This document shows positions 1 through 64,000 of a stretch of DNA of 64,000 bases, piece by piece. The notes below the pieces were generated by a model. That model did not search any database. It saw nothing but the letters and a program-made list of their open reading frames with translations, and had not been told where the DNA came from. Numbering within the stretch: the first letter of the stretch is position 1; each line of letters begins with the position of its first letter. Origin of the DNA: Dehalococcoidia bacterium UBA2588 (GTDB taxonomy: Bacteria > Chloroflexota > Dehalococcoidia > Lucifugimonadales > UBA3495); NCBI GenBank assembly GCA_002339805.1, contig DDKW01000035.1, positions 14,307-78,306 on the forward strand, in the 5' to 3' direction. The translations under genes and the position numbers were made by a program.

Positions 1-3000
1 CGATACTGTCTCTGCTGAGGGATAGACACGCCCCTAAAACTTTGTGCATCCTCTGCCCTAAACAGTCCGATGCGAGAGCTTTGTTTAATGATTTATTAGA
101 TTATTTGGGTGATACCACTGAATTATTATTTTTGCCAGATGCAGATGTTTTACCGTATGAACGACTAGTAGTGGATTCTAGGACCACCAATGAACGAATC
201 ACTACATTGTCTCAATTAGCAAAACAACCCAAACATCTTATCGTTGTTGCATCTGTCGGTGCCGCATTAAGAAAAACTTTATCTCCAGATACCTTTGACA
301 AAGATGCGCTCGGTTTTTTAAACATAACACCCGGGCAGGATCTAATCAGTACACATGCATTCTTGGAACGCCTTGTTGATATGGGATACAAGAATGTGAC
401 CATGGTAGAAGCCCCGGGCACTTTCAGTAGTAGGGGAGGAATCATAGATCTATATTCTCCGAACCACTCTTACCCATTGAGAATTGATTTATGGGACACC
501 GAGATAGAATCTATCAGGTACTTTGATGTTAATACCCAGAGGTCGGTTCAGGATATTGATTCCGACGTCTCGATAATCGTGTCTTCAGAGCAGTTGCAGG
601 CTGCAATAAATGAAGATATTTTTGCAGCTAAAATTAAAGAACTTAACTATTCTGATTGTAATCGTGATATAGCTGATCGAATAAGGCAAGATTTGGAGAT
701 ACTGCAAGAAGTGTCAGATCCTGAATCTTTTGAATTCTATAATGGTTTTTTTAATGATTCGACATTGTTTGATTATTTGAACCAGGATTCAGTACTAGTT
801 TTTGATCGTCAAAACTTAATTAAAGAAGAAGCTAAATTAATACTAGAGAAAATAGAAAAAATCTCTTCTTCTAGATGTGAAAGAGGAGATCTACCACGAG
901 GATTTGTGTCCCCTATTGCTTCATTCGAGCAGGCTATTATTCCAGATGAATCAATTAATTTAGATACATATGGTGTAGACGAATCCAACAATTTATTTGG
1001 TCCACCTAAGCAATATGCGGGTAATCTTGAAGAATTCATCGCTGACGTTACAGATATTGGATCTGCACATACTAACGTTATTGTGACTAGGCAATCATTC
1101 TCCAGAATCAAGAGTTTGTTGGAGTCCTCAGATGCTAATAACTATCATTGTTTAGAGGGCGTTACAGATTATTGTTTAGAACCAGGACAATGTTACTTGC
1201 TAGAAAGAGATTTATCGTTAGGCTGGAATGCAAAGCTAACAGCATCGTCTGAATTAAGGATCTATACAGATTTTGAAATATTCGGTGTGAGTAGGAGTTC
1301 TGGAAATTGGCAGAGCGCTAATGAAAAACGCCAAACGGGTTATAAATCTCTTGAAGATCTCGATGTAGGCTCTTATGTTGTTCATATTGATCATGGGATA
1401 TCTAAATTTACGGGTTTGACGACTATGGGCTCGTTTTCTGATAAAGAATATCTAGTTTTGGAATATGCTCAGGAAGATAAATTGTATGTTCCTACAGATC
1501 AGTTGCACAGAGTATCTCCATTTGTGGGTAGTTCAGATCAGGCACCTTCATTAACCAGGTTAGGTACAAGCGAATGGTCTAGATTAAAAGATAAAGTAAA
1601 AGAATCTGCGCAGGAACTAGCTAAAGAATTACTGGATGTTCAAGCAGATAGGGAAGCGCATGCTGGTATAGCATATCCAGAAGATACTTTATGGCAGGAA
1701 GAGTTTGAACAATCATTTTTATATACTGAAACTCAGGACCAATTAACAGCCATTAAAGAAGTTAAAGAAGATATGCAACTCCGTAAACCAATGGATAGAT
1801 TAGTTTGTGGAGATGTTGGATATGGAAAAACCGAGGTGGCATTACGAGCTGCCTTTAAAGCAATAGCAGAAGGTATGCAGGTTGCGGTTTTAGTACCCAC
1901 GACTGTACTTGCGCAGCAACATTTTAATACTTTTAGTGAACGTCTAGGTCCGTATTCTATGAAAGTAGACAGTTTAAGTCGTTTCAAGAGTAGAAAAGAG
2001 CAAACTGAAGTATTATCAGGCATGAAAGACGGCTCGATTGATTTGGTTGTTGGTACTCACCGATTACTACAATCCGACATTTCTTTTAAAAACCTGGGAT
2101 TGATCGTGGTTGATGAAGAACAACGCTTTGGTGTAATGCATAAAGAAATGCTAAAAAAACTGAGGACTTCGGTAGACATTGTGTCTATCAGTGCAACTCC
2201 CATTCCGAGGACTCTTAATATGGCCTTATCAGGTATAAAGGATATGAGCATTATTTACACGGCTCCTGAACTGAGACTTCCTGTTAAAACTTTCGCGAGT
2301 GAATATAGCGAGGAAGTTATTATTGATGCTGTGATGAGAGAAGTTGAACGAGAGGGTCAAGTGTTTTACTTGCATAATAGAGTAAAAACTATGCCTGACG
2401 TAGTGAATCGATTATCCGAATTGATGCCGAACGTTAGGATCACTTATGCCCATGGAAGAATGCCTGAAGAAGAATTGGAATCAGTTATGGTTCAGTTCGC
2501 AAATAGAGATTCTGATGTTCTGGTTTGTACAACGATTATAGAATCAGGAATTGATTTACCAAATGTGAACACCTTGATACTTGATAGAGCAGATAGATTT
2601 GGGTTATCTCAAATGTATCAATTGAGAGGTAGAGTAGGAAGAGGAGAGAGGAGGGCTTACGCATATTTGATGGTGCCCAAGGGACGCAATATTACCGAGA
2701 ATGCAGAGCGAAGGATTGAAGCAATTATGGAGGCTTCTGATTTGGGAGCTGGATTTATGATTGCAATGAGAGATCTGGAGATAAGAGGAGCTGGCAATAT
2801 ACTAGGTTCGGCTCAAAGTGGTCATATCAAATCCGTTGGGTTGGAATTATATAGCCAAATTCTTAATCAAGCTGTGGAAGAAATAAAACCAGATCAGGAG
2901 CCCTTAAATACTACTTCGGATAACTTCGGCCAAGATTTAGCAATTATAGATTTGCCGATAGCAGCTTTCATCCCTGATGGGTATATTTCACACCTTCCGT

Positions 3001-3380
3001 CTAAGTTAGGTATCTATCACCGGTTATCAAAAGCTAAGGATGAGTCTGACGTTACTGATATGAAAGAAGAGCTCATAGATAGATATGGTGATCTTCCCGA
3101 AGAGGTCAGTGAGTTGCTGAATTTAATTAATGTGAGAAATTATGCATCTTCTCTAGGGGTTAAAACTGTGAATAATTCAGATGGATCATTATTGATTGGG
3201 TTTTCAGAAGATTTTGGAGGAGCAAGATTAGCTCTTCAGAAAGCAATAGGTCCCACAGTTGACGTTAGGGGTTCAAGTATACGAGTGCCATTAAAATCAA
3301 CTGCTGACTTACTTCCCACGTTAGACAATATACTTACTAGGTATAAAGTATTTCGTAATAGATTGGAGCGAATGGTTTAA
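1..3380 (+). CDS. mfd: Transcription-repair coupling factor Mfd, 5' end outside window
   Basis: Superfamily 2 DNA translocase that removes RNA polymerase stalled at lesions and recruits the UvrABC excision machinery. The reading frame is open to base 3 with no stop, so the N-terminus lies upstream of the window; the TTG at 42 is not a real start. About 1125 codons are visible against about 1150 in E. coli, so little is missing. In order I see the UvrB-like N-terminal region, the CarD-like RNA polymerase interaction domain (VGSYVVHIDHG near residue 441), Walker A GDVGYGKTE (near 590), the DEEQRFG box (near 690), SATPIPRTL, GRVGRG, and the C-terminal TRCF domain. The next gene begins 4 bases after the stop. 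Identity is secure. Confidence 0.97.
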   Translation, partial: ILSLLRDRHAPKTLCILCPKQSDARALFNDLLDYLGDTTELLFLPDADVLPYERLVVDSRTTNERITTLSQLAKQPKHLIVVASVGAALRKTLSPDTFDKDALGFLNITPGQDLISTHAFLERLVDMGYKNVTMVEAPGTFSSRGGIIDLYSPNHSYPLRIDLWDTEIESIRYFDVNTQRSVQDIDSDVSIIVSSEQLQAAINEDIFAAKIKELNYSDCNRDIADRIRQDLEILQEVSDPESFEFYNGFFNDSTLFDYLNQDSVLVFDRQNLIKEEAKLILEKIEKISSSRCERGDLPRGFVSPIASFEQAIIPDESINLDTYGVDESNNLFGPPKQYAGNLEEFIADVTDIGSAHTNVIVTRQSFSRIKSLLESSDANNYHCLEGVTDYCLEPGQCYLLERDLSLGWNAKLTASSELRIYTDFEIFGVSRSSGNWQSANEKRQTGYKSLEDLDVGSYVVHIDHGISKFTGLTTMGSFSDKEYLVLEYAQEDKLYVPTDQLHRVSPFVGSSDQAPSLTRLGTSEWSRLKDKVKESAQELAKELLDVQADREAHAGIAYPEDTLWQEEFEQSFLYTETQDQLTAIKEVKEDMQLRKPMDRLVCGDVGYGKTEVALRAAFKAIAEGMQVAVLVPTTVLAQQHFNTFSERLGPYSMKVDSLSRFKSRKEQTEVLSGMKDGSIDLVVGTHRLLQSDISFKNLGLIVVDEEQRFGVMHKEMLKKLRTSVDIVSISATPIPRTLNMALSGIKDMSIIYTAPELRLPVKTFASEYSEEVIIDAVMREVEREGQVFYLHNRVKTMPDVVNRLSELMPNVRITYAHGRMPEEELESVMVQFANRDSDVLVCTTIIESGIDLPNVNTLILDRADRFGLSQMYQLRGRVGRGERRAYAYLMVPKGRNITENAERRIEAIMEASDLGAGFMIAMRDLEIRGAGNILGSAQSGHIKSVGLELYSQILNQAVEEIKPDQEPLNTTSDNFGQDLAIIDLPIAAFIPDGYISHLPSKLGIYHRLSKAKDESDVTDMKEELIDRYGDLPEEVSELLNLINVRNYASSLGVKTVNNSDGSLLIGFSEDFGGARLALQKAIGPTVDVRGSSIRVPLKSTADLLPTLDNILTRYKVFRNRLERMV

Positions 3381-3384
3381 TAAA

Positions 3385-3924
3385 ATGAATCGATTATCAA
3401 ATTCGAGTAAATACACTTTTTATGCGCTTGTGTTGATTGTTTTGGTTATCAGCGTATTAGGATGTTTGTCGAATCAGTCTCGGCCATCAGATGTAGTGTC
3501 AGATTTTGAGTACGTTCTCTATGATGAAACTAATACCTCTATCAAACTTTCAGATTCGTATGGAGTTCCTATAATACTTAATTTTTGGGCAGGCTTATGC
3601 CCACCGTGTAGAGCTGAAATGCCCGATTTTCAAGAATTTTATGATTCCTATGGTCATGAAATAGTGGTTATAGGAATAGACATTGGTAAATATACTGGCT
3701 TGGGTTCGAAAGCAGACGCTTTAAAACTAGTTGATGAATTGGGAATAACGTACACGATTGGTGGAGTCGAGGATGATTCGGTAATTGAACTATATAGTGT
3801 GTACGGGCTGCCGCATACTCTATTTATAGATGGTGACCAAAATCTCGTACGGGCATGGTCTGGAGTTATTAATTTGTCCAAATTGGAGGACATAGGATTG
3901 GGCATGTTAGAATCTTCACAATAA
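3385..3924 (+). CDS. TlpA-like thioredoxin-fold lipoprotein
   Basis: Probable extracytoplasmic thiol-disulfide oxidoreductase of the TlpA/ResA type. The 179-residue product starts with a basic N-terminus, a hydrophobic segment and a lipobox ending at Cys27 (VLGC), so it should be lipid-anchored outside the membrane. The redox motif CPPC lies at residues 72-75 inside the usual FWAGLCPPCRAEMP context, followed by an IGID strand and a cis-Pro region (YGLPHTLFID). It follows mfd by 4 bases and precedes tRNA-Pro directly. The partner is unknown; cytochrome c or other exported thiol proteins are the usual targets of this family. Compare the second, selenocysteine-type redoxin lipoprotein at 36049. 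Confidence 0.9.
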   Translation: MNRLSNSSKYTFYALVLIVLVISVLGCLSNQSRPSDVVSDFEYVLYDETNTSIKLSDSYGVPIILNFWAGLCPPCRAEMPDFQEFYDSYGHEIVVIGIDIGKYTGLGSKADALKLVDELGITYTIGGVEDDSVIELYSVYGLPHTLFIDGDQNLVRAWSGVINLSKLEDIGLGMLESSQ

Positions 3925-3925
3925 C

Positions 3926-4000
3926 CGGGGTGTAGCGCAGGGGTAGCGCGCATCGTTCGGGACGATGAGGTCGTAGGTTCAAATCCTATCACCCCGACCA
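3926..4000 (+). tRNA. tRNA-Pro (anticodon CGG), CCA encoded
   Basis: Full cloverleaf of 75 bases. Acceptor stem CGGGGTG (3926-3932) pairs with CACCCCG (3990-3996), A3997 is the discriminator, and CCA is encoded at 3998-4000. Anticodon stem CATCG/CGATG encloses the loop TTCGGGA, with anticodon CGG at 3958-3960. The T loop is TTCAAAT. It starts 2 bases after the stop of the lipoprotein gene, so it may be processed from the upstream transcript; I see no separate promoter. Confidence 0.96.
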
Positions 4001-4020
4001 CAAGTTTAGAGGAGTTTCAA

Positions 4021-4512
4021 ATGAACGTCTTACAGCCTATAGCCCAGGAAGTGGCAGATTTATTAAAAACACATAATCAAACTTTATCAGTTTCAGAATC
4101 TTCGGCTGGAGGTCTAATTTCAGCGACATTAGTTTCTATACCTGGAGCATCAAGTTACTACGTGGGTGGAGTAGTTGTTTATACACGGGTAGCTCAAAAA
4201 GGATTGTTGCTGGTACCTGATGAAGCAATGGAAGGGAAGAGAGCAAGTACAGAGGAATATGCTGCGTTAAATGCGAAGACTGTTAAGAAGGCATTAAACA
4301 CTGATTGGGCTCTGAGTGAGACTGGAGCCAGTGGACCGACAGGGAATAGGTATGGAGATTCATATGGACATGCCTGCATAGCTGTTGCAGGCCCAGTTTC
4401 CAAAACAATTACTGTAGAAACCGGAGAGTCGAATAGAGAAAGCAACATGTGGGTATTCACCCAGAGAGCTCTTGCGTTGCTGAAAGAGTGTATTCAGGAA
4501 GCAGCTAATTAA
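4021..4512 (+). CDS. pncC: Nicotinamide-nucleotide amidohydrolase PncC (stand-alone CinA C-terminal domain)
   Basis: Deamidates NMN to nicotinate mononucleotide for NAD salvage. The 163-residue protein is a single CinA_C domain. The catalytic motif ESSAGG is at residues 26-31, with the nucleophilic Ser27 kept, followed by the conserved segments YYVGGVVVYT and ETGASGPTG. A ribosome binding site (GAGGAG) precedes the ATG. It lies just downstream of tRNA-Pro and converges on the flavin oxidoreductase with no gap. A second, full-length CinA at 53037 has lost the equivalent serine, so this gene is the better candidate for the cell's NMN amidase. Confidence 0.93.
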   Translation: MNVLQPIAQEVADLLKTHNQTLSVSESSAGGLISATLVSIPGASSYYVGGVVVYTRVAQKGLLLVPDEAMEGKRASTEEYAALNAKTVKKALNTDWALSETGASGPTGNRYGDSYGHACIAVAGPVSKTITVETGESNRESNMWVFTQRALALLKECIQEAAN

Positions 4513-5694
4513 CTAGTCTGCGGTGATAGTTATATTCTTGAATTGAGGTATAACTTCTTCGGAAAATTTTTGCATTTGATCAACAAGAACGTCTTGAGGG
4601 GTGCCCATAGGCAGACTGACGTTGACTCGGTCTAAACCCGGATATTTTTCTTCCAGTGCTTTTAATTTTTCTACAATCAGTTCAGAGGGGCCGGCAAGAA
4701 AACCGCCGCTAGTTTCAGCATCTTCTATCGTAGGCAGTCCAGCATATGGAGCTGACTTAGGGTCACCCATAGCCTCAATTTGTTCATCTGAAAGAGTTTG
4801 GACTAGTCGTAAAGGCCCAAACATTTTCAGATTTTCTTCATAGAATCCAGCGGCATTAGCAAGGGCTTCTTGTTTGGAATCTGCGATATAAAAATGATAA
4901 CCTATGCTCAAATTCTCTCCCAGCGATACGTCCGCACCAGCACGCTGATATGCTTCCTGAAATCTTACGATGATTTCATGCATTGCTCCTCCTTCAGCTG
5001 AACCTCCTCCTATGATCCCTTTAATCCCGTGCTTAGCCATAAATTTAAAGGCTCTTTCTGATGCACTCTGAATTGGCTGCCAGCATTCCACTGGAGTAGA
5101 TTTAGGCCTGGGAACTAAAGTAATTTCTTTAAGATCATATCCACGATAAGGCACATCAGGAGGAATGGTGTAATGTTTCCCTTTGTGGGAAAACGATTCG
5201 TTGTTGAAAGCTTTAAACATAATTTCAACTTGTTCCTCGAAGAGTTCTCGGTTGGAATCTTGATCAATCAAAGGAGAACCAAATGTTTCAATCTCTCTGG
5301 TGTGATAACCTCTACCAACTCCAAATGTAACTCTGCCATTAGTTAGAACATCTGCTGTGGCCCAGTCTTCTGCTAACCTTAGTGGGTGCCACATTGGCGC
5401 AACATTAAATCCACATCCTATACGGAGATTTTTTGTTAAATGTGATAAATGCACACCCAGAAGCACTATATTCGGTAAACATTCATATCCTTCAGGTTGG
5501 AAATGATGCTCAGCCATCCAAAGAGTGTCGTATCCTCCGGTATCCATTTGCTGAGCGAGCACTGTCATTTTGTCGAATACAGTACACAATTGATCGTTAG
5601 AAAATCGTCTGTCGTTTACGGGTGTGCCTGAGTAACCAATGTTGTCCATGTCTATATGACCAGCGTATAAACTGTCGAATTTAGTGATAGCCAT
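4513..5694 (-). CDS. Luciferase-like (LLM class) flavin-dependent oxidoreductase
   Basis: Bacterial-luciferase-family TIM barrel, expected to use FMN or F420 to oxidise an organic substrate, often as a monooxygenase. The 393-residue product has the family features: MAEHHFQPEGY near the N-terminus, a GCGFNVAPMWHPLRLAEDWA segment, and GRVTFGVGRGYH. I chose the ATG at 5694 because GGAGG (complement of 5701-5705) sits 6 bases before it; an in-frame TTG ten codons earlier lacks such a site. The substrate cannot be told from sequence. Such proteins are abundant in marine SAR202 bacteria, where they are proposed to attack recalcitrant organic matter (established for the group, inferred here). Confidence 0.9.
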   Translation of the reverse strand: MAITKFDSLYAGHIDMDNIGYSGTPVNDRRFSNDQLCTVFDKMTVLAQQMDTGGYDTLWMAEHHFQPEGYECLPNIVLLGVHLSHLTKNLRIGCGFNVAPMWHPLRLAEDWATADVLTNGRVTFGVGRGYHTREIETFGSPLIDQDSNRELFEEQVEIMFKAFNNESFSHKGKHYTIPPDVPYRGYDLKEITLVPRPKSTPVECWQPIQSASERAFKFMAKHGIKGIIGGGSAEGGAMHEIIVRFQEAYQRAGADVSLGENLSIGYHFYIADSKQEALANAAGFYEENLKMFGPLRLVQTLSDEQIEAMGDPKSAPYAGLPTIEDAETSGGFLAGPSELIVEKLKALEEKYPGLDRVNVSLPMGTPQDVLVDQMQKFSEEVIPQFKNITITAD

Positions 5695-5784
5695 AATCAC
5701 CCTCCGAAGGATTAGATTGTCCACATTGTATAAATTACATTGTTTATGTCAAACAAGCTTATGTTATTGTTCTAGAAAATCGAT

Positions 5785-5790
5785 TATAAT
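5785..5790 (+). promoter_or_regulatory. Candidate -10 box upstream of membrane protein gene
   Basis: A perfect TATAAT lies 17 bases upstream of the ATG at 5808. No convincing -35 element is found at the normal spacing, so this is a weak call. Confidence 0.35.
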
Positions 5791-5807
5791 GCCACACGGG
5801 AGCTGAC

Positions 5808-6239
5808 ATGATTGGTCTTAATGTATACTCATTCATAATGCCTGGGATTAAGCTGATATCTAGTATCTGTATATCAGGTATATTGGGCGCTTTAATTGGC
5901 TGGTTAGGAATATTTACTAACAGATCAATTGGTTACATATGGGCCCCAGAAATCCACTTGTTTATATACTTTGCATTTATTGGGTTTGGATCTGGATTGG
6001 GGGCTTATTTACCTTGGCTCGATGCTGAATCTTCTGTTATAAAACGTTTGGCAATTCTGCTTGTTGCGTGCTTGCTAGGTATTCTAGGTGCTTATCTAGG
6101 CTATTTATACGGACTGAACTCTGCTGTTGAATGGTTGTCTATGAGGTATACCATAGACTTCAAAACTCATAGGGTTGCTATATTGGTGCCAGTCATTTTC
6201 ATGGCGGTTGTCGCAGGATATAGAGAACTCAGGGACTAG
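5808..6239 (+). CDS. Small integral membrane protein, function unknown
   Basis: I do not recognise the family. The 143-residue product is strongly hydrophobic, with about four membrane segments (near residues 12-35, 45-65, 75-100 and 120-140), the first and third rich in glycine. The start is supported by GGGAG five bases before the ATG. The gene stands alone on the plus strand and overlaps the end of the MFS gene on the opposite strand by 11 bases. No catalytic or binding motif is visible. Confidence 0.7.
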   Translation: MIGLNVYSFIMPGIKLISSICISGILGALIGWLGIFTNRSIGYIWAPEIHLFIYFAFIGFGSGLGAYLPWLDAESSVIKRLAILLVACLLGILGAYLGYLYGLNSAVEWLSMRYTIDFKTHRVAILVPVIFMAVVAGYRELRD

Positions 6240-7491
6240 ACTTCGTTCTTGACCTTCCTTGAATAGCAGATAATGTCACAGCCAGACCTATTAGAATTCC
6301 TCCATTAACGATTAATGCCAGACGACTACTTAGGAGACTGCCAAGATAGGCTATTTCTAGATGACCCGCAGGTCCAATTCCTACTCCTACAACCCAGGTT
6401 CCCATCGCTTTGCCTCTTTGGTCTGTCTCTGTTATGGATTGCATTAAGGTTTGATGAACTATATCTGTCGCGCCCGATATTAGATTAATGGTGAATACGG
6501 AAATTATCATAAATATGAGTGTTGAACTATTTGCCAACATGAGTTCACCTATGCCAAACCCAAGGATAAGTAGAGAGATCATTTTCATGTTACCGGTTTT
6601 TGCCTGCGTAGAAACAATCATAAAAATACTAAAAATGCCTCCTAGGTGCTTTGTTGCGTTCAAAATACCTAGAGTGAAGCCTCCTGCCTCAAGAGTTTCA
6701 GCTACAAGTACTGGCAAAAGAACTTGGTATGAGAATCCGAATACTTCTGTTAGGGTGCATGATGTGAATAGAACTTGTAACTGTTTATTATTTTTGAGAA
6801 GAAGGAAATAACTGATTAAATTCGTTAAAGGTGCGTGTGACTGCTTAGATGATGGAGAGCGTGGGGTTCGGTGCATCTGAGAAGCCACCGCAGCACTAAT
6901 AACATATGCTCCACCCATGATGTAGAATCCTACACTTGTGTTAAATTCCGCTATTAAAAACCCTCCTACTAGAGCACCTGAAATTGCTCCGACTTTCGAG
7001 GCGAGATTTATCAATGCTATACCATTTAATGCTGATTGATGTTCATTTATTTGATAGGCGTAAGCGCTCCTTGTGGTTAGTTGTACAGAATCTATTGCGC
7101 CCAATAGCAATGCCAACGCACTAAGTCCTGCCATACTGAAAGGAATAGATTGATTGATAGTGGCAACAGATAAAGAAATAATAGCTAATATCGCAGAAGT
7201 GAATATTATTAGAAACTTACGGTCAACCATGTCAGACAATATCCCTGCAATCATACCTCCAATCACGAACGGGACTTGTCTTAAAGCAAAAATTAAGCCC
7301 ACAAATACAATGGATTGGCTTATATCGTAGGAAATCCAGCCAAGCATAACCTGTTGCATGCCAACGGACATGTGGGCAGCTACAGAAGAAGTCCACAACA
7401 TCCTGAAATTATGAGACTTGAATGTTTGGACACTTTGATTATAAATGTTCAAGTTTTTATGCTCATATCGACTGGTAAAGCAGTGTATCAT
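6229..7491 (-). CDS. Major facilitator superfamily transporter
   Basis: A 420-residue membrane protein with about 12 hydrophobic segments. The MFS A-like motif GILSDMVDRKFLI sits between the second and third segments. The overall pattern (FRMLWTSS N-terminus, GWISYDISQS) resembles enterobactin-exporter-like (EntS/MFS_3) efflux proteins, so export of a small molecule is likely. The exact start is uncertain: in-frame starts further in include the Met at residue 31. It is divergent from the PAC2-family gene. The substrate is unknown. Confidence 0.88.
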   Translation of the reverse strand: MIHCFTSRYEHKNLNIYNQSVQTFKSHNFRMLWTSSVAAHMSVGMQQVMLGWISYDISQSIVFVGLIFALRQVPFVIGGMIAGILSDMVDRKFLIIFTSAILAIISLSVATINQSIPFSMAGLSALALLLGAIDSVQLTTRSAYAYQINEHQSALNGIALINLASKVGAISGALVGGFLIAEFNTSVGFYIMGGAYVISAAVASQMHRTPRSPSSKQSHAPLTNLISYFLLLKNNKQLQVLFTSCTLTEVFGFSYQVLLPVLVAETLEAGGFTLGILNATKHLGGIFSIFMIVSTQAKTGNMKMISLLILGFGIGELMLANSSTLIFMIISVFTINLISGATDIVHQTLMQSITETDQRGKAMGTWVVGVGIGPAGHLEIAYLGSLLSSRLALIVNGGILIGLAVTLSAIQGRSRTKSSP

Positions 7492-7535
7492 ATCTATTTG
7501 CTATTAATGATGGATATTTGTTTCTGAAGCGATTC

Positions 7536-7557
7536 ATTAAACTTGAAAAGGTTTAAT
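7536..7557. repeat. Inverted repeat between divergent genes
   Basis: ATTAAAC (7536-7542) and GTTTAAT (7551-7557) form a perfect 7-base dyad separated by 8 bases, placed between the MFS gene and the PAC2 gene. It could be an operator, but AT-rich dyads also arise by chance and no regulator gene is adjacent. Confidence 0.3.
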
Positions 7558-7577
7558 ATTTCTGGCAACATGTGTTA

Positions 7578-8477
7578 ATGGACATAGGCGCATTTAAAAT
7601 ACAAGATGATTTACCTGAAATTAACAACCCGTATGTAATTGCTATGATCAAACCTTGGGTTGATGTAGGTAAAGTAGGGACTCTAACATTAAACCGCATA
7701 GAACGGTTTTTTGGAGCAACTGAAATCGGGGAATTACATAAGCCGGGTAGATTTTTTGATTTTACCCGATATAGGCCCAATATGAGATTCGTCCAAGGGA
7801 AACGAACTATGCGGATTCCCAACAGCTTTCTGAAGCACGGGAAGTCAGAGAATGGACAGGATTATTTGTTCCTGCACTTGTTTGAACCTCACGCAAATGG
7901 CGAAGAATATGTTGAATCTATATTGGATATAGTCAAACAATTCAAAGTTGAACGATATTGCCGTGTGGGAGCTATGTATGACGCAGTTCCGCATACCAGG
8001 CCCATCTTAATGACTGGATCAATTGGTGATATCACCCAAATTAGACCGGTTGAAAATCTGAGATTGAGGCAGAGCAGTTACCAAGGCCCCACTACTATCA
8101 TGAATTTGCTTGCGGTGGGGATAGAAGATTTGGAGATTGAGACATTAAATTTTATGGCACATCTTCCGCAATATGCCCAACTCGAAGAAGATTACAGTGG
8201 AGTTTCCCGGATGATTGAAGTTCTATCATCCATATACTCGGATATACCTAAAGATTTGTCACCAATTAGACGAGGTCAAAGGCAGTATAGAGAATTGACT
8301 AAAGCGGTTGAAAACAACTCAGAGCTTAAAGGATTGATTGAGCAGATGGAATCAATGTATGATTCTGACCGGAAAGCGGAACTTGATGACTCAGAACCAG
8401 ATGAAACGTCAAATCTGTCTCCAGAAATTGAGAGCTTTTTGGATGAAATTGGCCAACAGTTAGAAGATGATAAGTAA
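7578..8477 (+). CDS. PAC2 family protein
   Basis: A 299-residue member of the PAC2 (proteasome assembly chaperone 2-like, formerly DUF75) family. Family-like segments include NPYVIAMIKPWVDVGKVG near the N-terminus, LFLHLFEPHANGEEY, and the conserved GAMYDAVPHTRP and TGSIGD stretches, followed by EDLEIETLNFMAHLPQYAQ. The last 70 residues are acidic and probably a helical tail. I prefer the ATG at 7578 over a GTG two codons earlier. Bacterial PAC2 proteins have no settled function; some occur in genomes with proteasomes, but no proteasome gene is in the window. Confidence 0.8.
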   Translation: MDIGAFKIQDDLPEINNPYVIAMIKPWVDVGKVGTLTLNRIERFFGATEIGELHKPGRFFDFTRYRPNMRFVQGKRTMRIPNSFLKHGKSENGQDYLFLHLFEPHANGEEYVESILDIVKQFKVERYCRVGAMYDAVPHTRPILMTGSIGDITQIRPVENLRLRQSSYQGPTTIMNLLAVGIEDLEIETLNFMAHLPQYAQLEEDYSGVSRMIEVLSSIYSDIPKDLSPIRRGQRQYRELTKAVENNSELKGLIEQMESMYDSDRKAELDDSEPDETSNLSPEIESFLDEIGQQLEDDK

Positions 8478-8493
8478 GTAGTCTCGTACTATT

Positions 8494-8570
8494 TGGTAGC
8501 GCGGGAGGGACTCGAACCCCCGACCTATGGATTATGATTCCACCGCTCTAACCAGCTGAGCTACCGCGCC
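8494..8570 (-). tRNA. tRNA with CAT anticodon (elongator Met, or Ile2), CCA encoded
   Basis: A 77-base cloverleaf on the minus strand. Acceptor GGCGCGG pairs with CCGCGCT (G1-U72 wobble), A73 and encoded CCA follow. Anticodon stem GTGGA/TCCAT encloses loop ATCATAA, anticodon CAT at 8534-8536 (complement). It lacks the three G:C pairs of an initiator tRNA. It could be elongator Met or the lysidine-modified Ile2; sequence alone does not decide. A32 opposite A38 is unusual. A good promoter lies upstream (8607-8635). Confidence 0.93.
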
Positions 8571-8606
8571 GTAAGTAGGATATTGAACTTTCAAATACGA
8601 GAATTG

Positions 8607-8635
8607 ATGTTACCCTTGTGATTTGTAACTGTCAA
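8607..8635 (-). promoter_or_regulatory. Sigma70-type promoter for the CAT-anticodon tRNA
   Basis: Read on the minus strand, a perfect -35 TTGACA (8630-8635) and -10 TAACAT (8607-8612) are separated by 17 bases. Transcription would start about 30 bases before the tRNA 5' end at 8570. Confidence 0.7.
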
Positions 8636-8668
8636 TGAAATAGAAGGATTTGATTCAAGTATTTACAA

Positions 8669-8998
8669 ATGCAAAATCACGAAGACATCGTTCAAGATTT
8701 ATTTTTGATTATCAAAGACAATATTGTTAAAAATATAATTATCCCTGAACTCGTAGTAGGCTCGGGTGTATATGGATTAGAAATCTTGCATAACTTGGTT
8801 GATCTAGGTTGTGTGATTGTTGATGATCAGGGTTCAATAAAAAAGGTAGATATTAATATGAACGTTATGGTTAACACAGAAATAGGAATCACTAATTCGT
8901 TGACTGTAACTGATGTAAACGCAAGCCTATATGAATCTGCAATATTGTTTGCCACTCTAATTCGGCAATTAACTTACACGGAGCAAATCACTCTGTAA
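8669..8998 (+). CDS. Hypothetical protein
   Basis: Unrecognised 109-residue acidic soluble protein. The N-terminal half is predicted helical (HEDIVQDLFLIIKDNIVKNI), the middle rich in beta-branched residues. No signal peptide, membrane segment, cysteine cluster or known motif. No good ribosome binding site precedes the ATG, and an in-frame stop 18 bases upstream excludes an earlier start. It fills the space between the tRNA and the moaC fusion gene, ending 2 bases before it. I keep it because no longer frame competes and codon use matches its neighbours. Confidence 0.55.
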   Translation: MQNHEDIVQDLFLIIKDNIVKNIIIPELVVGSGVYGLEILHNLVDLGCVIVDDQGSIKKVDINMNVMVNTEIGITNSLTVTDVNASLYESAILFATLIRQLTYTEQITL

Positions 8999-9000
8999 CC

Positions 9001-9915
9001 TCAGGAGAAGTCTATATCTCCGCTGCGTCCCCCAGACTTTTTGACAAGCTTTATATCTGATATTGTCATTTGGCGATCCGATGCCTTGGCCATGTCATAT
9101 ATAGTTAAGGCCGCTACGCTTACGGCTGTTAAAGCTTCCATCTCTACTCCAGTTTTACTGGAAGTTTTTGCATATCCTTCGATTAAGATGGAAGAACTTG
9201 AATCCTCAATGCTGAGTTCTACAGTGATTTTTTCTAATGGCAATGGGTGGCATAACGGAATTAAATCAGAAGTCTTTTTGGCGCCCATGATCCCAGCAAT
9301 CTGCGCTAGAGTAAATACGTCCCCTTTTTTGATTAAACCTTGTTTGATCAATTCTAGAGTATCTCGAGACATTGTTACCGACCCGGTGGCTGTGGCTTCA
9401 CGGACAGTAATATTTTTTGAGGCGACGTCCACCATTGAGGCATTTCCAGCGTCGTCAATATGAGTGAGACTTTCGGTTGGTTGATGATCATTCAATTTGA
9501 TATCTCCTTTACTAGCAGCTTCCGCAGCTGCATATGCGAGTTTATCGGCTAATTCGTTTCCTGGATCTCCTGAATGTCCCTTGACCCAGTGCCAAGTGAG
9601 GTGATGCCTGTTAGCTTGGATGTCTAATTGTGCCCACAAATCTTTGTTAACGTTTCTTTTCCAGTTTTTGGTCATTGAGTTTATAACATAGCTACTGTCA
9701 GAGAAAATATGTATTTTAGAATTGGATTTTACAGCTTTAAGACCTTCGATTACTGCGGTAATTTCCATTTTATTGTTCGTGGTGTTGACTTCTCCTCCGG
9801 ATAATTTTTGGGTGATTTGGTTGTCAGTAAAAATCACTGCGGCCCACCCCCCAGGGCCAGGGTTCCCTTTGCAAGAGCCGTCTGTATATATATGGAGGTT
9901 TTGAGATCCTTCCAT
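9001..9915 (-). CDS. Ribonuclease HI - cyclic pyranopterin monophosphate synthase (MoaC) fusion
   Basis: One 304-residue frame joins two complete enzymes. Residues 1-133 are RNase HI, which cuts RNA in RNA-DNA hybrids: YTDGSCKGNPGPGG holds Asp12, NKMEIT holds Glu51, FSDSSYV holds Asp73, and GNELADKLA holds Asp124, the full DEDD set. After a linker of about 16 residues comes MoaC (149-304), which makes cPMP in molybdenum cofactor synthesis: THIDDAGNASMVDV, GAKKTSDLIPLCHPLPL, KTGVEMEALTAVSVAALTIYD with Asp274 and Lys277, and the C-terminal GGRSGD. The ATG lies 1 base after the moaA stop, with its ribosome site AGGAGG inside moaA, so the two are translationally coupled. No stop, frameshift or internal start suggests two separate products. 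Confidence 0.93.
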   Translation of the reverse strand: MEGSQNLHIYTDGSCKGNPGPGGWAAVIFTDNQITQKLSGGEVNTTNNKMEITAVIEGLKAVKSNSKIHIFSDSSYVINSMTKNWKRNVNKDLWAQLDIQANRHHLTWHWVKGHSGDPGNELADKLAYAAAEAASKGDIKLNDHQPTESLTHIDDAGNASMVDVASKNITVREATATGSVTMSRDTLELIKQGLIKKGDVFTLAQIAGIMGAKKTSDLIPLCHPLPLEKITVELSIEDSSSSILIEGYAKTSSKTGVEMEALTAVSVAALTIYDMAKASDRQMTISDIKLVKKSGGRSGDIDFS

Positions 9916-9916
9916 G

Positions 9917-10933
9917 CTACCCTCCTATATGAAACATTTCTATTTTGTCTTTGGAGGATCCTGCATTTGAGGTTGTTGATCTTTCTTCTGAATATCTGTC
10001 TTCTCTCATATTCCAAGATGACCGTATCAGGTTTGTTAGTTCAGCGTCGGTAGCTCCGGCTCTCATAGGAGTTTTTAAGTCGATGCCCCCAGTTGCAAAC
10101 AAACAGGTCACCAGTTTACCGTCAGTACTTAGACGTGCCCTGGAACATTGAGAGCAAAAAGGTTTAGTTACAGACGAAATAAGACCGATTTCTCCGCTAC
10201 CATCAGAATATTCATATCTATCTGCTACTTCTTCGGGATAATTCTTTCCTAGCGGACGTATATCTAAGGCATCTTTGATTATGCGTACAATTTCTTGTGA
10301 AGGTACTACTTGTTTGAAATCCCATTTATTTTGATTTCCTACATCCATATATTCGATAAATCTAAGTATGAAGTTGTTATCCTTACAATATTTAGCCAAA
10401 TCTACTATGGTATGATCGTTGACTCCTTTTTGGACTACGCAATTTACTTTTATGGGGTCTAATCCGACTTTTTGCGCTGCGCTAATCCCTGATAGGACCC
10501 GGTCAACAGAGAATCCTACCCCGTTCATGTGCTTGAACACTTCATCATCCAACGAGTCTAAACTAATTGTAATTCTACGAAGTCCAGCATCTTTTAGTTT
10601 TTGTGCTTGTTTAGGGAGTAAATAGGCGTTGGTAGTTAGGGCTATATCTTTAATGCCTTCCACTGAAGTCAGCATCTGAATAAGTTCGTTAACGTTCATC
10701 CTTAGCAGAGGTTCGCCACCAGTCAGTCGGATTTTATCTACTCCTAACTGGCTGAAAATGTTAGCGAATCTAGTTATCTCTTCAAACGATAGAATGTCTT
10801 CTTTAGGTAGGAATTTATAAGCCATTCCAAAAGTTTCTTTAGGCATGCAATAAGGACACCTAAAATTGCATTTATCTGTTACAGATATTCTAAGGTCTTT
10901 GAGAGGCCTATTAAATTTATCAATTATATTCAT
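9917..10933 (-). CDS. moaA: GTP 3',8-cyclase MoaA
   Basis: Radical SAM enzyme that, with MoaC, turns GTP into cPMP, the first step of molybdenum cofactor synthesis. The 338-residue protein has the N-terminal [4Fe-4S]/SAM motif CNFRCPYC, the KIRLTGGEPLL segment, and the second cluster CSQCSRARLS...C with a third cysteine in TCLF. It ends in the Gly-Gly tail required in this family. I take the ATG at 10933 rather than the TTG three codons earlier. It is followed by the RNase HI-MoaC fusion gene after one base. No molybdoenzyme is encoded in the window. Confidence 0.95.
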   Translation of the reverse strand: MNIIDKFNRPLKDLRISVTDKCNFRCPYCMPKETFGMAYKFLPKEDILSFEEITRFANIFSQLGVDKIRLTGGEPLLRMNVNELIQMLTSVEGIKDIALTTNAYLLPKQAQKLKDAGLRRITISLDSLDDEVFKHMNGVGFSVDRVLSGISAAQKVGLDPIKVNCVVQKGVNDHTIVDLAKYCKDNNFILRFIEYMDVGNQNKWDFKQVVPSQEIVRIIKDALDIRPLGKNYPEEVADRYEYSDGSGEIGLISSVTKPFCSQCSRARLSTDGKLVTCLFATGGIDLKTPMRAGATDAELTNLIRSSWNMREDRYSEERSTTSNAGSSKDKIEMFHIGG

Positions 10934-10954
10934 ATGCAACAATCAATTAGAAAT

Positions 10955-10993
10955 TTACTAGCGAAGCTATTTTGCTTTCGCGACCTAATTATA
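10955..10993 (-). promoter_or_regulatory. Candidate moaA promoter and leader hairpin
   Basis: On the minus strand a perfect -10 TATAAT (10988-10993) lies just after the rdgB stop, with a weak TTAAAA 17 bases further upstream. The predicted leader contains a short hairpin (GCGAAAGC / GCTTCGC, about 10962-10982) without a following T run. It is far too small for a molybdenum cofactor riboswitch. Confidence 0.3.
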
Positions 10994-10998
10994 CAGGA

Positions 10999-11601
10999 TC
11001 AGATAACATCTTTTAATTTCTCTAAATACATTAATATTTTTCGGGACGCATCAGCTCGGTGGCTGATCAGGTTTTTGTAATCAGGGTGTAGTTCACTCAA
11101 TGTTTTATTGATGCTAGGTAGCAGGAATATGGGGTCGTAACCGAATCCTTGATCTCCCGCAGGAGTTTCTGAGATTATCCCGCTAATCGATCCCATCGAT
11201 ACTAAGGGATCCTGACTTAACCCAACGATCGATATGCAGCATACAAATCTAGCAGTCCTGTTATTGTATTGGACATCCCTCATATTACGCAGCACAAGGT
11301 TCATTCGGTCAGTATCAGTAAAATTTTCCGAGCCGTACCTAGCGGAATAAATTCCGGGTTCTCCATCTAGAGCGTCGACTTCCAAGCCTGAGTCATCAGC
11401 TAAGCAAGGTAGACCAGTAATCTTGTTACCATGATAGCTTTTAATCAGTGAGTTTTGCTGGAATGTAGACCCTGATTCATCAACTTGCTGTGAAATGTTC
11501 ATATCTGCTAGAGATAAAAGTTGTACACCTAGTGGAGTAAATATAGCTTCATATTCTTGCATCTTGCCGGGGTTTTGGGTTGATATAAGTAGTTCTTTCA
11601 T
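10999..11601 (-). CDS. rdgB: XTP/dITP pyrophosphatase (RdgB/HAM1 family)
   Basis: Hydrolyses non-canonical purine triphosphates to monophosphates, keeping inosine and xanthosine out of DNA and RNA. The 200-residue product has the N-terminal STQNPGKMQEY phosphate-binding segment, ADDSGLEVDALDGEPGIYSARY, and the C-terminal GFGYDPIFLLP and SHRADASRK motifs. I chose the ATG at 11601, which places the STQN motif at the family's usual distance from the N-terminus and leaves 22 bases to the upstream gene; longer frames would run into the CoA transferase. Confidence 0.94.
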   Translation of the reverse strand: MKELLISTQNPGKMQEYEAIFTPLGVQLLSLADMNISQQVDESGSTFQQNSLIKSYHGNKITGLPCLADDSGLEVDALDGEPGIYSARYGSENFTDTDRMNLVLRNMRDVQYNNRTARFVCCISIVGLSQDPLVSMGSISGIISETPAGDQGFGYDPIFLLPSINKTLSELHPDYKNLISHRADASRKILMYLEKLKDVI

Positions 11602-11623
11602 GGCGCTGATATCCCTTTGGTCA

Positions 11624-12820
11624 CTATATGATACCTTTTTGAGTGAGGTCATCTATTTGATCATCGGTGTATTTGAGCCATTCTTTGTAGATTTCTTTAT
11701 TGTGATGTCCCAAATTTGGTCCCGCATGACGAATTTCTCCCGGGTTATTGTTAAATTTAGGGATGACCCCAACCATTTTTGTAGGGCCAATGAATGGATC
11801 GTCAATTTCAACTATGTTGTTTCGTTCTGCTATGTGAGGATCTTTGGCTACGTCTTCCGAGTCGTAAACTTGTCCCACAATACCTCCTGTTGGTATTAGA
11901 GTGTCCAGAATTTCTGATGCTGTCTTGGTATCGAACCAAGCCTGGATTTCGTTATTTAGTTCATCCCTGTGAGTTATTCTGGCTTCGTTGGTTTCAAATT
12001 TTTTTGATGTTAGCAAAGACTCTACGTCCATTGCTCGAGCCAAAGTTTCCCAAGTGTTTTGAGATGTTGCTGACAATCCTACCCATTTGTCATCTGCAGT
12101 GTGATACAGGTTTCTGGGAGCGGCGTCCGGGAAGTTGTTCCCAGATCGTCCTCGATTAATATTGAGCTTGTCGAACATAGTCACGAACGGAATCATAAGC
12201 CTCATTAAGGGCTCGTATAAACTAATATCTATTATTTCACCTAGGGCATCTGCAGAAGTGTCACGTTTGTATAACGCCATCATCCCTGACATTGCTCCAA
12301 AGATTCCGGATACCTCGTCTGCCAGTGGCAGAGGAGGTAAATTCGGAGGAGAGTCTTCAAAGCCAGCCATGTTCACATAACCACTCATGCATTCTGCTAC
12401 TGTACCAAATCCAGGACGATCTTTATAAGGGCCGGTTTGTCCGAACCCCGAAAATCTAAGAATCACCAATTTGGGATTTATTTTGTGCAATTCTTCAGGA
12501 GAAAGGTTCCATTTTTCCAACGTTCCAGGCCTAAATCCCTCAATGAGGATATCTACACTTTGAATTAATTCCTTGAATATAGCTTGACCTTCAGGATTAT
12601 TTAAAGATAACGTGATAGATTTTTTGTTCCGCGAGTGTACTGTCCACCATACCGATTTATCTTTAATAAAAGGTCCCCAGTTTCGAAGAGGATCACCAGT
12701 ATCAGGCTTTTCTATCTTAATTACTTCAGCTCCAAAATCTGCCATTAAACTACTAGCAGTTCCTCCTGCTACAATCATGGATATGTCTAGTACTTTGACT
12801 CCTTCAATGGGTCCGCTCAT
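11624..12820 (-). CDS. CaiB/BaiF family (class III) CoA transferase
   Basis: Moves coenzyme A between carboxylic acids. The 398-residue protein has the family N-terminus (GVKVLDISMIVAGGTASSLMADFGAEVIKIE), the nucleotide-binding region, and the catalytic aspartate Asp168 in PLPLADEVSGIFGAMSGMMAL. GAGG precedes the ATG by about 8 bases. It follows the alpha/beta hydrolase on the same strand and precedes rdgB. The natural acid substrate cannot be read from the sequence; family members act on oxalate, carnitine, bile acids, mesaconate and aromatic acids. Confidence 0.93.
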   Translation of the reverse strand: MSGPIEGVKVLDISMIVAGGTASSLMADFGAEVIKIEKPDTGDPLRNWGPFIKDKSVWWTVHSRNKKSITLSLNNPEGQAIFKELIQSVDILIEGFRPGTLEKWNLSPEELHKINPKLVILRFSGFGQTGPYKDRPGFGTVAECMSGYVNMAGFEDSPPNLPPLPLADEVSGIFGAMSGMMALYKRDTSADALGEIIDISLYEPLMRLMIPFVTMFDKLNINRGRSGNNFPDAAPRNLYHTADDKWVGLSATSQNTWETLARAMDVESLLTSKKFETNEARITHRDELNNEIQAWFDTKTASEILDTLIPTGGIVGQVYDSEDVAKDPHIAERNNIVEIDDPFIGPTKMVGVIPKFNNNPGEIRHAGPNLGHHNKEIYKEWLKYTDDQIDDLTQKGII

Positions 12821-12833
12821 TTTTTGCCTCTTT

Positions 12834-13718
12834 CTAATCTTCTAATAAGAATTTTGACACTTCTTCTAGAGTTTCTGCTGGATATTCTAATGGCAAAAAA
12901 TGGCTGCCTATACCCATATTTTTAACTTTGGCTTTCTCTGCAAGGTCAATCCATCGAAGGATAGCAGGGTCATCCGCGACTTGGCCTCCTTGGTAACTGC
13001 CTAGTAACAAAAGGTAACTTCCTCTTAAATTTGTGAAATATTTATCTACTTCCATGCCATAACGTGTTTGATAATAATGAGCTTCTACTTCAGGCGGGCA
13101 TAATAGTTCAACTCTGCCATCATCCAAAGTTTTAGTTCCTCCATCTAAGTATCCTACAAATGATTCCTCACACCAATTTTTGAAGGCGTTTCGATTTCTG
13201 TATGCTTCGTAAATTGCTTGTCGTGATTCCCATACTAATCTTTTACTACGAGTACGGTTCAAACGAGACTCAAGTTGCTCAGGAGTTATCATAGAAGACC
13301 TATTTCTAATAGTTGTTTCAGTTAGAGCAATTTTCGTATATCTGCCCGGTAGCATATTTGAAGCCATTAACGTTACTAGTCCTCCTGAAGAATGTCCTAT
13401 CCCATGGAGATTATTCAAATCTAATTCTTCTATGAAAGCGGCTACGTCCTGCCCTACTAGCTCAAAATCATATTCACCGGTAGGTTGGTCTGTAAACCCA
13501 TGGCCTCGCTGATTCAAGCAGATCACGTGAAAATTATCGGATAAAACCCTCGCGTAGGGATTCCAGACATTGCCGCAGAGGCCCGTTGCATGCACCATTA
13601 AAAGAGGTGGTGCTGTGTGATTCCCCCAGTCTAAGTAGTGCTGAGTTATTCCATTAGCTTTGATATATTTACTAGTCGGTGTCAAGTCATCCTCGATTTG
13701 TTTGTAGATTTTGCTCAT
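12834..13718 (-). CDS. Alpha/beta hydrolase
   Basis: A 294-residue alpha/beta hydrolase fold enzyme. Visible are the oxyanion region MVHATGLCGNVWNPYA, the CLNQRGHGFTDQP turn, the nucleophile elbow GHSSGG with Ser as nucleophile, and a late His (GIGSHFLPLEYPAETLEEV) that would complete the triad. It resembles epoxide hydrolases and C-C bond hydrolases, but the substrate is not predictable. It ends 13 bases before the CoA transferase gene, so the two may be co-transcribed and act on the same acid or ester. Confidence 0.88.
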   Translation of the reverse strand: MSKIYKQIEDDLTPTSKYIKANGITQHYLDWGNHTAPPLLMVHATGLCGNVWNPYARVLSDNFHVICLNQRGHGFTDQPTGEYDFELVGQDVAAFIEELDLNNLHGIGHSSGGLVTLMASNMLPGRYTKIALTETTIRNRSSMITPEQLESRLNRTRSKRLVWESRQAIYEAYRNRNAFKNWCEESFVGYLDGGTKTLDDGRVELLCPPEVEAHYYQTRYGMEVDKYFTNLRGSYLLLLGSYQGGQVADDPAILRWIDLAEKAKVKNMGIGSHFLPLEYPAETLEEVSKFLLED

Positions 13719-13782
13719 ATATTAACAAATTTCCGGAGATGTTTTGAATTCAAATCATAAAAGTTAAGGATAGAAGTTACTA

Positions 13783-13809
13783 TTGTGGATGTTTTCTATA
13801 TGTTATAAT
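13783..13809 (+). promoter_or_regulatory. Candidate promoter of the nuo operon
   Basis: An extended -10 (TGTTATAAT, with TATAAT at 13804-13809) lies 37 bases before the nuoA ATG. A partial -35 TTGTGG (13783-13788) sits at a short 15-base spacing, so the extended -10 is the main evidence. It is in the 128-base divergent gap with the hydrolase gene. Confidence 0.6.
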
Positions 13810-13846
13810 TCCCCGTGGTTTATAACTGAAGAGAGGGGTTTAAAAG

Positions 13847-14230
13847 ATGCCTGTTGAATACTCTGTTCAATATGGAATGATAGGAATCTTGGCGGTGGTG
13901 GCTACAGCAATCCCCACGAGCTTGATACTTATTTCCTGGTCACTAGAGAAAATAGGACGACGACCCAAAAACCCTACTGATGTGAAGTCAGACCCTTATG
14001 AATGCGGCATGGAGGCTATTGGGGGTCCTTGGCACAAGTTTAATTTCAAATATTATATGTACGCCATATTATTTGTGATTTTTGATGTTGAAGTAATATT
14101 TTTATATCCTTGGGCTGTGAAATTCCTAGACTTATCTTTGTTCGCGCTCATTGAGATGTTTGTTTTTGTGGGAATCTTGTTAATAGGATTGATGTATGCC
14201 TGGAGGAAGAAAGATCTTGAATGGAGATAA
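13847..14230 (+). CDS. nuoA: NADH-quinone oxidoreductase subunit A
   Basis: Membrane subunit of complex I near the quinone site. The 127-residue product has three hydrophobic segments and the family motif [11 protein letters not shown] with the conserved loop cysteine, then [30 protein letters not shown] stands about 8 bases before the ATG. It is the first gene of an operon that runs without a break to nadK at about 25 kb. Confidence 0.96.
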
Positions 14231-14235
14231 ACAAA

Positions 14236-14844
14236 ATGCTAAGTGATGATTGGCTAAAAGAAGGATTGACTCTGCCTGAGAGAACAATGGCTACTGATAT
14301 AAAAGAAGGTTTGGAAATCGAAGATTTGATAGCTAACTCGACTGAACCGATTCCAGCCGACATAGTAGAAGTACCTGAGGGATTAAAAAATAATTTAGTG
14401 GTTACTTCTATAGATGCTCTAGTCAATTGGGGTAGAAAATCTTCTCTGTGGCCAGTTTCTTTTGGATTAGCTTGCTGCGCTTTTGAAATGATGGCTTCGG
14501 CTATGAGCAGGTTCGACTTATCCCGATTTGGTATGGAAGTGTTTAGGGCATCCCCAAGACAGGCTGATTTGTTGATAATAGCAGGCACGGTCACTTGGAA
14601 AATGGCTCCTGCTATAAAGCGAATTTATGACCAAATGCCAGATCCAAAATGGGTTATATCCATGGGAGTATGCGCTACTAGCGGGGGTCCATATTACGGC
14701 TCATACAGTGTGGTCCCTGGAGTTGATCACATTATTCCTGTCGATGTTTATGTCCCAGGCTGTCCCCCTAGGCCAGATGCTTTGCTATACGGGATTATGG
14801 AATTGCATGAAAAGATTAAAAAAGATAATAACAACAAGAAATGA
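14236..14844 (+). CDS. nuoB: NADH-quinone oxidoreductase subunit B
   Basis: Carries the terminal [4Fe-4S] cluster N2 that passes electrons to quinone. The 202-residue protein has the four expected cysteines: the pair Cys80-Cys81 in [11 protein letters not shown], Cys146 in [10 protein letters not shown], and Cys176 in [10 protein letters not shown] chose the ATG at 14236, since GGAG lies 9 bases before it; an in-frame ATG at 14221 overlaps the end of nuoA. Confidence 0.96.
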
Positions 14845-14855
14845 TGAAATAGAGC

Positions 14856-15299
14856 ATGTTACTAAAAGACTTACATGGCGACACAGTTGCTAACAGGCTT
14901 TCTGAGATAGATCCCGAGTGGGTGGAAAAGTCAGATTTCATGAACGTATGGATTAAACCTGAAAGTTTAATTGATGTGTGTAAATTTTTGATGTCCGATA
15001 AAGATTTAGTAATGGACTATTTAAATGCAATTACTGCGGTTGATTTCATAGATCATTTCGATGTGATTTATCAACTTACTTCCACGGTTACTCGGAAAAG
15101 AATTGTTGTAAGGTCAAGTCTTTATGGAAGAGAAGAGCTTTCGATAGATTCAGTAACCTCCCTATGGAGTGGCGCTAATTTACAAGAACGAGAAATATGG
15201 GACCTGATGGGCATAACCTTTTTAGGACATCCTAATATGAAACGCTTGCTACTATGGGAAGGCTTTGAAGGGCATCCATTAAGAAAGGATTTTTTGTAG
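14856..15299 (+). CDS. nuoC: NADH-quinone oxidoreductase subunit C
   Basis: Peripheral-arm subunit of complex I (30-kDa subunit), helping to hold NuoD and NuoI. The 147-residue product carries the signature EREIWDLMGITFLGHPN followed by RLLLWEGFEGHPLRKDF at the C-terminus. It is separate from NuoD, unlike the fused NuoCD of E. coli. It starts 11 bases after nuoB and ends 8 bases before nuoD. Confidence 0.95.
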   Translation: MLLKDLHGDTVANRLSEIDPEWVEKSDFMNVWIKPESLIDVCKFLMSDKDLVMDYLNAITAVDFIDHFDVIYQLTSTVTRKRIVVRSSLYGREELSIDSVTSLWSGANLQEREIWDLMGITFLGHPNMKRLLLWEGFEGHPLRKDFL

Positions 15300-15307
15300 G
15301 AACATAT

Positions 15308-16417
15308 ATGAGCATCAGAACGGAACCTATGACGATTAATATCGGCCCACAACACCCTAGCACCCATGGAGTGTTTAGGCTAAGGGTCACTTTCGATGGT
15401 GAAGATATAATCGAGGCAGAGCCTATATTAGGTTATCTACATAGGGGAACAGAAAAACTTGCAGAAGAGAGAAACTATGTACAGATAGTTACTCTAACAG
15501 ATCGTCTAGATTACACTGCTTCTATGACCAATAACCAAGCGTATTGTTTGGCAGTAGAAAAACTGCTGGAAGTAGAAGCGCCGCTGCGTGCGAAATATCT
15601 TAGGACAATGACTGCTGAACTACAGCGTATTGCTTCTCACCTTATTGCTGTAGGTTTTTTCTTGCAGGAATTAGGCACTTTCGGAGGGACTCCGTTAATG
15701 TATGCGTTTAGGGCTAGAGAACGAATCCTCGATATGTTTGAGATGTTATGTGGAGCGCGAATAACTCTGAGTTACATGCGACCAGGGGGAGTATTTTGGG
15801 ACCCTCCGTCAGAATTCTGGTCTTCTTTGGATGAATTTTTAAAAGAATTCCCCAGTGACTTGGCGGAAATGGAGGATTTGCTGCTTAATAACGAAATTCT
15901 CATGGTTCGTACACGTGAAGTCAGTCCTTTATCCGCTGAAGAAGCTATCAATAATTCCGTAAGTGGCCCGGTACTCAGAGCGAGCGGAGTTAAAATGGAT
16001 CTTCGTGTTATGGATCCATATGATGCTTACAGTATGGTTGACTTCGATGTTCCCATAGGATCCATAGGTGATAATTATGACAGATTCTGGGTAAGAATGC
16101 AGGAAGTTCGACAAAGCCTTCGAATCATAGAGCAATGCGTGGATCAAATCGAACCCGGTGATTACAGATTGGATTTGCCTAAAGTATTGAGAGCTCCAGA
16201 AGGTACCGAAAGTTATGGGAAAGTAGAAGCTCCTAAAGGAGAGTTGGGATTTTACCTATTTAGTGATGGAGGTATCTCGCCATACAGAATGAAAATTAGA
16301 TCTCCTTCTCTAATTAATCTTAGTGTTATAGATCGTCTGCTCGTAGGATGGAAATTAGCTGACATGATTGTTTCATTGGGCAGTATTGATATAAACATGG
16401 GAGAAGTGGATAGATGA
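15308..16417 (+). CDS. nuoD: NADH-quinone oxidoreductase subunit D
   Basis: 49-kDa-type subunit forming the quinone cavity together with NuoB. The 369-residue protein has the N-terminal GPQHPSTHGVFRL motif with the quinone-contact His, the EPILGYLHRGTEKLAE segment, and the C-terminal YRMKIRSPSL and GSIDINMGEVDR. It overlaps nuoH by four bases (ATGA), a sign of translational coupling. Confidence 0.97.
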   Translation: MSIRTEPMTINIGPQHPSTHGVFRLRVTFDGEDIIEAEPILGYLHRGTEKLAEERNYVQIVTLTDRLDYTASMTNNQAYCLAVEKLLEVEAPLRAKYLRTMTAELQRIASHLIAVGFFLQELGTFGGTPLMYAFRARERILDMFEMLCGARITLSYMRPGGVFWDPPSEFWSSLDEFLKEFPSDLAEMEDLLLNNEILMVRTREVSPLSAEEAINNSVSGPVLRASGVKMDLRVMDPYDAYSMVDFDVPIGSIGDNYDRFWVRMQEVRQSLRIIEQCVDQIEPGDYRLDLPKVLRAPEGTESYGKVEAPKGELGFYLFSDGGISPYRMKIRSPSLINLSVIDRLLVGWKLADMIVSLGSIDINMGEVDR

Positions 16418-17634
16418 TCTGCGTACTGGAAGGTTTTTATCAAACCAATATTATTTATCGAACTATCCATGGTAGTTTATCTGGGTTAATGCCTTGCTGG
16501 TCGGCGACGATTGTGACTGGCATCATGTTTTCATTATTTTTGGTTAATATATTTTTGGTGAGCACTGCATTGATGACTTGGGGAGAACGAAGACTCTTGG
16601 GGAGATTCCAAACTAGAGTAGGACCTAACAGATGGGGTCCGTTCGGATTACTTCAGCCGATAGCAGATCTGATATCTTTGTTATTTAAAGAGAACCTTAT
16701 CCCTAGAGGGTCTGACAAGATACTGTTCATTGTAGTGCCTATTTTGATAATGATGCCTGTAATTATGGTATTAGGGGTTATTCCATTGGCTCCTGGGGTT
16801 GCTCTGGCAGATTTGAATGTGGGTGTTTTATACATACTAGCCATTACTTCAGTTTCTTCTTTGGGAATTTTTATAGCCGGATGGTCTTCTAATAATAGGT
16901 TTGCAATATTTGGCGCGGTGCGCGGTGTGGCAGTATTAATTAGCTATGAAGTTCCGGTAGTTATTTCACTGTTAGGAATAGTAATAATCTCAGGATCAAT
17001 GTCATTGCTGGACATCGTAGAAGCACAGGCAATCCCGTTCCTAATGGTTCAACCGATGGGATTATTGGTGTTTTTTATAGGAAGTAGTGCTGAGATGAAT
17101 CGCACTCCTTTTGATATAGCCGAAGCTGAATCAGAAATCATCGCTGGATTTCATACAGAATTCAGTGGTATAAAATTTGCGATTATTCAAGCTGCTGAAT
17201 ACGGAGCTATGATAGTTACATCTGCCATTATAGCGATAGTATTTTTGGGAGGTTGGTCTGGTCCACTGCCAGAATATCTAGGATGGTTTTGGATATTGAT
17301 CAAGGTTTTGGTTTGTGTTTTTGTGTTTACTTGGGTGCGGGCAACCTTACCAAGATTGAGGATTGATCAAATCATGGCCTTTTGCTGGAAAGGATTGTTA
17401 CCAATGAGTCTTATTAACTTATTAGCGGTCGTAATAGAAACATTTATACTCAAGGGACCCAACGGTCAATTGAGTGTAGCAGACTTATGGATAATGTGTG
17501 TCATAAACACTATAATCACCGTCTGTACAGTGATCGTTTTGAACAAATTAATATCGAATAAAGTTGATCCTTTACGTTCGGGATCAAAAATATTATCTCA
17601 GCGAGAATTATTACTAGACGGACAGGGGGACTAG
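16414..17634 (+). CDS. nuoH: NADH-quinone oxidoreductase subunit H
   Basis: Membrane subunit linking the peripheral arm and quinone site to the proton-pumping arm. The 406-residue product has about eight hydrophobic segments and the diagnostic loops ERRLLGRFQTRVGPNRWGP and SSAEMNRTPFDIAEAESE, plus RATLPRLRIDQ. The start overlaps the nuoD stop (ATGA). It is longer than most NuoH proteins because of an N-terminal extension of about 30 residues ahead of the first membrane helix; a start at the Met in residue 26 is possible. Confidence 0.95.
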   Translation: MICVLEGFYQTNIIYRTIHGSLSGLMPCWSATIVTGIMFSLFLVNIFLVSTALMTWGERRLLGRFQTRVGPNRWGPFGLLQPIADLISLLFKENLIPRGSDKILFIVVPILIMMPVIMVLGVIPLAPGVALADLNVGVLYILAITSVSSLGIFIAGWSSNNRFAIFGAVRGVAVLISYEVPVVISLLGIVIISGSMSLLDIVEAQAIPFLMVQPMGLLVFFIGSSAEMNRTPFDIAEAESEIIAGFHTEFSGIKFAIIQAAEYGAMIVTSAIIAIVFLGGWSGPLPEYLGWFWILIKVLVCVFVFTWVRATLPRLRIDQIMAFCWKGLLPMSLINLLAVVIETFILKGPNGQLSVADLWIMCVINTIITVCTVIVLNKLISNKVDPLRSGSKILSQRELLLDGQGD

Positions 17635-18200
17635 TGTACGGTATAGAAATGGTTAAAGGGCTTTTAGTCACCCTGAAAAACTTCTCGAAGAAACCAGTGA
17701 CTATTCAATATCCCGAGCAACGAGTATCCCAGCACCCTAGATTTAGAGGTGAAGAATTTAGTTGGTATGAAGAACGATGTACCGGATGTGCGTCATGTGC
17801 GAAGTATTGTCCTTTAGGTATTATAGAGATTGTTACTGATCCGAGTGACACGGCAGTGAAACAAGGCGATAAATACAAGCTCGAAAAGTTTGATATTCAG
17901 CTTTTCCGATGTATGTTTTGTGGATTATGCGTAGAAGCCTGTCCCTACGATGCGTTATTCATGGGCAGCGGTTTTGAAGAAGGTAAATATACACGAAATG
18001 ACATGATTATAACCATAGATGATTTGAGAAATTCCCCGAAGAATCCTTCTACGTGGTATCGCCCACAATTAGAAGCGAAAAACTATGACCCAAGAAGTGG
18101 TCAACAATTAAGTTGGAAAGAGGTCGGCAGAGAGTCTTGGAACTGGCATAAGACTGAAAAAGCAGGTATGCGAATTACCCCTGACCCAAAGCAAGACTAG
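17634..18200 (+). CDS. nuoI: NADH-quinone oxidoreductase subunit I
   Basis: Holds two [4Fe-4S] clusters (N6a, N6b) in the peripheral arm. The 188-residue protein shows two ferredoxin motifs, CTGCASCAKYCP and CMFCGLCVEACP. I keep the GTG start at 17634, which overlaps the last base of nuoH and has GGGGG 4-5 bases upstream; an ATG at 17649 is an alternative. The C-terminal tail of about 60 residues is charged and lies outside the ferredoxin fold. Confidence 0.95.
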   Translation: MYGIEMVKGLLVTLKNFSKKPVTIQYPEQRVSQHPRFRGEEFSWYEERCTGCASCAKYCPLGIIEIVTDPSDTAVKQGDKYKLEKFDIQLFRCMFCGLCVEACPYDALFMGSGFEEGKYTRNDMIITIDDLRNSPKNPSTWYRPQLEAKNYDPRSGQQLSWKEVGRESWNWHKTEKAGMRITPDPKQD

Positions 18201-18205
18201 GTATT

Positions 18206-18748
18206 ATGATTGAAGACTTGATATTTGGAATTTTTGCTGTTGCGGCTCTCGCATCGGCAATCGGTATGATAGCCTTAAAGGACTTGTTCAGGTCAGCTCT
18301 GTGTCTGGTGGCTGTGTTCATATCTATAGCTGGGATATACGTTATGTTGAATGCAGAATTCCTGGCTGTCGTACAAATTTTAGTTTACGTGGGAGCTATC
18401 TCCATATTAATCATATTTGCGGTCATGCTTTCTGATGATGTGAAAAGCGCTAATTTGTCTAACAAACTGCAAATTCCAGCCATGTTACTGTGCGGGTTGA
18501 TTTTAGCTATTTTACTTGTGGCTGTAGTGTCGACTCAATGGAATACAATATCAGATGTAAACAGGAGTTTAGTAGATACTGTGCAGATCTATTCTGTAGA
18601 TCCAGAAATAAGTGAATCTACAGAGGATTTTTCACTCGCTTCGTTGTTATTAACCGATTATGTTTTGGCTTTTGAGCTAGTATCGGTTTTATTGCTTGCA
18701 GCTCTAGTGGGAGCTTTGTCTTTAATGAGAGGTGCGGACGAACGATGA
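18206..18748 (+). CDS. nuoJ: NADH-quinone oxidoreductase subunit J
   Basis: Membrane subunit of the proton-pumping arm. The 180-residue protein has about five hydrophobic segments and the family stretch FLAVVQILVYVGAISILIIFAVML. It overlaps the nuoK start by four bases (ATGA). Confidence 0.94.
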   Translation: MIEDLIFGIFAVAALASAIGMIALKDLFRSALCLVAVFISIAGIYVMLNAEFLAVVQILVYVGAISILIIFAVMLSDDVKSANLSNKLQIPAMLLCGLILAILLVAVVSTQWNTISDVNRSLVDTVQIYSVDPEISESTEDFSLASLLLTDYVLAFELVSVLLLAALVGALSLMRGADER

Positions 18749-19077
18749 TGTCGCTAGAGACCATATTAGGTTTAGCTGCAATGCTATTTGTAATAGGCAT
18801 ATTTGGTGTTCTGACAAAGAAAAACATCATCGCTGTGTTTATGTCACTGGAATTGATGTTCAATTCAGTTAATTTGACTTTTGTGGGATTAAGTTACTTT
18901 GTGATGCCAGTAAATTTAGTGACTGATTTGAGTACGGCTATGACGGGGCACGTTTTCGCCATATTCGTGATCGCAGTAGCTGCAGCTGAAGTCGCAGTTG
19001 GACTAGGGATAGTATTCGCTCTCTACCGAGTCAATGGATCTATTGAGCTTAGTAGTGACATAGGAAGAGCTACTTAA
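18745..19077 (+). CDS. nuoK: NADH-quinone oxidoreductase subunit K
   Basis: MrpC-like membrane subunit with three helices. The 110-residue product contains the two conserved membrane glutamates (MSLELMFNSVNL and AAAEVAVGLGI) that belong to the proton path. It is followed after one base by a small unexpected gene rather than directly by nuoL. Confidence 0.94.
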   Translation: MMSLETILGLAAMLFVIGIFGVLTKKNIIAVFMSLELMFNSVNLTFVGLSYFVMPVNLVTDLSTAMTGHVFAIFVIAVAAAEVAVGLGIVFALYRVNGSIELSSDIGRAT

Positions 19078-19078
19078 T

Positions 19079-19273
19079 ATGTGGATGGAATTCAAAAAAG
19101 TGCCTAATTTGATGACTGCTGAGATATGGAAAGAAGCTATAGAAGCAGAAGGTCTCCCTGTTAAAATCTTGCCAGATGACGGGTTGTCTGAATGGTCGTA
19201 TAGTAATCCGTTTACTGTGTATATCCCTAAAGGTAAAGAACACGTAGCGGACGAAATCCTGAGGAAATTATAG
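19079..19273 (+). CDS. Small DUF2007-like protein inside the complex I operon
   Basis: A 64-residue soluble protein placed between nuoK (1 base away) and nuoL (3 bases away). The pattern (N-terminal FKKVPNLMTAEIWKEAIEAEGLPVKIL, then a beta strand PFTVYIPKGKEHVADEILRKL) resembles the DUF2007 fold, a PII-like ferredoxin-type domain called putative signal-transducing protein. Its role is unknown; the position suggests assembly or regulation of complex I, but that is inference. The tight spacing on both sides and the codon use make it a real gene. Confidence 0.75.
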   Translation: MWMEFKKVPNLMTAEIWKEAIEAEGLPVKILPDDGLSEWSYSNPFTVYIPKGKEHVADEILRKL

Positions 19274-19276
19274 GAT

Positions 19277-21259
19277 ATGTCATCATTAACTATTTGGCTT
19301 GTATTCTTAGCTCCTCTAACTAGTTTCGTAATCATTTCATTGATTGTTCGGCCTTTCTTTAGTAAACATCAATGGATAAGCCCATATCTACTGATAGCTG
19401 GGCTTTCTGTGTCTCTTGTCGTGTCTGTAATGCTATTTCTGGACACTTTGTATACAGGTGGTCCTGGATACAATAGTGCTTACCAATGGATCAAAATAAA
19501 TGACGCAGCTATTATAGATTTGGGCACGTACATCGATCCAGTTAGTTCTACTATTTTATTAGTGGTCGTTGTGGTCAGCTTGTTAGTGCAGATTTATTCC
19601 ATGGGTTATATGCACGGAGATATTGGCTATAGCCGATACTTTGCTACGATGGCACTATTTACTTCGTCAATGATTGGTCTGGTGATCTCATCTAATATTG
19701 TCCAGTTATACGCTTTTTGGGAATTAGTTGGATTATCCTCCTATTTACTAATTGGATTTTGGACCGAAAGACCTGCGGCTGCAGCCGCAGCTAAAAAAGC
19801 TTTCATTATTACACGTATAGGGGACGTAGGATTCTTAATAGGCATTTTATTCTTGATTAATCATTCATTTGCTTTGCCGCTATCCGCAAATGTTAATGTG
19901 CTTCACATACCTGACATATGTTCCCTTGCAGGAACGATGTCAGCTATGATCGTTACTATTATTACTCTTGGAATTCTATCAGGAGCTATGGGTAAATCTG
20001 CTCAATTCCCTTTTCACACTTGGTTGCCTGATGCAATGGAAGGGCCCACACCTGTTAGTGCCCTAGTTCATTCTGCAACTATGGTTGCAGCAGGGGTATT
20101 CCTATTGGTTCGATTGTTTCCGTTCATAAGTGCATCTGATACGACTATGTTAATTATAGCTGGAGTAGGAGCATTTACCGCGGTCTTTGCAGCAACAATG
20201 GGATTGGTAGTTAATGACATCAAAAGAGTACTGGCTTATTCAAGCATAAGTCAGCTTGCTTATATGTTCGCTGCTATTGGCCTTGGGGCATTTGGTCCCG
20301 CAATATTTCATTTGATTACTCATGCATTCTTTAAGGCATTATTGTTCCTATGTTCAGGTAGTGTGAATCATGCCACTCACACATTTGATATGAGAGAAAT
20401 GGGGGGATTAAGAAAATATATGCCCTGGACCTATGGATTGATGCTTGTATCATCCCTGAGTCTAATAGGATTGCCCCCATTGTCAGGATTCTGGAGCAAA
20501 GATGAGATCATGTTATCGGCGTGGGAGAAAATGTTACATGGATCCGTTTTTGAGATAACAATTTTCGCGTTGTTAGCAATTGGAGTAGTACTCACCGCTT
20601 TTTATACGTGGCGGATGATAAGTTTGACTTTCCATGGGGAATATAGAGGAAATGATGTTGGAGATGGACATGGCGATCACTCTATTCATGAATCTCCCCG
20701 GGTGATGATTGCTCCAATGGCTCTATTAGGTGTCGCCACAGTATTGGCTGGATTTTTGACAAATCCCCCAGTTAATGTGGGACCTATTCACAAGCATTGG
20801 CTGAATGATTTCATATCCTCAAGTATAGTTTTCCACCATGGGCACCACGCTGCTGAATTCAGTGTGTTAGTCGCAATATTGTCCACTGTTTTGGGATTAA
20901 TCGGACTGGGAATTGCAGTATATTATTACAAGCTTAGCCAAAATGGTAAAAAAGAACCACTAGAATCAATGAAAGGATTCTATGGATTGATTTATAACAA
21001 GTATTATTTAGATGACCTTTATGAAAACATTATCGTAAGAAATATCTTGCAGAAACGAATAGTTAACATAATTGCATTTGTAGATAAGTATGTGGTTGAT
21101 GGACTTGGATTATTTTTGGGTTTTGCAGTCAAAAACGTGGGGCATGTATTAGGATTGTTTCAAAATGGGAATGTTCAATTTTATACTTTTGTCATAAGTT
21201 TGGGTGGAGTCATAGGTTTGATCATACTCTTGATGTATACCCCTGGATTGGGAGGGTAA
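19277..21259 (+). CDS. nuoL: NADH-quinone oxidoreductase subunit L
   Basis: Antiporter-like distal proton-pumping subunit. The 660-residue protein has the helix-5 Glu segment FWELVGLSSYLLIGFW, the WLPDAMEGPTPVSALVHSATMV signature, KRVLAYSSISQLAYM, and HAFFKALLFLCSGSV with the central Lys. The C-terminal third contains a His-rich loop (GDGHGDHSIH and HHGHHAAEF) and the long lateral helix region. It is preceded by the DUF2007-like gene and followed after one base by nuoM. Confidence 0.96.
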   Translation: MSSLTIWLVFLAPLTSFVIISLIVRPFFSKHQWISPYLLIAGLSVSLVVSVMLFLDTLYTGGPGYNSAYQWIKINDAAIIDLGTYIDPVSSTILLVVVVVSLLVQIYSMGYMHGDIGYSRYFATMALFTSSMIGLVISSNIVQLYAFWELVGLSSYLLIGFWTERPAAAAAAKKAFIITRIGDVGFLIGILFLINHSFALPLSANVNVLHIPDICSLAGTMSAMIVTIITLGILSGAMGKSAQFPFHTWLPDAMEGPTPVSALVHSATMVAAGVFLLVRLFPFISASDTTMLIIAGVGAFTAVFAATMGLVVNDIKRVLAYSSISQLAYMFAAIGLGAFGPAIFHLITHAFFKALLFLCSGSVNHATHTFDMREMGGLRKYMPWTYGLMLVSSLSLIGLPPLSGFWSKDEIMLSAWEKMLHGSVFEITIFALLAIGVVLTAFYTWRMISLTFHGEYRGNDVGDGHGDHSIHESPRVMIAPMALLGVATVLAGFLTNPPVNVGPIHKHWLNDFISSSIVFHHGHHAAEFSVLVAILSTVLGLIGLGIAVYYYKLSQNGKKEPLESMKGFYGLIYNKYYLDDLYENIIVRNILQKRIVNIIAFVDKYVVDGLGLFLGFAVKNVGHVLGLFQNGNVQFYTFVISLGGVIGLIILLMYTPGLGG

Positions 21260-21260
21260 T

Positions 21261-22760
21261 ATGATGGATTATCCTGCTATATTATCGCTGGTTATATGGC
21301 TTCCGTTTGTAGTTGCTATAGGATTTTTGATCACGCCCGTAAAGCACGCTTATGTGAGATACATAGCTTTAGTAGTGACTGTTATAGATGCAATTTTAGC
21401 TAGTCTGTTGTTTTTTAACATAGATAAAGAAATGCCATTAGGAGCCTTCCAATGGGTTGATAGAGTTACTTGGATTGATAGTGCGCTTCTTAAATCTCAA
21501 TATCTTGTTGGATTAGATGGTCTTAGCGCTCCTTTGGTTTTGTTGACCACAGTCTTAGGGGTATGCGCAGTGATTGCATCATGGCATATCAATATTAGGG
21601 TAAAGGAATACTTTATTTGGCTGTTGGTTTTACAGACGGCGATATTAGGAGTATTTACGTCATTAGATCTGCTGCTGTTTTTCTTGTTTTGGGAACTTGA
21701 ATTGATACCAATGTACATGCTTATCTCGGGATGGGGCAGTGGAAGGAAAGAATATTCATCTATGAAATTCTTGATATTTACGATATTAGGAAGTGCATTT
21801 ATTATCATTGGAATTTTGATGACATTTATAACTTCCGATCCTAATACACTAGATATGACTATGTTGATTTTAAACAGCGGTGGCAACCTCATACAATTGG
21901 GATTCTACGGCGCTACATTTGTGTACTTCTGTTTCTTTATAGGTTTTGCTATAAAATTGCCGGTCTGGCCTATCCACACATGGTTGCCAGACGCACATAC
22001 AGATGCTCCCACTGCTGCTAGCGTGATATTGGCTGGAGTCATGCTGAAAATGGGAGGATATGGATTACTGAGGATAAATGTCACCATGTTTCCATTGCAA
22101 ACAGTGGCATACTCATATTTCATAATTGTATTAGGAGTCATTAGCGTACTGTATGGCGCGTTTATGACTTTAAAGCAAACCGATTTAAAAAGATTAATAG
22201 CTTACTCGAGCGTCAGTCACATGGGCTTGGTGCTGGTGGGTATTGGATCTTTTACTTCTGCTGGACTCACAGGTGCCGGCATGCAGTTGTTTACTCACGG
22301 AACTATTACGGGGCTTTTATTCTTATGTGTAGGTCTAGTTTATGACAAGGCTCATACGCGGAGCATACCTGATCTAGGAGGATTATTTATAAGAATGCCT
22401 TTGGTTGCAGTTGCATTCACAATTGCAGGGTTAGCTTCTTTGGGATTGCCCGCTTTAAGTGGATTTGTGTCTGAGATACTGGTATTTACTGGAGCTTTCT
22501 CAGGATTCCCAATACTTACGATATTAGCCGTATTAGGCATAATATTAGCCGCAGGATATATATTGTGGATGCTTGAAAGAGTTTTATTCGGAGAAGTCAA
22601 ACCTAAAGTTGAACACGTAACAGATGCCACTCTGATTGAAGCATTCCCCTTAGTTTTATTGGTTATTATGATTATTGCTTTGGGAGTATTCCCCGGAATT
22701 TTAATAGATGTACTAGATCAGGCTATTTTGCCTGTAGTAACTAAATTTGGAGGAGTGTAA
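21261..22760 (+). CDS. nuoM: NADH-quinone oxidoreductase subunit M
   Basis: Second antiporter-like proton-pumping subunit, 499 residues, about 14 membrane segments. Signatures are FWELELIPMYMLI with the key Glu, WLPDAHTDAPTAASVILAGV, KRLIAYSSVSHMGLVL and HGTITGLLFLCVGLVYD. The start is ATG ATG at 21261 or 21264. It ends three bases before nuoN. Confidence 0.96.
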   Translation: MMDYPAILSLVIWLPFVVAIGFLITPVKHAYVRYIALVVTVIDAILASLLFFNIDKEMPLGAFQWVDRVTWIDSALLKSQYLVGLDGLSAPLVLLTTVLGVCAVIASWHINIRVKEYFIWLLVLQTAILGVFTSLDLLLFFLFWELELIPMYMLISGWGSGRKEYSSMKFLIFTILGSAFIIIGILMTFITSDPNTLDMTMLILNSGGNLIQLGFYGATFVYFCFFIGFAIKLPVWPIHTWLPDAHTDAPTAASVILAGVMLKMGGYGLLRINVTMFPLQTVAYSYFIIVLGVISVLYGAFMTLKQTDLKRLIAYSSVSHMGLVLVGIGSFTSAGLTGAGMQLFTHGTITGLLFLCVGLVYDKAHTRSIPDLGGLFIRMPLVAVAFTIAGLASLGLPALSGFVSEILVFTGAFSGFPILTILAVLGIILAAGYILWMLERVLFGEVKPKVEHVTDATLIEAFPLVLLVIMIIALGVFPGILIDVLDQAILPVVTKFGGV

Positions 22761-22763
22761 TTA

Positions 22764-24284
22764 ATGAATATTCATGATTTATTCCTCATATCTCCCGGAT
22801 TGTCGGTAATAATTATCGGACTTGTAGCTTTAATATTGGATCTGGCTACCAAAAATAAAAATGTCCTGGTGTGGACAACATTAGGTTTACTCTTGGTGCC
22901 ATTGGGATTGGGCGCTCTTCAATTACAGATGATTAGCACAGGTTATATCCTGGATATTTCCAGTAGTTCGGGACTTTTAGAAGGCAAATATAATGTGGAC
23001 GTATTTTCAGTTTCGTTGCAGATGCTTATAGTATTTGCTGCTGCAATCACGGTAATGATTTCGGGAAACTATTTAACCGATGGGTACAAGACTAAAGGTG
23101 AATACTACACTTTGATGTTGTTTTCTGCTGCGGGCATGATGACTTTGGTAAGTGCATCTGAATTAATATTGCTTTATGTTGGTTTGGAATTGACAGGGTT
23201 GCCAATAGCATTGTTGCTTGCATTAACTTTGACCAAGTCTGCTACAAGTGGAGCTTTGAAATTCCTGGTAGTAAGTGCATTGAGCTCTGCGGTAATGTTG
23301 TACGGTATGGCGTTCCTATTTGGTTTTACGGGTACCACTATAATCCCGGAAATGTCTAGATCTATTATGTCTGAAGGTTCAGTAGTGACGCTATATAGCA
23401 ACACCATTCTTTTAGTAGCTGTCTCTTTAATCATAATTGGTATTGGGTTTAAGTTATCAGCAGTGCCTTTCCATATGTGGGTACCGGATGTGTATGAATC
23501 TGGATCTGCTCCCATAGTTGGTTTTTTGTCTGTTGCAAGTAAGGCTGCCGCATTTGCGTTGTTACTAAGAATCATATATCAAGTATTTGGAGACATATAT
23601 GTGAATTGGCCATTACTAATTTCTATTATTGCTGCTGCCTCTATGATAGTAGGTAACATTATGGCTATGGTGCAAACCAACATAAAACGAATGCTAGGGT
23701 TCAGTACTATAGCTCATGCGGGTTACTTGTTAATCGGTGTGGCAGCTATAGCGATAGTTCAAAACGATAGTTCTTTCAGGTTAGGAGTGGATGGGGGTGC
23801 CTCTGTTTTGTTTTATCTGGCGACTTATGCTTTCGCTAACTTGACTATTTTTGCAGGCATATCGGTTGTAGGGAGTCGTGTGGGGGGTGACAACATCTCC
23901 GATTACAAGGCTCTTATTCGGAAATCTCCTCAGATGGCTATAATGATGAGTTTTGCCCTAATAGCGCTCATTGGAATACCTCCTACAGGAATTTTCGTAT
24001 CAAAATTTTACATTTTCAGTGCAGCTATGGAAAACGAACTTACTTGGCTTGTAATAGTTGGCGTGATAAATAGTGTAATATCAGCATATTATTATGTTCG
24101 GCTAATTAAAGTAATGTTTGAGACAGATAACACCGACTCTGATGATAACAAAATGGACGCTCCCGGTCTCACTTTAGCAGCGATGTACATTACGACGGCC
24201 GGCACAATTTGGTTAGGGGTATCACCTTCCTGGTACATAGCGATCTTGGAACAGGGCATCTCATTATTATCGGGAGTTAATTGA
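22764..24284 (+). CDS. nuoN: NADH-quinone oxidoreductase subunit N
   Basis: Third antiporter-like proton-pumping subunit, 506 residues. Signatures are YVGLELTGLPIALLLAL with the conserved Glu, PFHMWVPDVYESGSAPIVGF, KRMLGFSTIAHAGYLLIG and FVSKFYIF. It is the last complex I gene of the operon. No nuoE, nuoF or nuoG (NADH-oxidising module) is present in or near the cluster. Confidence 0.96.
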   Translation: MNIHDLFLISPGLSVIIIGLVALILDLATKNKNVLVWTTLGLLLVPLGLGALQLQMISTGYILDISSSSGLLEGKYNVDVFSVSLQMLIVFAAAITVMISGNYLTDGYKTKGEYYTLMLFSAAGMMTLVSASELILLYVGLELTGLPIALLLALTLTKSATSGALKFLVVSALSSAVMLYGMAFLFGFTGTTIIPEMSRSIMSEGSVVTLYSNTILLVAVSLIIIGIGFKLSAVPFHMWVPDVYESGSAPIVGFLSVASKAAAFALLLRIIYQVFGDIYVNWPLLISIIAAASMIVGNIMAMVQTNIKRMLGFSTIAHAGYLLIGVAAIAIVQNDSSFRLGVDGGASVLFYLATYAFANLTIFAGISVVGSRVGGDNISDYKALIRKSPQMAIMMSFALIALIGIPPTGIFVSKFYIFSAAMENELTWLVIVGVINSVISAYYYVRLIKVMFETDNTDSDDNKMDAPGLTLAAMYITTAGTIWLGVSPSWYIAILEQGISLLSGVN

Positions 24285-24286
24285 TT

Positions 24287-25144
24287 ATGGATTCGGTAGG
24301 AATAATATACAATTCTAAGAATCCAAAGGCTGCTGGATTAGCTGAAGAGATCAATAAACGGATATCTTCAATCCAACACACATGGCTCAACACAGCTGAT
24401 GATGTGTATGGATTGTCAGATCAAATAAAAGCTAGCGACATTATTATTACTGTTGGAGGAGACGGTACAATACTTAGAGTTAACCGGATGACTTCTCAAT
24501 TTGGTATTCCTATATTGGGAATTAATATGGGAAGATTAGGGTTTATGACTGAACTCACAGCCGAAGAAGCTGTTGACAACATACAGAACTATTTAAATAG
24601 TTCTTTCCATACTGAATCTCGTAACATGCTACAAAGCATTATAAAATCTAGCTCGTTCTCAGGTGATTTGGGGCCTCACCATGCATTGAATGATATTGTG
24701 TTAGCCAGAGGTACGTCTTCCAGGGTAGTGACGATTAAAGTCCTTATAGATGGAGCGGTTCTGACAGTATTTCGCTCAGATGCGGTTATTGTGAGTTCTG
24801 CCACGGGTAGCACAGGATATAATTTGTCTGTAGGTGGACCAATTTTGGATCCTCTGTCACAGAGTATTGTCGTTAAGCCAGTGGCTGCTCATATCGGTTT
24901 GTCTACAGGTATAGTTTTGAATGAATACTCAACAGTAGAAATGGTAGTCGAAGGTCTTCAAGATTCCATAATGAGTATAGATGGGGCATATGATTATCCA
25001 TTAACTCCAGGTGACTCCGTGATTATTCGGCAGAGTGAAAGGAAAGCCCGATTTGCGAGAGCTAATGGGTCTGAACATTTTTATGAAACTTTGACCAGAA
25101 GACTAGGGTTTGGCCTCGACGTTTCTAGGGCGGTCCGGTACTGA
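24287..25144 (+). CDS. nadK: NAD kinase
   Basis: Phosphorylates NAD to NADP. The 285-residue protein has the catalytic GGDGTILR motif, GINMGRLGFMTEL, and the SATGSTGYNLSVGGPI substrate-binding segment. I use the ATG at 24287, three bases after the nuoN stop; a TTG start would overlap nuoN. Position at the end of the nuo operon ties NADP supply to respiration genes, and the next gene also acts on a dinucleotide. Confidence 0.95.
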   Translation: MDSVGIIYNSKNPKAAGLAEEINKRISSIQHTWLNTADDVYGLSDQIKASDIIITVGGDGTILRVNRMTSQFGIPILGINMGRLGFMTELTAEEAVDNIQNYLNSSFHTESRNMLQSIIKSSSFSGDLGPHHALNDIVLARGTSSRVVTIKVLIDGAVLTVFRSDAVIVSSATGSTGYNLSVGGPILDPLSQSIVVKPVAAHIGLSTGIVLNEYSTVEMVVEGLQDSIMSIDGAYDYPLTPGDSVIIRQSERKARFARANGSEHFYETLTRRLGFGLDVSRAVRY

Positions 25145-25145
25145 C

Positions 25146-25691
25146 ATGGAGAACCGAGGGATAGAATCACAATTAACTACTGAATTGATTTATGATGGCA
25201 ATATCATTAAGGTGACAAAAGATACTATTTTGCTTCCTAATGACCGAAGAACTACTAGGGAAGTTGTTGAACATGCGTCTGTTGTGTGCGTAATGCCATT
25301 AGATGAAGATGGTTATGTACACATGGTGAAACAGTACAGATATGCTATCTCAGATGTTCTGCTGGAAGTACCCGCTGGAGGAATTGAGAAAGGAGAATCA
25401 CCTGAAGAGGCGGCAGTTAGGGAATTGCAAGAAGAAATTGGTAAATATCCTGGTGAACTTATTCAGCTAGGCGGATTTTGGCTAACTCCTGGTTGGTGTA
25501 ATGAATACATGTATGCTTTTTTAGCTAAAGACCTTACAGATTCAAAATTACCGGCGGATGATGATGAAAATATACAAGTCGTCAAAATACCATTAAGTGA
25601 AATATTAAGAGAAGTGCATTCAGGATTGATACCTGATGCTAAGACCATAGCTACCATTTCATTGGGAAATAATTATCTCAATAGATCATAA
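25146..25691 (+). CDS. NUDIX hydrolase, ADP-ribose pyrophosphatase type
   Basis: Probably cleaves ADP-ribose to AMP and ribose 5-phosphate. The 181-residue product contains a complete NUDIX box (GGIEKGESPEEAAVRELQEE followed by IG) and the NudF-type surroundings VVEHASVVCVMPLDEDG, VKQYRYAI and LTPGWCNEYMYAFLAKDL. I take the ATG at 25146, one base after the nadK stop; the earlier TTG start would overlap nadK by 35 bases. It ends the operon that began at nuoA. Confidence 0.92.
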   Translation: MENRGIESQLTTELIYDGNIIKVTKDTILLPNDRRTTREVVEHASVVCVMPLDEDGYVHMVKQYRYAISDVLLEVPAGGIEKGESPEEAAVRELQEEIGKYPGELIQLGGFWLTPGWCNEYMYAFLAKDLTDSKLPADDDENIQVVKIPLSEILREVHSGLIPDAKTIATISLGNNYLNRS

Positions 25692-25701
25692 ATATATTGG
25701 A

Positions 25702-25730
25702 TTGAAGTCATGAATATGAGATACTATTAT
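25702..25730 (+). promoter_or_regulatory. Promoter of the sdh operon
   Basis: TTGAAG (25702-25707) and TATTAT (25725-25730) separated by 17 bases, placed about 30 bases before the sdhA ATG, which has GGAGGAAG as ribosome site. Confidence 0.55.
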
Positions 25731-25762
25731 CTTGATGCTTTTAAAAAACGGAGGAAGAATTA

Positions 25763-27442
25763 ATGCTGGAACATGATGTGTTAGTAGTAGGTGCCGGTTT
25801 AGCTGGAATGCGAGCGGCAATAGCTGCTAGTTCTAGAGGAGCCAACACAGCAATATTGAGTAAAGTTCATCCAGTAAGAAGCCACTCTAATGCCGCTCAA
25901 GGCGGTATAAATGCGGCTTTGTCGGATAGAGGAGATGCTTGGGAAGATCACGCTTACGACACTATCAAAGGGAGTGACTTTTTAGGCGATCAAGATGCTA
26001 TAGAAGTAATGTGCAAGGCAGCTGGCCAGTCTCTTATAGACATGGAGCATTTCGGAGTGACTTTCTCACGAGATGAAGAAGGCAGATTAGGAACTAGAGC
26101 TTTCGGTGGTCAGAGAAGGCAAAGAACCTTCTTCGTTGGTGATTTCACAGGTCAGGCTCTATTACATGTTATGTTTGAACAGCTTCTGAAATCTGGTGTT
26201 AGAAGTTATGAAGAATGGTTTGTCACATCGTTAATAATTGAAGATGGAATCGTTGCTGGAGTAATGGCGCTAGAAATTAGGAGTGGAGAGATATTTGCAA
26301 TCCGAGCTAAAACTGTAATTTTTGCTACAGGCGGTTGCGGCAGAGTGTTTGAGCCAAGCACCAACGCTTTGATAGTTACGGGAGACGGAATGGCCCTGAC
26401 TTATAATGCGGGCGCAAGCTTAATGGATATGGAGATGATTCAATATCACCCAACGACATTGGCTGGTAGTGGAGTATTACTATCTGAAGCGGCTAGAGGA
26501 GAAGGAGCATACCTCCTCAACAAAGATGGTGATAGATTCATGAAAGTATATGCTCCAAATATGCTGGAATTAGCTTCTAGAGATGTGGTCTCTAGGTCTG
26601 AACAAACTGAGATTAATGAAGGGCGAGGAATTGATGGATGTGTCCTATTAGATCTTCGGCATCTAGGAGAAAATGTCATAATGGAGAAATTGTGGCAAAT
26701 CCGAGAATTAGGTATGGATTTGGTAGGTAAAGATATGATTAAAGAGCCAATTCCAATAAGGCCAGGCATGCACTATATCATGGGCGGTATTAAAACAGAC
26801 ATTGATGGACTGACAAATATACCTAGGGTATATGCCGCAGGAGAATGTGCGAACGTGAGCGTCCATGGAGGAAACAGATTAGGTGCTAATTCTCTCTTGG
26901 ATACAATTGTTTTTGGGGAAAGATCAGGCAATCACGCTGCTGAAGCAGTGAAACACATAAAATATGTTGATTTTGACGAGCAGGCGAAAATAAAAGAAGA
27001 GAAAGCGCGTATACAATCAATATTAGACAGACCTCAGAATGGTGATAGAGTGTCTAAGCTACGTTTGGACATGGGGACATCTATGAATGATAATATCGCG
27101 GTATACAGAGACGAAGAAGGAATAAAAAAGACAGTAAATGACCTAAAAGATATGAAGGTTAGGTATCAGGATGTACCTGTTGATAGCAAAGGCAAAATAT
27201 TTAATACTGATTTGATCTTTCATCTGGAATTAGGATTTATGTTGGACGTTGCCGAAACGATAGCTGCTGGAGCGTTGGAGCGTAAAGAGAGCAGAGGTGC
27301 TCAGAGCAGAACAGATTATCCTGATCGGGACGATGAAAATTGGCTGAAACATATTTTGGTTACTCAAGGTGAAGACGGTCCACAACTGTCTACATCTGAA
27401 GTGTCGATCACCCAATGGGAGCCAGTAGAGAGGACGTATTAA
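25763..27442 (+). CDS. sdhA: Succinate dehydrogenase/fumarate reductase flavoprotein subunit
   Basis: Oxidises succinate to fumarate with covalently bound FAD. The 559-residue protein begins with the dinucleotide motif [20 protein letters not shown], then [15 protein letters not shown] with the FAD-linking His, the active-site stretches [25 protein letters not shown], and [13 protein letters not shown], then [19 protein letters not shown]. It is followed by the iron-sulfur subunit and an HdrB-like subunit, which points to a type E enzyme. Whether it runs as dehydrogenase or fumarate reductase is not decided by sequence; with the other TCA genes, succinate oxidation is likelier. Confidence 0.94.
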
Positions 27443-27444
27443 TT

Positions 27445-28401
27445 ATGAATGTAACTATAAAGGTAAAAAGATTTGATGCCGACGCAGAAAAACCAGAATC
27501 TTACTGGGAAGAATTTACTACAGAAGTCGCGGATAATGCGACTGTACTAGATGCTTTAATCCAGGTACGAGAAGATCAAGACGGTACTCTAAGTTTACGA
27601 TGCTCTTGCCGAAGCGCGATTTGCGGTTCTTGTGCCATGCGAATCAATGGTCAAGGCGGCCTTGCATGCAAAACCCCTGCCGTTGACGCTGTGATTGATG
27701 GCACGATAACTGTAGAACCTGCTGGGAATATGCCGGTCATCAAAGATCTAGTCACAAATTTTGACGGATTTTGGGATAAAATTAACCAAGTAACGCCCTA
27801 TCTACAGCCTCAAGGACCAGAACCGGAAGCAGAATACATCGCCTCCAATGAATCAATGTTGCATTTGTCTGGAGTTACAGCCTGTATCATGTGTGGTTCA
27901 TGCGTCTCCGATTGTACTGTATTAGAAGTGGATCCAACATTCTTAGGCCCTGCGGCTTTAGCAAAGGCATATAGATTTACCGCGGACCCCAGAGATGGAG
28001 ATGAAGACGGTGTATCTTTGGATAGATTGAAAGATCTAGGACAAAAATCCGGTATGTGGGACTGCACCCGTTGTATGGCATGTGTAACAGCTTGTCCTAA
28101 GGGGGTAGATCCAATGGATAGGATTATGGCTTTACGGGAACAGGCTATGGATGCGGGATTAACTAATAATAATGGAGCTAGACATGCTGAAGCTTTCGTT
28201 GAATTAGTTGGTCATAGTGGAAGTTTGGATGAACTAAAATTGCCAGTTAAAACAGTAGGAATTTTCAACGTGCCTGCTTTGTTGTCTTATGTACCTGTAG
28301 GGATTAGAAGCTTGCGTAGAGGAAAGTTACCAAGTTTGTTTCATAAGAAGATAGAAGGCGTAGAAAATGTGCGTCGTTTAGTTAAAAAACTAGAGAAATA
28401 A
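27445..28401 (+). CDS. sdhB: Succinate dehydrogenase iron-sulfur subunit with extra cluster cysteine
   Basis: Passes electrons from the flavin subunit to quinone. The 318-residue protein has the [2Fe-2S] motif CSCRSAICGSCAMRINGQGG, a first ferredoxin motif CIMCGSCVSDC, and a second one CTRCMACVTACPKG. In standard SdhB the second cysteine of the last motif is Ile or Val, giving a [3Fe-4S] cluster; here it is cysteine, so a [4Fe-4S] cluster is expected, as known for type E enzymes such as that of Sulfolobus. I chose the ATG at 27445, two bases after the sdhA stop. Confidence 0.93.
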   Translation: MNVTIKVKRFDADAEKPESYWEEFTTEVADNATVLDALIQVREDQDGTLSLRCSCRSAICGSCAMRINGQGGLACKTPAVDAVIDGTITVEPAGNMPVIKDLVTNFDGFWDKINQVTPYLQPQGPEPEAEYIASNESMLHLSGVTACIMCGSCVSDCTVLEVDPTFLGPAALAKAYRFTADPRDGDEDGVSLDRLKDLGQKSGMWDCTRCMACVTACPKGVDPMDRIMALREQAMDAGLTNNNGARHAEAFVELVGHSGSLDELKLPVKTVGIFNVPALLSYVPVGIRSLRRGKLPSLFHKKIEGVENVRRLVKKLEK

Positions 28402-28435
28402 TTATAAAAGACCATTTTAAGAAGAGAGGTTTGAA

Positions 28436-29317
28436 TTGAAATTTGCATTTTACCCTGGATGCGTGTCTCGAGGTGGGTGTCCAGAATTATATAGCGCAGC
28501 TAATTTAGTCTGTGACAAATTAGGGATAGAACTTGAAGAAATGCCCGGTGCGTCCTGCACGGGAGCAGGGGTTCTTCAGGAAAAAAATCGTCTACTTGGA
28601 GATATATTGAACGCTCGCACATTTGCGATGGCCGAAAAAATAGGATCACCAATCATGACTATCTGCAGCACATGTCAGGGAGTTATGGCTCAAGCTAGGC
28701 ATAGAATGAATGCAGATGCTGATTACCTTGAAGAAATAAATAGTCATCTAGCCGACGAAGATTTACATTTTTCAGGAGATATTGAAATAAAACATCTTTT
28801 ATGGGTATTGATTGAAGATTATGGATTGGAAAAATTGTTACCCTTAGTAACTAAACCACTTAAAGGAATGAGATTATCACCCTTTTATGGTTGCTACATC
28901 GTCCGTCCTACTGAAGCTCTACAAACGGACGACAATCCGGAGAGAAAAGTAGCATTGGAAACTTTGATTGAAGCTCTAGGTGCAACTCTGGTAGATTTTG
29001 AAGGAAAAACCCGATGTTGCGGATTCCCCATATTGACTATAAACCCCAAGAATTCTATGGCTATGGTTGCTAAGCATACCGCTGAGGTGAAAGATCTTGG
29101 CTCTGATGCTATGGTCACTCCCTGTCCATTATGTCATTTGAATTTAGATGGATTTCAGCCTAAAGCTGCATCTCAAGCGGGAAGATCTATTGATATGCCG
29201 ATTATTCATCTCCCTCAAATGATTGGAATGGCATTGGGTATAGCTCCAAAAGATCTGGGAATGAAAAGACATATTGTAAGTACTCAAAAACTGGAACTTA
29301 AGTTGCAAGAAGCTTAA
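28436..29317 (+). CDS. HdrB-like CCG-domain subunit (SdhE type) of succinate dehydrogenase
   Basis: The 293-residue protein has two cysteine-rich CCG domains as in heterodisulfide reductase subunit B: first set YPGCVSRGGC, PGASCTGAG and CSTCQG; second set FYGCYIV, RCCGFP and TPCPLCHLNLD. In type E succinate:quinone reductases this subunit replaces the usual heme b membrane anchors. It has no clear transmembrane helix. The TTG start at 28436 is supported by GAGAGG six bases before it. It follows sdhB by 34 bases; no SdhF or membrane anchor gene comes after it, since the next gene is on the other strand. Confidence 0.88.
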   Translation: MKFAFYPGCVSRGGCPELYSAANLVCDKLGIELEEMPGASCTGAGVLQEKNRLLGDILNARTFAMAEKIGSPIMTICSTCQGVMAQARHRMNADADYLEEINSHLADEDLHFSGDIEIKHLLWVLIEDYGLEKLLPLVTKPLKGMRLSPFYGCYIVRPTEALQTDDNPERKVALETLIEALGATLVDFEGKTRCCGFPILTINPKNSMAMVAKHTAEVKDLGSDAMVTPCPLCHLNLDGFQPKAASQAGRSIDMPIIHLPQMIGMALGIAPKDLGMKRHIVSTQKLELKLQEA

Positions 29318-30628
29318 TTAAATAGACTGAGCCAACTGCGAGAAGGTTTGTTCAATAGCCTGCTGAGTTACTTCGATATCTTCTTGGGAATGGGCAGCTG
29401 ACGGATAGAATTTTTGAGGCCATGCTTTTAGGATGCCTCGATCCAGTAATCCGGAATTGAATCTCGCATGCAGTGCAGAATCAGTTGCTAGCCCATCACG
29501 GTAATTTGAAATTTTACGGTCTGTGAAAAACAACCCAAAAATTTGATTCTCTCCGCAAATTTGCACTGGAATGTTATGTCTTGATGATGCCTCCCGTATA
29601 AATTCGCGAATTTGTTTCCCAGTATTATTGATTTTTTCGTAGTTATCTTTGTTTTGCAATTCCTTTAGAGTTGCAATCCCTGCAGCACAAGCAATAGGAT
29701 TCCCGTTGAGAGTGCCTGTTTGAGGGACAAAATATTCACTATCTGTAGATGATTCATAAGAGGACATAATATCGGTTATTCCGGTGACTGCTGCCAATGG
29801 GTATCCGCCTCCCATTATTTTGCCTACGCATGCTAAGTCAGGGGTCACCCCATAATGTTGCTGAGCACCGCCATAAGATAATCTGAACCCAGTTACCACT
29901 TCATCAAATATCAATGGGATACTATATTTCTTGGTGATATCGCGGAGTCCTTGAAGAAATCCGGGTTCTGGAGCTATTACTCGTTGTAATGGCTCTACAA
30001 TGACCGCGGCTATATCATCTTTGTGTGCTTCAATAATTTGGGACGTGGTTTGTAAATCATTGAATGGAGCAGCTAGAACTAGATCAGATATGGCTTTAGG
30101 TATTCCAGAGCTATTTGCTTGTGTTTGAGGATACTCGACAGATGCGTCTGGGGTCACGCTCATCATCGCGTAATCACTACTTCCGTGGTATCCACCTTCA
30201 AATTTAAGGATTTTCTCTTTTTTAGTGAATGCTCTACATACTCGCATTGCTTGAAAAGTTGCGTCTGTACCACTGACAGTGAAGCGTACTTGTTCTGCGC
30301 AGGGGATTGCTTCGCATAACATTTCAGCTAATTCAACAGCTTTTTCGTGGGTGGCAAAGAATGTACTACCGTCTTCAACCGCCTTTATTACAGCTTCTAT
30401 CACACTAGGGAACGCGTGACCCAAGATCATTGGGCCAGAACCCATTAACCAGTCAATGTATTCATTACCGCTTACGTCCCATATTTTAGATCCTAGTCCT
30501 TTTTGTACTAGAAAGCTTTGATGATTACCAACTTTTATATTGCCGTTAGTTCCATCAGGAAGGAATTGATTAGCTTTGTTTAATAATTGAGATTCTTGAT
30601 TACTAGTAATTTTCGAGTATTCAGCCAT
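29318..30628 (-). CDS. Class III aminotransferase, glutamate-1-semialdehyde aminomutase-like
   Basis: PLP-dependent enzyme of 436 residues in the class III aminotransferase family. Seen are SGTDATFQAMRVCRAFT, GGYHGSSDYAMM, IFDEVVTGFRLSYGG for the PLP ring, and VGKIMGGGYPLAAVTG with the PLP lysine. It resembles HemL, but the HemL-typical SGTEA is SGTDA and the flanking sequence differs, so it may be a HemL-like transaminase of another amino compound. It ends flush against the SdhE-type gene and begins three bases after mdh, whose end holds its ribosome site (GGAGAAG). Confidence 0.88.
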   Translation of the reverse strand: MAEYSKITSNQESQLLNKANQFLPDGTNGNIKVGNHQSFLVQKGLGSKIWDVSGNEYIDWLMGSGPMILGHAFPSVIEAVIKAVEDGSTFFATHEKAVELAEMLCEAIPCAEQVRFTVSGTDATFQAMRVCRAFTKKEKILKFEGGYHGSSDYAMMSVTPDASVEYPQTQANSSGIPKAISDLVLAAPFNDLQTTSQIIEAHKDDIAAVIVEPLQRVIAPEPGFLQGLRDITKKYSIPLIFDEVVTGFRLSYGGAQQHYGVTPDLACVGKIMGGGYPLAAVTGITDIMSSYESSTDSEYFVPQTGTLNGNPIACAAGIATLKELQNKDNYEKINNTGKQIREFIREASSRHNIPVQICGENQIFGLFFTDRKISNYRDGLATDSALHARFNSGLLDRGILKAWPQKFYPSAAHSQEDIEVTQQAIEQTFSQLAQSI

Positions 30629-30631
30629 AAG

Positions 30632-31585
<954 letters not shown>

Positions 31586-31600
31586 TTATTGTGTTTTGAA

Positions 31601-33829
31601 TTAAATTTGGTCAATTATGGAATTAAGAGTGGTACTAGGCCGCATTACTTTAGAGGCAAGTTCATCGTTGGGTAGATAATATCCCCCAATGTCTACGGAT
31701 TCTCCTTGAGCCTCTATTAGTTCTTGTACAATCTTTTGTTCATTAGCTGTTATATCTTGAGCGACTTTTGTGAAAACTGATTGAAGTTCGGAATCGTTTG
31801 TTTGATTAGCTAAAGCTTCGGCCCAATATAGAGCTAAGTAGAAATGGCTGCCCCGTGTGTCGAGTTCGTTGACACGACGAGAAGGTTGGCGCCTATGCTC
31901 CATATGTTCTCCTATGGCAACATCTAATGTGTCGGCTAGTATTTGCGCTCTATCATTTTTGTGAACTGCGGCATAGTGCTCGAAAGAAGCTACTAGTGCG
32001 CAAAATTCCCCTAAAGAATCCCATCTAAGATGCCCTTCTTCTACGAACTGCTGGACATGCCTTGGAGCGGATCCTCCTGCACCGGTTTCAAAGAGACCTC
32101 CTCCTGCTAATAGAGGAACTACTGATAACATTTTGGCGCTAGTACCTAGTTCCAGTATTGGGAATAGGTCCGTCAAATAATCTCTCAATACGTTCCCAGT
32201 TACTGAAATAGTATCTAAGTCTTTTCTGCTTCGGTCCAGAGTGTAATTCATAGCGTCAACGGGTGACATGATTTGAACTTCCAAACCTTCGGTGTCGTGA
32301 TTAGGCAGATACTTGTTTACTTTTTTTATTATTTCAGCATCATGAGGCCTTTCAGAATCTAACCAAAATATCGCTGGTGATCCAGTAATCCGAGCACGAT
32401 TCACAGCTAATTTTACCCAATCTTCTATAGGCGCGTCTTTGGTTTGGCACATCCTGAATATATCGTCTTTTTCAACATGTTGTTCCATCAAGATTGTTCC
32501 TGATTCATCTTTGACTAGGATAGAGCCTTCTCCTGGGGCTGTAAAAGTTTTGTTGTGAGAACCATATTCTTCTGCTTGAGCAGCCATAAGGCCTACATTA
32601 GCCACACTTCCAAGAGTTGCAGGGTCAAAAGCGCCGTTTTTCTGACAATCTTCGATGACAGCTTGATAAATTGGTGCATAGGAACGGTCAGGAATCATAG
32701 CGATGGTGTCATGTAGCTCATTGTCTGGTCCCCACATGCGTCCACCGTCTCGGACGATTACAGGCATTGTTGCATCAATAATCATGTCGCTTGGTACATG
32801 TAGGTTAGTGATACCTCTACTTGAGTTCACCATGCCTAATTCAGGCCTTACCGTATAAGCATGTGCGATATCAGCTTCGATTTCATTACGTTGAGCTTCG
32901 GGTAATGATTGTAGTTTAGTATGAAGTTCCGCTATACCATTATCAGGATCTACACCTAGTTCTTCGAACACTTGAGAGTGTTTTTCTAATACATCTTTGT
33001 AATACACAGATACACAATGCCCAAATATAATTGGATCGGACACCCTCATCATAGTAGATTTTATATGTAATGAAAGTAACACATTATCAGCTTTAGCTTT
33101 TTCCATTTCATTCGCGTAGAATTTTCTTAAACTTGCAACATTCATTGTTGAGCAATCGATTATTTCGTTTGCGACTAAAGCGACATCGTCTTTAAGAACT
33201 TTGGTTTCCCCTGTTGTATCTTGGAATTCAATTGTGCCGACCCCAGATTTTGAAATTGTTGCAGATTTTTCAGTGCCAAAGAAATCTCCTTCAGGCATAT
33301 GAGCAACCCGAGTTTTGGAAACCTCCGGCCAGTCCTGCATCATTTGATGAGGGTTGCGTTTACCGTGTTGTTTAACTGCTGTTGAAGACCTCCGATCAGA
33401 ATTGCCTTCTCTTAATACGGGATTCACGGCACTGCCCAAAACTTTTGAATAGCCCTCGAATATAGCTCTTTCTTTATCGTTTTGAGGTTCATCTGGGTAA
33501 TTGGGAACATCATATCCTTTGTCTTGTAGTTCTTGAATAGCCCCTTTTAGTTGAGGGATTGAAGCACTGATGTTAGGTAGTTTGATTATATTAGCTACAG
33601 AATCAAAACATAGTGCTCCCGCCATCGTTAAATAGTCAGGAATCCTTTGATCAGGGGTTAAATTTTCTGGGAAATTCGCGAGTATGCGACCTGTGAGGGA
33701 AATGTCCCAATCCTCAAGCTCAATACCAGCATGTTTTGTAAAGGCTTGTACAATGGGAAGTAGAGAGTATGTTCCTAAAGCTGGAGCTTCGTCAGTCTTT
33801 GTATAAATAATAGAGGATGTATTTGCCAT
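31601..33829 (-). CDS. icd: Isocitrate dehydrogenase, monomeric NADP type
   Basis: Oxidises isocitrate to 2-oxoglutarate with NADP. The 742-residue length and the sequence (KTDEAPALGTYSLLPIVQAF at the start, LPNISASIPQLKGAIQELQ, SDRRSSTAVKQHGKRNPHQM, DRSRKDLDTISVTGNVLRDY) mark the monomeric Idh family, unrelated in length to the common 420-residue dimeric type. The ATG at 33829 has AGGAG seven bases upstream. mdh follows 36 bases downstream on the same strand. Confidence 0.96.
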   Translation of the reverse strand: MANTSSIIYTKTDEAPALGTYSLLPIVQAFTKHAGIELEDWDISLTGRILANFPENLTPDQRIPDYLTMAGALCFDSVANIIKLPNISASIPQLKGAIQELQDKGYDVPNYPDEPQNDKERAIFEGYSKVLGSAVNPVLREGNSDRRSSTAVKQHGKRNPHQMMQDWPEVSKTRVAHMPEGDFFGTEKSATISKSGVGTIEFQDTTGETKVLKDDVALVANEIIDCSTMNVASLRKFYANEMEKAKADNVLLSLHIKSTMMRVSDPIIFGHCVSVYYKDVLEKHSQVFEELGVDPDNGIAELHTKLQSLPEAQRNEIEADIAHAYTVRPELGMVNSSRGITNLHVPSDMIIDATMPVIVRDGGRMWGPDNELHDTIAMIPDRSYAPIYQAVIEDCQKNGAFDPATLGSVANVGLMAAQAEEYGSHNKTFTAPGEGSILVKDESGTILMEQHVEKDDIFRMCQTKDAPIEDWVKLAVNRARITGSPAIFWLDSERPHDAEIIKKVNKYLPNHDTEGLEVQIMSPVDAMNYTLDRSRKDLDTISVTGNVLRDYLTDLFPILELGTSAKMLSVVPLLAGGGLFETGAGGSAPRHVQQFVEEGHLRWDSLGEFCALVASFEHYAAVHKNDRAQILADTLDVAIGEHMEHRRQPSRRVNELDTRGSHFYLALYWAEALANQTNDSELQSVFTKVAQDITANEQKIVQELIEAQGESVDIGGYYLPNDELASKVMRPSTTLNSIIDQI

Positions 33830-33935
33830 TAATAATCTCCTAAACTGTCTAAGTGAGTGATATTTTTGTAACCATAATAGGTGTACTCTTTTGCGTGTGC
33901 CCATTATACAACTGGTAGGCGACAATCTCCACCGA

Positions 33936-35969
33936 TTATTTTGAATTAGAGGAGAGTATTTGTTCTATTAGTTCATCTACTCGGGTTGTTGGGTGATTGC
34001 AGACATAGTTTTCACACATATAAGCTGTAGGTGCGCCAGAATAACGAGTTTTGCCTTTTAGTATAGGTAACTCAGAAACATAATTAACCTCTCCTACAAT
34101 GACCTTGTTAGGGAGATAATACTTATGTACAGCGATCAACAAGTCTGTAATTTCAGGGAGTTCCCCTGTGATCACGAATTCTTGACCACTATTTAGATAC
34201 ATTTCTAATCCGCATAACCAAGTACCGGCAGCTGATGGCGCACGGAGCAATACAGGAGCCATGCCCCTAAGACTTTTTTCAGAAATCGCTGAATATTTTG
34301 AGCCTCCTGTTACTTTACATAACTTTAGCAAAAGCTTTGTTGCAACAGATGCGCCGCATGGTTGAGCATTATCAAATACAGTGCGAGGTCTAGTAAGTAT
34401 TGTCGGTTCGTTTAAAGACACGTCATAAAAACAATTTTGCTGATCGTCCCAGAAGAGGAGGATCATTTTATCTGTTAACTGAACGGAGACTTCTAAATAT
34501 TTTTCGTCTAAAGTTGATTCATACAATGTCAATAAAGCATCTGCAAACAGGGCGTAATCTTCCAGATGGCCGTTTATTTTCGATGTCCCATTTCTCCAAA
34601 TTCGGTGCAATTCACCTGTGTCAGACATCAGGTTGGCTAGTAGAAATTCAGCATTATTTATAGCTAATTGCAGGTAATCTGGATTGTTTAGTGAAGATCC
34701 TGCTTCAGATAATCCTTTTAGCATCATGGCATTCCAGGCTAAGATTATTTTGTCATCTTTAAAAGGAGGGATACGATGATATCTATGAGACAATATTATC
34801 TCATTGGTTTGCATAATATTGTCATTAGGAGTGTCTGGTTCGGCCTCAAGGCTAAATTTCTTTCCGGGTACGCTGAGGATATTTTGCCCCTCAAAATTTC
34901 CGTTGTCAGTTATAGAGTAATATTCACATGCTTCATCAAATAGTTCAGTGGGTAATATATCTCTCAGCTCGTTAATATCCCATACAAAATACTTGCCTTC
35001 TATCCCTTCACTATCAGCATCTTGAGATGAAAAGAAGCCACCATCTGGATGTAGCATATCTCGTTGTATATACTGGATAGTTTGTTCCACGACGTATTTG
35101 TATTTGGGTGCATTGGTCACAAGAAATGCGTGCAAATAAAGAGGAATTAACAGTGCATTGTCGTATAACATTTTCTCGAAATGAGGAACTAACCAGTAAG
35201 CGTCAGTAGAATACCTATGGAACCCTCCACCTATCTGATCATAAATTCCTCCATACATCATGCAATCTAATGTTTTAGTTACTAATTCCAAGGATTTTTC
35301 ATCGTTATATGTTTTATGATACTGGAGCAAGAATTCAAGAGTCATCGGTTGTGGAAATTTGGGAGAATTACCGAATCCTCCATTTTGGTAATCAAAATTT
35401 TTACTAAGGGTCGATACTGCAGTCGATAAAATGTCTTCAGACAAAATAGAATCTTCAGATATTAAGGACATATTATGTTGGAGTTGCGAAGTAATTTGTT
35501 CAGATATTTTTGATATCTCTTCAGCCTTATTTTGGAAGGCATCTGCTACAGATATTAATACTGCATTAAATCCAGGCATACCATGTCTTGATTCAGGAGG
35601 GAAATAAGTTCCTGCGAAAAAAGGTTTTAAATCGGGAGTCAAAAACATTGTCATTGGCCATCCGCCGCTTCCTGTCATCATTTGAACGGCTTCCATGTAG
35701 ATAGAATCAAGGTCAGGTCTTTCTTCCCGGTCCACTTTGATGTTGATGAAATGTTCATTCATTAGTTCAGCGATTTGAACATTTTCGAACGACTCTTGTT
35801 CCATTACATGGCACCAATGACATGCTGAGTATCCAATGCTCAGCAAAATAGGCTTATTTAATGATTTGGAAAGTTCGAGCGCTTCTGCCGTCCAGGGATG
35901 CCATTCCACAGGATTGTTGGCATGCTGAAGTAAGTACGGACTGCTTTCATTGATTAAATTGTTTGGCAT
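33936..35969 (-). CDS. DUF255 thioredoxin-domain protein (YyaL/SPATA20 family)
   Basis: A 677-residue protein of the YyaL/spermatogenesis-associated protein 20 family. An N-terminal thioredoxin-like domain opens with [20 protein letters not shown] and holds the motif [15 protein letters not shown]; it is followed by an (alpha/alpha)6 barrel resembling glycosyl hydrolase or epimerase folds ([30 protein letters not shown]). No signal peptide. The function of the family is not established. It is divergent from the Sec-type lipoprotein gene at 36049, another thioredoxin-fold protein. Confidence 0.92.
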
Positions 35970-35993
35970 GTGGTTTTAGCCTCTGTGGTTTAG

Positions 35994-35999
35994 TATAAT
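35994..35999 (+). promoter_or_regulatory. Candidate -10 box upstream of the selenoprotein gene
   Basis: A perfect TATAAT in the 79-base divergent gap, 50 bases ahead of the GTG start at 36049. No -35 at normal spacing stands out. Confidence 0.35.
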
Positions 36000-36048
36000 T
36001 ACATATAGTAACCAAGTTTAAAACATATAGGAAGTAATAAGTTAAATA

Positions 36049-36696
36049 GTGTATAAATTGATTCTCGTTCCTCTTATGCTAATCCTAGTAGTATCATTCG
36101 GATGCGCTGGTAATGACACTACTAATAATCAAGTGTCTACTGTGTCTGACACGCTAGTTACAAGCACTGTAGGATCACCAACATCTCCCCCCCTTCCATC
36201 CGAAGTTCCCATGTCTGAAAAAAAATCGCAAGAACAAGACACTCAGAAAACTATCGATCTTGCGGAGACAGACACTTATTCGCCAATGTTCGATAGGTCA
36301 TTTGATTTCGAACTAGCTACAGGAGTTAGAATCAACAAAAGTGATGTATTAACAGGCAGACCTGTGTTTATGTTGTCAGTGTCTGAAAATTGAGGAACTT
36401 GTAAGCGCGAGTTACGCGATTTAGATCCATTATCTAAGCAATATCCTGGAATTGATGTTTACATCATTTCAATGGACAAACCTTCCTCCCTAGCTAAGAT
36501 TCAGGAAAAGAATGATGAGCAAGGTAGGACTCTCACATTTGTTAATCCGATAGGCGATTCTTTACGTAATCTAGAGATAGCGGCAAGATCCAATAAAATC
36601 GCGTTCGATAAATCAGGCGAAATCGTATACAGAGCATCTTTGGGAAGAGGTTCGTCTAAAGACTGGGATTCATTATTCAGTGAATTAACTCAATAA
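36049..36696 (+). CDS. Probable selenoprotein: lipid-anchored thioredoxin-like protein with UxxC motif
   Basis: Read with TGA at 36391-36393 as selenocysteine, the gene gives a 215-residue protein. It starts at a GTG with a hydrophobic signal segment and lipobox ending at Cys19 (VSFGC), a Thr/Ser/Pro-rich linker to about residue 75, then a redoxin domain: GRPVFMLSVSEN, Sec115-Gly-Thr-Cys118-Lys, RELRDLDPLSKQYPG, DVYIISMD and FDKSGEIVY. Sec falls exactly at the first cysteine of a CxxC redox motif. The two halves share one frame and the second stays open for 100 codons to a TAA. A hairpin follows the TGA at 16 bases, and selA is 8 kb away. Alternatives are a nonsense mutation of a Cys codon or a sequencing error; both would be a coincidence at this codon. 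Likely role: extracytoplasmic thiol redox chemistry. No ribosome binding site is clear at the GTG. Confidence 0.85.
36391..36423 (+). promoter_or_regulatory. Candidate bacterial SECIS element
   Basis: Directly after the TGA, CGCG (36406-36409) pairs with CGCG (36415-36418) around the loop AGTTA; three A-U pairs (36402-36404 with 36421-36423) extend the stem across a small internal loop. The apical loop begins 16 bases after the TGA and has G as its second base, both within the loose rules for bacterial SECIS elements. The stem is short, so support is moderate. Confidence 0.55.
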
Positions 36697-36699
36697 TGA

Positions 36700-38475
36700 T
36701 TAGATGGTTTTATTGGTGACGGCAAGTGAAACCAATTCCTGAAATTCGGGTATGGGAATAGCTCCCAGGTTTGTCCCGTCTCGTAATCTAACCGACACCG
36801 ACTGACTCTCCGCTTCAGAGTCTCCTACGACTACCATGTACGGGATTTTTTGCATTTGCGCGTCTCTAATTTTAGCATTCATTCGATCTCTCCGGCTGTC
36901 AACTTCTATTCTAATACCATGTGAAGAGAGTGCACTTTGAATCGAGTCTGCATATTCCAGATGCCTATCTGATATCGGTATAATCATAGCTTGAACAGGT
37001 GCCAGCCATACAGGGAAAGCTCCTGAATAATGTTCGATTAGAATACCTATAAATCTTTCAATAGACCCTAAGATCGCTCTGTGAATCATATACGGTTGAG
37101 CTCTTTCTCCATTGTCGTTTTGGAAGACTAGGTCAAATCGTTCAGGTAAATTGAAGTCAAATTGTACGGTAGTGCATTGCCAGTCTCTGTTTAATGCATC
37201 TTGAATATTAAGGTCGATTTTTGGGCCATAAAACGCACCTCCGCCTTCGTCAATAGTGTATGTTAAACCTCTTGATTCTATAGCTTTCCGTAATGAGTCT
37301 GTGGCGTGATCCCACATCATTGCCTCGCCTACATACTTTTCTGGACGAGTAGATAGTGCTATTGAGTAGTTGTTGAAACCAAAGGCATCTAAAAGCTCAA
37401 AAGTAAGGTCCAGAACTTTCCCGATTTCATCCTCGATTTGGTCTGGCATACAGAATATATGAGCATCATCTTGGGTGAATCCTCTAACGCGCATTAGGCC
37501 ATGCAAAACACCGCTTCTTTCATAGCGATATACAGTTCCTAATTCAGAAAGCTTCAGTGGTAGTTCTCTGTAACTGCGAAGAGAAGATTTGTACACCATT
37601 ATGTGGAATGGGCAGTTCATAGGCTTTAGGTAATATTGTTGTTCATCGATTTCCATAGGTGCGTACATGTTTTCATTATAGAAACCTAGGTGGCCGCTGG
37701 TCTCCCATAAATTGGATCTCCCAATATGAGGAGAGTACACTGGTTGGTAATTATGTTGGATGTGTAGATCCCTCCAGTATTGTTCTACAATGGATCGCAA
37801 CATAGCTCCCTTAGGATTCCAGACTGTTAATCCAGGACCGATTTCATCGTGAGTAGAAAATAAATCTAACGAGCGGCCCAAGATACGGTGATCTCGTTTT
37901 TCCGCTTCTTCCAAATTGTGTAGATGCTCCTCTAGAGCTTCAGAACTCTCAAAAGCTGTCCCGTAAATCCTCTGGAGCATGGGGTTTTTTTCGTTGCCTC
38001 TCCAATAAGCCCCAGCCACCGTCAACAGTTTAAATGCGCATATGTCAGCTGTGGTTTCTACATGTGGACCCTGACATAGATCTTCAAATGTTCCATGGGA
38101 GTAAGTTGAAATGGGCACATCAGAATCTAAGTTTTCTATGAGCTCGATCTTATATGGTTGCTGTTCAAACTTATTTTCCGCATCATTTCTGCTGATTGTG
38201 GATTTTTCAAAAGAGTGATTCTTCGAGATTATCTCAGTCATTCTTTTTTCTATTTTTTCTAAATCGTCGGGTGTAAATGGGTGAGTTACTTCAAAGTCAT
38301 AGTAAAACCCATCTTTAGTAGGAGGCCCAATTCCAATTTTTGCGTCTGGAAATAACTGCATTACTGCATCCGCCATGACATGGGCGGCTGAGTGTCTGAT
38401 CTTTTGCCTCAGTATCTCAATTTGTCCAGAGTCAGAATCTAATGCCTCGAATTCTAGTGAACTATGATCTAACAT
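36700..38475 (-). CDS. thrS: Threonyl-tRNA synthetase, without TGS domain
   Basis: Class II synthetase charging tRNA-Thr. The 591-residue protein opens almost at once with the editing domain (RHSAAHVMADAVMQLFPDAKIG, HxxxH motif; later CQGPHVETTADI), then the catalytic core with the zinc ligands in MNCPFHIMVYK, RGFTQDDAHIFC and MIHRAILGSIERF, and the anticodon-binding domain. The N-terminal TGS domain of E. coli ThrRS (about 60 residues) is absent. I chose the ATG at 38475 for its AGGA five bases upstream; a start 14 codons earlier would not restore TGS. No T-box leader is visible upstream. Confidence 0.94.
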   Translation of the reverse strand: MLDHSSLEFEALDSDSGQIEILRQKIRHSAAHVMADAVMQLFPDAKIGIGPPTKDGFYYDFEVTHPFTPDDLEKIEKRMTEIISKNHSFEKSTISRNDAENKFEQQPYKIELIENLDSDVPISTYSHGTFEDLCQGPHVETTADICAFKLLTVAGAYWRGNEKNPMLQRIYGTAFESSEALEEHLHNLEEAEKRDHRILGRSLDLFSTHDEIGPGLTVWNPKGAMLRSIVEQYWRDLHIQHNYQPVYSPHIGRSNLWETSGHLGFYNENMYAPMEIDEQQYYLKPMNCPFHIMVYKSSLRSYRELPLKLSELGTVYRYERSGVLHGLMRVRGFTQDDAHIFCMPDQIEDEIGKVLDLTFELLDAFGFNNYSIALSTRPEKYVGEAMMWDHATDSLRKAIESRGLTYTIDEGGGAFYGPKIDLNIQDALNRDWQCTTVQFDFNLPERFDLVFQNDNGERAQPYMIHRAILGSIERFIGILIEHYSGAFPVWLAPVQAMIIPISDRHLEYADSIQSALSSHGIRIEVDSRRDRMNAKIRDAQMQKIPYMVVVGDSEAESQSVSVRLRDGTNLGAIPIPEFQELVSLAVTNKTI

Positions 38476-38624
38476 TGATGTCCTATAGAGTGTGTTGTGT
38501 AGATTATACCTTAACAATCTTTTAGATTCAGTGTTTATGCCGTAAAAATATTAAATGTTAGGAGGTTTTAGGGAGTCTATGCCTATGATATGCTTGTTGA
38601 ATAGGTTGAACATGAGGGTTATTA

Positions 38625-39720
38625 ATGGAAGACTTGAAAGATAAGACACAACAACTTCTCCACAGAGTTACAGACTTAATGGAGCGGCTTTGACTTAGCC
38701 TCTAAAGAAAATGAAATCAGAAAAATAGAATCAGAATCGGAGCAAAATGTTTTCTGGTCCGATCATGAGGTTGCTTCAGCAGAAATGCAAAAATTGGCAA
38801 CCTTAAAAGAAACCGTGTCTTTTTGGTCGACACTTCAGGATAAATTAAATACCTTACTTGATTTGATAGAACTCGCAATTTCGGATAATGATATGGATTT
38901 TCGAGAGGCAGCTGAACAAGAGCTCAGTGATCTTACAGTTTCCTTAGAACAAGAAGAATTCAAACTACTTTTATCAGGTGAGTATGATAATAGATCAGCT
39001 ATACTTACCATACAGGCAGGCGCAGGCGGAACTGATTCGCAAGATTGGGCTGAAATGCTGTTTAACATGTATGCTAAGTGGGGTCAGCTTCATAAAAGGA
39101 ATGTCCAGGTCTTAAACGTTTCCCATGGGGAAGATGCAGGATATAGGACTGTTACCGTACAAGTAGAAGGTGATTTTGCTTATGGATACTTAGAAAAAGA
39201 GACAGGAGTGCATCGATTGGTTCGACAATCACCATTTGATCCTAATAACGCTAGGCATACATCTTTTGCAGTAGTGGAAGTTATGCCTGTTGCATCAGCG
39301 CAATCTGACCCAGTTATTCGAAGCGAAGATATTAAAATGGATGCATTTAGATCTAGTGGCCCAGGTGGACAAAATGTCCAGAAAGTTGCTTCAGCTGTCA
39401 GATTGACACATATTCCTAGCGGTATTGTCGTTTCATGCCAGACGGAACGCTCTCAACATCAAAATAGAGAATATGCAATGCGTATTCTGAATGCAAAGTT
39501 GTTGGCAGTAGAAAAAGAACGTAGAGATAAAGAGGTTGCAGATCTTAGAGGTGAGCGGGTAAATCCCGAATGGGGAAATCAGATTAGGAGTTACGTCCTA
39601 CATCCTTACAAACAAGTTAAAGATCACAGAACAGATTTTGTGAGTACAGATCCAGACGGTGTTTTGGAAGGTCATATTGATGAATTTATAAAAGCTTATA
39701 TGGTTAAAAGCTTACAATAA
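38625..39720 (+). CDS. prfB: Peptide chain release factor 2, with programmed +1 frameshift
   Basis: Releases peptides at UGA and UAA. Translation starts at ATG 38625 (GAGGG six bases before) and runs 22 codons to CTT TGA; shifting +1 there gives GAC at 38692 and an open frame to 39720, about 364 residues in all, equal to E. coli RF2. The first part and the post-shift stretch (LDLASKENEIRKIE) form the expected N-terminal helix. The main frame has the UGA-recognition SPF motif (RQSPFDPNNARHTSF) and the catalytic GGQ (SSGPGGQNVQK). An annotation starting at 38785 would cut off the N-terminus. Opposite thrS, convergent with ribBA with no gap. Confidence 0.96.
38682..38694 (+). promoter_or_regulatory. 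prfB programmed frameshift site
   Basis: GGAG CGG CTT TGA C: an internal Shine-Dalgarno-like GGAG (38681-38684), a 3-base spacer, then the slippery CTT and the TGA at 38691-38693 followed by C. The layout matches the E. coli site, where low RF2 favours slippage and so more RF2. Confidence 0.93.
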
Positions 39721-40926
39721 TTACATATCTATCATGTGACCCATTCGTGACTTTTTAGTGTCCAGATATGGGTGATTCTCTGTATTGACCGCTGGTTGCA
39801 TTGGAATTCTCTCTGTGACTTCTAGATTGAAACCAGATAATCCTGCAATTTTTTGAGGATTGTTAGTTAGTAGCTTTAGTTTAGTAACTTTGAGGTCCGC
39901 CAGAATCTGGGCTCCTATTCCATATTGCCTGAGGTCACTGTCAAACCCTAATCTTCGATTGGCTTCTATAGTATCCAAGCCAGTGTCTTGTAAGGAGTAT
40001 GCTTTGATTTTGTTATGGAGACCTATCCCTCTACCTTCTTGTCTCATGTACAAGAACACGCCTGTTCCGTTTTTACCTATGATTTCTAAGGATTGATCTA
40101 TTTGCTCACCACAATCACACCTAAGACTACCTAAGGATTCTCCGGTTAAACAGGCGCTGTGCACTCGCGTAAGCACTTCATCTCCTTCTTCCCATTCTCC
40201 TATGACCAATGCAATGTGTTCACCAGGTTCCACATCACTTTCGTATCCTATTATGGTGAAGTCACCCCATTTTGTTGGCATCCGAGCTTCCGCTACTTTT
40301 TTAACGAGGTTCTCGGTTTGTCGTCGGTGCGCTATGATTTGCGCAATGCTCAAGATTTTTATATTGTGCTGTTTCGAAAATTCTTCTAGGTCAGGCATTC
40401 TAGACATCGTTCCGTCTTCGTTCATAATCTCACAAATTATTCCTGCAGGATACTGACCTGCTAATTTGCATAGATCAACTGTTGCTTCGGTATGGCCAGC
40501 TCTAGCTAATACACCTGCGGGATTGGCTCTTAACGGAAATAGGTGCCCTGGCCTGACAAAATCATCTGGTTTAACATCTTCATTTATAAGAGCTTTTACG
40601 GTATCGGACCTATCTTGTGCTGAGATACCGGTTTCTGTCCCAATTTTATAGTCGACTGATACTGTGAAAGCTGTAGAAGGTTGGCCGTCCCATTCCAAAG
40701 GATCTGACATTAAGGGGAGTTTGAGATGATCTAAGCGCTCACCTTCCATAGGCATACATAGTAGTCCTCTTGCATGAGTTACCATGAAGTTAACAGCCTC
40801 TGGACTCACGTGTTCAGCAGACATTAAGAGATCACCCTCATTTTCTCTTTGCTCATCGTCTACAACGATGATCATATTTCCAGTTTTTAATTCGTGTAAT
40901 GCTTCTTCGATACTACATAACGCCAT
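39721..40926 (-). CDS. ribBA: RibBA: DHBP synthase / GTP cyclohydrolase II
   Basis: Bifunctional riboflavin pathway enzyme of 401 residues. The N-terminal half is 3,4-dihydroxy-2-butanone 4-phosphate synthase (DDEQRENEGDLLMSAEHV, HARGLLCMPM, GHTEATVDLCKLAG). The C-terminal half is GTP cyclohydrolase II with the zinc cysteines in VHSACLTGESLGSLRCDCGE and the RQEGRGIGLHNKI segment. AGGA precedes the ATG by five bases. It is the last of three rib genes; ribH (lumazine synthase) is not next to it. Confidence 0.96.
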   Translation of the reverse strand: MALCSIEEALHELKTGNMIIVVDDEQRENEGDLLMSAEHVSPEAVNFMVTHARGLLCMPMEGERLDHLKLPLMSDPLEWDGQPSTAFTVSVDYKIGTETGISAQDRSDTVKALINEDVKPDDFVRPGHLFPLRANPAGVLARAGHTEATVDLCKLAGQYPAGIICEIMNEDGTMSRMPDLEEFSKQHNIKILSIAQIIAHRRQTENLVKKVAEARMPTKWGDFTIIGYESDVEPGEHIALVIGEWEEGDEVLTRVHSACLTGESLGSLRCDCGEQIDQSLEIIGKNGTGVFLYMRQEGRGIGLHNKIKAYSLQDTGLDTIEANRRLGFDSDLRQYGIGAQILADLKVTKLKLLTNNPQKIAGLSGFNLEVTERIPMQPAVNTENHPYLDTKKSRMGHMIDM

Positions 40927-40932
40927 GCGATC

Positions 40933-41508
40933 CTACCTTTTAGTTGCGTTCATTACGTATTTTGCTAATATGTCAACTTCTATGTTTACCAGGCTTTTTG
41001 GGTATAAATACTCCAAATTAGTATGGGTAAAAGTATATGGTATCACACATATTGTCAATCTTGATTCAGTGCAGTCTGTGACAGTTAGGCTTATACCATT
41101 TATTGCAACGTACCCCTTTTCTACCACGTACATGGAATAGTCTTTGGGGAAAGCGACAGTAATGAAGTATGAATCTGCCGAGGGTTCAATAGATTCGATT
41201 ATCCCTGTAGTATCAACATGACCTTGCACATAATGGCCACCAAATCTGCTGTTGACAGACATCGCTCTTTCTAAATTAATTGAGCTTCCTACATCTAGCT
41301 GTGAAGCATTAGTTCTATCAAGGGTCTCGGGAGATAAATCAACTGTGAATTGTGATGATGTCATTTTTGTAATGGTAAGGCAGATACCATTAGTACAAAT
41401 ACTATCGCCTATTTTAGCGTCCTCCACTACGGTAGTGCATTCTATAGTTAGTTCGTCATTGCTTAACTCTAAGACTTTGCCTACTTCTTCTATGATTCCC
41501 GTAAACAT
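40933..41508 (-). CDS. ribE: Riboflavin synthase alpha subunit
   Basis: Dismutates two 6,7-dimethyl-8-ribityllumazine molecules into riboflavin. The 191-residue protein has two related barrels: MFTGIIEEVGKV at the N-terminus, GGHYVQGHVDTTG in the middle, and GISLTVTDC in the second. AGGAG lies before the ATG. It sits between ribD and ribBA, 6 bases ahead of ribBA. Confidence 0.96.
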   Translation of the reverse strand: MFTGIIEEVGKVLELSNDELTIECTTVVEDAKIGDSICTNGICLTITKMTSSQFTVDLSPETLDRTNASQLDVGSSINLERAMSVNSRFGGHYVQGHVDTTGIIESIEPSADSYFITVAFPKDYSMYVVEKGYVAINGISLTVTDCTESRLTICVIPYTFTHTNLEYLYPKSLVNIEVDILAKYVMNATKR

Positions 41509-41524
41509 ATTTCACTCCTTGATG

Positions 41525-42616
41525 CTAATTAATGTACCCAGTTACAAGAATGTCATTTCCTGAATAAGACACTTCCGTTTTTTTAAGATGTAACGATTCC
41601 GATATAAATTCAACACCAGAGCCTCCAATAGGGCTTTTGGCATCATCTCCTCCTATAATGATTGGGGATATGAAAGCTAGCACTTTGTCGACTAAGTTTT
41701 GGTCGAATAAGCTTCCTAGTAAAGTGCTGCCTCCTTCCACTAAAACATGCACGTAGCCTAATTTGCCTAGCTCATTTAAAAGCAAGCTTAAGTCAACCCT
41801 GTCGTTATTATCCGGAGTAAATGTGCGGACTGTGACAGAGTCGGAAATAGGTGTGATCGGAGGTTGGGTGGTTGTTGCAATTATTGTATGACCAACTTGA
41901 TTCAGGATTTGTAGATTAGGGTTGTGTTCCATTTGTAATTTACTGTCAGTGATTATTCTAGTAGGCTGACGATCAGTCCAAGGTTTGTCAGTATAATCCC
42001 TTGCTGTTAGAGAAGGATTATCTGCTAATACCGTGCCAATACCTGTTAGTATTGCGTCAGATTTTCTTCTTATATCATGTACGAGGCTTCTGGACTCAGG
42101 ACCACTAATCCATTTTGAATCTCCGGACCTAGTACATATTTTTCCGTCGAGTGACATTGCAAACTTCGCAGTTACGAAAGGCTGCTTGGTTGCTATGTAT
42201 TTCCTGAACCCTTCATATAATTTTGTGCATTCTGTTTCATCATCCCATTTCGCAACTTTAATACCTGCTTCTTTTAATTTTACGACACCTTGTCCGCTTA
42301 CCAAGGGATTAGGATCTGTGTATCCTACGAAGATATTTAGGATCCCTGATTGTATGATCGCCTCTGTACAAGGCCCCGTTTTCCCCTGATGGCAGCATGG
42401 TTCTAAGGTTACGTACATATCGCTCCCAGCAATATCGATAGAGCAAGATTCTATAGCTACAATTTCGGCATGTTTCCCGCCTGCTGGTTCGGTAGCGCCT
42501 TGTCCTATGATCTGGCCGTTTTTAACAATAACTGCGCCTACAGAGGGGTTAGGGCTTGTATTCCCTTGATGGCTAATTGCGAGTTGCACTGCTAATTTTT
42601 GGGCGGGTGTATTCAT
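41525..42616 (-). CDS. ribD: RibD: diaminohydroxyphosphoribosylaminopyrimidine deaminase / reductase
   Basis: Bifunctional second and third steps of riboflavin synthesis, 363 residues. The deaminase domain has the zinc set HAEIVAIESC and PCCHQGKTGPC. The reductase domain begins at VTAKFAMSLDGKICTRSGDSKWISG and ends with HVLVEGGSTLLGSLFDQNLVDK. It follows dcd by 16 bases, so there is no room for an FMN riboswitch at the head of the rib genes. Confidence 0.96.
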   Translation of the reverse strand: MNTPAQKLAVQLAISHQGNTSPNPSVGAVIVKNGQIIGQGATEPAGGKHAEIVAIESCSIDIAGSDMYVTLEPCCHQGKTGPCTEAIIQSGILNIFVGYTDPNPLVSGQGVVKLKEAGIKVAKWDDETECTKLYEGFRKYIATKQPFVTAKFAMSLDGKICTRSGDSKWISGPESRSLVHDIRRKSDAILTGIGTVLADNPSLTARDYTDKPWTDRQPTRIITDSKLQMEHNPNLQILNQVGHTIIATTTQPPITPISDSVTVRTFTPDNNDRVDLSLLLNELGKLGYVHVLVEGGSTLLGSLFDQNLVDKVLAFISPIIIGGDDAKSPIGGSGVEFISESLHLKKTEVSYSGNDILVTGYIN

Positions 42617-42632
42617 CGAAACACCTACACAA

Positions 42633-43211
42633 TCATTGTTGTTTGCCAGAATAGTTTTCGTAATACTTACTAGGAGTAGGATCGGACTGACCTTGATACT
42701 TACTTCCCAATTCTTTAGAACCGTACAGTCGGTTTGCAGGAGTAGTTAGTTCTAAGAAGGAAATTTGTCCTATTTTCATTCCGCAGAAAAGGGTGATAGG
42801 CAAGTTTGATAAATTACTTAGTTCTAGTGTTAAATGGCCTTTCCACCCGGGATCCACGAAGCCAGCAGTGGAATGAATTACTAGGCCAAGTCGGCCTAAG
42901 CTACTTTTACCTTCGAGCCTAGCAACTAAATGGGCAGGCAACTCTATATGTTCTGAAGTGCTTCCGAGTACAAATTCACCAGGATGTAAGATAAAAGGGG
43001 TGTTCTCATCGATGTCCACAACTTCAGTTAGATCTTCTAGGGTTTCTCTTACGTCTATATATGGGCGTAAAGAATTGCTGAACACCAACACTTTATTATC
43101 AAAGTGTAGATCTACGCTGGCTGGCTGTACATCATCTTCATTTAACGGCGATATGACTATATCGCCGTTTTTTATACATTCAAGTATGGTTTTGTCACTT
43201 AAAACACTCAT
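42633..43211 (-). CDS. dcd: dCTP deaminase
   Basis: Converts dCTP to dUTP for thymidylate synthesis. The 192-residue trimeric dUTPase-fold protein has the conserved QPASVDLHFDN, HPGEFVLGSTSEHIELP, ARLEGKSSLGRLGLVIHSTA and GFVDPGWKGHLTLELSN with the catalytic Glu. It may be the bifunctional dCTP deaminase/dUTPase type; I cannot separate the two. GAGGG precedes the ATG. The first codons contain a perfect inverted repeat (see 43144-43173). It sits between an acyl-CoA dehydrogenase gene and ribD. Confidence 0.92.
   Translation of the reverse strand: MSVLSDKTILECIKNGDIVISPLNEDDVQPASVDLHFDNKVLVFSNSLRPYIDVRETLEDLTEVVDIDENTPFILHPGEFVLGSTSEHIELPAHLVARLEGKSSLGRLGLVIHSTAGFVDPGWKGHLTLELSNLSNLPITLFCGMKIGQISFLELTTPANRLYGSKELGSKYQGQSDPTPSKYYENYSGKQQ
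43144..43173 (+). terminator. Terminator-shaped hairpin antisense to dcd
   Basis: An 11-base perfect stem (AACGGCGATAT at 43144-43154 with its complement at 43159-43169), a 4-base loop GACT and a run of six T form a textbook intrinsic terminator on the plus strand. It lies inside the dcd coding sequence, which runs on the minus strand, so it would stop antisense transcripts; on the sense strand the same hairpin forms early in dcd mRNA without a T run. Confidence 0.55.
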
Positions 43212-43231
43212 TTGTTACCCTCTGTTAATTC

Positions 43232-44461
43232 TTAGCCTTTGAAATCCACGTTTCCATTGATGAGAGCACGGGACATAACGTATTTATGGATTTCTGATGT
43301 GCCCCCTCCTATTCTCGCATGTCTTAGTAGTCTGAACCAATGGGATATTGGCATATCTAAAGTTTCTCCTAAGCCACCAAAGATTTGCATGATCTTATCA
43401 ATACTTCTAGATCCCCATTCACCCGCACAATATTTTATCATTGAAGCCTCTACTCGTACGTCCTTTCCTTCATCAGCTTGAATAGCGGTTTCTCTTACTA
43501 ACGCACGCAAGCTCATGATGTCTATGTATGCATCTGATAACATCCATTGGATGGCCTGTCTATCTGAAATAGGGCTACCATACGTCACTCGTTCATTGGC
43601 CCAAGTTATCGCCATTTCTAGGGCTCTGGTGAGGATTCCTGTGGCCATGGACCCTCTTAATAGTCTGTCATGGTGTACCAACCATTTTTGGCCAAGATTA
43701 AAACCTTGGCCAACTTCTCCCAAGACTTTCGTTTGAGGAACTCTGACTTCGTCCAGGTTTACATAAAACTGCTGAGATTTTGTAGGGGTTATCCAAATCC
43801 GTATAGGGTCAAACGATAGGCCTTCAGAAGGATTGTCAACGATGAACATTGTGATTCCCCCTCTTTGGCGCTTGGTATCGTCAGTTACAGCTTGAACTAA
43901 CAAGAAGTCAGCGGATGCAGCGCCGGATATATACATCTTTGTTCCTGTTAATACCCAGTCATCCCCGTCTTTTACAGCTTTTGTTTGCATCATCCCGCCT
44001 GGATCAGAACCCGCTTGTGGCTCTGTTTGGCAAAATGCGTAATTTAATTTCCCATCGATCGCAGGGATAAGGTACTGTTCTTCTTGCTCTGGTGTGCATG
44101 AGTCTATCATCATCATTGGAACTGGAGAGGTAGGTATTTGTACTATACTACGGTGAATTTCTTCATCCATCACAACGTGTCCTAAAGCTCCCATCCCTCC
44201 GCCGCCATATTTTTCCGGGACAAATAAAGTGTATATTCCTGTTTCTTTTGATATCCGTTCTAGATGGTCCCATTTTTCTTGAGGCAGAGTTCCTACTATT
44301 CCTAAGACAGTTTCTGCAATACCTTTCGGTCCGGTATCATCGTCTTCTTGTGGCGGGTGGGACAAGTACTCTGATTCGAGCGGGATGCATTCGTTTTCTA
44401 CAATGTCACGGATAGTTAATTTGAGTGCTTCTAATTCTTCAGGTAACTTGGTGTCAGGCAT
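43232..44461 (-). CDS. Acyl-CoA dehydrogenase family protein
   Basis: FAD-dependent enzyme of 409 residues that introduces a double bond into an acyl-CoA thioester. Family features are YGGGGMGALGHVVMDEEI, FCQTEPQAGSDPGG, KMYISGAASADFLLV, and the C-terminal GGTSEIHKYVMSRAL. GAGAGGA precedes the ATG. The substrate chain is unknown. It starts the minus-strand run acyl-CoA dehydrogenase-dcd-ribDE-ribBA, so riboflavin genes lie beside a flavoenzyme, though co-regulation is only inferred. Confidence 0.92.
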   Translation of the reverse strand: MPDTKLPEELEALKLTIRDIVENECIPLESEYLSHPPQEDDDTGPKGIAETVLGIVGTLPQEKWDHLERISKETGIYTLFVPEKYGGGGMGALGHVVMDEEIHRSIVQIPTSPVPMMMIDSCTPEQEEQYLIPAIDGKLNYAFCQTEPQAGSDPGGMMQTKAVKDGDDWVLTGTKMYISGAASADFLLVQAVTDDTKRQRGGITMFIVDNPSEGLSFDPIRIWITPTKSQQFYVNLDEVRVPQTKVLGEVGQGFNLGQKWLVHHDRLLRGSMATGILTRALEMAITWANERVTYGSPISDRQAIQWMLSDAYIDIMSLRALVRETAIQADEGKDVRVEASMIKYCAGEWGSRSIDKIMQIFGGLGETLDMPISHWFRLLRHARIGGGTSEIHKYVMSRALINGNVDFKG

Positions 44462-44522
44462 AGATCCTCTCTTGTCTGGTAGATTAGGCTTTTAGTTGCA
44501 GAAAGAATGTAACAGTGGACAA

Positions 44523-44717
44523 TTAATGGAAAGGGCAAACAAAAAGGAAAGCTGACTTGGTGTACGATGAGCCTTCAGAATCGGAGATAGATCGCGTATA
44601 TTTTGAGGATTCTCCGGTTGAATCATCTAAAGCACCAGTTATTGATCCGAAGATAGATACCCCCATTGAAAGGGTAAGAATACAACCGGTACAGATTGCC
44701 ACAAACCTAATTTTCAT
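44523..44717 (-). CDS. Possible small exported or membrane protein
   Basis: This is the only candidate in the 386-base gap 44462-44847. The 64-residue frame begins MKIRFVAICTGCILTLSMGV, a basic N-terminus and hydrophobic stretch like a signal peptide, followed by a Ser/Thr-rich acidic tail. No strong ribosome site precedes it. The opposite strand carries a rival frame of about 56 codons (GTG at about 44558, acidic, AAGGA upstream) ending near 44725. Only one is likely to be real, and possibly neither. Confidence 0.35.
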   Translation of the reverse strand: MKIRFVAICTGCILTLSMGVSIFGSITGALDDSTGESSKYTRSISDSEGSSYTKSAFLFVCPFH

Positions 44718-44752
44718 AGTGCTTTAAATTCTATTCCTTACTAGTTATGTAT

Positions 44753-44782
44753 TTGTACAGTAATTGTATAACGTTGTAGAAT
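44753..44782 (+). promoter_or_regulatory. Candidate selA promoter
   Basis: TTGTAC (44753-44758) and TAGAAT (44777-44782) with an 18-base spacer, about 70 bases upstream of the selA start. No tRNA-Sec gene or other RNA structure is visible in the rest of this gap. Confidence 0.4.
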
Positions 44783-44856
44783 AATTAGCTAGTTGGAACA
44801 GTGCTTATTAGAAGTTAATTAAGTGAAAATTATCAACAAGTTACAGAGTGGGGAAT

Positions 44857-46218
44857 ATGCAATTAAGAAACATACCGAGTGTAGAAGCTGTAATACGAAC
44901 TCCTGGATTAGATGCTGTAATAACGGCGTATCCTAGGGAGTGGGTGATAGATGTTATTAGAGAAACAATAGCTAAAAATCGTCAAGATGTGCTTGCAGGA
45001 GAAGAGGTTAAAGACGCACAGACTATTTCGATAGAAGTAGAAAATCATATCCAGAAAGTAATAGCTCCGAAACCAAGGGAAGTGATAAATGCAACAGGGG
45101 TGATAATTCACACCAATTTGGGTAGAGCTCCTCTCAGTAAAGATAGTATTCAAGCTGCTATGAACTGTGGGTCAGGATATAGCGATTTGGAATTGGACCT
45201 TCAAACAGGTAAGAGAGGCGGAAGGCTTGGATCTATCAAATCTTTACTTACTCAACTTACTGGGGCAGAAGATGCAGTCGTGGTTAATAACAATGCAGCG
45301 GCATTGTTGCTTGCCTTGTCTGCGTTATGTCTGGGGAGAGAAGTTATTGTCCCTCGTAGCGAAGCAATTGAAATTGGCGGAGGGTTTCGCATACCCGACG
45401 TGTTGTCTCAAAGTGGCGCTAAACTGGTAGATATAGGCACAACCAACAGGACTTACATACAAGATTACAGGAATGCAATAACGGAAGATACAGGAGCATT
45501 TTTGAAAGCACACTCAAGCAACTTTGTAATAAGCGGTTTTATTCATGAAGTAGGAGTTTCTGAATTGTCCTCGCTTGGCCAAGAACTGGACATACCAGTG
45601 ATGCATGATGTTGGTAGTGGAGCATTTATAGATACTCGGCGCTACGGATTGGCGTATGAACCTACTCCACAAAGCAGCGTCTCTGAGGGGGCAGATTTAG
45701 TTTTTTTCTCAGGCGACAAGTTACTTGGAGGACCGCAAGCAGGCATCATAGTGGGTAAAGCTAAATACATTTCGATTCTTGAACGACATCCTATGATGAG
45801 GGCTATTAGAATGGATAAGTTGAATTTAGCAGCTTTGGGCGCAACCCTAGCTCACTACATCAAAAATGAAGCTGAATCCAAGATTCCAGTATGGCAGATG
45901 ATATCAGCAACTAATGAATCTTTGATGAAAAGAATAAAGGCATGGGAAGAAATATCTCCGGATTATATGGAGATATTTCCTTCAGAATCAGCTATTGGAG
46001 GAGGTAGTCTGCCTGGGGAAACAATACCTACCGTTGCGCTGAAAATCAATGCGCACAGTATGCAAATGAATGCTATGAAAATTCAAAGTTTACTAAGAGA
46101 ATTTGACCATCCCATAGTAGCTAGAATAGAAAATGATGATGTGATTATAGATCCTCGGACTATACTGCCAGAAAGTGATGGACATATAACTCTGGCATTA
46201 CAGAGGATTTTCAACTAG
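44857..46218 (+). CDS. selA: L-seryl-tRNA(Sec) selenium transferase
   Basis: PLP enzyme that converts Ser-tRNA(Sec) to Sec-tRNA(Sec) using selenophosphate, needed to insert selenocysteine at UGA. The 453-residue protein has the SelA hallmarks NATGVIIHTNLGRAPLS, GYSDLELDLQTGKRG, VVNNNAAALLLAL, and the PLP lysine in FFSGDKLLGGPQAGIIVG. I take the ATG at 44857; a GTG three codons earlier is possible. selB, selD and the tRNA gene selC are not in the window. Its presence supports reading the TGA at 36391 as Sec. Downstream genes are unrelated. Confidence 0.95.
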   Translation: MQLRNIPSVEAVIRTPGLDAVITAYPREWVIDVIRETIAKNRQDVLAGEEVKDAQTISIEVENHIQKVIAPKPREVINATGVIIHTNLGRAPLSKDSIQAAMNCGSGYSDLELDLQTGKRGGRLGSIKSLLTQLTGAEDAVVVNNNAAALLLALSALCLGREVIVPRSEAIEIGGGFRIPDVLSQSGAKLVDIGTTNRTYIQDYRNAITEDTGAFLKAHSSNFVISGFIHEVGVSELSSLGQELDIPVMHDVGSGAFIDTRRYGLAYEPTPQSSVSEGADLVFFSGDKLLGGPQAGIIVGKAKYISILERHPMMRAIRMDKLNLAALGATLAHYIKNEAESKIPVWQMISATNESLMKRIKAWEEISPDYMEIFPSESAIGGGSLPGETIPTVALKINAHSMQMNAMKIQSLLREFDHPIVARIENDDVIIDPRTILPESDGHITLALQRIFN

Positions 46219-46264
46219 TATTTGTGGTCAAAGGTATAAACTTAATAGAAGACAAGGATATTTC

Positions 46265-47014
46265 GTGAAAGATTATGTGATAGTGCACACTCCTGGGCAG
46301 AGTTCTTGGCACTGGGGCAAGCTTTGGGCTTTGATGACTGCTCCTAAGACTCATCCCCCTGCGCTTTTCAAAAAGACAGTGAATGTCTATTTGGTAGACC
46401 TACCAGGTCATGGATCTAATGATCATGGAGATACTGCTGAAATTCTTAGAGAAGAATGCGTATACGAAATAGAGAAGGCAGTGGAAACTAATAAACTAAA
46501 AGATTACGTCCTGGTGGCTCATGGCTTTTCTGCCAGCTTAGTTGTCCAGAGTCTTGCTTCTCTAGTAAAAGCTCCTTCAAAAGTAGTTCTTATAAGTGGT
46601 GTAGTTAATACTCAAGGAGGTAGCTTGATATCTCAATTGCCGTTGAGATCCAGAAGCTTATTTCGTGTTGCTAAATTGAAATCTATGTTACTTAGGAGAC
46701 CTGCAAAATTATCACCTGCAGTAATCAGGAATTATATTTGTAACGGTATGGATCCTATGGATGTAATTCAAAATCTTGGGTTTTACGAGGCACTGCCTTC
46801 GGGAATTTTAGAACAAAAATCATCGTCAATGGTAATCCCGGATGGTATCCCCATTACATATGTGAAATTGAACCAGGATAAGATATTGCCACCTTCTCTT
46901 CAGCAACAAGTCGCAAAGGAAGTAGGGGCGTCAAAGGTTATAGATATAGAGGCTTGTCATCAAGTTTCATTGCATAGGCCTGCAGAATTAGCTGAACTGT
47001 TGCTGAACGTTTAA
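46265..47014 (+). CDS. Alpha/beta hydrolase with atypical nucleophile elbow
   Basis: A 249-residue single-domain hydrolase resembling the plant methylesterase/EstC type. Seen are the opening VIVHTPGQSSWHWGKLW, DLPGHGSNDHGD, the elbow VAHGFSASLVVQSL, and a late catalytic His in EACHQVSLHRPAEL. The usual GxSxG is GFSAS here, with serine at the last place. The GTG start has AAGGA six bases upstream. It lies 46 bases after selA with no obvious functional link. Substrate unknown. Confidence 0.82.
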   Translation: MKDYVIVHTPGQSSWHWGKLWALMTAPKTHPPALFKKTVNVYLVDLPGHGSNDHGDTAEILREECVYEIEKAVETNKLKDYVLVAHGFSASLVVQSLASLVKAPSKVVLISGVVNTQGGSLISQLPLRSRSLFRVAKLKSMLLRRPAKLSPAVIRNYICNGMDPMDVIQNLGFYEALPSGILEQKSSSMVIPDGIPITYVKLNQDKILPPSLQQQVAKEVGASKVIDIEACHQVSLHRPAELAELLLNV

Positions 47015-47050
47015 AAGGAATTACTTTAAGATAAGTGCGATAAATGTTAT

Positions 47051-47665
47051 ATGAAATTTGTGCTTCGCCATATGAAAAGTCAGGATATAGATCAGGTAAC
47101 TGGCATAGAGAAAGAAGCATTTTATCCGTTGACTATAGGAACCTCGTTCACGATTCAATTAAGGAACAAATATTCTAGATATCTTGTGATAGAAACTAGA
47201 CCAGAGTCTGCCATGTCAGCTCAATTGAGCATGGTAGCAGGTTTATTTGGTATAATAAGGAACTTATTCATTAAGTCTCCTTCTGAGGCCGTTAATATAG
47301 CGGGTTATGTGGGTATATGGTTTCAAGGCAGTGAAGGGCATATATCAGAAATAGCGGTTAAGAAAAGATTTAGAGGAAAAGGATTAGGTGAATTGTTATT
47401 GATAGGAGCAATACGCATATCGATTAGTAATGGTTTACAGATGATGGGGCTGGAAGTAAGAGCGTCCAATGTCCAGGCACAGAAGCTGTATCAGAAATAT
47501 TACTTTCAAGAAAATGGTATTCGCAAGGGATATTATTCTAATGATAAAGAAGATGCGGTTATTATGGCTACAGAATTGATCCACAGTAATGATTATCAGC
47601 GTAAGTTTCTAGATAGACAAAGGCAATATTTAGACTCAGGGAAACAGCTAAATATAAATATTTGA
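47051..47665 (+). CDS. GNAT family N-acetyltransferase (RimI-like)
   Basis: Transfers an acetyl group from acetyl-CoA to an amine, in RimI to a protein N-terminus. The 204-residue protein has the acetyl-CoA pyrophosphate loop EIAVKKRFRGKGLGELLL, then MGLEVRASNVQAQKLYQKYYF and NGIRKGYY, which are typical of RimI-like enzymes. It is longer than E. coli RimI (148), with an insert between the first strands (residues about 50-95) and a charged tail. Target protein unknown. It precedes coaE by 28 bases. Confidence 0.88.
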   Translation: MKFVLRHMKSQDIDQVTGIEKEAFYPLTIGTSFTIQLRNKYSRYLVIETRPESAMSAQLSMVAGLFGIIRNLFIKSPSEAVNIAGYVGIWFQGSEGHISEIAVKKRFRGKGLGELLLIGAIRISISNGLQMMGLEVRASNVQAQKLYQKYYFQENGIRKGYYSNDKEDAVIMATELIHSNDYQRKFLDRQRQYLDSGKQLNINI

Positions 47666-47693
47666 GTAACATAATTTAATTCGGTTGGTGGTT

Positions 47694-48284
47694 ATGGTAG
47701 TTATAGGTCTCACTGGAGGAATTGCGACTGGTAAAAGCGAAGCATCTAGAATGCTGCAAGAATTGGGAGCTGCCATCATTAATGCAGACCTGATAGGGCA
47801 TGAAGCGTACCGTCAAGGCTCAGTTGGGTGGGAAAGTGTCGTTCAGGCATTCGGTAAAGGGATCCTAGATGAAAGTAATGAGATTGATCGAGCCAAGTTA
47901 GGCGCAATTGTATTTTCAGATGAATCAGAGCTACAAAAGCTGAATGAAATCATGCATCCGATTATGGAAAGACTTGTCGAGGAAAACATTGCAGAGTACA
48001 AAGAATCTGGCAATGAAATCATAGTAGTAGAAGCAGCGCTGATGTTCGAAGCAGGATGGAACAAATTGGTTGATACAGTATGGACTACAGACGCTTCCCA
48101 AGAAACAGTAATTTCCAGACTAGAATTACGAAATGGGTTAAGTCGGTCGGAATCGAAAAAACGAATAGATTCTCAAATGAATCGAGAAGACAGGCTAGCA
48201 AAATCAGATGTGATTTTATCAAATACAGGTGACCTAAATGCATTTAAAAATGTTATATTAGATGCTTGGTCAGGAATAAACTAA
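47694..48284 (+). CDS. coaE: Dephospho-CoA kinase
   Basis: Last step of coenzyme A synthesis, phosphorylating the ribose 3'-hydroxyl. The 196-residue protein has the P-loop GLTGGIATGKSEASRML, INADLIGHEAY, and the LID region with RxxxQ (SKKRIDSQMNREDRL). I take the ATG at 47694 over TTG three codons earlier. It is followed by the CbbQ-like gene after about 20 bases; a CoA pyrophosphatase gene lies one gene further on. Confidence 0.94.
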   Translation: MVVIGLTGGIATGKSEASRMLQELGAAIINADLIGHEAYRQGSVGWESVVQAFGKGILDESNEIDRAKLGAIVFSDESELQKLNEIMHPIMERLVEENIAEYKESGNEIIVVEAALMFEAGWNKLVDTVWTTDASQETVISRLELRNGLSRSESKKRIDSQMNREDRLAKSDVILSNTGDLNAFKNVILDAWSGIN

Positions 48285-48304
48285 AAAGGTAAGGAAGATA
48301 AGAA

Positions 48305-49201
48305 ATGGTAGATGGAACAAGGTCAGAGCCTAAAGAATACGCAATCGAAGAATTTCTGATAAAGGAAAAACCATATTATAAACCGGTTGGTGATGAAGAA
48401 GATCTATTCAACGCGGCATATAATCAGCATATACCCTTGCTCTTAAAAGGCCCAACAGGTTGTGGGAAAACAAGGTTCGTTGAGTATATGGCTTGGAAAC
48501 TTGGTAGACCTATGACAGTTGTAAAAAAGAATGGAGCTCAAAGCAAGGCAAATGAAGCACAAAAGCAGATTCCGTTAGTTACAATAGCTTGTCATGAAGA
48601 CCTCACAGCGAGCGACTTGGTGGGTAGGTATTTGCTTGATGCTGAAGGAACAAAATGGATAGATGGACCGATGACTCGAGCAGTTAAGAATGGAGCCATA
48701 TTGTATTTAGACGAAGTAGTGGAAGCTAGAAAAGACACTACCGTATTGATTCATCCTCTTACTGATCATCGTAGAGTCTTACCAGTGGAAAAGACCGGCA
48801 CTATTATTGAGGCAGACGATAGGTTTCTACTATGCATCTCCTACAATCCTCACTACCAAAGTGCGCTAAAAGATATAAAACAAAGCACACGTCAGAGATT
48901 TATATCTGTTGAATTCGATTATCCTCCTGTGGATGTTGAAGCAGAAATAGTTTTTCAAGAAAGTGGTTGTACTGAAGATGAAGCAATGTCACTGGCGCGA
49001 CTAGGAGAAAAAATCAGGCATCTTAGAGACAGTGGATTGCAGGAAGGAGCGAGTACTAGACTTCTGATTTATGCTGGACGGTTAATTAAAGAAGGAATAA
49101 CTGCGAGAAGAGCATGCCAGGTCGCGATCGTATGGACATTAACTGATGAACCAGAGCTCCAGAGGAGTATAGAAGAAGTAGTCTCTTCGATATTCGAGTA
49201 A
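48305..49201 (+). CDS. MoxR-like AAA+ ATPase, CbbQ/NirQ/NorQ family
   Basis: Hexameric AAA+ remodelling ATPase of 298 residues. It has Walker A GPTGCGKTRFVEYMAWKLG, Walker B AILYLDEVVEARKD, the Arg-bearing STRQRFISVEFDYP segment and the CbbQ C-terminal domain (STRLLIYAGRLIKEG). Family members pair with a von Willebrand protein (CbbO/NorD) to activate Rubisco or nitric oxide reductase. The partner lies one gene downstream at 49797, but no Rubisco or nor genes are in the window, so the client is unknown. Confidence 0.92.
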   Translation: MVDGTRSEPKEYAIEEFLIKEKPYYKPVGDEEDLFNAAYNQHIPLLLKGPTGCGKTRFVEYMAWKLGRPMTVVKKNGAQSKANEAQKQIPLVTIACHEDLTASDLVGRYLLDAEGTKWIDGPMTRAVKNGAILYLDEVVEARKDTTVLIHPLTDHRRVLPVEKTGTIIEADDRFLLCISYNPHYQSALKDIKQSTRQRFISVEFDYPPVDVEAEIVFQESGCTEDEAMSLARLGEKIRHLRDSGLQEGASTRLLIYAGRLIKEGITARRACQVAIVWTLTDEPELQRSIEEVVSSIFE

Positions 49202-49206
49202 ATATA

Positions 49207-49800
49207 ATGGAATTTTCTGTTGGCGGATTGGGGAAAATATTATCTCAACGGCCCGTTGTAGAAGAAACAGATCATGGCGCATTCATGCCAGCTGCTGTGA
49301 TGGTGCTAGTTTATAAGAAAGATAATCAATATTGTGTGTTGTTGAACAAGAGGTCTCAATTAGTAGAACATCATAAAGGTGAAATGTCTTTCCCTGGAGG
49401 AGCTAAAGATCCGGGTGATGGTGTGTTCATAAATACAGCATTGAGAGAAACTGAAGAAGAGATGGGAATTAAAACAAAAGATATCACTGTTTTGGGCCAG
49501 CTTGATGACACCATAACCAGAAGTAATTTCGTCGTTAAAGTCTTTGTAGGCACCATCGATTATCCATATCATTTTGATCCCAGTGACATAGAAATTGCTG
49601 AGGTAGTAGAAATCCCGATATTAGATCTTATGTCGGAAGAAAACCAATATGTGGAAACTAGGTGGGATGGAGTGAATTCGTTTGACAGTGTCTCTTATGG
49701 ATATGGCGATTATTTGGTATATGGTGCAACAGCCACCATATTATCTCAGTTCCTGGATGTAGTTTCTGATAATTTTAGTTTGGAGGGACAGGTCAATTGA
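49207..49800 (+). CDS. NUDIX hydrolase, CoA pyrophosphatase type
   Basis: Probably hydrolyses coenzyme A or related pyrophosphates. The 197-residue protein has the CoA-type signature LLNKRSQLVEHHKGEMSFPG followed by a NUDIX box GGAKDPGD...ALRETEEEMG. The first Glu of the standard box is Asp here, while the catalytic RETEEE part is intact. It sits between the two halves of the CbbQ/CbbO-like pair, overlapping the latter by four bases (TTGA), so the three are one transcription unit. Confidence 0.88.
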   Translation: MEFSVGGLGKILSQRPVVEETDHGAFMPAAVMVLVYKKDNQYCVLLNKRSQLVEHHKGEMSFPGGAKDPGDGVFINTALRETEEEMGIKTKDITVLGQLDDTITRSNFVVKVFVGTIDYPYHFDPSDIEIAEVVEIPILDLMSEENQYVETRWDGVNSFDSVSYGYGDYLVYGATATILSQFLDVVSDNFSLEGQVN

Positions 49801-52800
49801 GTACAGAGGCTTGGAAAGAATTAGAGTCCTCTTTGAATACTTTGCCGGGTTCAGTAAGTGATGCTTACGAAGAATCCAAGGTTTCAATGAGCGAAATTTT
49901 TAGCGATGATGAGCTTTTATTGTGGGGCAAAGAAGGCTTGGCTATAGGAACTCAGACAGTCCGGTCTTGGGAGGCAGCAATCGAATATTTTAATGTAAGC
50001 GCTATGGTTGTTAAATCGCTTGCATTTCCGTCATTTATGCAGTGGGCCAGATGCGGGACACATTTGTCTCAAGATGCTCCTTCTTTAGCTTCTGCATTTT
50101 TCTCAGTAAGTCCATCTATCGTGACTAATCTTCGGCCGCAATACATACCTCGATGGGTAGGTCTAGGAAGAGGATTGTACAAAGGGACATGGAAATCTGG
50201 TAATTTGGCAAGTAAATTTTTTGAATGTAGCCCTGAACTAGTGAGAAACTTACCTTTTTGGGATGTTGAAATATTCGCTTCTTTACTAGAGTCAATTTCA
50301 GGAAAATCATACGAAGTAGCAGCAGACTGTTTGGATTTGGGAACGACAGTTCTCCCCGCTATGGGTAGGGAACGTGAAGTGTTCCTGTCGATGCTTCGGT
50401 CGTTGACTGACACCAGTTGGAGGGAAGTAAAGAGTTGCCTTGAGATAGTGCCAAAAGTTGCAAAAGACGTGGAAGATATGCAAATAGGTAGGTTCCTCAA
50501 ACTTGGTGAAAAACTTGCTAAATCCGGCATGAAAGATACCTCGAGGTTCATGGCTGATGGCACTCAAGCTTTGAGCGGAGTACAACCGAACACGCACGGC
50601 AAGATCCTTGATTTATGCGAGACGTTGGTAGAAGTTGAATATGACGCTGTGCAACCATTTCTTAAGAGTCTAGAGACAGTTCTTGCTGGAATAACTATTA
50701 TTCAATTAGATCAATGGTTTCAGACGGGCTTGAACTTGATCAAAGAAAATAAAGAAGCAGGGTTAGCATTCTTTAAAATTGAATCCAATACTTCCGAGTC
50801 TGTCTTAAAAACATTATCTTCTAGTATAGATTTAGATGTTATTAAAGGAATAGTTACGCTTTATTGCACGGCATTGACCGGCCAGGATATCGAAATTAGT
50901 AATAGCCAAGAGCTCGTAGACAAAGGAATTGGATGGGTAGATGAGAGTTGGGCTTCCACAGACGGGACGCAAGTCTTTTTGCCTGCAGTGGTAGATCAAT
51001 ACGACGATAAACAGTCAAATTTTTCTTGGTTCAAAGTGATTGCTACTCATCAAGTCGGAAGATTGGAATTTGGTAGTTTTGAATTTGAATTTGATACAGA
51101 AGCGAAAGTGTTTACTAACCGTAGGGTGGATGCAGAGAAAGCCCAAGCCGAGAAGCTAACTAAATTAGGACAGCCTGATGAAGTAGGGAATGTTAGAACT
51201 TACACAGACATTGGGAAATTCCTTAATTTGTTTGATGAGACCAAATTGGCTTTCGATATTTTTACTGTTATGGAAGATTGTAGGTTAGATTATCTGATCA
51301 AGACATTATACCCAGGAATTAAGGCATCAACAAAACAGGTACAAGAAGATGCGATATTGAAAAGACCTGAGATAACAGAATTACCATTGAAAGAGGCTAT
51401 GATTGAATTGTTGATACGTTTCAGCTTGGATCAATTCAATGACCTAAAAGTTCCAGAAGAATATGAAGATGTAGTAATTACTTTGGCAAACTTGGTACAC
51501 ACACTTGGAAACTCTGAATCGACTGTAGAAGATTCAGCAGAAGCCACGATCAGAGCGTACGAACTGATTTCTAAGGTTATTAATGAAACAAAACCAGAAG
51601 AAGAATGGAAAGATGAGGATTTGGAAGATCAATTAGAAGATTTTGATGAAGATGAATTCGAATCTTTAGTGGAGAAAATGCAACAATCATTGGAAATGAG
51701 TGGCGAAGATGGAGAAGGTGATCCTTATGACTCGCCATCACCTGTGGAATATCGAGGAGATTTTAAGCCAGAAATGGTACAGTTGATCTCTAAATTGCAA
51801 AATGATGCTTCTGAACCTGGGGAAAACCAACCTTTGTCTCAAGAAGAGTTAGAACAATTGTTACAGGAGACTGATGAGTTAGAACTGGATGCGGAACAAG
51901 GTGAAATTGATGCTGGGATGTTTGCTGCTTGGGTTGAAAACATCATGAAAGAGGCTGGTATGCCTCCTCCAGAAGGAGAACCCGGAGATGGGCAATCCCC
52001 TGTATTATCGAGTGCGGAAGAGGAAGGAGAGCTCGAAGCTCAAGAACCTAAAACCTATGCTTATGATGAATGGGATTTTAGAGCGGGAGACTATAAACCA
52101 AGATGGTGCATAGTAAAAGAAAAAACCTTGGAAGAAGGCGAGCAATCTTTTTATACAGAGGCTTTAAATAACTACTCGGGTTTACTTGCCCATATTAAAC
52201 GTCAATTTGAACTTATAATGCCAGAAACGTGGAGGAAAACTTACAGATTAGTTGATGGAGAAGATATTGACTTAAATGCTGCAATCGAAGCAATTTCAGA
52301 TTTAAGAATGGGAGTACCCCCAGAAGACAAGATATACTGGAGACGCAATAAAGTGGAGAGAGATGTAGCCGCCGTATTCTTGCTAGACATGAGTGCATCA
52401 ACCGCTGAAGCGATTGATGAAGGCAGACAGAACTCAGACGACACAGATGCTCCAGATGACCCAGTTGAATATATGGTATGGCTTAGGAGAAGGAGAGAGG
52501 GCCTGACTAGGCGAAATTACAAAAGGATTATAGATTTAGAGAAAGAGAGCGCGGCACTGATTATACAGGCGATAGAATCCATTGGAGATCAATACGGTAT
52601 CTATGGATTTTCTGGATACGGTCGAGAAAATGTAGAATTCTATGTAATTAAAGATATAGATGAACCTTTTAATGACAAAATCAAACGAAGAATAGATAAG
52701 ATTACTCCATTGCATGCTACTCGAATGGGTGCTTCAATACGGCATGCTATAACGAAATTAGAAAATAAAGACGCTACCACGAAGATAATGTTTTTGATCA

Positions 52801-53048
52801 GTGATGGGAGACCCCAAGATAGAGGATATAGTAGGGAAGGGGTAGAGAAAGAATATGCCGTCCATGATACACATCAGGCTCTAATAGAGGCACGTCGGAA
52901 AAATATAATTCCGTTCTGTCTTACGGTGGATAAGGCTGGTCATGATTATCTCAAAGAAATGTGTGGAGACATGGGGTATGAAGTTTTGGATAATATATGG
53001 TCTCTTCCTGAACGACTACCTATGGTCTATCGAAACTTAACCAAGTAG
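49797..53048 (+). CDS. CbbO/NorD-like protein with C-terminal von Willebrand A domain
   Basis: A 1083-residue adaptor for the CbbQ-like ATPase. Residues 1 to about 360 are helical repeats of about 35 residues with recurring W..G..L and FF.(C/S)SP..V patterns. A middle region (about 400-600) matches the NorD/CbbO core. An acidic, low-complexity stretch follows (about 600-750). The vWA domain (about 855-1083) holds the MIDAS motif DMSAST near residue 863 and a second metal-site segment HATRMGASIR. The TTG start is supported by GGAGGG nine bases upstream and the four-base overlap with the NUDIX gene. It is longer than classical CbbO (about 780), because of the repeats. Confidence 0.9.
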   Translation: MSTEAWKELESSLNTLPGSVSDAYEESKVSMSEIFSDDELLLWGKEGLAIGTQTVRSWEAAIEYFNVSAMVVKSLAFPSFMQWARCGTHLSQDAPSLASAFFSVSPSIVTNLRPQYIPRWVGLGRGLYKGTWKSGNLASKFFECSPELVRNLPFWDVEIFASLLESISGKSYEVAADCLDLGTTVLPAMGREREVFLSMLRSLTDTSWREVKSCLEIVPKVAKDVEDMQIGRFLKLGEKLAKSGMKDTSRFMADGTQALSGVQPNTHGKILDLCETLVEVEYDAVQPFLKSLETVLAGITIIQLDQWFQTGLNLIKENKEAGLAFFKIESNTSESVLKTLSSSIDLDVIKGIVTLYCTALTGQDIEISNSQELVDKGIGWVDESWASTDGTQVFLPAVVDQYDDKQSNFSWFKVIATHQVGRLEFGSFEFEFDTEAKVFTNRRVDAEKAQAEKLTKLGQPDEVGNVRTYTDIGKFLNLFDETKLAFDIFTVMEDCRLDYLIKTLYPGIKASTKQVQEDAILKRPEITELPLKEAMIELLIRFSLDQFNDLKVPEEYEDVVITLANLVHTLGNSESTVEDSAEATIRAYELISKVINETKPEEEWKDEDLEDQLEDFDEDEFESLVEKMQQSLEMSGEDGEGDPYDSPSPVEYRGDFKPEMVQLISKLQNDASEPGENQPLSQEELEQLLQETDELELDAEQGEIDAGMFAAWVENIMKEAGMPPPEGEPGDGQSPVLSSAEEEGELEAQEPKTYAYDEWDFRAGDYKPRWCIVKEKTLEEGEQSFYTEALNNYSGLLAHIKRQFELIMPETWRKTYRLVDGEDIDLNAAIEAISDLRMGVPPEDKIYWRRNKVERDVAAVFLLDMSASTAEAIDEGRQNSDDTDAPDDPVEYMVWLRRRREGLTRRNYKRIIDLEKESAALIIQAIESIGDQYGIYGFSGYGRENVEFYVIKDIDEPFNDKIKRRIDKITPLHATRMGASIRHAITKLENKDATTKIMFLISDGRPQDRGYSREGVEKEYAVHDTHQALIEARRKNIIPFCLTVDKAGHDYLKEMCGDMGYEVLDNIWSLPERLPMVYRNLTK

Positions 53049-54257
53049 TTTTGCTAGTTCTATCAATGCAGTGTTCGCGGCTCTGCGTTTTATGGTGATT
53101 CTTCTCGCTGGCACATTGATTGGTATTTCAGAAATTGTGTTTGGCCCAACTATGGATATATGAAGATTTGCGGATTGCACAGTGGTGTTGTTACTAGGTT
53201 CAGTTTCTCCAATAATCCCTATGCCTAAATCTGACCCCATTTCTTTCTTTATAAGCTTTGCCATATCGGTAGCTGTTTGTTGATTGATCCTGGCATCAGC
53301 CGGAACGTTATTGTCATGGAGTCCCAAATGTTCTGTGTCTGCTTGACCTGTAATAAGGCCCCCCTTGTAGAAAACATCATGGCTCGGGATCTGTGTTATC
53401 AGATCGGATAACATTCCTCCTGTACAAGCGTCCCAAGTTGAAACTGTAAGATTTTGCTGCCTTAGGAGCTGGTAGCAAGATTGCGCTGGTGTATCAGTGT
53501 CATATCCCCATATGTATTCACTTAATTGAGATGTGATAGATTTTTCCATTGGAGTAAGTAAGTCCAGGGCTTCTTTCTCAGTATCACCTTTGGATATTAT
53601 GCGTAAATGTATGCCATCTTGTTTTGAATATATACCAAGGTATGGGTTTATTTGTCCAAAATGTTCTGTGAGTATTTCATCTATACGGCCTTCTGACATG
53701 CCTAAGGTTTTGATGGTTCTAGTAATTGTTATTTCCCCAGTGGTTTTTTGCCGTAATTGCGGCTCGATTTGTTCTAGCCATAAAGGATTCATTTCACCCG
53801 GAGGACCTGGGAGGTTAATGATCGTTTTGCCATGTTTTTCAGACCACCACCCGGGTGCAGTTCCATATTTGTTTGGAATAAATTGTGCTGATGGGATTAG
53901 CTGGGCTTGTTTTATATTGGTTTTAGGCATTACTTGCCCTCTGGATTGGAAATATTCTTCAAGTTGTTTGACTATTTCAACCTGGACACTAGGTTTTTCT
54001 TCTAATACTTGTGCAACAGCTTCTCGTGTGAGGTCATCTTGAGTAGGGCCTAGTCCACCAGTAGTTATAACGATATCGGACCTGGAAAGGGCTAGTGACA
54101 TAGTCTCAACTAACCTGTGGATGTCATCGCCTACGATAGAAATTTGATTTAGTGAAATTCCTAATCTTGGAAGCCTAGTTGCTATCCACGCAGCATTAGA
54201 ATCTGTGAGCTCCCCCATCAATAATTCGTGACCAATTGATAGTATGTCGGCTTTCAT
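53037..54257 (-). CDS. cinA: CinA family protein with degenerate amidohydrolase domain
   Basis: The 406-residue protein has an intact N-terminal MoaB/MogA-like domain (SIGHELLMGELTDSNAAWI, ITTGGLGPTQDDLTREA, INLPGPPGEM) of the ADP-ribose/NMN-related CinA type, a KH-like middle, and a CinA_C domain. In the last domain the catalytic motif, normally ESCTGG, is DACTGG at 276-281, so the nucleophilic Ser is Ala277, and the TGIAGP loop reads GETEPSN. NMN amidase activity is therefore unlikely. It overlaps the end of the CbbO-like gene by 12 bases, convergently. Confidence 0.9.
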   Translation of the reverse strand: MKADILSIGHELLMGELTDSNAAWIATRLPRLGISLNQISIVGDDIHRLVETMSLALSRSDIVITTGGLGPTQDDLTREAVAQVLEEKPSVQVEIVKQLEEYFQSRGQVMPKTNIKQAQLIPSAQFIPNKYGTAPGWWSEKHGKTIINLPGPPGEMNPLWLEQIEPQLRQKTTGEITITRTIKTLGMSEGRIDEILTEHFGQINPYLGIYSKQDGIHLRIISKGDTEKEALDLLTPMEKSITSQLSEYIWGYDTDTPAQSCYQLLRQQNLTVSTWDACTGGMLSDLITQIPSHDVFYKGGLITGQADTEHLGLHDNNVPADARINQQTATDMAKLIKKEMGSDLGIGIIGETEPSNNTTVQSANLHISIVGPNTISEIPINVPARRITIKRRAANTALIELAKLLG

Positions 54258-54264
54258 GATTTTA

Positions 54265-54810
54265 CTAATTGCTGGGTGTGTACGGAGGATTTACTGCAAG
54301 TTCATTAATAACTCGAGCCCACATTTCAGCTACAGTGAAAATACTTGTTTCGTCAATAAGTTTTACGTATTGATTTTCATTATTTGGTGTAGTGTCTCCT
54401 AAATGAAATTCGAAGACATGACCTCCTTTTTCAGTCACTTTTATGATTGACTGTGGAGGATCTAAACCGTAGGAAGATAAAGGCTCTTTGACATCTATTA
54501 ATTCTCGGTTAATCTGAGGTCCGCCCAGCAAGAAGGGAGTCCCACTCCATTTAGGTCCGTACACTTGCACAGGAGGATCTCCGTCTATAAGCCATATCCA
54601 TGATGTGCTTCCTGGGGGGCTATTTTTTATAAATTTGACGTGATCTTCTTTGTATTGGACCTCTATTTCTACAATGTCTGAATCAGAAATTTTATATAAC
54701 CATTCTCTAGCGACGTGTTCTTCATCCGGTTTGTTAGCCCAGTAGAATGCGGCTGTTGCTCCAACAATGGCAAGAACAACAACTAGCATGATTGTCAATC
54801 TGAAATTCAT
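54265..54810 (-). CDS. DUF4340 domain protein, ABC cassette partner
   Basis: A 181-residue protein with one N-terminal membrane anchor (residues about 5-27, MNFRLTIMLVVVLAIVGATA) and an extracytoplasmic domain of the DUF4340 type. It follows the GldG-like gene by one base and ends the four-gene ABC cassette 57378-58337, 56634, 54812, 54265. DUF4340 genes commonly sit downstream of gldG-like genes; the molecular role is not established. Confidence 0.82.
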   Translation of the reverse strand: MNFRLTIMLVVVLAIVGATAAFYWANKPDEEHVAREWLYKISDSDIVEIEVQYKEDHVKFIKNSPPGSTSWIWLIDGDPPVQVYGPKWSGTPFLLGGPQINRELIDVKEPLSSYGLDPPQSIIKVTEKGGHVFEFHLGDTTPNNENQYVKLIDETSIFTVAEMWARVINELAVNPPYTPSN

Positions 54811-54811
54811 G

Positions 54812-56632
54812 CTACCTCCTTACCCACCACATGGACAATGCTGCTAATGCTAACAGGCCGGGAAGTATGAACCAAGACGAAAATCGTACAAAGTCGTATT
54901 CGTTAGCATCCAAGTTGAACTCTCTATACACGAATGCTCTGTCTCTGATTGAAATCAAAGAATAATCTCCTAACACATAATTCACAGTGTTTAATAGCAG
55001 ATTGGTCCCACTTCCTCTGGATAGAAAAGTATTTGATGCGAAATCTGAGTCTCCAAATATTGCCACATGGGTAAGTTGATTCGGGTCTGGAGGTGCTGTT
55101 AATGGAGTAGAGCCAAGTTGGCCTACCGCCAGCATATACGCGGATGAGAAGAATGGTCCCATAGGATCAGCATTTTCTTCTCCTGGGGGAATAGGGTCAG
55201 TTCGATCTGGATCATCAATTAAGAAACTAAGAGGAGATGTTACAGTCAGAGGTACGGGCCATCTTAGCTCGTCTTGTACAGGTACTAAAGCTGTTGTGCC
55301 TGGCATGTAAACTTGTCCTAATTGACCGCTCTCTGGGCTAGTAATGCTACGAAGTGCATCCACCATAATAGTGGCCTGGTCCGGAGGGAGTAATTCGAAA
55401 TCTTCTGCCCGGATTTGATTCAGGTTCATAGGTTCTGCTCTCAAGATATTAGGGTTGTCTGTGACCCCTAATTCTAGGTCTAAAATGTAACCTGGTTGCA
55501 ATATAATACCCCACATTGCCATTAACGCTCGGAAAGACTCAGGGGTATCAGGTTCCCCTAAAAATATCAGGCGACTAGACTCACGTCTTTCGGAGTCATC
55601 TGGGTTCTTGCCTTGCAGAAATTTATGAATTGTTTGGGCATGAGAATCAGGCAATTCAATCGTTGGGCCAGGAATAACTAGTAAAGCTGCATCATCTGGG
55701 ACGAATACGTTGTCATCTGTAGGGTCCCATTTTAAAATTTCAGTGTTGTAATTGTCCTGGTTTAAGACTTCTTTGAATGTGGAGTATCCCTTGGCAGAAG
55801 AGCTTAAAATGGATTTTTCTCCATGGCCTTCCAAGAAGTATATGGTTTTTTGTCCCTTGCTTGTTGCGATTAGCATGCTAGTGTATAAATCTTGCTCTAA
55901 CTCACTATAATCTACGTCACTAGGTTGAACGATGGATGTGAGTTCGCCGCTATCTGTATATACTACGATTGATTCATATGCATTCACTCCATATGATCTC
56001 GCTAGATCTGGTTCAAGATCAGGGTCTCTAATTTCATAAGTGAATTTATTAGATCTTTTAGAAAATTCGCTAAGCATGTCAGAAGCTTTGCTGAAACGAG
56101 TGATAGCATCTACATTTTCGCTGATGTCTGACGGATAGAACGCTATCGCCTTGACAGGCGTATCTAGTTCATTCAGTAATTCTTTCGTGCTAGGGGCTAA
56201 GCTAAATTGGTTGTTTGCAGTTAGGTCGAAGCGCTGATTGTTTTCAATTGAGAGAAGGTTAAGTATTATAACAATTATGACGAAAGCACTAATCATGATT
56301 AGTGTGTTGGTGCCATATTTCCCGCTCCTGCTAAGGAAAGCTGAGGTTACTTTGCTAAGAGAAATAGCTCCCATCCCAAATAACAGGACAATTCCAAGGC
56401 CTATCAGCACTAGCGCGTAGGGTGCTAATGTATCGATAAACAGGAGAATTATAATTCCTAGAAGTAATGAGACTACCGCTCCAATTAATATAGGGTTTGA
56501 GTAGTTACTTAATAATTCTACTAATCCACTAATTCGACTTTGGGTTCCGACATTTTCTGGATCTGATTGAGCGACGCGTTCAGCTCTACTGAGACGCCGC
56601 CAGTCTCTGTTTTGATTGTTACCGTTCTGCAC
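54812..56632 (-). CDS. GldG-like ABC auxiliary protein
   Basis: A 606-residue membrane protein. Three hydrophobic segments lie near the N-terminus (about 40-105 and 110-135), followed by the GldG-family start of the extracytoplasmic domain NQRFDLTANNQFSLAPSTKELL, a long soluble region with EGHGEKSI and FGDSDFASNTFL motifs, and a C-terminal membrane helix ending WWVRR. In Flavobacteria GldA-GldF-GldG form an ABC system required for gliding; in other phyla the same set is of unknown role. It starts one base after the permease gene. Confidence 0.87.
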   Translation of the reverse strand: MQNGNNQNRDWRRLSRAERVAQSDPENVGTQSRISGLVELLSNYSNPILIGAVVSLLLGIIILLFIDTLAPYALVLIGLGIVLLFGMGAISLSKVTSAFLSRSGKYGTNTLIMISAFVIIVIILNLLSIENNQRFDLTANNQFSLAPSTKELLNELDTPVKAIAFYPSDISENVDAITRFSKASDMLSEFSKRSNKFTYEIRDPDLEPDLARSYGVNAYESIVVYTDSGELTSIVQPSDVDYSELEQDLYTSMLIATSKGQKTIYFLEGHGEKSILSSSAKGYSTFKEVLNQDNYNTEILKWDPTDDNVFVPDDAALLVIPGPTIELPDSHAQTIHKFLQGKNPDDSERRESSRLIFLGEPDTPESFRALMAMWGIILQPGYILDLELGVTDNPNILRAEPMNLNQIRAEDFELLPPDQATIMVDALRSITSPESGQLGQVYMPGTTALVPVQDELRWPVPLTVTSPLSFLIDDPDRTDPIPPGEENADPMGPFFSSAYMLAVGQLGSTPLTAPPDPNQLTHVAIFGDSDFASNTFLSRGSGTNLLLNTVNYVLGDYSLISIRDRAFVYREFNLDANEYDFVRFSSWFILPGLLALAALSMWWVRR

Positions 56633-56633
56633 T

Positions 56634-57377
56634 TTACCTCCAGCGACGTGATTCTAAGATTCGGATTGAAAGAAATACAAACAGGAAAGTAATTGATATA
56701 AAATAAACTACATCGTGGGAATCGATTATGCCTTTATGGAAGTCGTCAAAATGACTCTTAATTCCAATTTCCTGGATGAATGTGGACCAGAATCCTGTCA
56801 CTACCGTTGAAGCGTAGTCGGCGAAGTATAAGATGAGTAATATTCCCATTGCCACTACTGCAGATACTATTTGGTTACTGTTTAAAGTAGAAGCGAGTAG
56901 CCCTATAGATAAGGTTAAAGCGCCATATAAGATCAAGCCTAGATACCCCGAGTATATGGGGCCAGGATCAGGGTCTGCGAGTAAGAACAGTAGGATTGGA
57001 TAATATAAAGTTAGCCCTATCATAAACAGCAAGAATATGAAGCTGGCGATGAATTTCCCGATTATGATTTCCCAGTCCCTTACAGGGGAAGTAAGTAATA
57101 ATTCTATGGTACCGAGTTTTTGTTCTTCTGAGATCAGTCGCATCGTGAGGATAGGTGCTATTAATATTAAGATTAGTGTGACTCCTCCGAATGTTGTTTG
57201 ACCAAAATCTAGGCCTACGAAGAACCGAGTCAGTGACGCCTCAGGAAAAGGATTTCCTAGATCTATAGTAAAGAATATTCCGGTACCCAGGAGAAATATC
57301 ATTCCTACTATGTAACCTGTGGGACTTGTGAAAAAAGACAGTATTTCTTTTGTGATAATTGCTCGTAGTCCCCTCAT
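56634..57377 (-). CDS. ABC-2 type permease (GldF-like)
   Basis: A 247-residue permease with six hydrophobic segments. It starts ITKEILSFFTSPTGYIVGMIFL and contains PILTMRLISEEQKLGTIELLLTSPV, the coupling segment found in GldF-like and ABC-2 permeases. It directly follows the ATPase gene and precedes the GldG-like gene, all with spacing of zero or one base. Confidence 0.91.
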   Translation of the reverse strand: MRGLRAIITKEILSFFTSPTGYIVGMIFLLGTGIFFTIDLGNPFPEASLTRFFVGLDFGQTTFGGVTLILILIAPILTMRLISEEQKLGTIELLLTSPVRDWEIIIGKFIASFIFLLFMIGLTLYYPILLFLLADPDPGPIYSGYLGLILYGALTLSIGLLASTLNSNQIVSAVVAMGILLILYFADYASTVVTGFWSTFIQEIGIKSHFDDFHKGIIDSHDVVYFISITFLFVFLSIRILESRRWR

Positions 57378-58337
57378 CTATGCTCCTTCGCTGGTGGTCA
57401 GTTTGAGGAATATTTGCTCCAGGCTCATAGAATTTAATTGCATACTAAGTAAACTACAATCATTTTCAATAATAACTTTGGAGATTGCATCTCGCACATC
57501 ATAACCATCTGCTACGGTTATTTCGAAGGTTGTATTGTCTGTATTACGTTGTCTTTTTACGCCTGTTACACCCTCTATGTTTTCTAACACAGGTTGTATT
57601 TTTTTATTTGTAGAGGAGATTTCAACTAGGATTTGTTGAGTTGCTTGTAGCCTGGTGGCTAGATTGTCAGGAGTATCCTCTGCTACAATTTGCCCCTGAT
57701 TAATGATCAGGACTCTTCCGCAAACCATACTAACTTCAGGCAATATGTGGCTACTTAGAACCACTGTTTGCTGTTTCCCGATATCCTGTATTAGCCGCCT
57801 TGTTTCTACAACTTGAATCGGATCTATTCCTATAGTAGGTTCATCCATGACTAATATTTCTGGTTCATGTAATATTGCCTGCGCGATACCGACTCTTTGT
57901 CGGTATCCTTTGGAAAGCTTACCCACTATAGTTTTGTAATAGTCTTGTAATCTGCAAATTTCAATTACATTTCCGAGTTGTTCATTTATACTGCGTCGAG
58001 ACATACCTCGCAAGGAACCCATAAAGGTAAGATAGTTTTTTACAGTCATGTCCGTGTGTAAAGGAACTGTTTCAGGAAGGTAACCTATTTTCTTCCTGCA
58101 TTCTAAAGAATCTTTAACGATATCCATCCCGTCAATCTGTACGGTTCCTCTAGTCGGAGGCATGTAACCGGTTAGAATTCTCATTGTGGTGGTCTTGCCA
58201 GCTCCATTCGGTCCTAGGAAACCAAGGATTTCACCTCGTTGAACTTTAAATTCAACGTCTTCGATGGCTGGTTGAGGCCCATAATAATGCGTTAGATTGC
58301 CAGCTTCTATTATAAAATCTTCTTTTTTGGTAGTCAT
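57378..58337 (-). CDS. ABC transporter ATP-binding protein (GldA-like)
   Basis: Drives the adjacent permease. The 319-residue protein has Walker A GPNGAGKTTTMRIL, signature LSKGYRQRVGIAQAIL (LSKGY in place of LSGGQ, common in this ABC-2 class), Walker B ILVMDEPTIGID and the H-loop SSHILPEV. A C-terminal regulatory extension of about 90 residues follows. I chose the ATG at 58337; the longer frame (to 58433) overlaps the speD promoter region. Confidence 0.93.
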   Translation of the reverse strand: MTTKKEDFIIEAGNLTHYYGPQPAIEDVEFKVQRGEILGFLGPNGAGKTTTMRILTGYMPPTRGTVQIDGMDIVKDSLECRKKIGYLPETVPLHTDMTVKNYLTFMGSLRGMSRRSINEQLGNVIEICRLQDYYKTIVGKLSKGYRQRVGIAQAILHEPEILVMDEPTIGIDPIQVVETRRLIQDIGKQQTVVLSSHILPEVSMVCGRVLIINQGQIVAEDTPDNLATRLQATQQILVEISSTNKKIQPVLENIEGVTGVKRQRNTDNTTFEITVADGYDVRDAISKVIIENDCSLLSMQLNSMSLEQIFLKLTTSEGA

Positions 58338-58369
58338 ATTGTAACCTAAATGGTATTTAACAAGATAAA

Positions 58370-58398
58370 TTGTACTATAAGTTGAGGAATGATATTCT
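58370..58398 (+). promoter_or_regulatory. Candidate speD promoter
   Basis: TTGTAC (58370-58375) and TATTCT (58393-58398), spacer 17 bases, in the gap divergent with the ABC ATPase gene; start of transcription would fall about 20 bases before the speD ATG. Confidence 0.35.
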
Positions 58399-58427
58399 AT
58401 ACGACGAATTTTGCCAAGGGGATAAGT

Positions 58428-58838
58428 ATGCATTTGGCTATAGATGGATTTGATGGAAACTTTAATTTGATGTGGGATGAATCGAGGATTTATGACTTCT
58501 TGATTGAATATCCCGCAGAATTAAACATGACTAGAATTACGGAGCCCAAAGTAGTCACGTATAACGACCCTAAAGGGAATGACTCGGGGATTTCTGGATT
58601 CGTAATTATCGCGGAAAGTCATATTAGTGTTCATACTTTCCCTGATAGGAAATATGTGAACATCGATATATTTTCGTGTAAGGCTTTTGACACTCAAAAA
58701 GCTTTAGAAGATGCTAAAAACCTACTATCGTTAACCCAAGTCAAATCTTGGACTTTAAATCGAGGACTCGAATGGTTGACGGTAGAAGAAGGGTTCGAAA
58801 ACATAAATTACCAAAGGTCCAATTTGAATGGAGACTGA
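58428..58838 (+). CDS. speD: S-adenosylmethionine decarboxylase proenzyme
   Basis: Makes decarboxylated SAM, the aminopropyl donor for spermidine. The 136-residue protein has the self-cleavage motif AESHISVHTFPD: cleavage before Ser64 yields the pyruvoyl group; His69 and the later Cys84 (IFSCK) are active-site residues. I chose the ATG at 58428, with AGGGG six bases upstream, which also aligns its HLAIDG with the usual GRHL start of the family. It overlaps speB by 11 bases. Confidence 0.93.
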   Translation: MHLAIDGFDGNFNLMWDESRIYDFLIEYPAELNMTRITEPKVVTYNDPKGNDSGISGFVIIAESHISVHTFPDRKYVNIDIFSCKAFDTQKALEDAKNLLSLTQVKSWTLNRGLEWLTVEEGFENINYQRSNLNGD

Positions 58839-59763
58839 TCTTCCCAAGCATAATAAAGTAACTGGATTCAGTTATGATCAAGATAAGTGTTTTTTAGGGT
58901 TGTCTGGCCCTGTGGTCAAAGACCAGGTATTAGACTGTGTGCTAATTCCTGTGCCTTATGATGAGACAATGAGCTTTCAAACAGGTTCTAAAGAATCTCC
59001 AGCTGCGATTCTCCGAAGCTCCTACCAATTGGAAGATTATGATTGGGAGTCCGGAATTGATTTAAGTTCATATGTGATAGCAACATGTAATGCTGTGGCA
59101 ATTCCAGCCGAGAGTCCTAAGAAAGTGATTAGCGGCATAGAAACAGTAGTTAGTAGGATTTTACAGGATCATGAAGTAGGGCTGGTTGGTCTGATAGGAG
59201 GAGAACATTCTATTAGCGTTGGCGGCGCTAGAGCACTTACAAAAAATAAAGAAGAGGTCTCAGTTTTGTATTTAGATGCTCACGCCGATCTTAGAGACGA
59301 GTATTTAGGTACTAAATGGGGCCATGCTAGTGGAGCTAGAAGAATTTCAGAATTTGCACAGATCACATTGGGAGGAGTAAGAACTATTTCCCAAGATGAA
59401 ATCAAATTTGCTGAAGAAAAAGGTATTTCTATTTCATTTTGGGATCGCAAAAAAACCTCAAATGAATTTATTGAACAATTGTTAGATAATTTGAATAGAG
59501 ATGTGTATTTAAGTTTGGACTTGGATGTCCTAGATCCACATTTGGTTGGTAATGTTGGTAACCCAGAACCAGGCGGAATGGACTGGGTAACTTTGATGGA
59601 TTTATTGGATGTCTTAATTGCTCAACACAATTTATTAGGATTTGATATTTGTGAACTTGTTCCTTCTCCAGGTAGTGAACTAGGTAGTTATGCGGCTGCT
59701 AAAATCATACACAGGATAATAAGCCGTTATATATTGAGTAAAAATATAAGACCTACTCAATAA
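58828..59763 (+). CDS. speB: Agmatinase/arginase family ureohydrolase
   Basis: Probable agmatinase forming putrescine and urea. The 311-residue protein has the binuclear manganese ligands GGEHSIS (about 126), DAHADLRDE (about 150) and SLDLDVLDPH (about 230), plus the VGNPEPGG loop near the substrate. With SpeD this gives putrescine and the aminopropyl donor of spermidine synthesis; a spermidine synthase gene is not in the window. Substrate (agmatine or other guanidino compound) is inferred from context. Confidence 0.92.
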   Translation: METDLPKHNKVTGFSYDQDKCFLGLSGPVVKDQVLDCVLIPVPYDETMSFQTGSKESPAAILRSSYQLEDYDWESGIDLSSYVIATCNAVAIPAESPKKVISGIETVVSRILQDHEVGLVGLIGGEHSISVGGARALTKNKEEVSVLYLDAHADLRDEYLGTKWGHASGARRISEFAQITLGGVRTISQDEIKFAEEKGISISFWDRKKTSNEFIEQLLDNLNRDVYLSLDLDVLDPHLVGNVGNPEPGGMDWVTLMDLLDVLIAQHNLLGFDICELVPSPGSELGSYAAAKIIHRIISRYILSKNIRPTQ

Positions 59764-59834
59764 AGTTATCAAATTCGTTGAATAACCCGCATTATGATAA
59801 AATCTGTGCATGTAATCTTATAGTTTGAGGCAGA

Positions 59835-61025
59835 TTGGTGGGAAACATAATTTATCTGGATCATGCAGGTACAACAGGAGTGGCTGAAGAAGTTTTGGAA
59901 CTAATGATTCCTTATTTTTCTGACAAATTTGGGAATGCCTCTAGTGTTCATGCCATCGGCCAAGAGGCAAAATTTGCACTGGATACCGCAAGAGAAACAG
60001 TTGCGACCTGCTTGAATTCTAGGGTCGGAGACGTGATTTTTACTAGCGGTGGCACTGAATCGGACAATGCCGCTTTGATAGGCGCCGGACTTGCTTTGAA
60101 AGATACAGGTAATCACATAATTACCACTGCAGTAGAACATCACGCAGTGTTACACGCTTGTCAATATCTTGAAAATATGGGATTCCAGATTACTTATCTA
60201 CCTGTAGATAATGAAGGCAATATAGATCTAACACAATTGTCGGAATCGATAAATCCGAACACTATTATGGTTAGTGTAATGTATGCTAACAATGAGATAG
60301 GCACGATAAACCCGATTTCGGAAATATCTAATATAGTCAAACGTAGGGCAACTGAACTAAAACGAACGATATTGGTACATTCAGATGCTGTGCAAGCTGC
60401 TGGATTTTTAAGCCTCGACACAGAAGAGCTAGGTGTTGATATGCTTAGTCTTTCAGGACATAAATTCTATGGTCCAAAGGGTACAGGAGTCCTTTATTTG
60501 CGAAGAGGGACGCCATTTTTACCCATATTATTTGGAGGCAGCCAAGAGAGAGAACGTAGGCCTGGCACAGAGAATGTGGCAGGTATAGTAGGTTTGAGTG
60601 CTGCACTTTATATGGCGGATTCTTCAAGGAATGAAACCTCGAAGAGTTGCTCATTGTTGAGAGATAAACTTGTAAAAGGAATCATGGATATGATTCCTGG
60701 AAGTGTGCTGAATGGCTCTATGGACAAGAGGTTACCTAATAATGTTAATTTCTCATTTGAAGGGGTCCAGGGAGAATCCATATTGTTAGGATTAGATATG
60801 GCTGAAATTTCTGCAAGTAGCGGGAGCGCTTGTAGTTCTGGGTCATTAGAGCCGTCACACGTGCTATTGGCCATAGGTCAAGACTCAGAATTGGCGAGAG
60901 GGAGCCTTAGAATGACATTAGGAAAATTTAATACAGAAACAGAGATAGAATACGTGTTACAAGTATTGCCAACATTAGTACAGGAGTTGAGAGGGCTTCC
61001 TACCCTATCTTCAAGTGGTATATGA
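59835..61025 (+). CDS. Cysteine desulfurase (NifS/IscS-like)
   Basis: PLP enzyme releasing sulfur from cysteine for iron-sulfur cluster and thio-cofactor synthesis. The 396-residue protein has YLDHAGTTG, the PLP lysine in [17 protein letters not shown] (about 206), and the persulfide cysteine in [17 protein letters not shown] (about 331). Length and loop are of the class I NifS/IscS kind. The start is TTG 59835 or GTG 59838 after a GAGG. Its end overlaps the next gene by four bases. Selenocysteine lyase activity is possible in principle but not shown. Confidence 0.94.
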
Positions 61026-61585
61026 TCAATATAAAATTCAGACTAATGAGTTTAGTAGGTTGTTGTGGAATATTGCTGATTGCTTTAGGAACAGGTTGTT
61101 CTGATTCATCCAAACTTGGTAGGTACTATCAAGGCAAGGTTCTGCATGTTAGTGTGGCTGAAATAGAACGATCAGGCGCTATTTCGTTTTCTACAGTAAA
61201 TCCAGAGGGATTGATTAGGAATTTCCAGATAAATCCTTCCTCAGAAAAAAAAGAAGTGGCAAGATTTAGGATCAAAGTAGAAAATCACACTGCAGCAACA
61301 GCGATTGTTAACATTGACGAAAAAGCGGTAGTCCTTAGCGATTTTTTTTCTAACGACTTCAGACCTATCGATATTTATGCCAATGAAATTCCGGAGCCCA
61401 GCAATGTTAATTCTGTCTCATTGACTCCTTTGTGGAATAATGTTAATTCGGATGATGAGTCAGAGTCATTTGTGTTACCAAGGGGAACAGGGATTGATGG
61501 ATGGATGTTTTTCGAAGTTCCAAAAGACACTCATTTTCGAGAGTTTAAATGGAGAGCAGGAGATTCATTAGGCATAGAGTTTTAG
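61022..61585 (+). CDS. Hypothetical lipoprotein
   Basis: A 187-residue protein with a basic N-terminus, hydrophobic core and lipobox LGTGC (Cys26), so lipid-anchored outside the membrane. The remainder has a beta-sandwich pattern ([49 protein letters not shown]) like DUF4352 immunoglobulin-type domains. It overlaps the desulfurase stop (ATGA) and converges with the amidohydrolase gene, overlapping by four bases. No function assigned. Confidence 0.75.
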
Positions 61586-62901
61586 CCTATTACTGGATAG
61601 ACTTCTGTTCCAAACCTACTGTATTGCAAATCAAGGTACTTCTCCCGGCTGAGTAACGGCTTGAAGTCATTCATAATGCTGAATGCTTTGCTACTTTTAT
61701 TTGCAAGTAAGTCGATCGTAACCATAGACATTATTTTAGCTGGATTAATTACGGAAGTCTTATAGTCTTTAATCAGATAATCTTTCCCGTGGCCAGTACC
61801 AGTAGCCCCTGTGCAGTATGGATGACACACAGGGATAATGTGACTCAAATCCCCCATGTCAGTTGACCCTCCTGATTTCTCTGAAGCAGGGATTGTAAGG
61901 ACTCGATTATTTCCTAATAGTCTGGTAGCGTTCGATTCAAATACAGACTGTAATTGTCCGTCATTGATCATAGGTAAGTATCCAGGGATAGTTTCAATCA
62001 CTACGGTACAGCCTAGGCTTAAAGCGGCGGCTCTAAAGCACCTGTCTGCAACCTCAGAATACTTGCTTAATGAATCTAAATCTGATGCTCGTATGCGCCA
62101 CTCCACTTTTGTTTGCTTGTCTTGGGCAAATGATTCTGAAGGTCTTATGATAATCCCGTGACTTCTAACGGTATGACTTGATTGAAATATTTCTCTATTG
62201 TAATTTAATGATTCAATTGCGAAAGATGCAGCATTTTGTGTAGAGTTAATGAGTGAATTAGGTTCATCAGAAAATGTAACAATTTTAGTTACGTGAGTGG
62301 TACTGGAACCCCCAACGGCAAACACTTTTTCTCTTGAGCCAGTTGCAGTGTGGCACATAAAGGCTATATCAATGTCTTCAAAATGACCTAAAGATATAAG
62401 TTCTTGCTTGCCTCCAAGCAGGGTAATTCCCCCCTTTTGTCTAAGAGTAAGTCTATTAGGGATATCAATAAACTCTTCAGCAGGAACCGCGAATGGACTT
62501 ATGCTGCCATGTAAATCTTTTAGGATCAATTCTTGATTTAAACCGATCATGCATCCAATCATCATTGCTATTTGACAATTATGCCCGCAGGCATGGGCGG
62601 AATGCGTTGCAGGGTTGCTATGCGGATGATCTTTAACAATTAGAGCATCCAGTTCACTTATAATTCCGATATTGGGGCCTGAATGTGCTCCCGATAGTTT
62701 ACCTTTGACTCCTGTGACAGCAAGATTAGTGTTTATTGGGATTGCCAGTTTGTTTAACTCAGATTCTACGCGTTTAGCCGTTAGCACTTCTTGAAAGCCA
62801 ATCTCGGGATGGCATAACACTTCTTCAGCTATATTTTGAATTTCCAATGAGTGCTTATCTATTTGTTCGCAGGCCAATCTTTTAAGTAGATTAATTTCCA
62901 A
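61582..62901 (-). CDS. M20 family amidohydrolase (AbgA/AbgB-like), paralog 1
   Basis: Metal-dependent amide hydrolase of 439 residues. It has ISELDALIVKDHP, the metal ligand motif AHACGHNCQIAMM, the catalytic glutamate in AVPAEEFIDIP, and a late His in GTGHGKDYLIKDY. The HACGH Cys is typical of M20D aminoacylase/IAA-amino-acid hydrolases; the HACGHN form resembles p-aminobenzoyl-glutamate hydrolase. Substrate unknown. The next gene upstream, 4 bases away, is a close paralog. Confidence 0.9.
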   Translation of the reverse strand: MEINLLKRLACEQIDKHSLEIQNIAEEVLCHPEIGFQEVLTAKRVESELNKLAIPINTNLAVTGVKGKLSGAHSGPNIGIISELDALIVKDHPHSNPATHSAHACGHNCQIAMMIGCMIGLNQELILKDLHGSISPFAVPAEEFIDIPNRLTLRQKGGITLLGGKQELISLGHFEDIDIAFMCHTATGSREKVFAVGGSSTTHVTKIVTFSDEPNSLINSTQNAASFAIESLNYNREIFQSSHTVRSHGIIIRPSESFAQDKQTKVEWRIRASDLDSLSKYSEVADRCFRAAALSLGCTVVIETIPGYLPMINDGQLQSVFESNATRLLGNNRVLTIPASEKSGGSTDMGDLSHIIPVCHPYCTGATGTGHGKDYLIKDYKTSVINPAKIMSMVTIDLLANKSSKAFSIMNDFKPLLSREKYLDLQYSRFGTEVYPVIG

Positions 62902-62905
62902 AATG

Positions 62906-64000
62906 CTAACTGTCGTATGTATTATCGCTATTCATATTTCTCATATATGCAAGGTATTCCGCAGATGACATATTCGGACGGTGCTTGCCTAAGACTTCAT
63001 TTCCTAATTTAGCAGAATTACTTAGCAGATCAATGGCGGTGCTTGCCAACGCTTTCGCTGCTGTTATAACAGCAAGCTGGTAGTCTTCTATCACGTAGGT
63101 TGCCCCATGTCCGATTCCTGTAGCTCCTCCTACGTAAGGGTGGATGACAGGCATTATCTGACTTACATCTCCCATGTCTGTGGATCCGGTGCCATGGATT
63201 CTTCGTCCTATATTTTCTTCACCGACAAGATGTGTCGCGTTTTCTTTTAGGATATTCATTAAATTAGGATCTTGGCTTAGAGGCATATACCCCGGGATGG
63301 TTTTTATGTTTACCTGAGCTCCTACTGCCAAGGCTCCAGCACGTAGTGCTCTGTCAACTTTAGCGTTTGCATCCATAATTGCCTCCATTGTTTTCCCCCT
63401 AATGAAGGTTTCCATTGTTACTTCTGCCGGGACAGCACTTACAGCTTCTCCCCCATTTGTGATTATAGGATGGACTCTAATTGTGTCACTATCTTTAAAA
63501 GTCTCTCGATTGTAATGAATTGCAGACAATGCTAATGATGCGGCATTGAGTGCGTTAATCCCTAAATGAGGAGCTCCTCCCGCGTGAGCACCTTTCCCGA
63601 TGAATTTAATTCTTTTCGCTACAGTTCCATTATTGGTGCCACTGATGCATATTTGTTTTTCATTTGGGTCACTCGTGGTATGCATCATCATGGCGATATC
63701 TATCTCGTCAAATTCTCCTAGTCTTATAAACTCTGGCTTCCCTCCTAAGAATTCAAGCTTGCCAAGAGCTCTTAGGGTGTCCCTGTATTCTAATTCGATA
63801 TATTCTTCCGCGGGGACAGCCATTAAAATTATTCGGCCACACAATTGCTCTTGCATGATTGCGGTATTTAACGCCATTCCAGCTGCTAACATCATTCCTA
63901 TTTGACAGTGATGGCCACATGCATGCGCAGCGCCTGTTTTGGAATCTGAAAAAGGATGATCCTTGACTATTAATGAATCCAATTCACCTAATATGGCTAT
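62906..64000 (-). CDS. M20 family amidohydrolase, paralog 2, N-terminus outside window
   Basis: The frame is open to the window edge; the TTG at 63982 is internal, since the paralog has the same stretch (ELDALIVKDHP versus ELDSLIVKDHP) about 80 residues in. About 364 codons are visible. Motifs are AHACGHHCQIGMM, AVPAEEYIELEYR, and GIGHGATYVIEDY. Both copies share family hallmarks and follow each other by 4 bases, suggesting tandem duplication with divergence of specificity. Confidence 0.9.
   Translation of the reverse strand: MAILGELDSLIVKDHPFSDSKTGAAHACGHHCQIGMMLAAGMALNTAIMQEQLCGRIILMAVPAEEYIELEYRDTLRALGKLEFLGGKPEFIRLGEFDEIDIAMMMHTTSDPNEKQICISGTNNGTVAKRIKFIGKGAHAGGAPHLGINALNAASLALSAIHYNRETFKDSDTIRVHPIITNGGEAVSAVPAEVTMETFIRGKTMEAIMDANAKVDRALRAGALAVGAQVNIKTIPGYMPLSQDPNLMNILKENATHLVGEENIGRRIHGTGSTDMGDVSQIMPVIHPYVGGATGIGHGATYVIEDYQLAVITAAKALASTAIDLLSNSAKLGNEVLGKHRPNMSSAEYLAYMRNMNSDNTYDS

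Follow-up and report, generated by a model that had tools for sequence, protein, structure and literature searches.

Selenoproteins in which selenocysteine (Sec, U) opens a UxxC motif have been described for PF00578, PF08534 and thiol-disulfide isomerase types in four papers (PMC13188914, PMC9312934, PMC2398784, PMC1088965). Table 1 of PMC13188914 lists Prx-like thiol:disulfide oxidoreductase selenoproteins of PF00578 with UxxC/UxxU, a redoxin family selenoprotein of PF08534 with UxxC and a Sec peroxiredoxin of PF00578 with TxxU, and Table 2 of the Global Ocean Sampling study contains a selenoprotein 'Prx-like 1' (PMC2398784). Sec is also reported in PMC4959059 for formate dehydrogenases of other Chloroflexi, and PMC5649159 describes SelA and SelB from the majority of sponge symbiont bins, which belong to various phyla. 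A term search for 'Chloroflex' gave no hit in the main texts of the four papers named first, and within the openly licensed literature no paper pairs 'selenoprotein' with 'SAR202'. Among the matches listed from open-licence literature, no description of the Sec redoxin reported here was found.

We analysed a stretch of 64,000 nucleotides (the window) from a Dehalococcoidia genome (1.31 Mb, 77% complete), and read one of its genes as a lineage-specific variant of the Prx-like UxxC selenoproteins. The two share a PF00578 match above cut-off, the UxxC motif and a predicted thiol redox role (PMC13188914, PMC2398784). Set against the published descriptions alone, the gene would stand apart by a lipobox and linker, by Ser (in some relatives Met) at the cis-proline place, by its order-wide spread with tandem copies and by nested Cys forms. 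The redoxin family selenoprotein of PF08534 has the same motif, but the window protein itself falls under the PF08534 cut-off; the Sec peroxiredoxin has the same Pfam domain, but Sec in the window protein lies three residues earlier, in UxxC and not TxxU (both from Table 1 of PMC13188914). The kind of protein is not new, because UxxC selenoproteins of the PF00578 domain are already in print. An earlier sequence-only reading of the window had proposed "perhaps an undescribed family"; as a lineage-specific variant this stands, as a new kind of selenoprotein it does not.

Frame +1 is open from the GTG at 36049 to the TAA at 36694-36696 with a single internal stop, the TGA at 36391-36393. The codons that follow are GGA ACT TGT AAG CGC GAG, so that the motif opened by the TGA reads U-G-T-C-K-R-E, and 100 codons pass until the TAA. 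That is, the one frame interrupted solely by this TGA, the Gly-Thr-Cys-Lys-Arg-Glu continuation and the 100 open codons noticed in the sequence-only reading are all there, as is the selA gene that it had placed in the same window. The features are collected in Table 1.

Table 1. Features of the Sec-redoxin gene and of selA in the window.
Feature	Position	Strand	Details and basis
Sec-redoxin lipoprotein gene	36049..36696	+	215 residues, Sec at 115, GTG start, TAA stop; TGA-containing homologs
Predicted lipoprotein signal peptide ending SFGC, Cys19 at 36103-36105	36049..36105	+	sequence
Low-complexity linker, 66 residues	36106..36303	+	pLDDT block means 46-67, low model confidence
AhpC-TSA/TlpA-type thioredoxin-fold domain, residues 86-215	36304..36693	+	PF00578 match; pLDDT block means 87-97
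UGA codon, Sec115, first position of UGTC	36391..36393	+	aligned homologs
Cys118, last position of UGTC	36400..36402	+	Cys in 30/30 rows of alignment A1
Candidate SECIS hairpin CGCG-AGUUA-CGCG	36406..36418	+	family hairpin; evidence for window copy mixed
Ser181 at thioredoxin cis-proline place	36589..36591	+	alignment: Ser 28/30 rows, Met 2/30
selA, selenocysteine synthase	44848..46218	+	TIGR00474 E 1.8e-161

With P0001 as query, 116 of 250 genomes of the order were matched at E <= 0.001. The matches listed cover 113 of these genomes: 105 have a match holding exactly one stop, a TGA (TGA-form genomes), and eight have stop-free matches only, one of which (G247) is incomplete because it lies where a contig begins. 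The position of the TGA was verified in the fetched loci, which represent a part of the 105 genomes. Searching 50 such loci (L009-L038 and L049-L068, many overlapping) with the family profile gave, together with the window, 49 distinct family sites, after six CxxC matches that resemble TlpA paralogs (E near 1e-9 to 1e-12) had been left out of the count. TGA occupies 42 of the 49 sites and Cys six (L014, L019, L024, L029, L066 and L067), which bears out the proposal that the TGA marks the first position of a redox motif; the Cys homologs that the earlier reading had suggested looking for read CPSC, CPGC, CSTC or CTTC. Sec forms vary between UPVC, UPTC, UGTC, UGQC, URSC and others, with U/C and the final C constant. 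The one remaining site is TGG (Trp) in L017, a tandem copy on the minus strand in G249, whose other copy has TGA; this TGG is perhaps a mutation or perhaps a sequence error.

The 14 named loci from a genome contig database carry record titles of SAR202 cluster bacteria, Dehalococcoidia or Chloroflexi, and, judged by such relatives, the window organism, an ocean bacterium, probably belongs to the SAR202 group. TGA stands at the site in 13 of these 14 loci; L081 was missed by the search pattern. A sample of 400 genomes from the phylum, which included some from the order and the window's own and in which up to eight candidates were scored per genome, gave five matches at E <= 1e-20: the window's genome, G247 (from the order), G305 and G417 (TGA, other families) and G486 (stop-free). 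The protein family thus seems rare outside the order. The TGA forms of G417 (L091) and G305 (L092) belong to the same phylum but lie outside the order, and perhaps reflect transfer. Tandem arrangements occur, as in G176, where about 2.1 kb of a single contig contain three copies; the window's genome has a single copy of the Sec redoxin.

A pseudogene or a sequencing error, with TGA in place of a lost TGT or TGC, would need just a single-base change, and the TGG of L017 indicates that the site is open to change or error. It is hard to reconcile, however, with a TGA conserved at 42 of the 49 family sites and in G209, a genome of the same genus in which protein identity spanning the TGA is 63%. 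Between the window and G209, 79 of 98 residues after the TGA are identical and dN/dS over these 98 codons is 0.057, a value that is rough because synonymous divergence is high (dS 1.97). By this codon comparison, purifying selection acts on the coding stretch downstream of the TGA. Together with the covarying family hairpin described below, these observations led us to reject decay or error, to which we assign next to no probability.

Could TGA instead be read throughout the organism as Trp or another amino acid? The frame would be open under such a code. Yet 13 of the 56 ORFs listed for the window end in TGA, so that UGA also serves as an ordinary stop, and prfB, encoding RF2, contains CTT-TGA-C at 38688-38694, which we take to be the RF2 frameshift site. 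Six stop-free family copies with the motif have Cys at the place, though L017 has Trp. The genome, moreover, encodes the complete Sec machinery of selA, selB, tRNA-Sec (selC) and selD. The tRNA-Sec scores 64.4 bits, above the Rfam cut-off, and is called tRNA-SeC with anticodon tca by ARAGORN; selB is above its cut-off. Given TGA stops, prfB, the Sec machinery and the Cys counterparts, general reassignment of TGA was rejected as extremely improbable. The ORF listed for prfB (38785-39720) is without its start.

The selB, selD and tRNA-Sec genes, which the sequence-only reading had named as a check, were thus all found. The selD gene (G000:C14, L044/L047) has an in-frame TGA of its own in ...HCAGUAAK..., and its reading frame is broken by a run of N; judged from the sequence, it is probably a second selenoprotein gene of this genome. 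The four other PF00578 matches of the window's genome are all stop-free. Across the order, selA was detected in 202 of 250 genomes, and in 98 of the 105 TGA-form genomes among the matches listed; the seven without a selA match (G014, G026, G153, G212, G215, G230 and G244) are 55 to 83% complete. In the seven genomes with stop-free forms only (the partial G247 omitted), selA was present in G167, G168 and G170 and was not detected in G166, G245, G151 and G022. The difference between 98/105 and 3/7 has a Fisher p of 0.0016, with no correction for kinship. Taken with the Sec/Cys homologs, these genes support Sec as the first residue of UxxC, and from the sequence comparisons the window gene is close to certain to be a selenoprotein gene.

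Downstream of the UGA, the Sec genes of the family share a putative stem of six pairs that starts ten bases past the UGA and has the common form GCNCCG-AGUUR-CGGNGC. In 35 distinct rows, 84.8% of cells were paired versus 72.2 in shuffled alignments, and 28 cells were changed on both sides versus 11.0 (0 of 500 shuffles as high in either case). The covariation score was 0.317 compared to 0.130 after shuffling (0/500) and to 0.136 at most for slides. Weaker measures were the number of pairs with both sides changed (5 versus 3.3, reached in 21/500 shuffles) and of further pair types (9 versus 8.1, 176/500). In 9 of the 35 distinct rows (10 of 42 sites) only three of the six pairs form in the common register; once a single base is allowed to bulge out of the 3' arm, all ten sites regain six pairs, and RNAfold draws the bulged stem in seven of them. 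Loops were AGTTG in 23 rows, AGTTA in eight, CGTTG in three and AGTTT in one. By these alignments, a covarying hairpin follows the UGA in the family, and its small apical loop contains a G.

Codon use in the loop follows the same pattern: all 41 Leu sites of the Sec genes use TTG or TTA (one further site is Phe), versus 18% TTR among the other Leu codons of these genes. The six Cys genes retain one to four of the six pairs, with loops AATTA (four genes), AGCTC and AGTTG (one each); five of the six nevertheless keep TTR at the loop Leu site, which counts against the Sec reading. Codon-shuffled folding energies of the 42 Sec sites gave a mean z of -1.07 (sem 0.14) for the 45 bases after the UGA and of 0.02, 0.10 and -0.12 farther downstream. 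Since the upstream mean is also -0.62, folding energy alone is not specific. The six Cys sites had a mean z of -0.20 (sem 0.25) in the first 45 bases and -1.04 in the stretch that follows.

For the window's own copy as a SECIS element the evidence is mixed. The candidate hairpin spans the longest run of identical codons relative to G209 (four codons), and no other of the window's 279 AGTTR sites, both strands counted, has four G-C pairs beside the loop; at least four pairs, counting A-T and G-T, occur at 9 of the 279. Against it, RNAfold favours another hairpin, and the z-scores are weak (-0.46, -1.21 and -1.94). Model R1 gives the window site its highest score in the genome, 24.3 bits with the next at 15.2, the window being part of the R1 training set. 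Model R2, trained without the window and G209, failed to find the window hairpin, and scores the Cys form L067 at 28 bits.

The proposal of a thioredoxin-fold protein agrees with both the domain search and the structure model. Residues 86-162 of the window protein match PF00578 (AhpC-TSA) with 29.5 bits (cut-off 26), and all 30 rows of alignment A1 do so at E <= 0.001. PF08534 is matched by 28 of the 30 family rows at E <= 0.001, the window protein reaching 15.7 bits (cut-off 26.6). The AlphaFold2 model has a mean pLDDT of 79.7, and in it UGTC (115-118) begins a helix (116-131), that is, the redox pair would sit at a helix N-end. A PDB sequence search with P0001 alone gave nothing at E <= 0.01; matches of the family profile include ResA, DsbE and CcmG, and those named are mainly TlpA/ResA/DsbE types. 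With the TlpA/ResA/DsbE(CcmG) proteins the window protein would share the thioredoxin fold (by model and profile), a predicted membrane-anchored extracytoplasmic place and the position of the CxxC-type pair. It differs from them by Sec in place of the first Cys, by the missing cis-proline and by a score against NCBIfam dsbE (13.9 bits) far under the curated cut-off of 123.15.

P105, U/C115, C118, G190 and R195 are invariant in all 30 family rows. The cis-proline place, located by alignment only, falls in a Q-S-T-K stretch. TlpA paralogs at window 3385-3924 and in L063 have Pro there. Ser is also found in two Cys orthologs, P0012 and L066, and Asp in a third, L067, which argues that the absence of cis-proline is independent of Sec. 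Lipoproteins carry a hydrophobic stretch followed by a lipobox Cys. The N-terminus of the window protein is hydrophobic (...LILVVSFGC) and fits the general lipobox pattern, and several relatives likewise have a hydrophobic N-terminus closing in Cys; a lipoprotein signal is thus plausible from the sequence.

From fold, motif and signal we infer a surface thiol/selenol oxidoreductase, and a Sec-dependent extracytoplasmic oxidoreductase is highly probable. In the mechanism we propose, SelB and Sec-tRNA would read the hairpin at 36406-36418 and insert Sec at the UGA. The product would be exported and lipidated at Cys19, and the flexible linker would hold the domain at the outer face of the cell membrane. 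There, Sec115, in the attacking position, and Cys118 could cycle between selenolate/thiol and selenenylsulfide, and the resulting thiol/selenol exchange would most likely serve to reduce surface proteins or small molecules at their disulfides or oxidised thiols. As to direction, we put a reductase at about an even chance, and regard a peroxidase and any other activity as unlikely, to a similar degree.

As a surface peroxidase, the protein would use Sec115 to reduce hydroperoxides, including membrane lipid hydroperoxides, and Cys118 to resolve the selenenic acid. Sec favours peroxide chemistry, the PF00578 domain is present and the lipid anchor would bring the protein to the membrane. In addition, 80 of the 105 TGA-form genomes lacked both VKOR and CcdA/DsbD_TM, even with weak matches to the latter included. 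The peroxiredoxin signature, however, is P-x3-T/S-x2-C, and the window protein has Val111 at the Pro place and Sec115 at the Thr/Ser place, which rules out a classical peroxiredoxin. The prevalence of TlpA/ResA/DsbE types among the named PDB matches also speaks against peroxidase activity, which we consider improbable, though a real candidate.

For the preferred thiol/selenol oxidoreductase, a source of electrons has to be considered. Of the 105 TGA-form genomes, nine have DsbD_TM (CcdA/DsbD) above cut-off, a number that rises to 20 with weak matches, and 11 have VKOR. Among the 39 TGA-form genomes of the window's family, DsbD_TM was found in three (36 without) and VKOR in none; DsbD_TM was not found in the window's genome, at its 77% completeness, a point against the oxidoreductase reading. 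The scarcity of CcdA/DsbD and VKOR argues against either as the general partner, within the limits set by genome incompleteness and other relays. Tentatively, and with a rather low probability, the family may form a SAR202 lineage-specific surface selenol redox system, ancestrally Sec, often tandem, without CcdA/DsbD/VKOR or cis-proline, and served by another donor or by a self-sufficient peroxidase cycle.

A quick tree built from 57 rows (42 Sec and six Cys sites, eight Cys database proteins and one TlpA outgroup) placed the Cys forms among the Sec forms, with three changes. In this tree the outgroup sits on a very long branch and the window pair on a long one, and 21 of the 54 inner branches are weak. 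This nesting suggests that Sec is the older, ancestral state and that Cys forms arose by later losses. A natural Sec/Cys series of one protein, with the hairpin intact or decayed, bears on why Sec is kept. The dark ocean is rich in SAR202 bacteria, and a Sec protein retained across much of the order would tie the group to selenium supply.

The protein databases searched yielded the closest forms as fragments only. Against about 5.8 billion predicted proteins, P0001 gave nothing at E <= 0.001 among 227 candidates, in a search whose length limit lies above the 114 residues of N-terminal stubs; genome and viral contig databases scanned with P0001 yielded no relative. The family profile retrieved Cys forms, of which P0012 carries the name 'peroxiredoxin family protein [SAR202 cluster bacterium]', along with short C-terminal stubs. 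The stubs P0043, P0044, P0046 and P0047 start at a Met downstream of the UGA; gene callers stop at the UGA, and our protein searches returned the closest forms as C-terminal stubs only.

In the gene neighbourhoods of the compared loci no operon partner was found. Within the window's family, the gene, alone or in a pair, has a DUF255-type gene on one side and thrS on the other in L049, L052, L057 and L059 (named by eye), an arrangement absent from L055 of the same family. Other neighbours are a class-V aminotransferase (L066) and a HAD hydrolase (L050), and a CxxC TlpA-type gene is nearby in L014, L019, L024, L029, L035 and L036. In the window, a DUF255/Thioredox_DsbH gene with CHWC (33936-35969), identified by a scan, is divergent to the Sec gene. 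The TlpA-like gene at 3385-3924 encodes a Cys-type lipoprotein candidate with CPPC, which invites comparison with the Sec redoxin.
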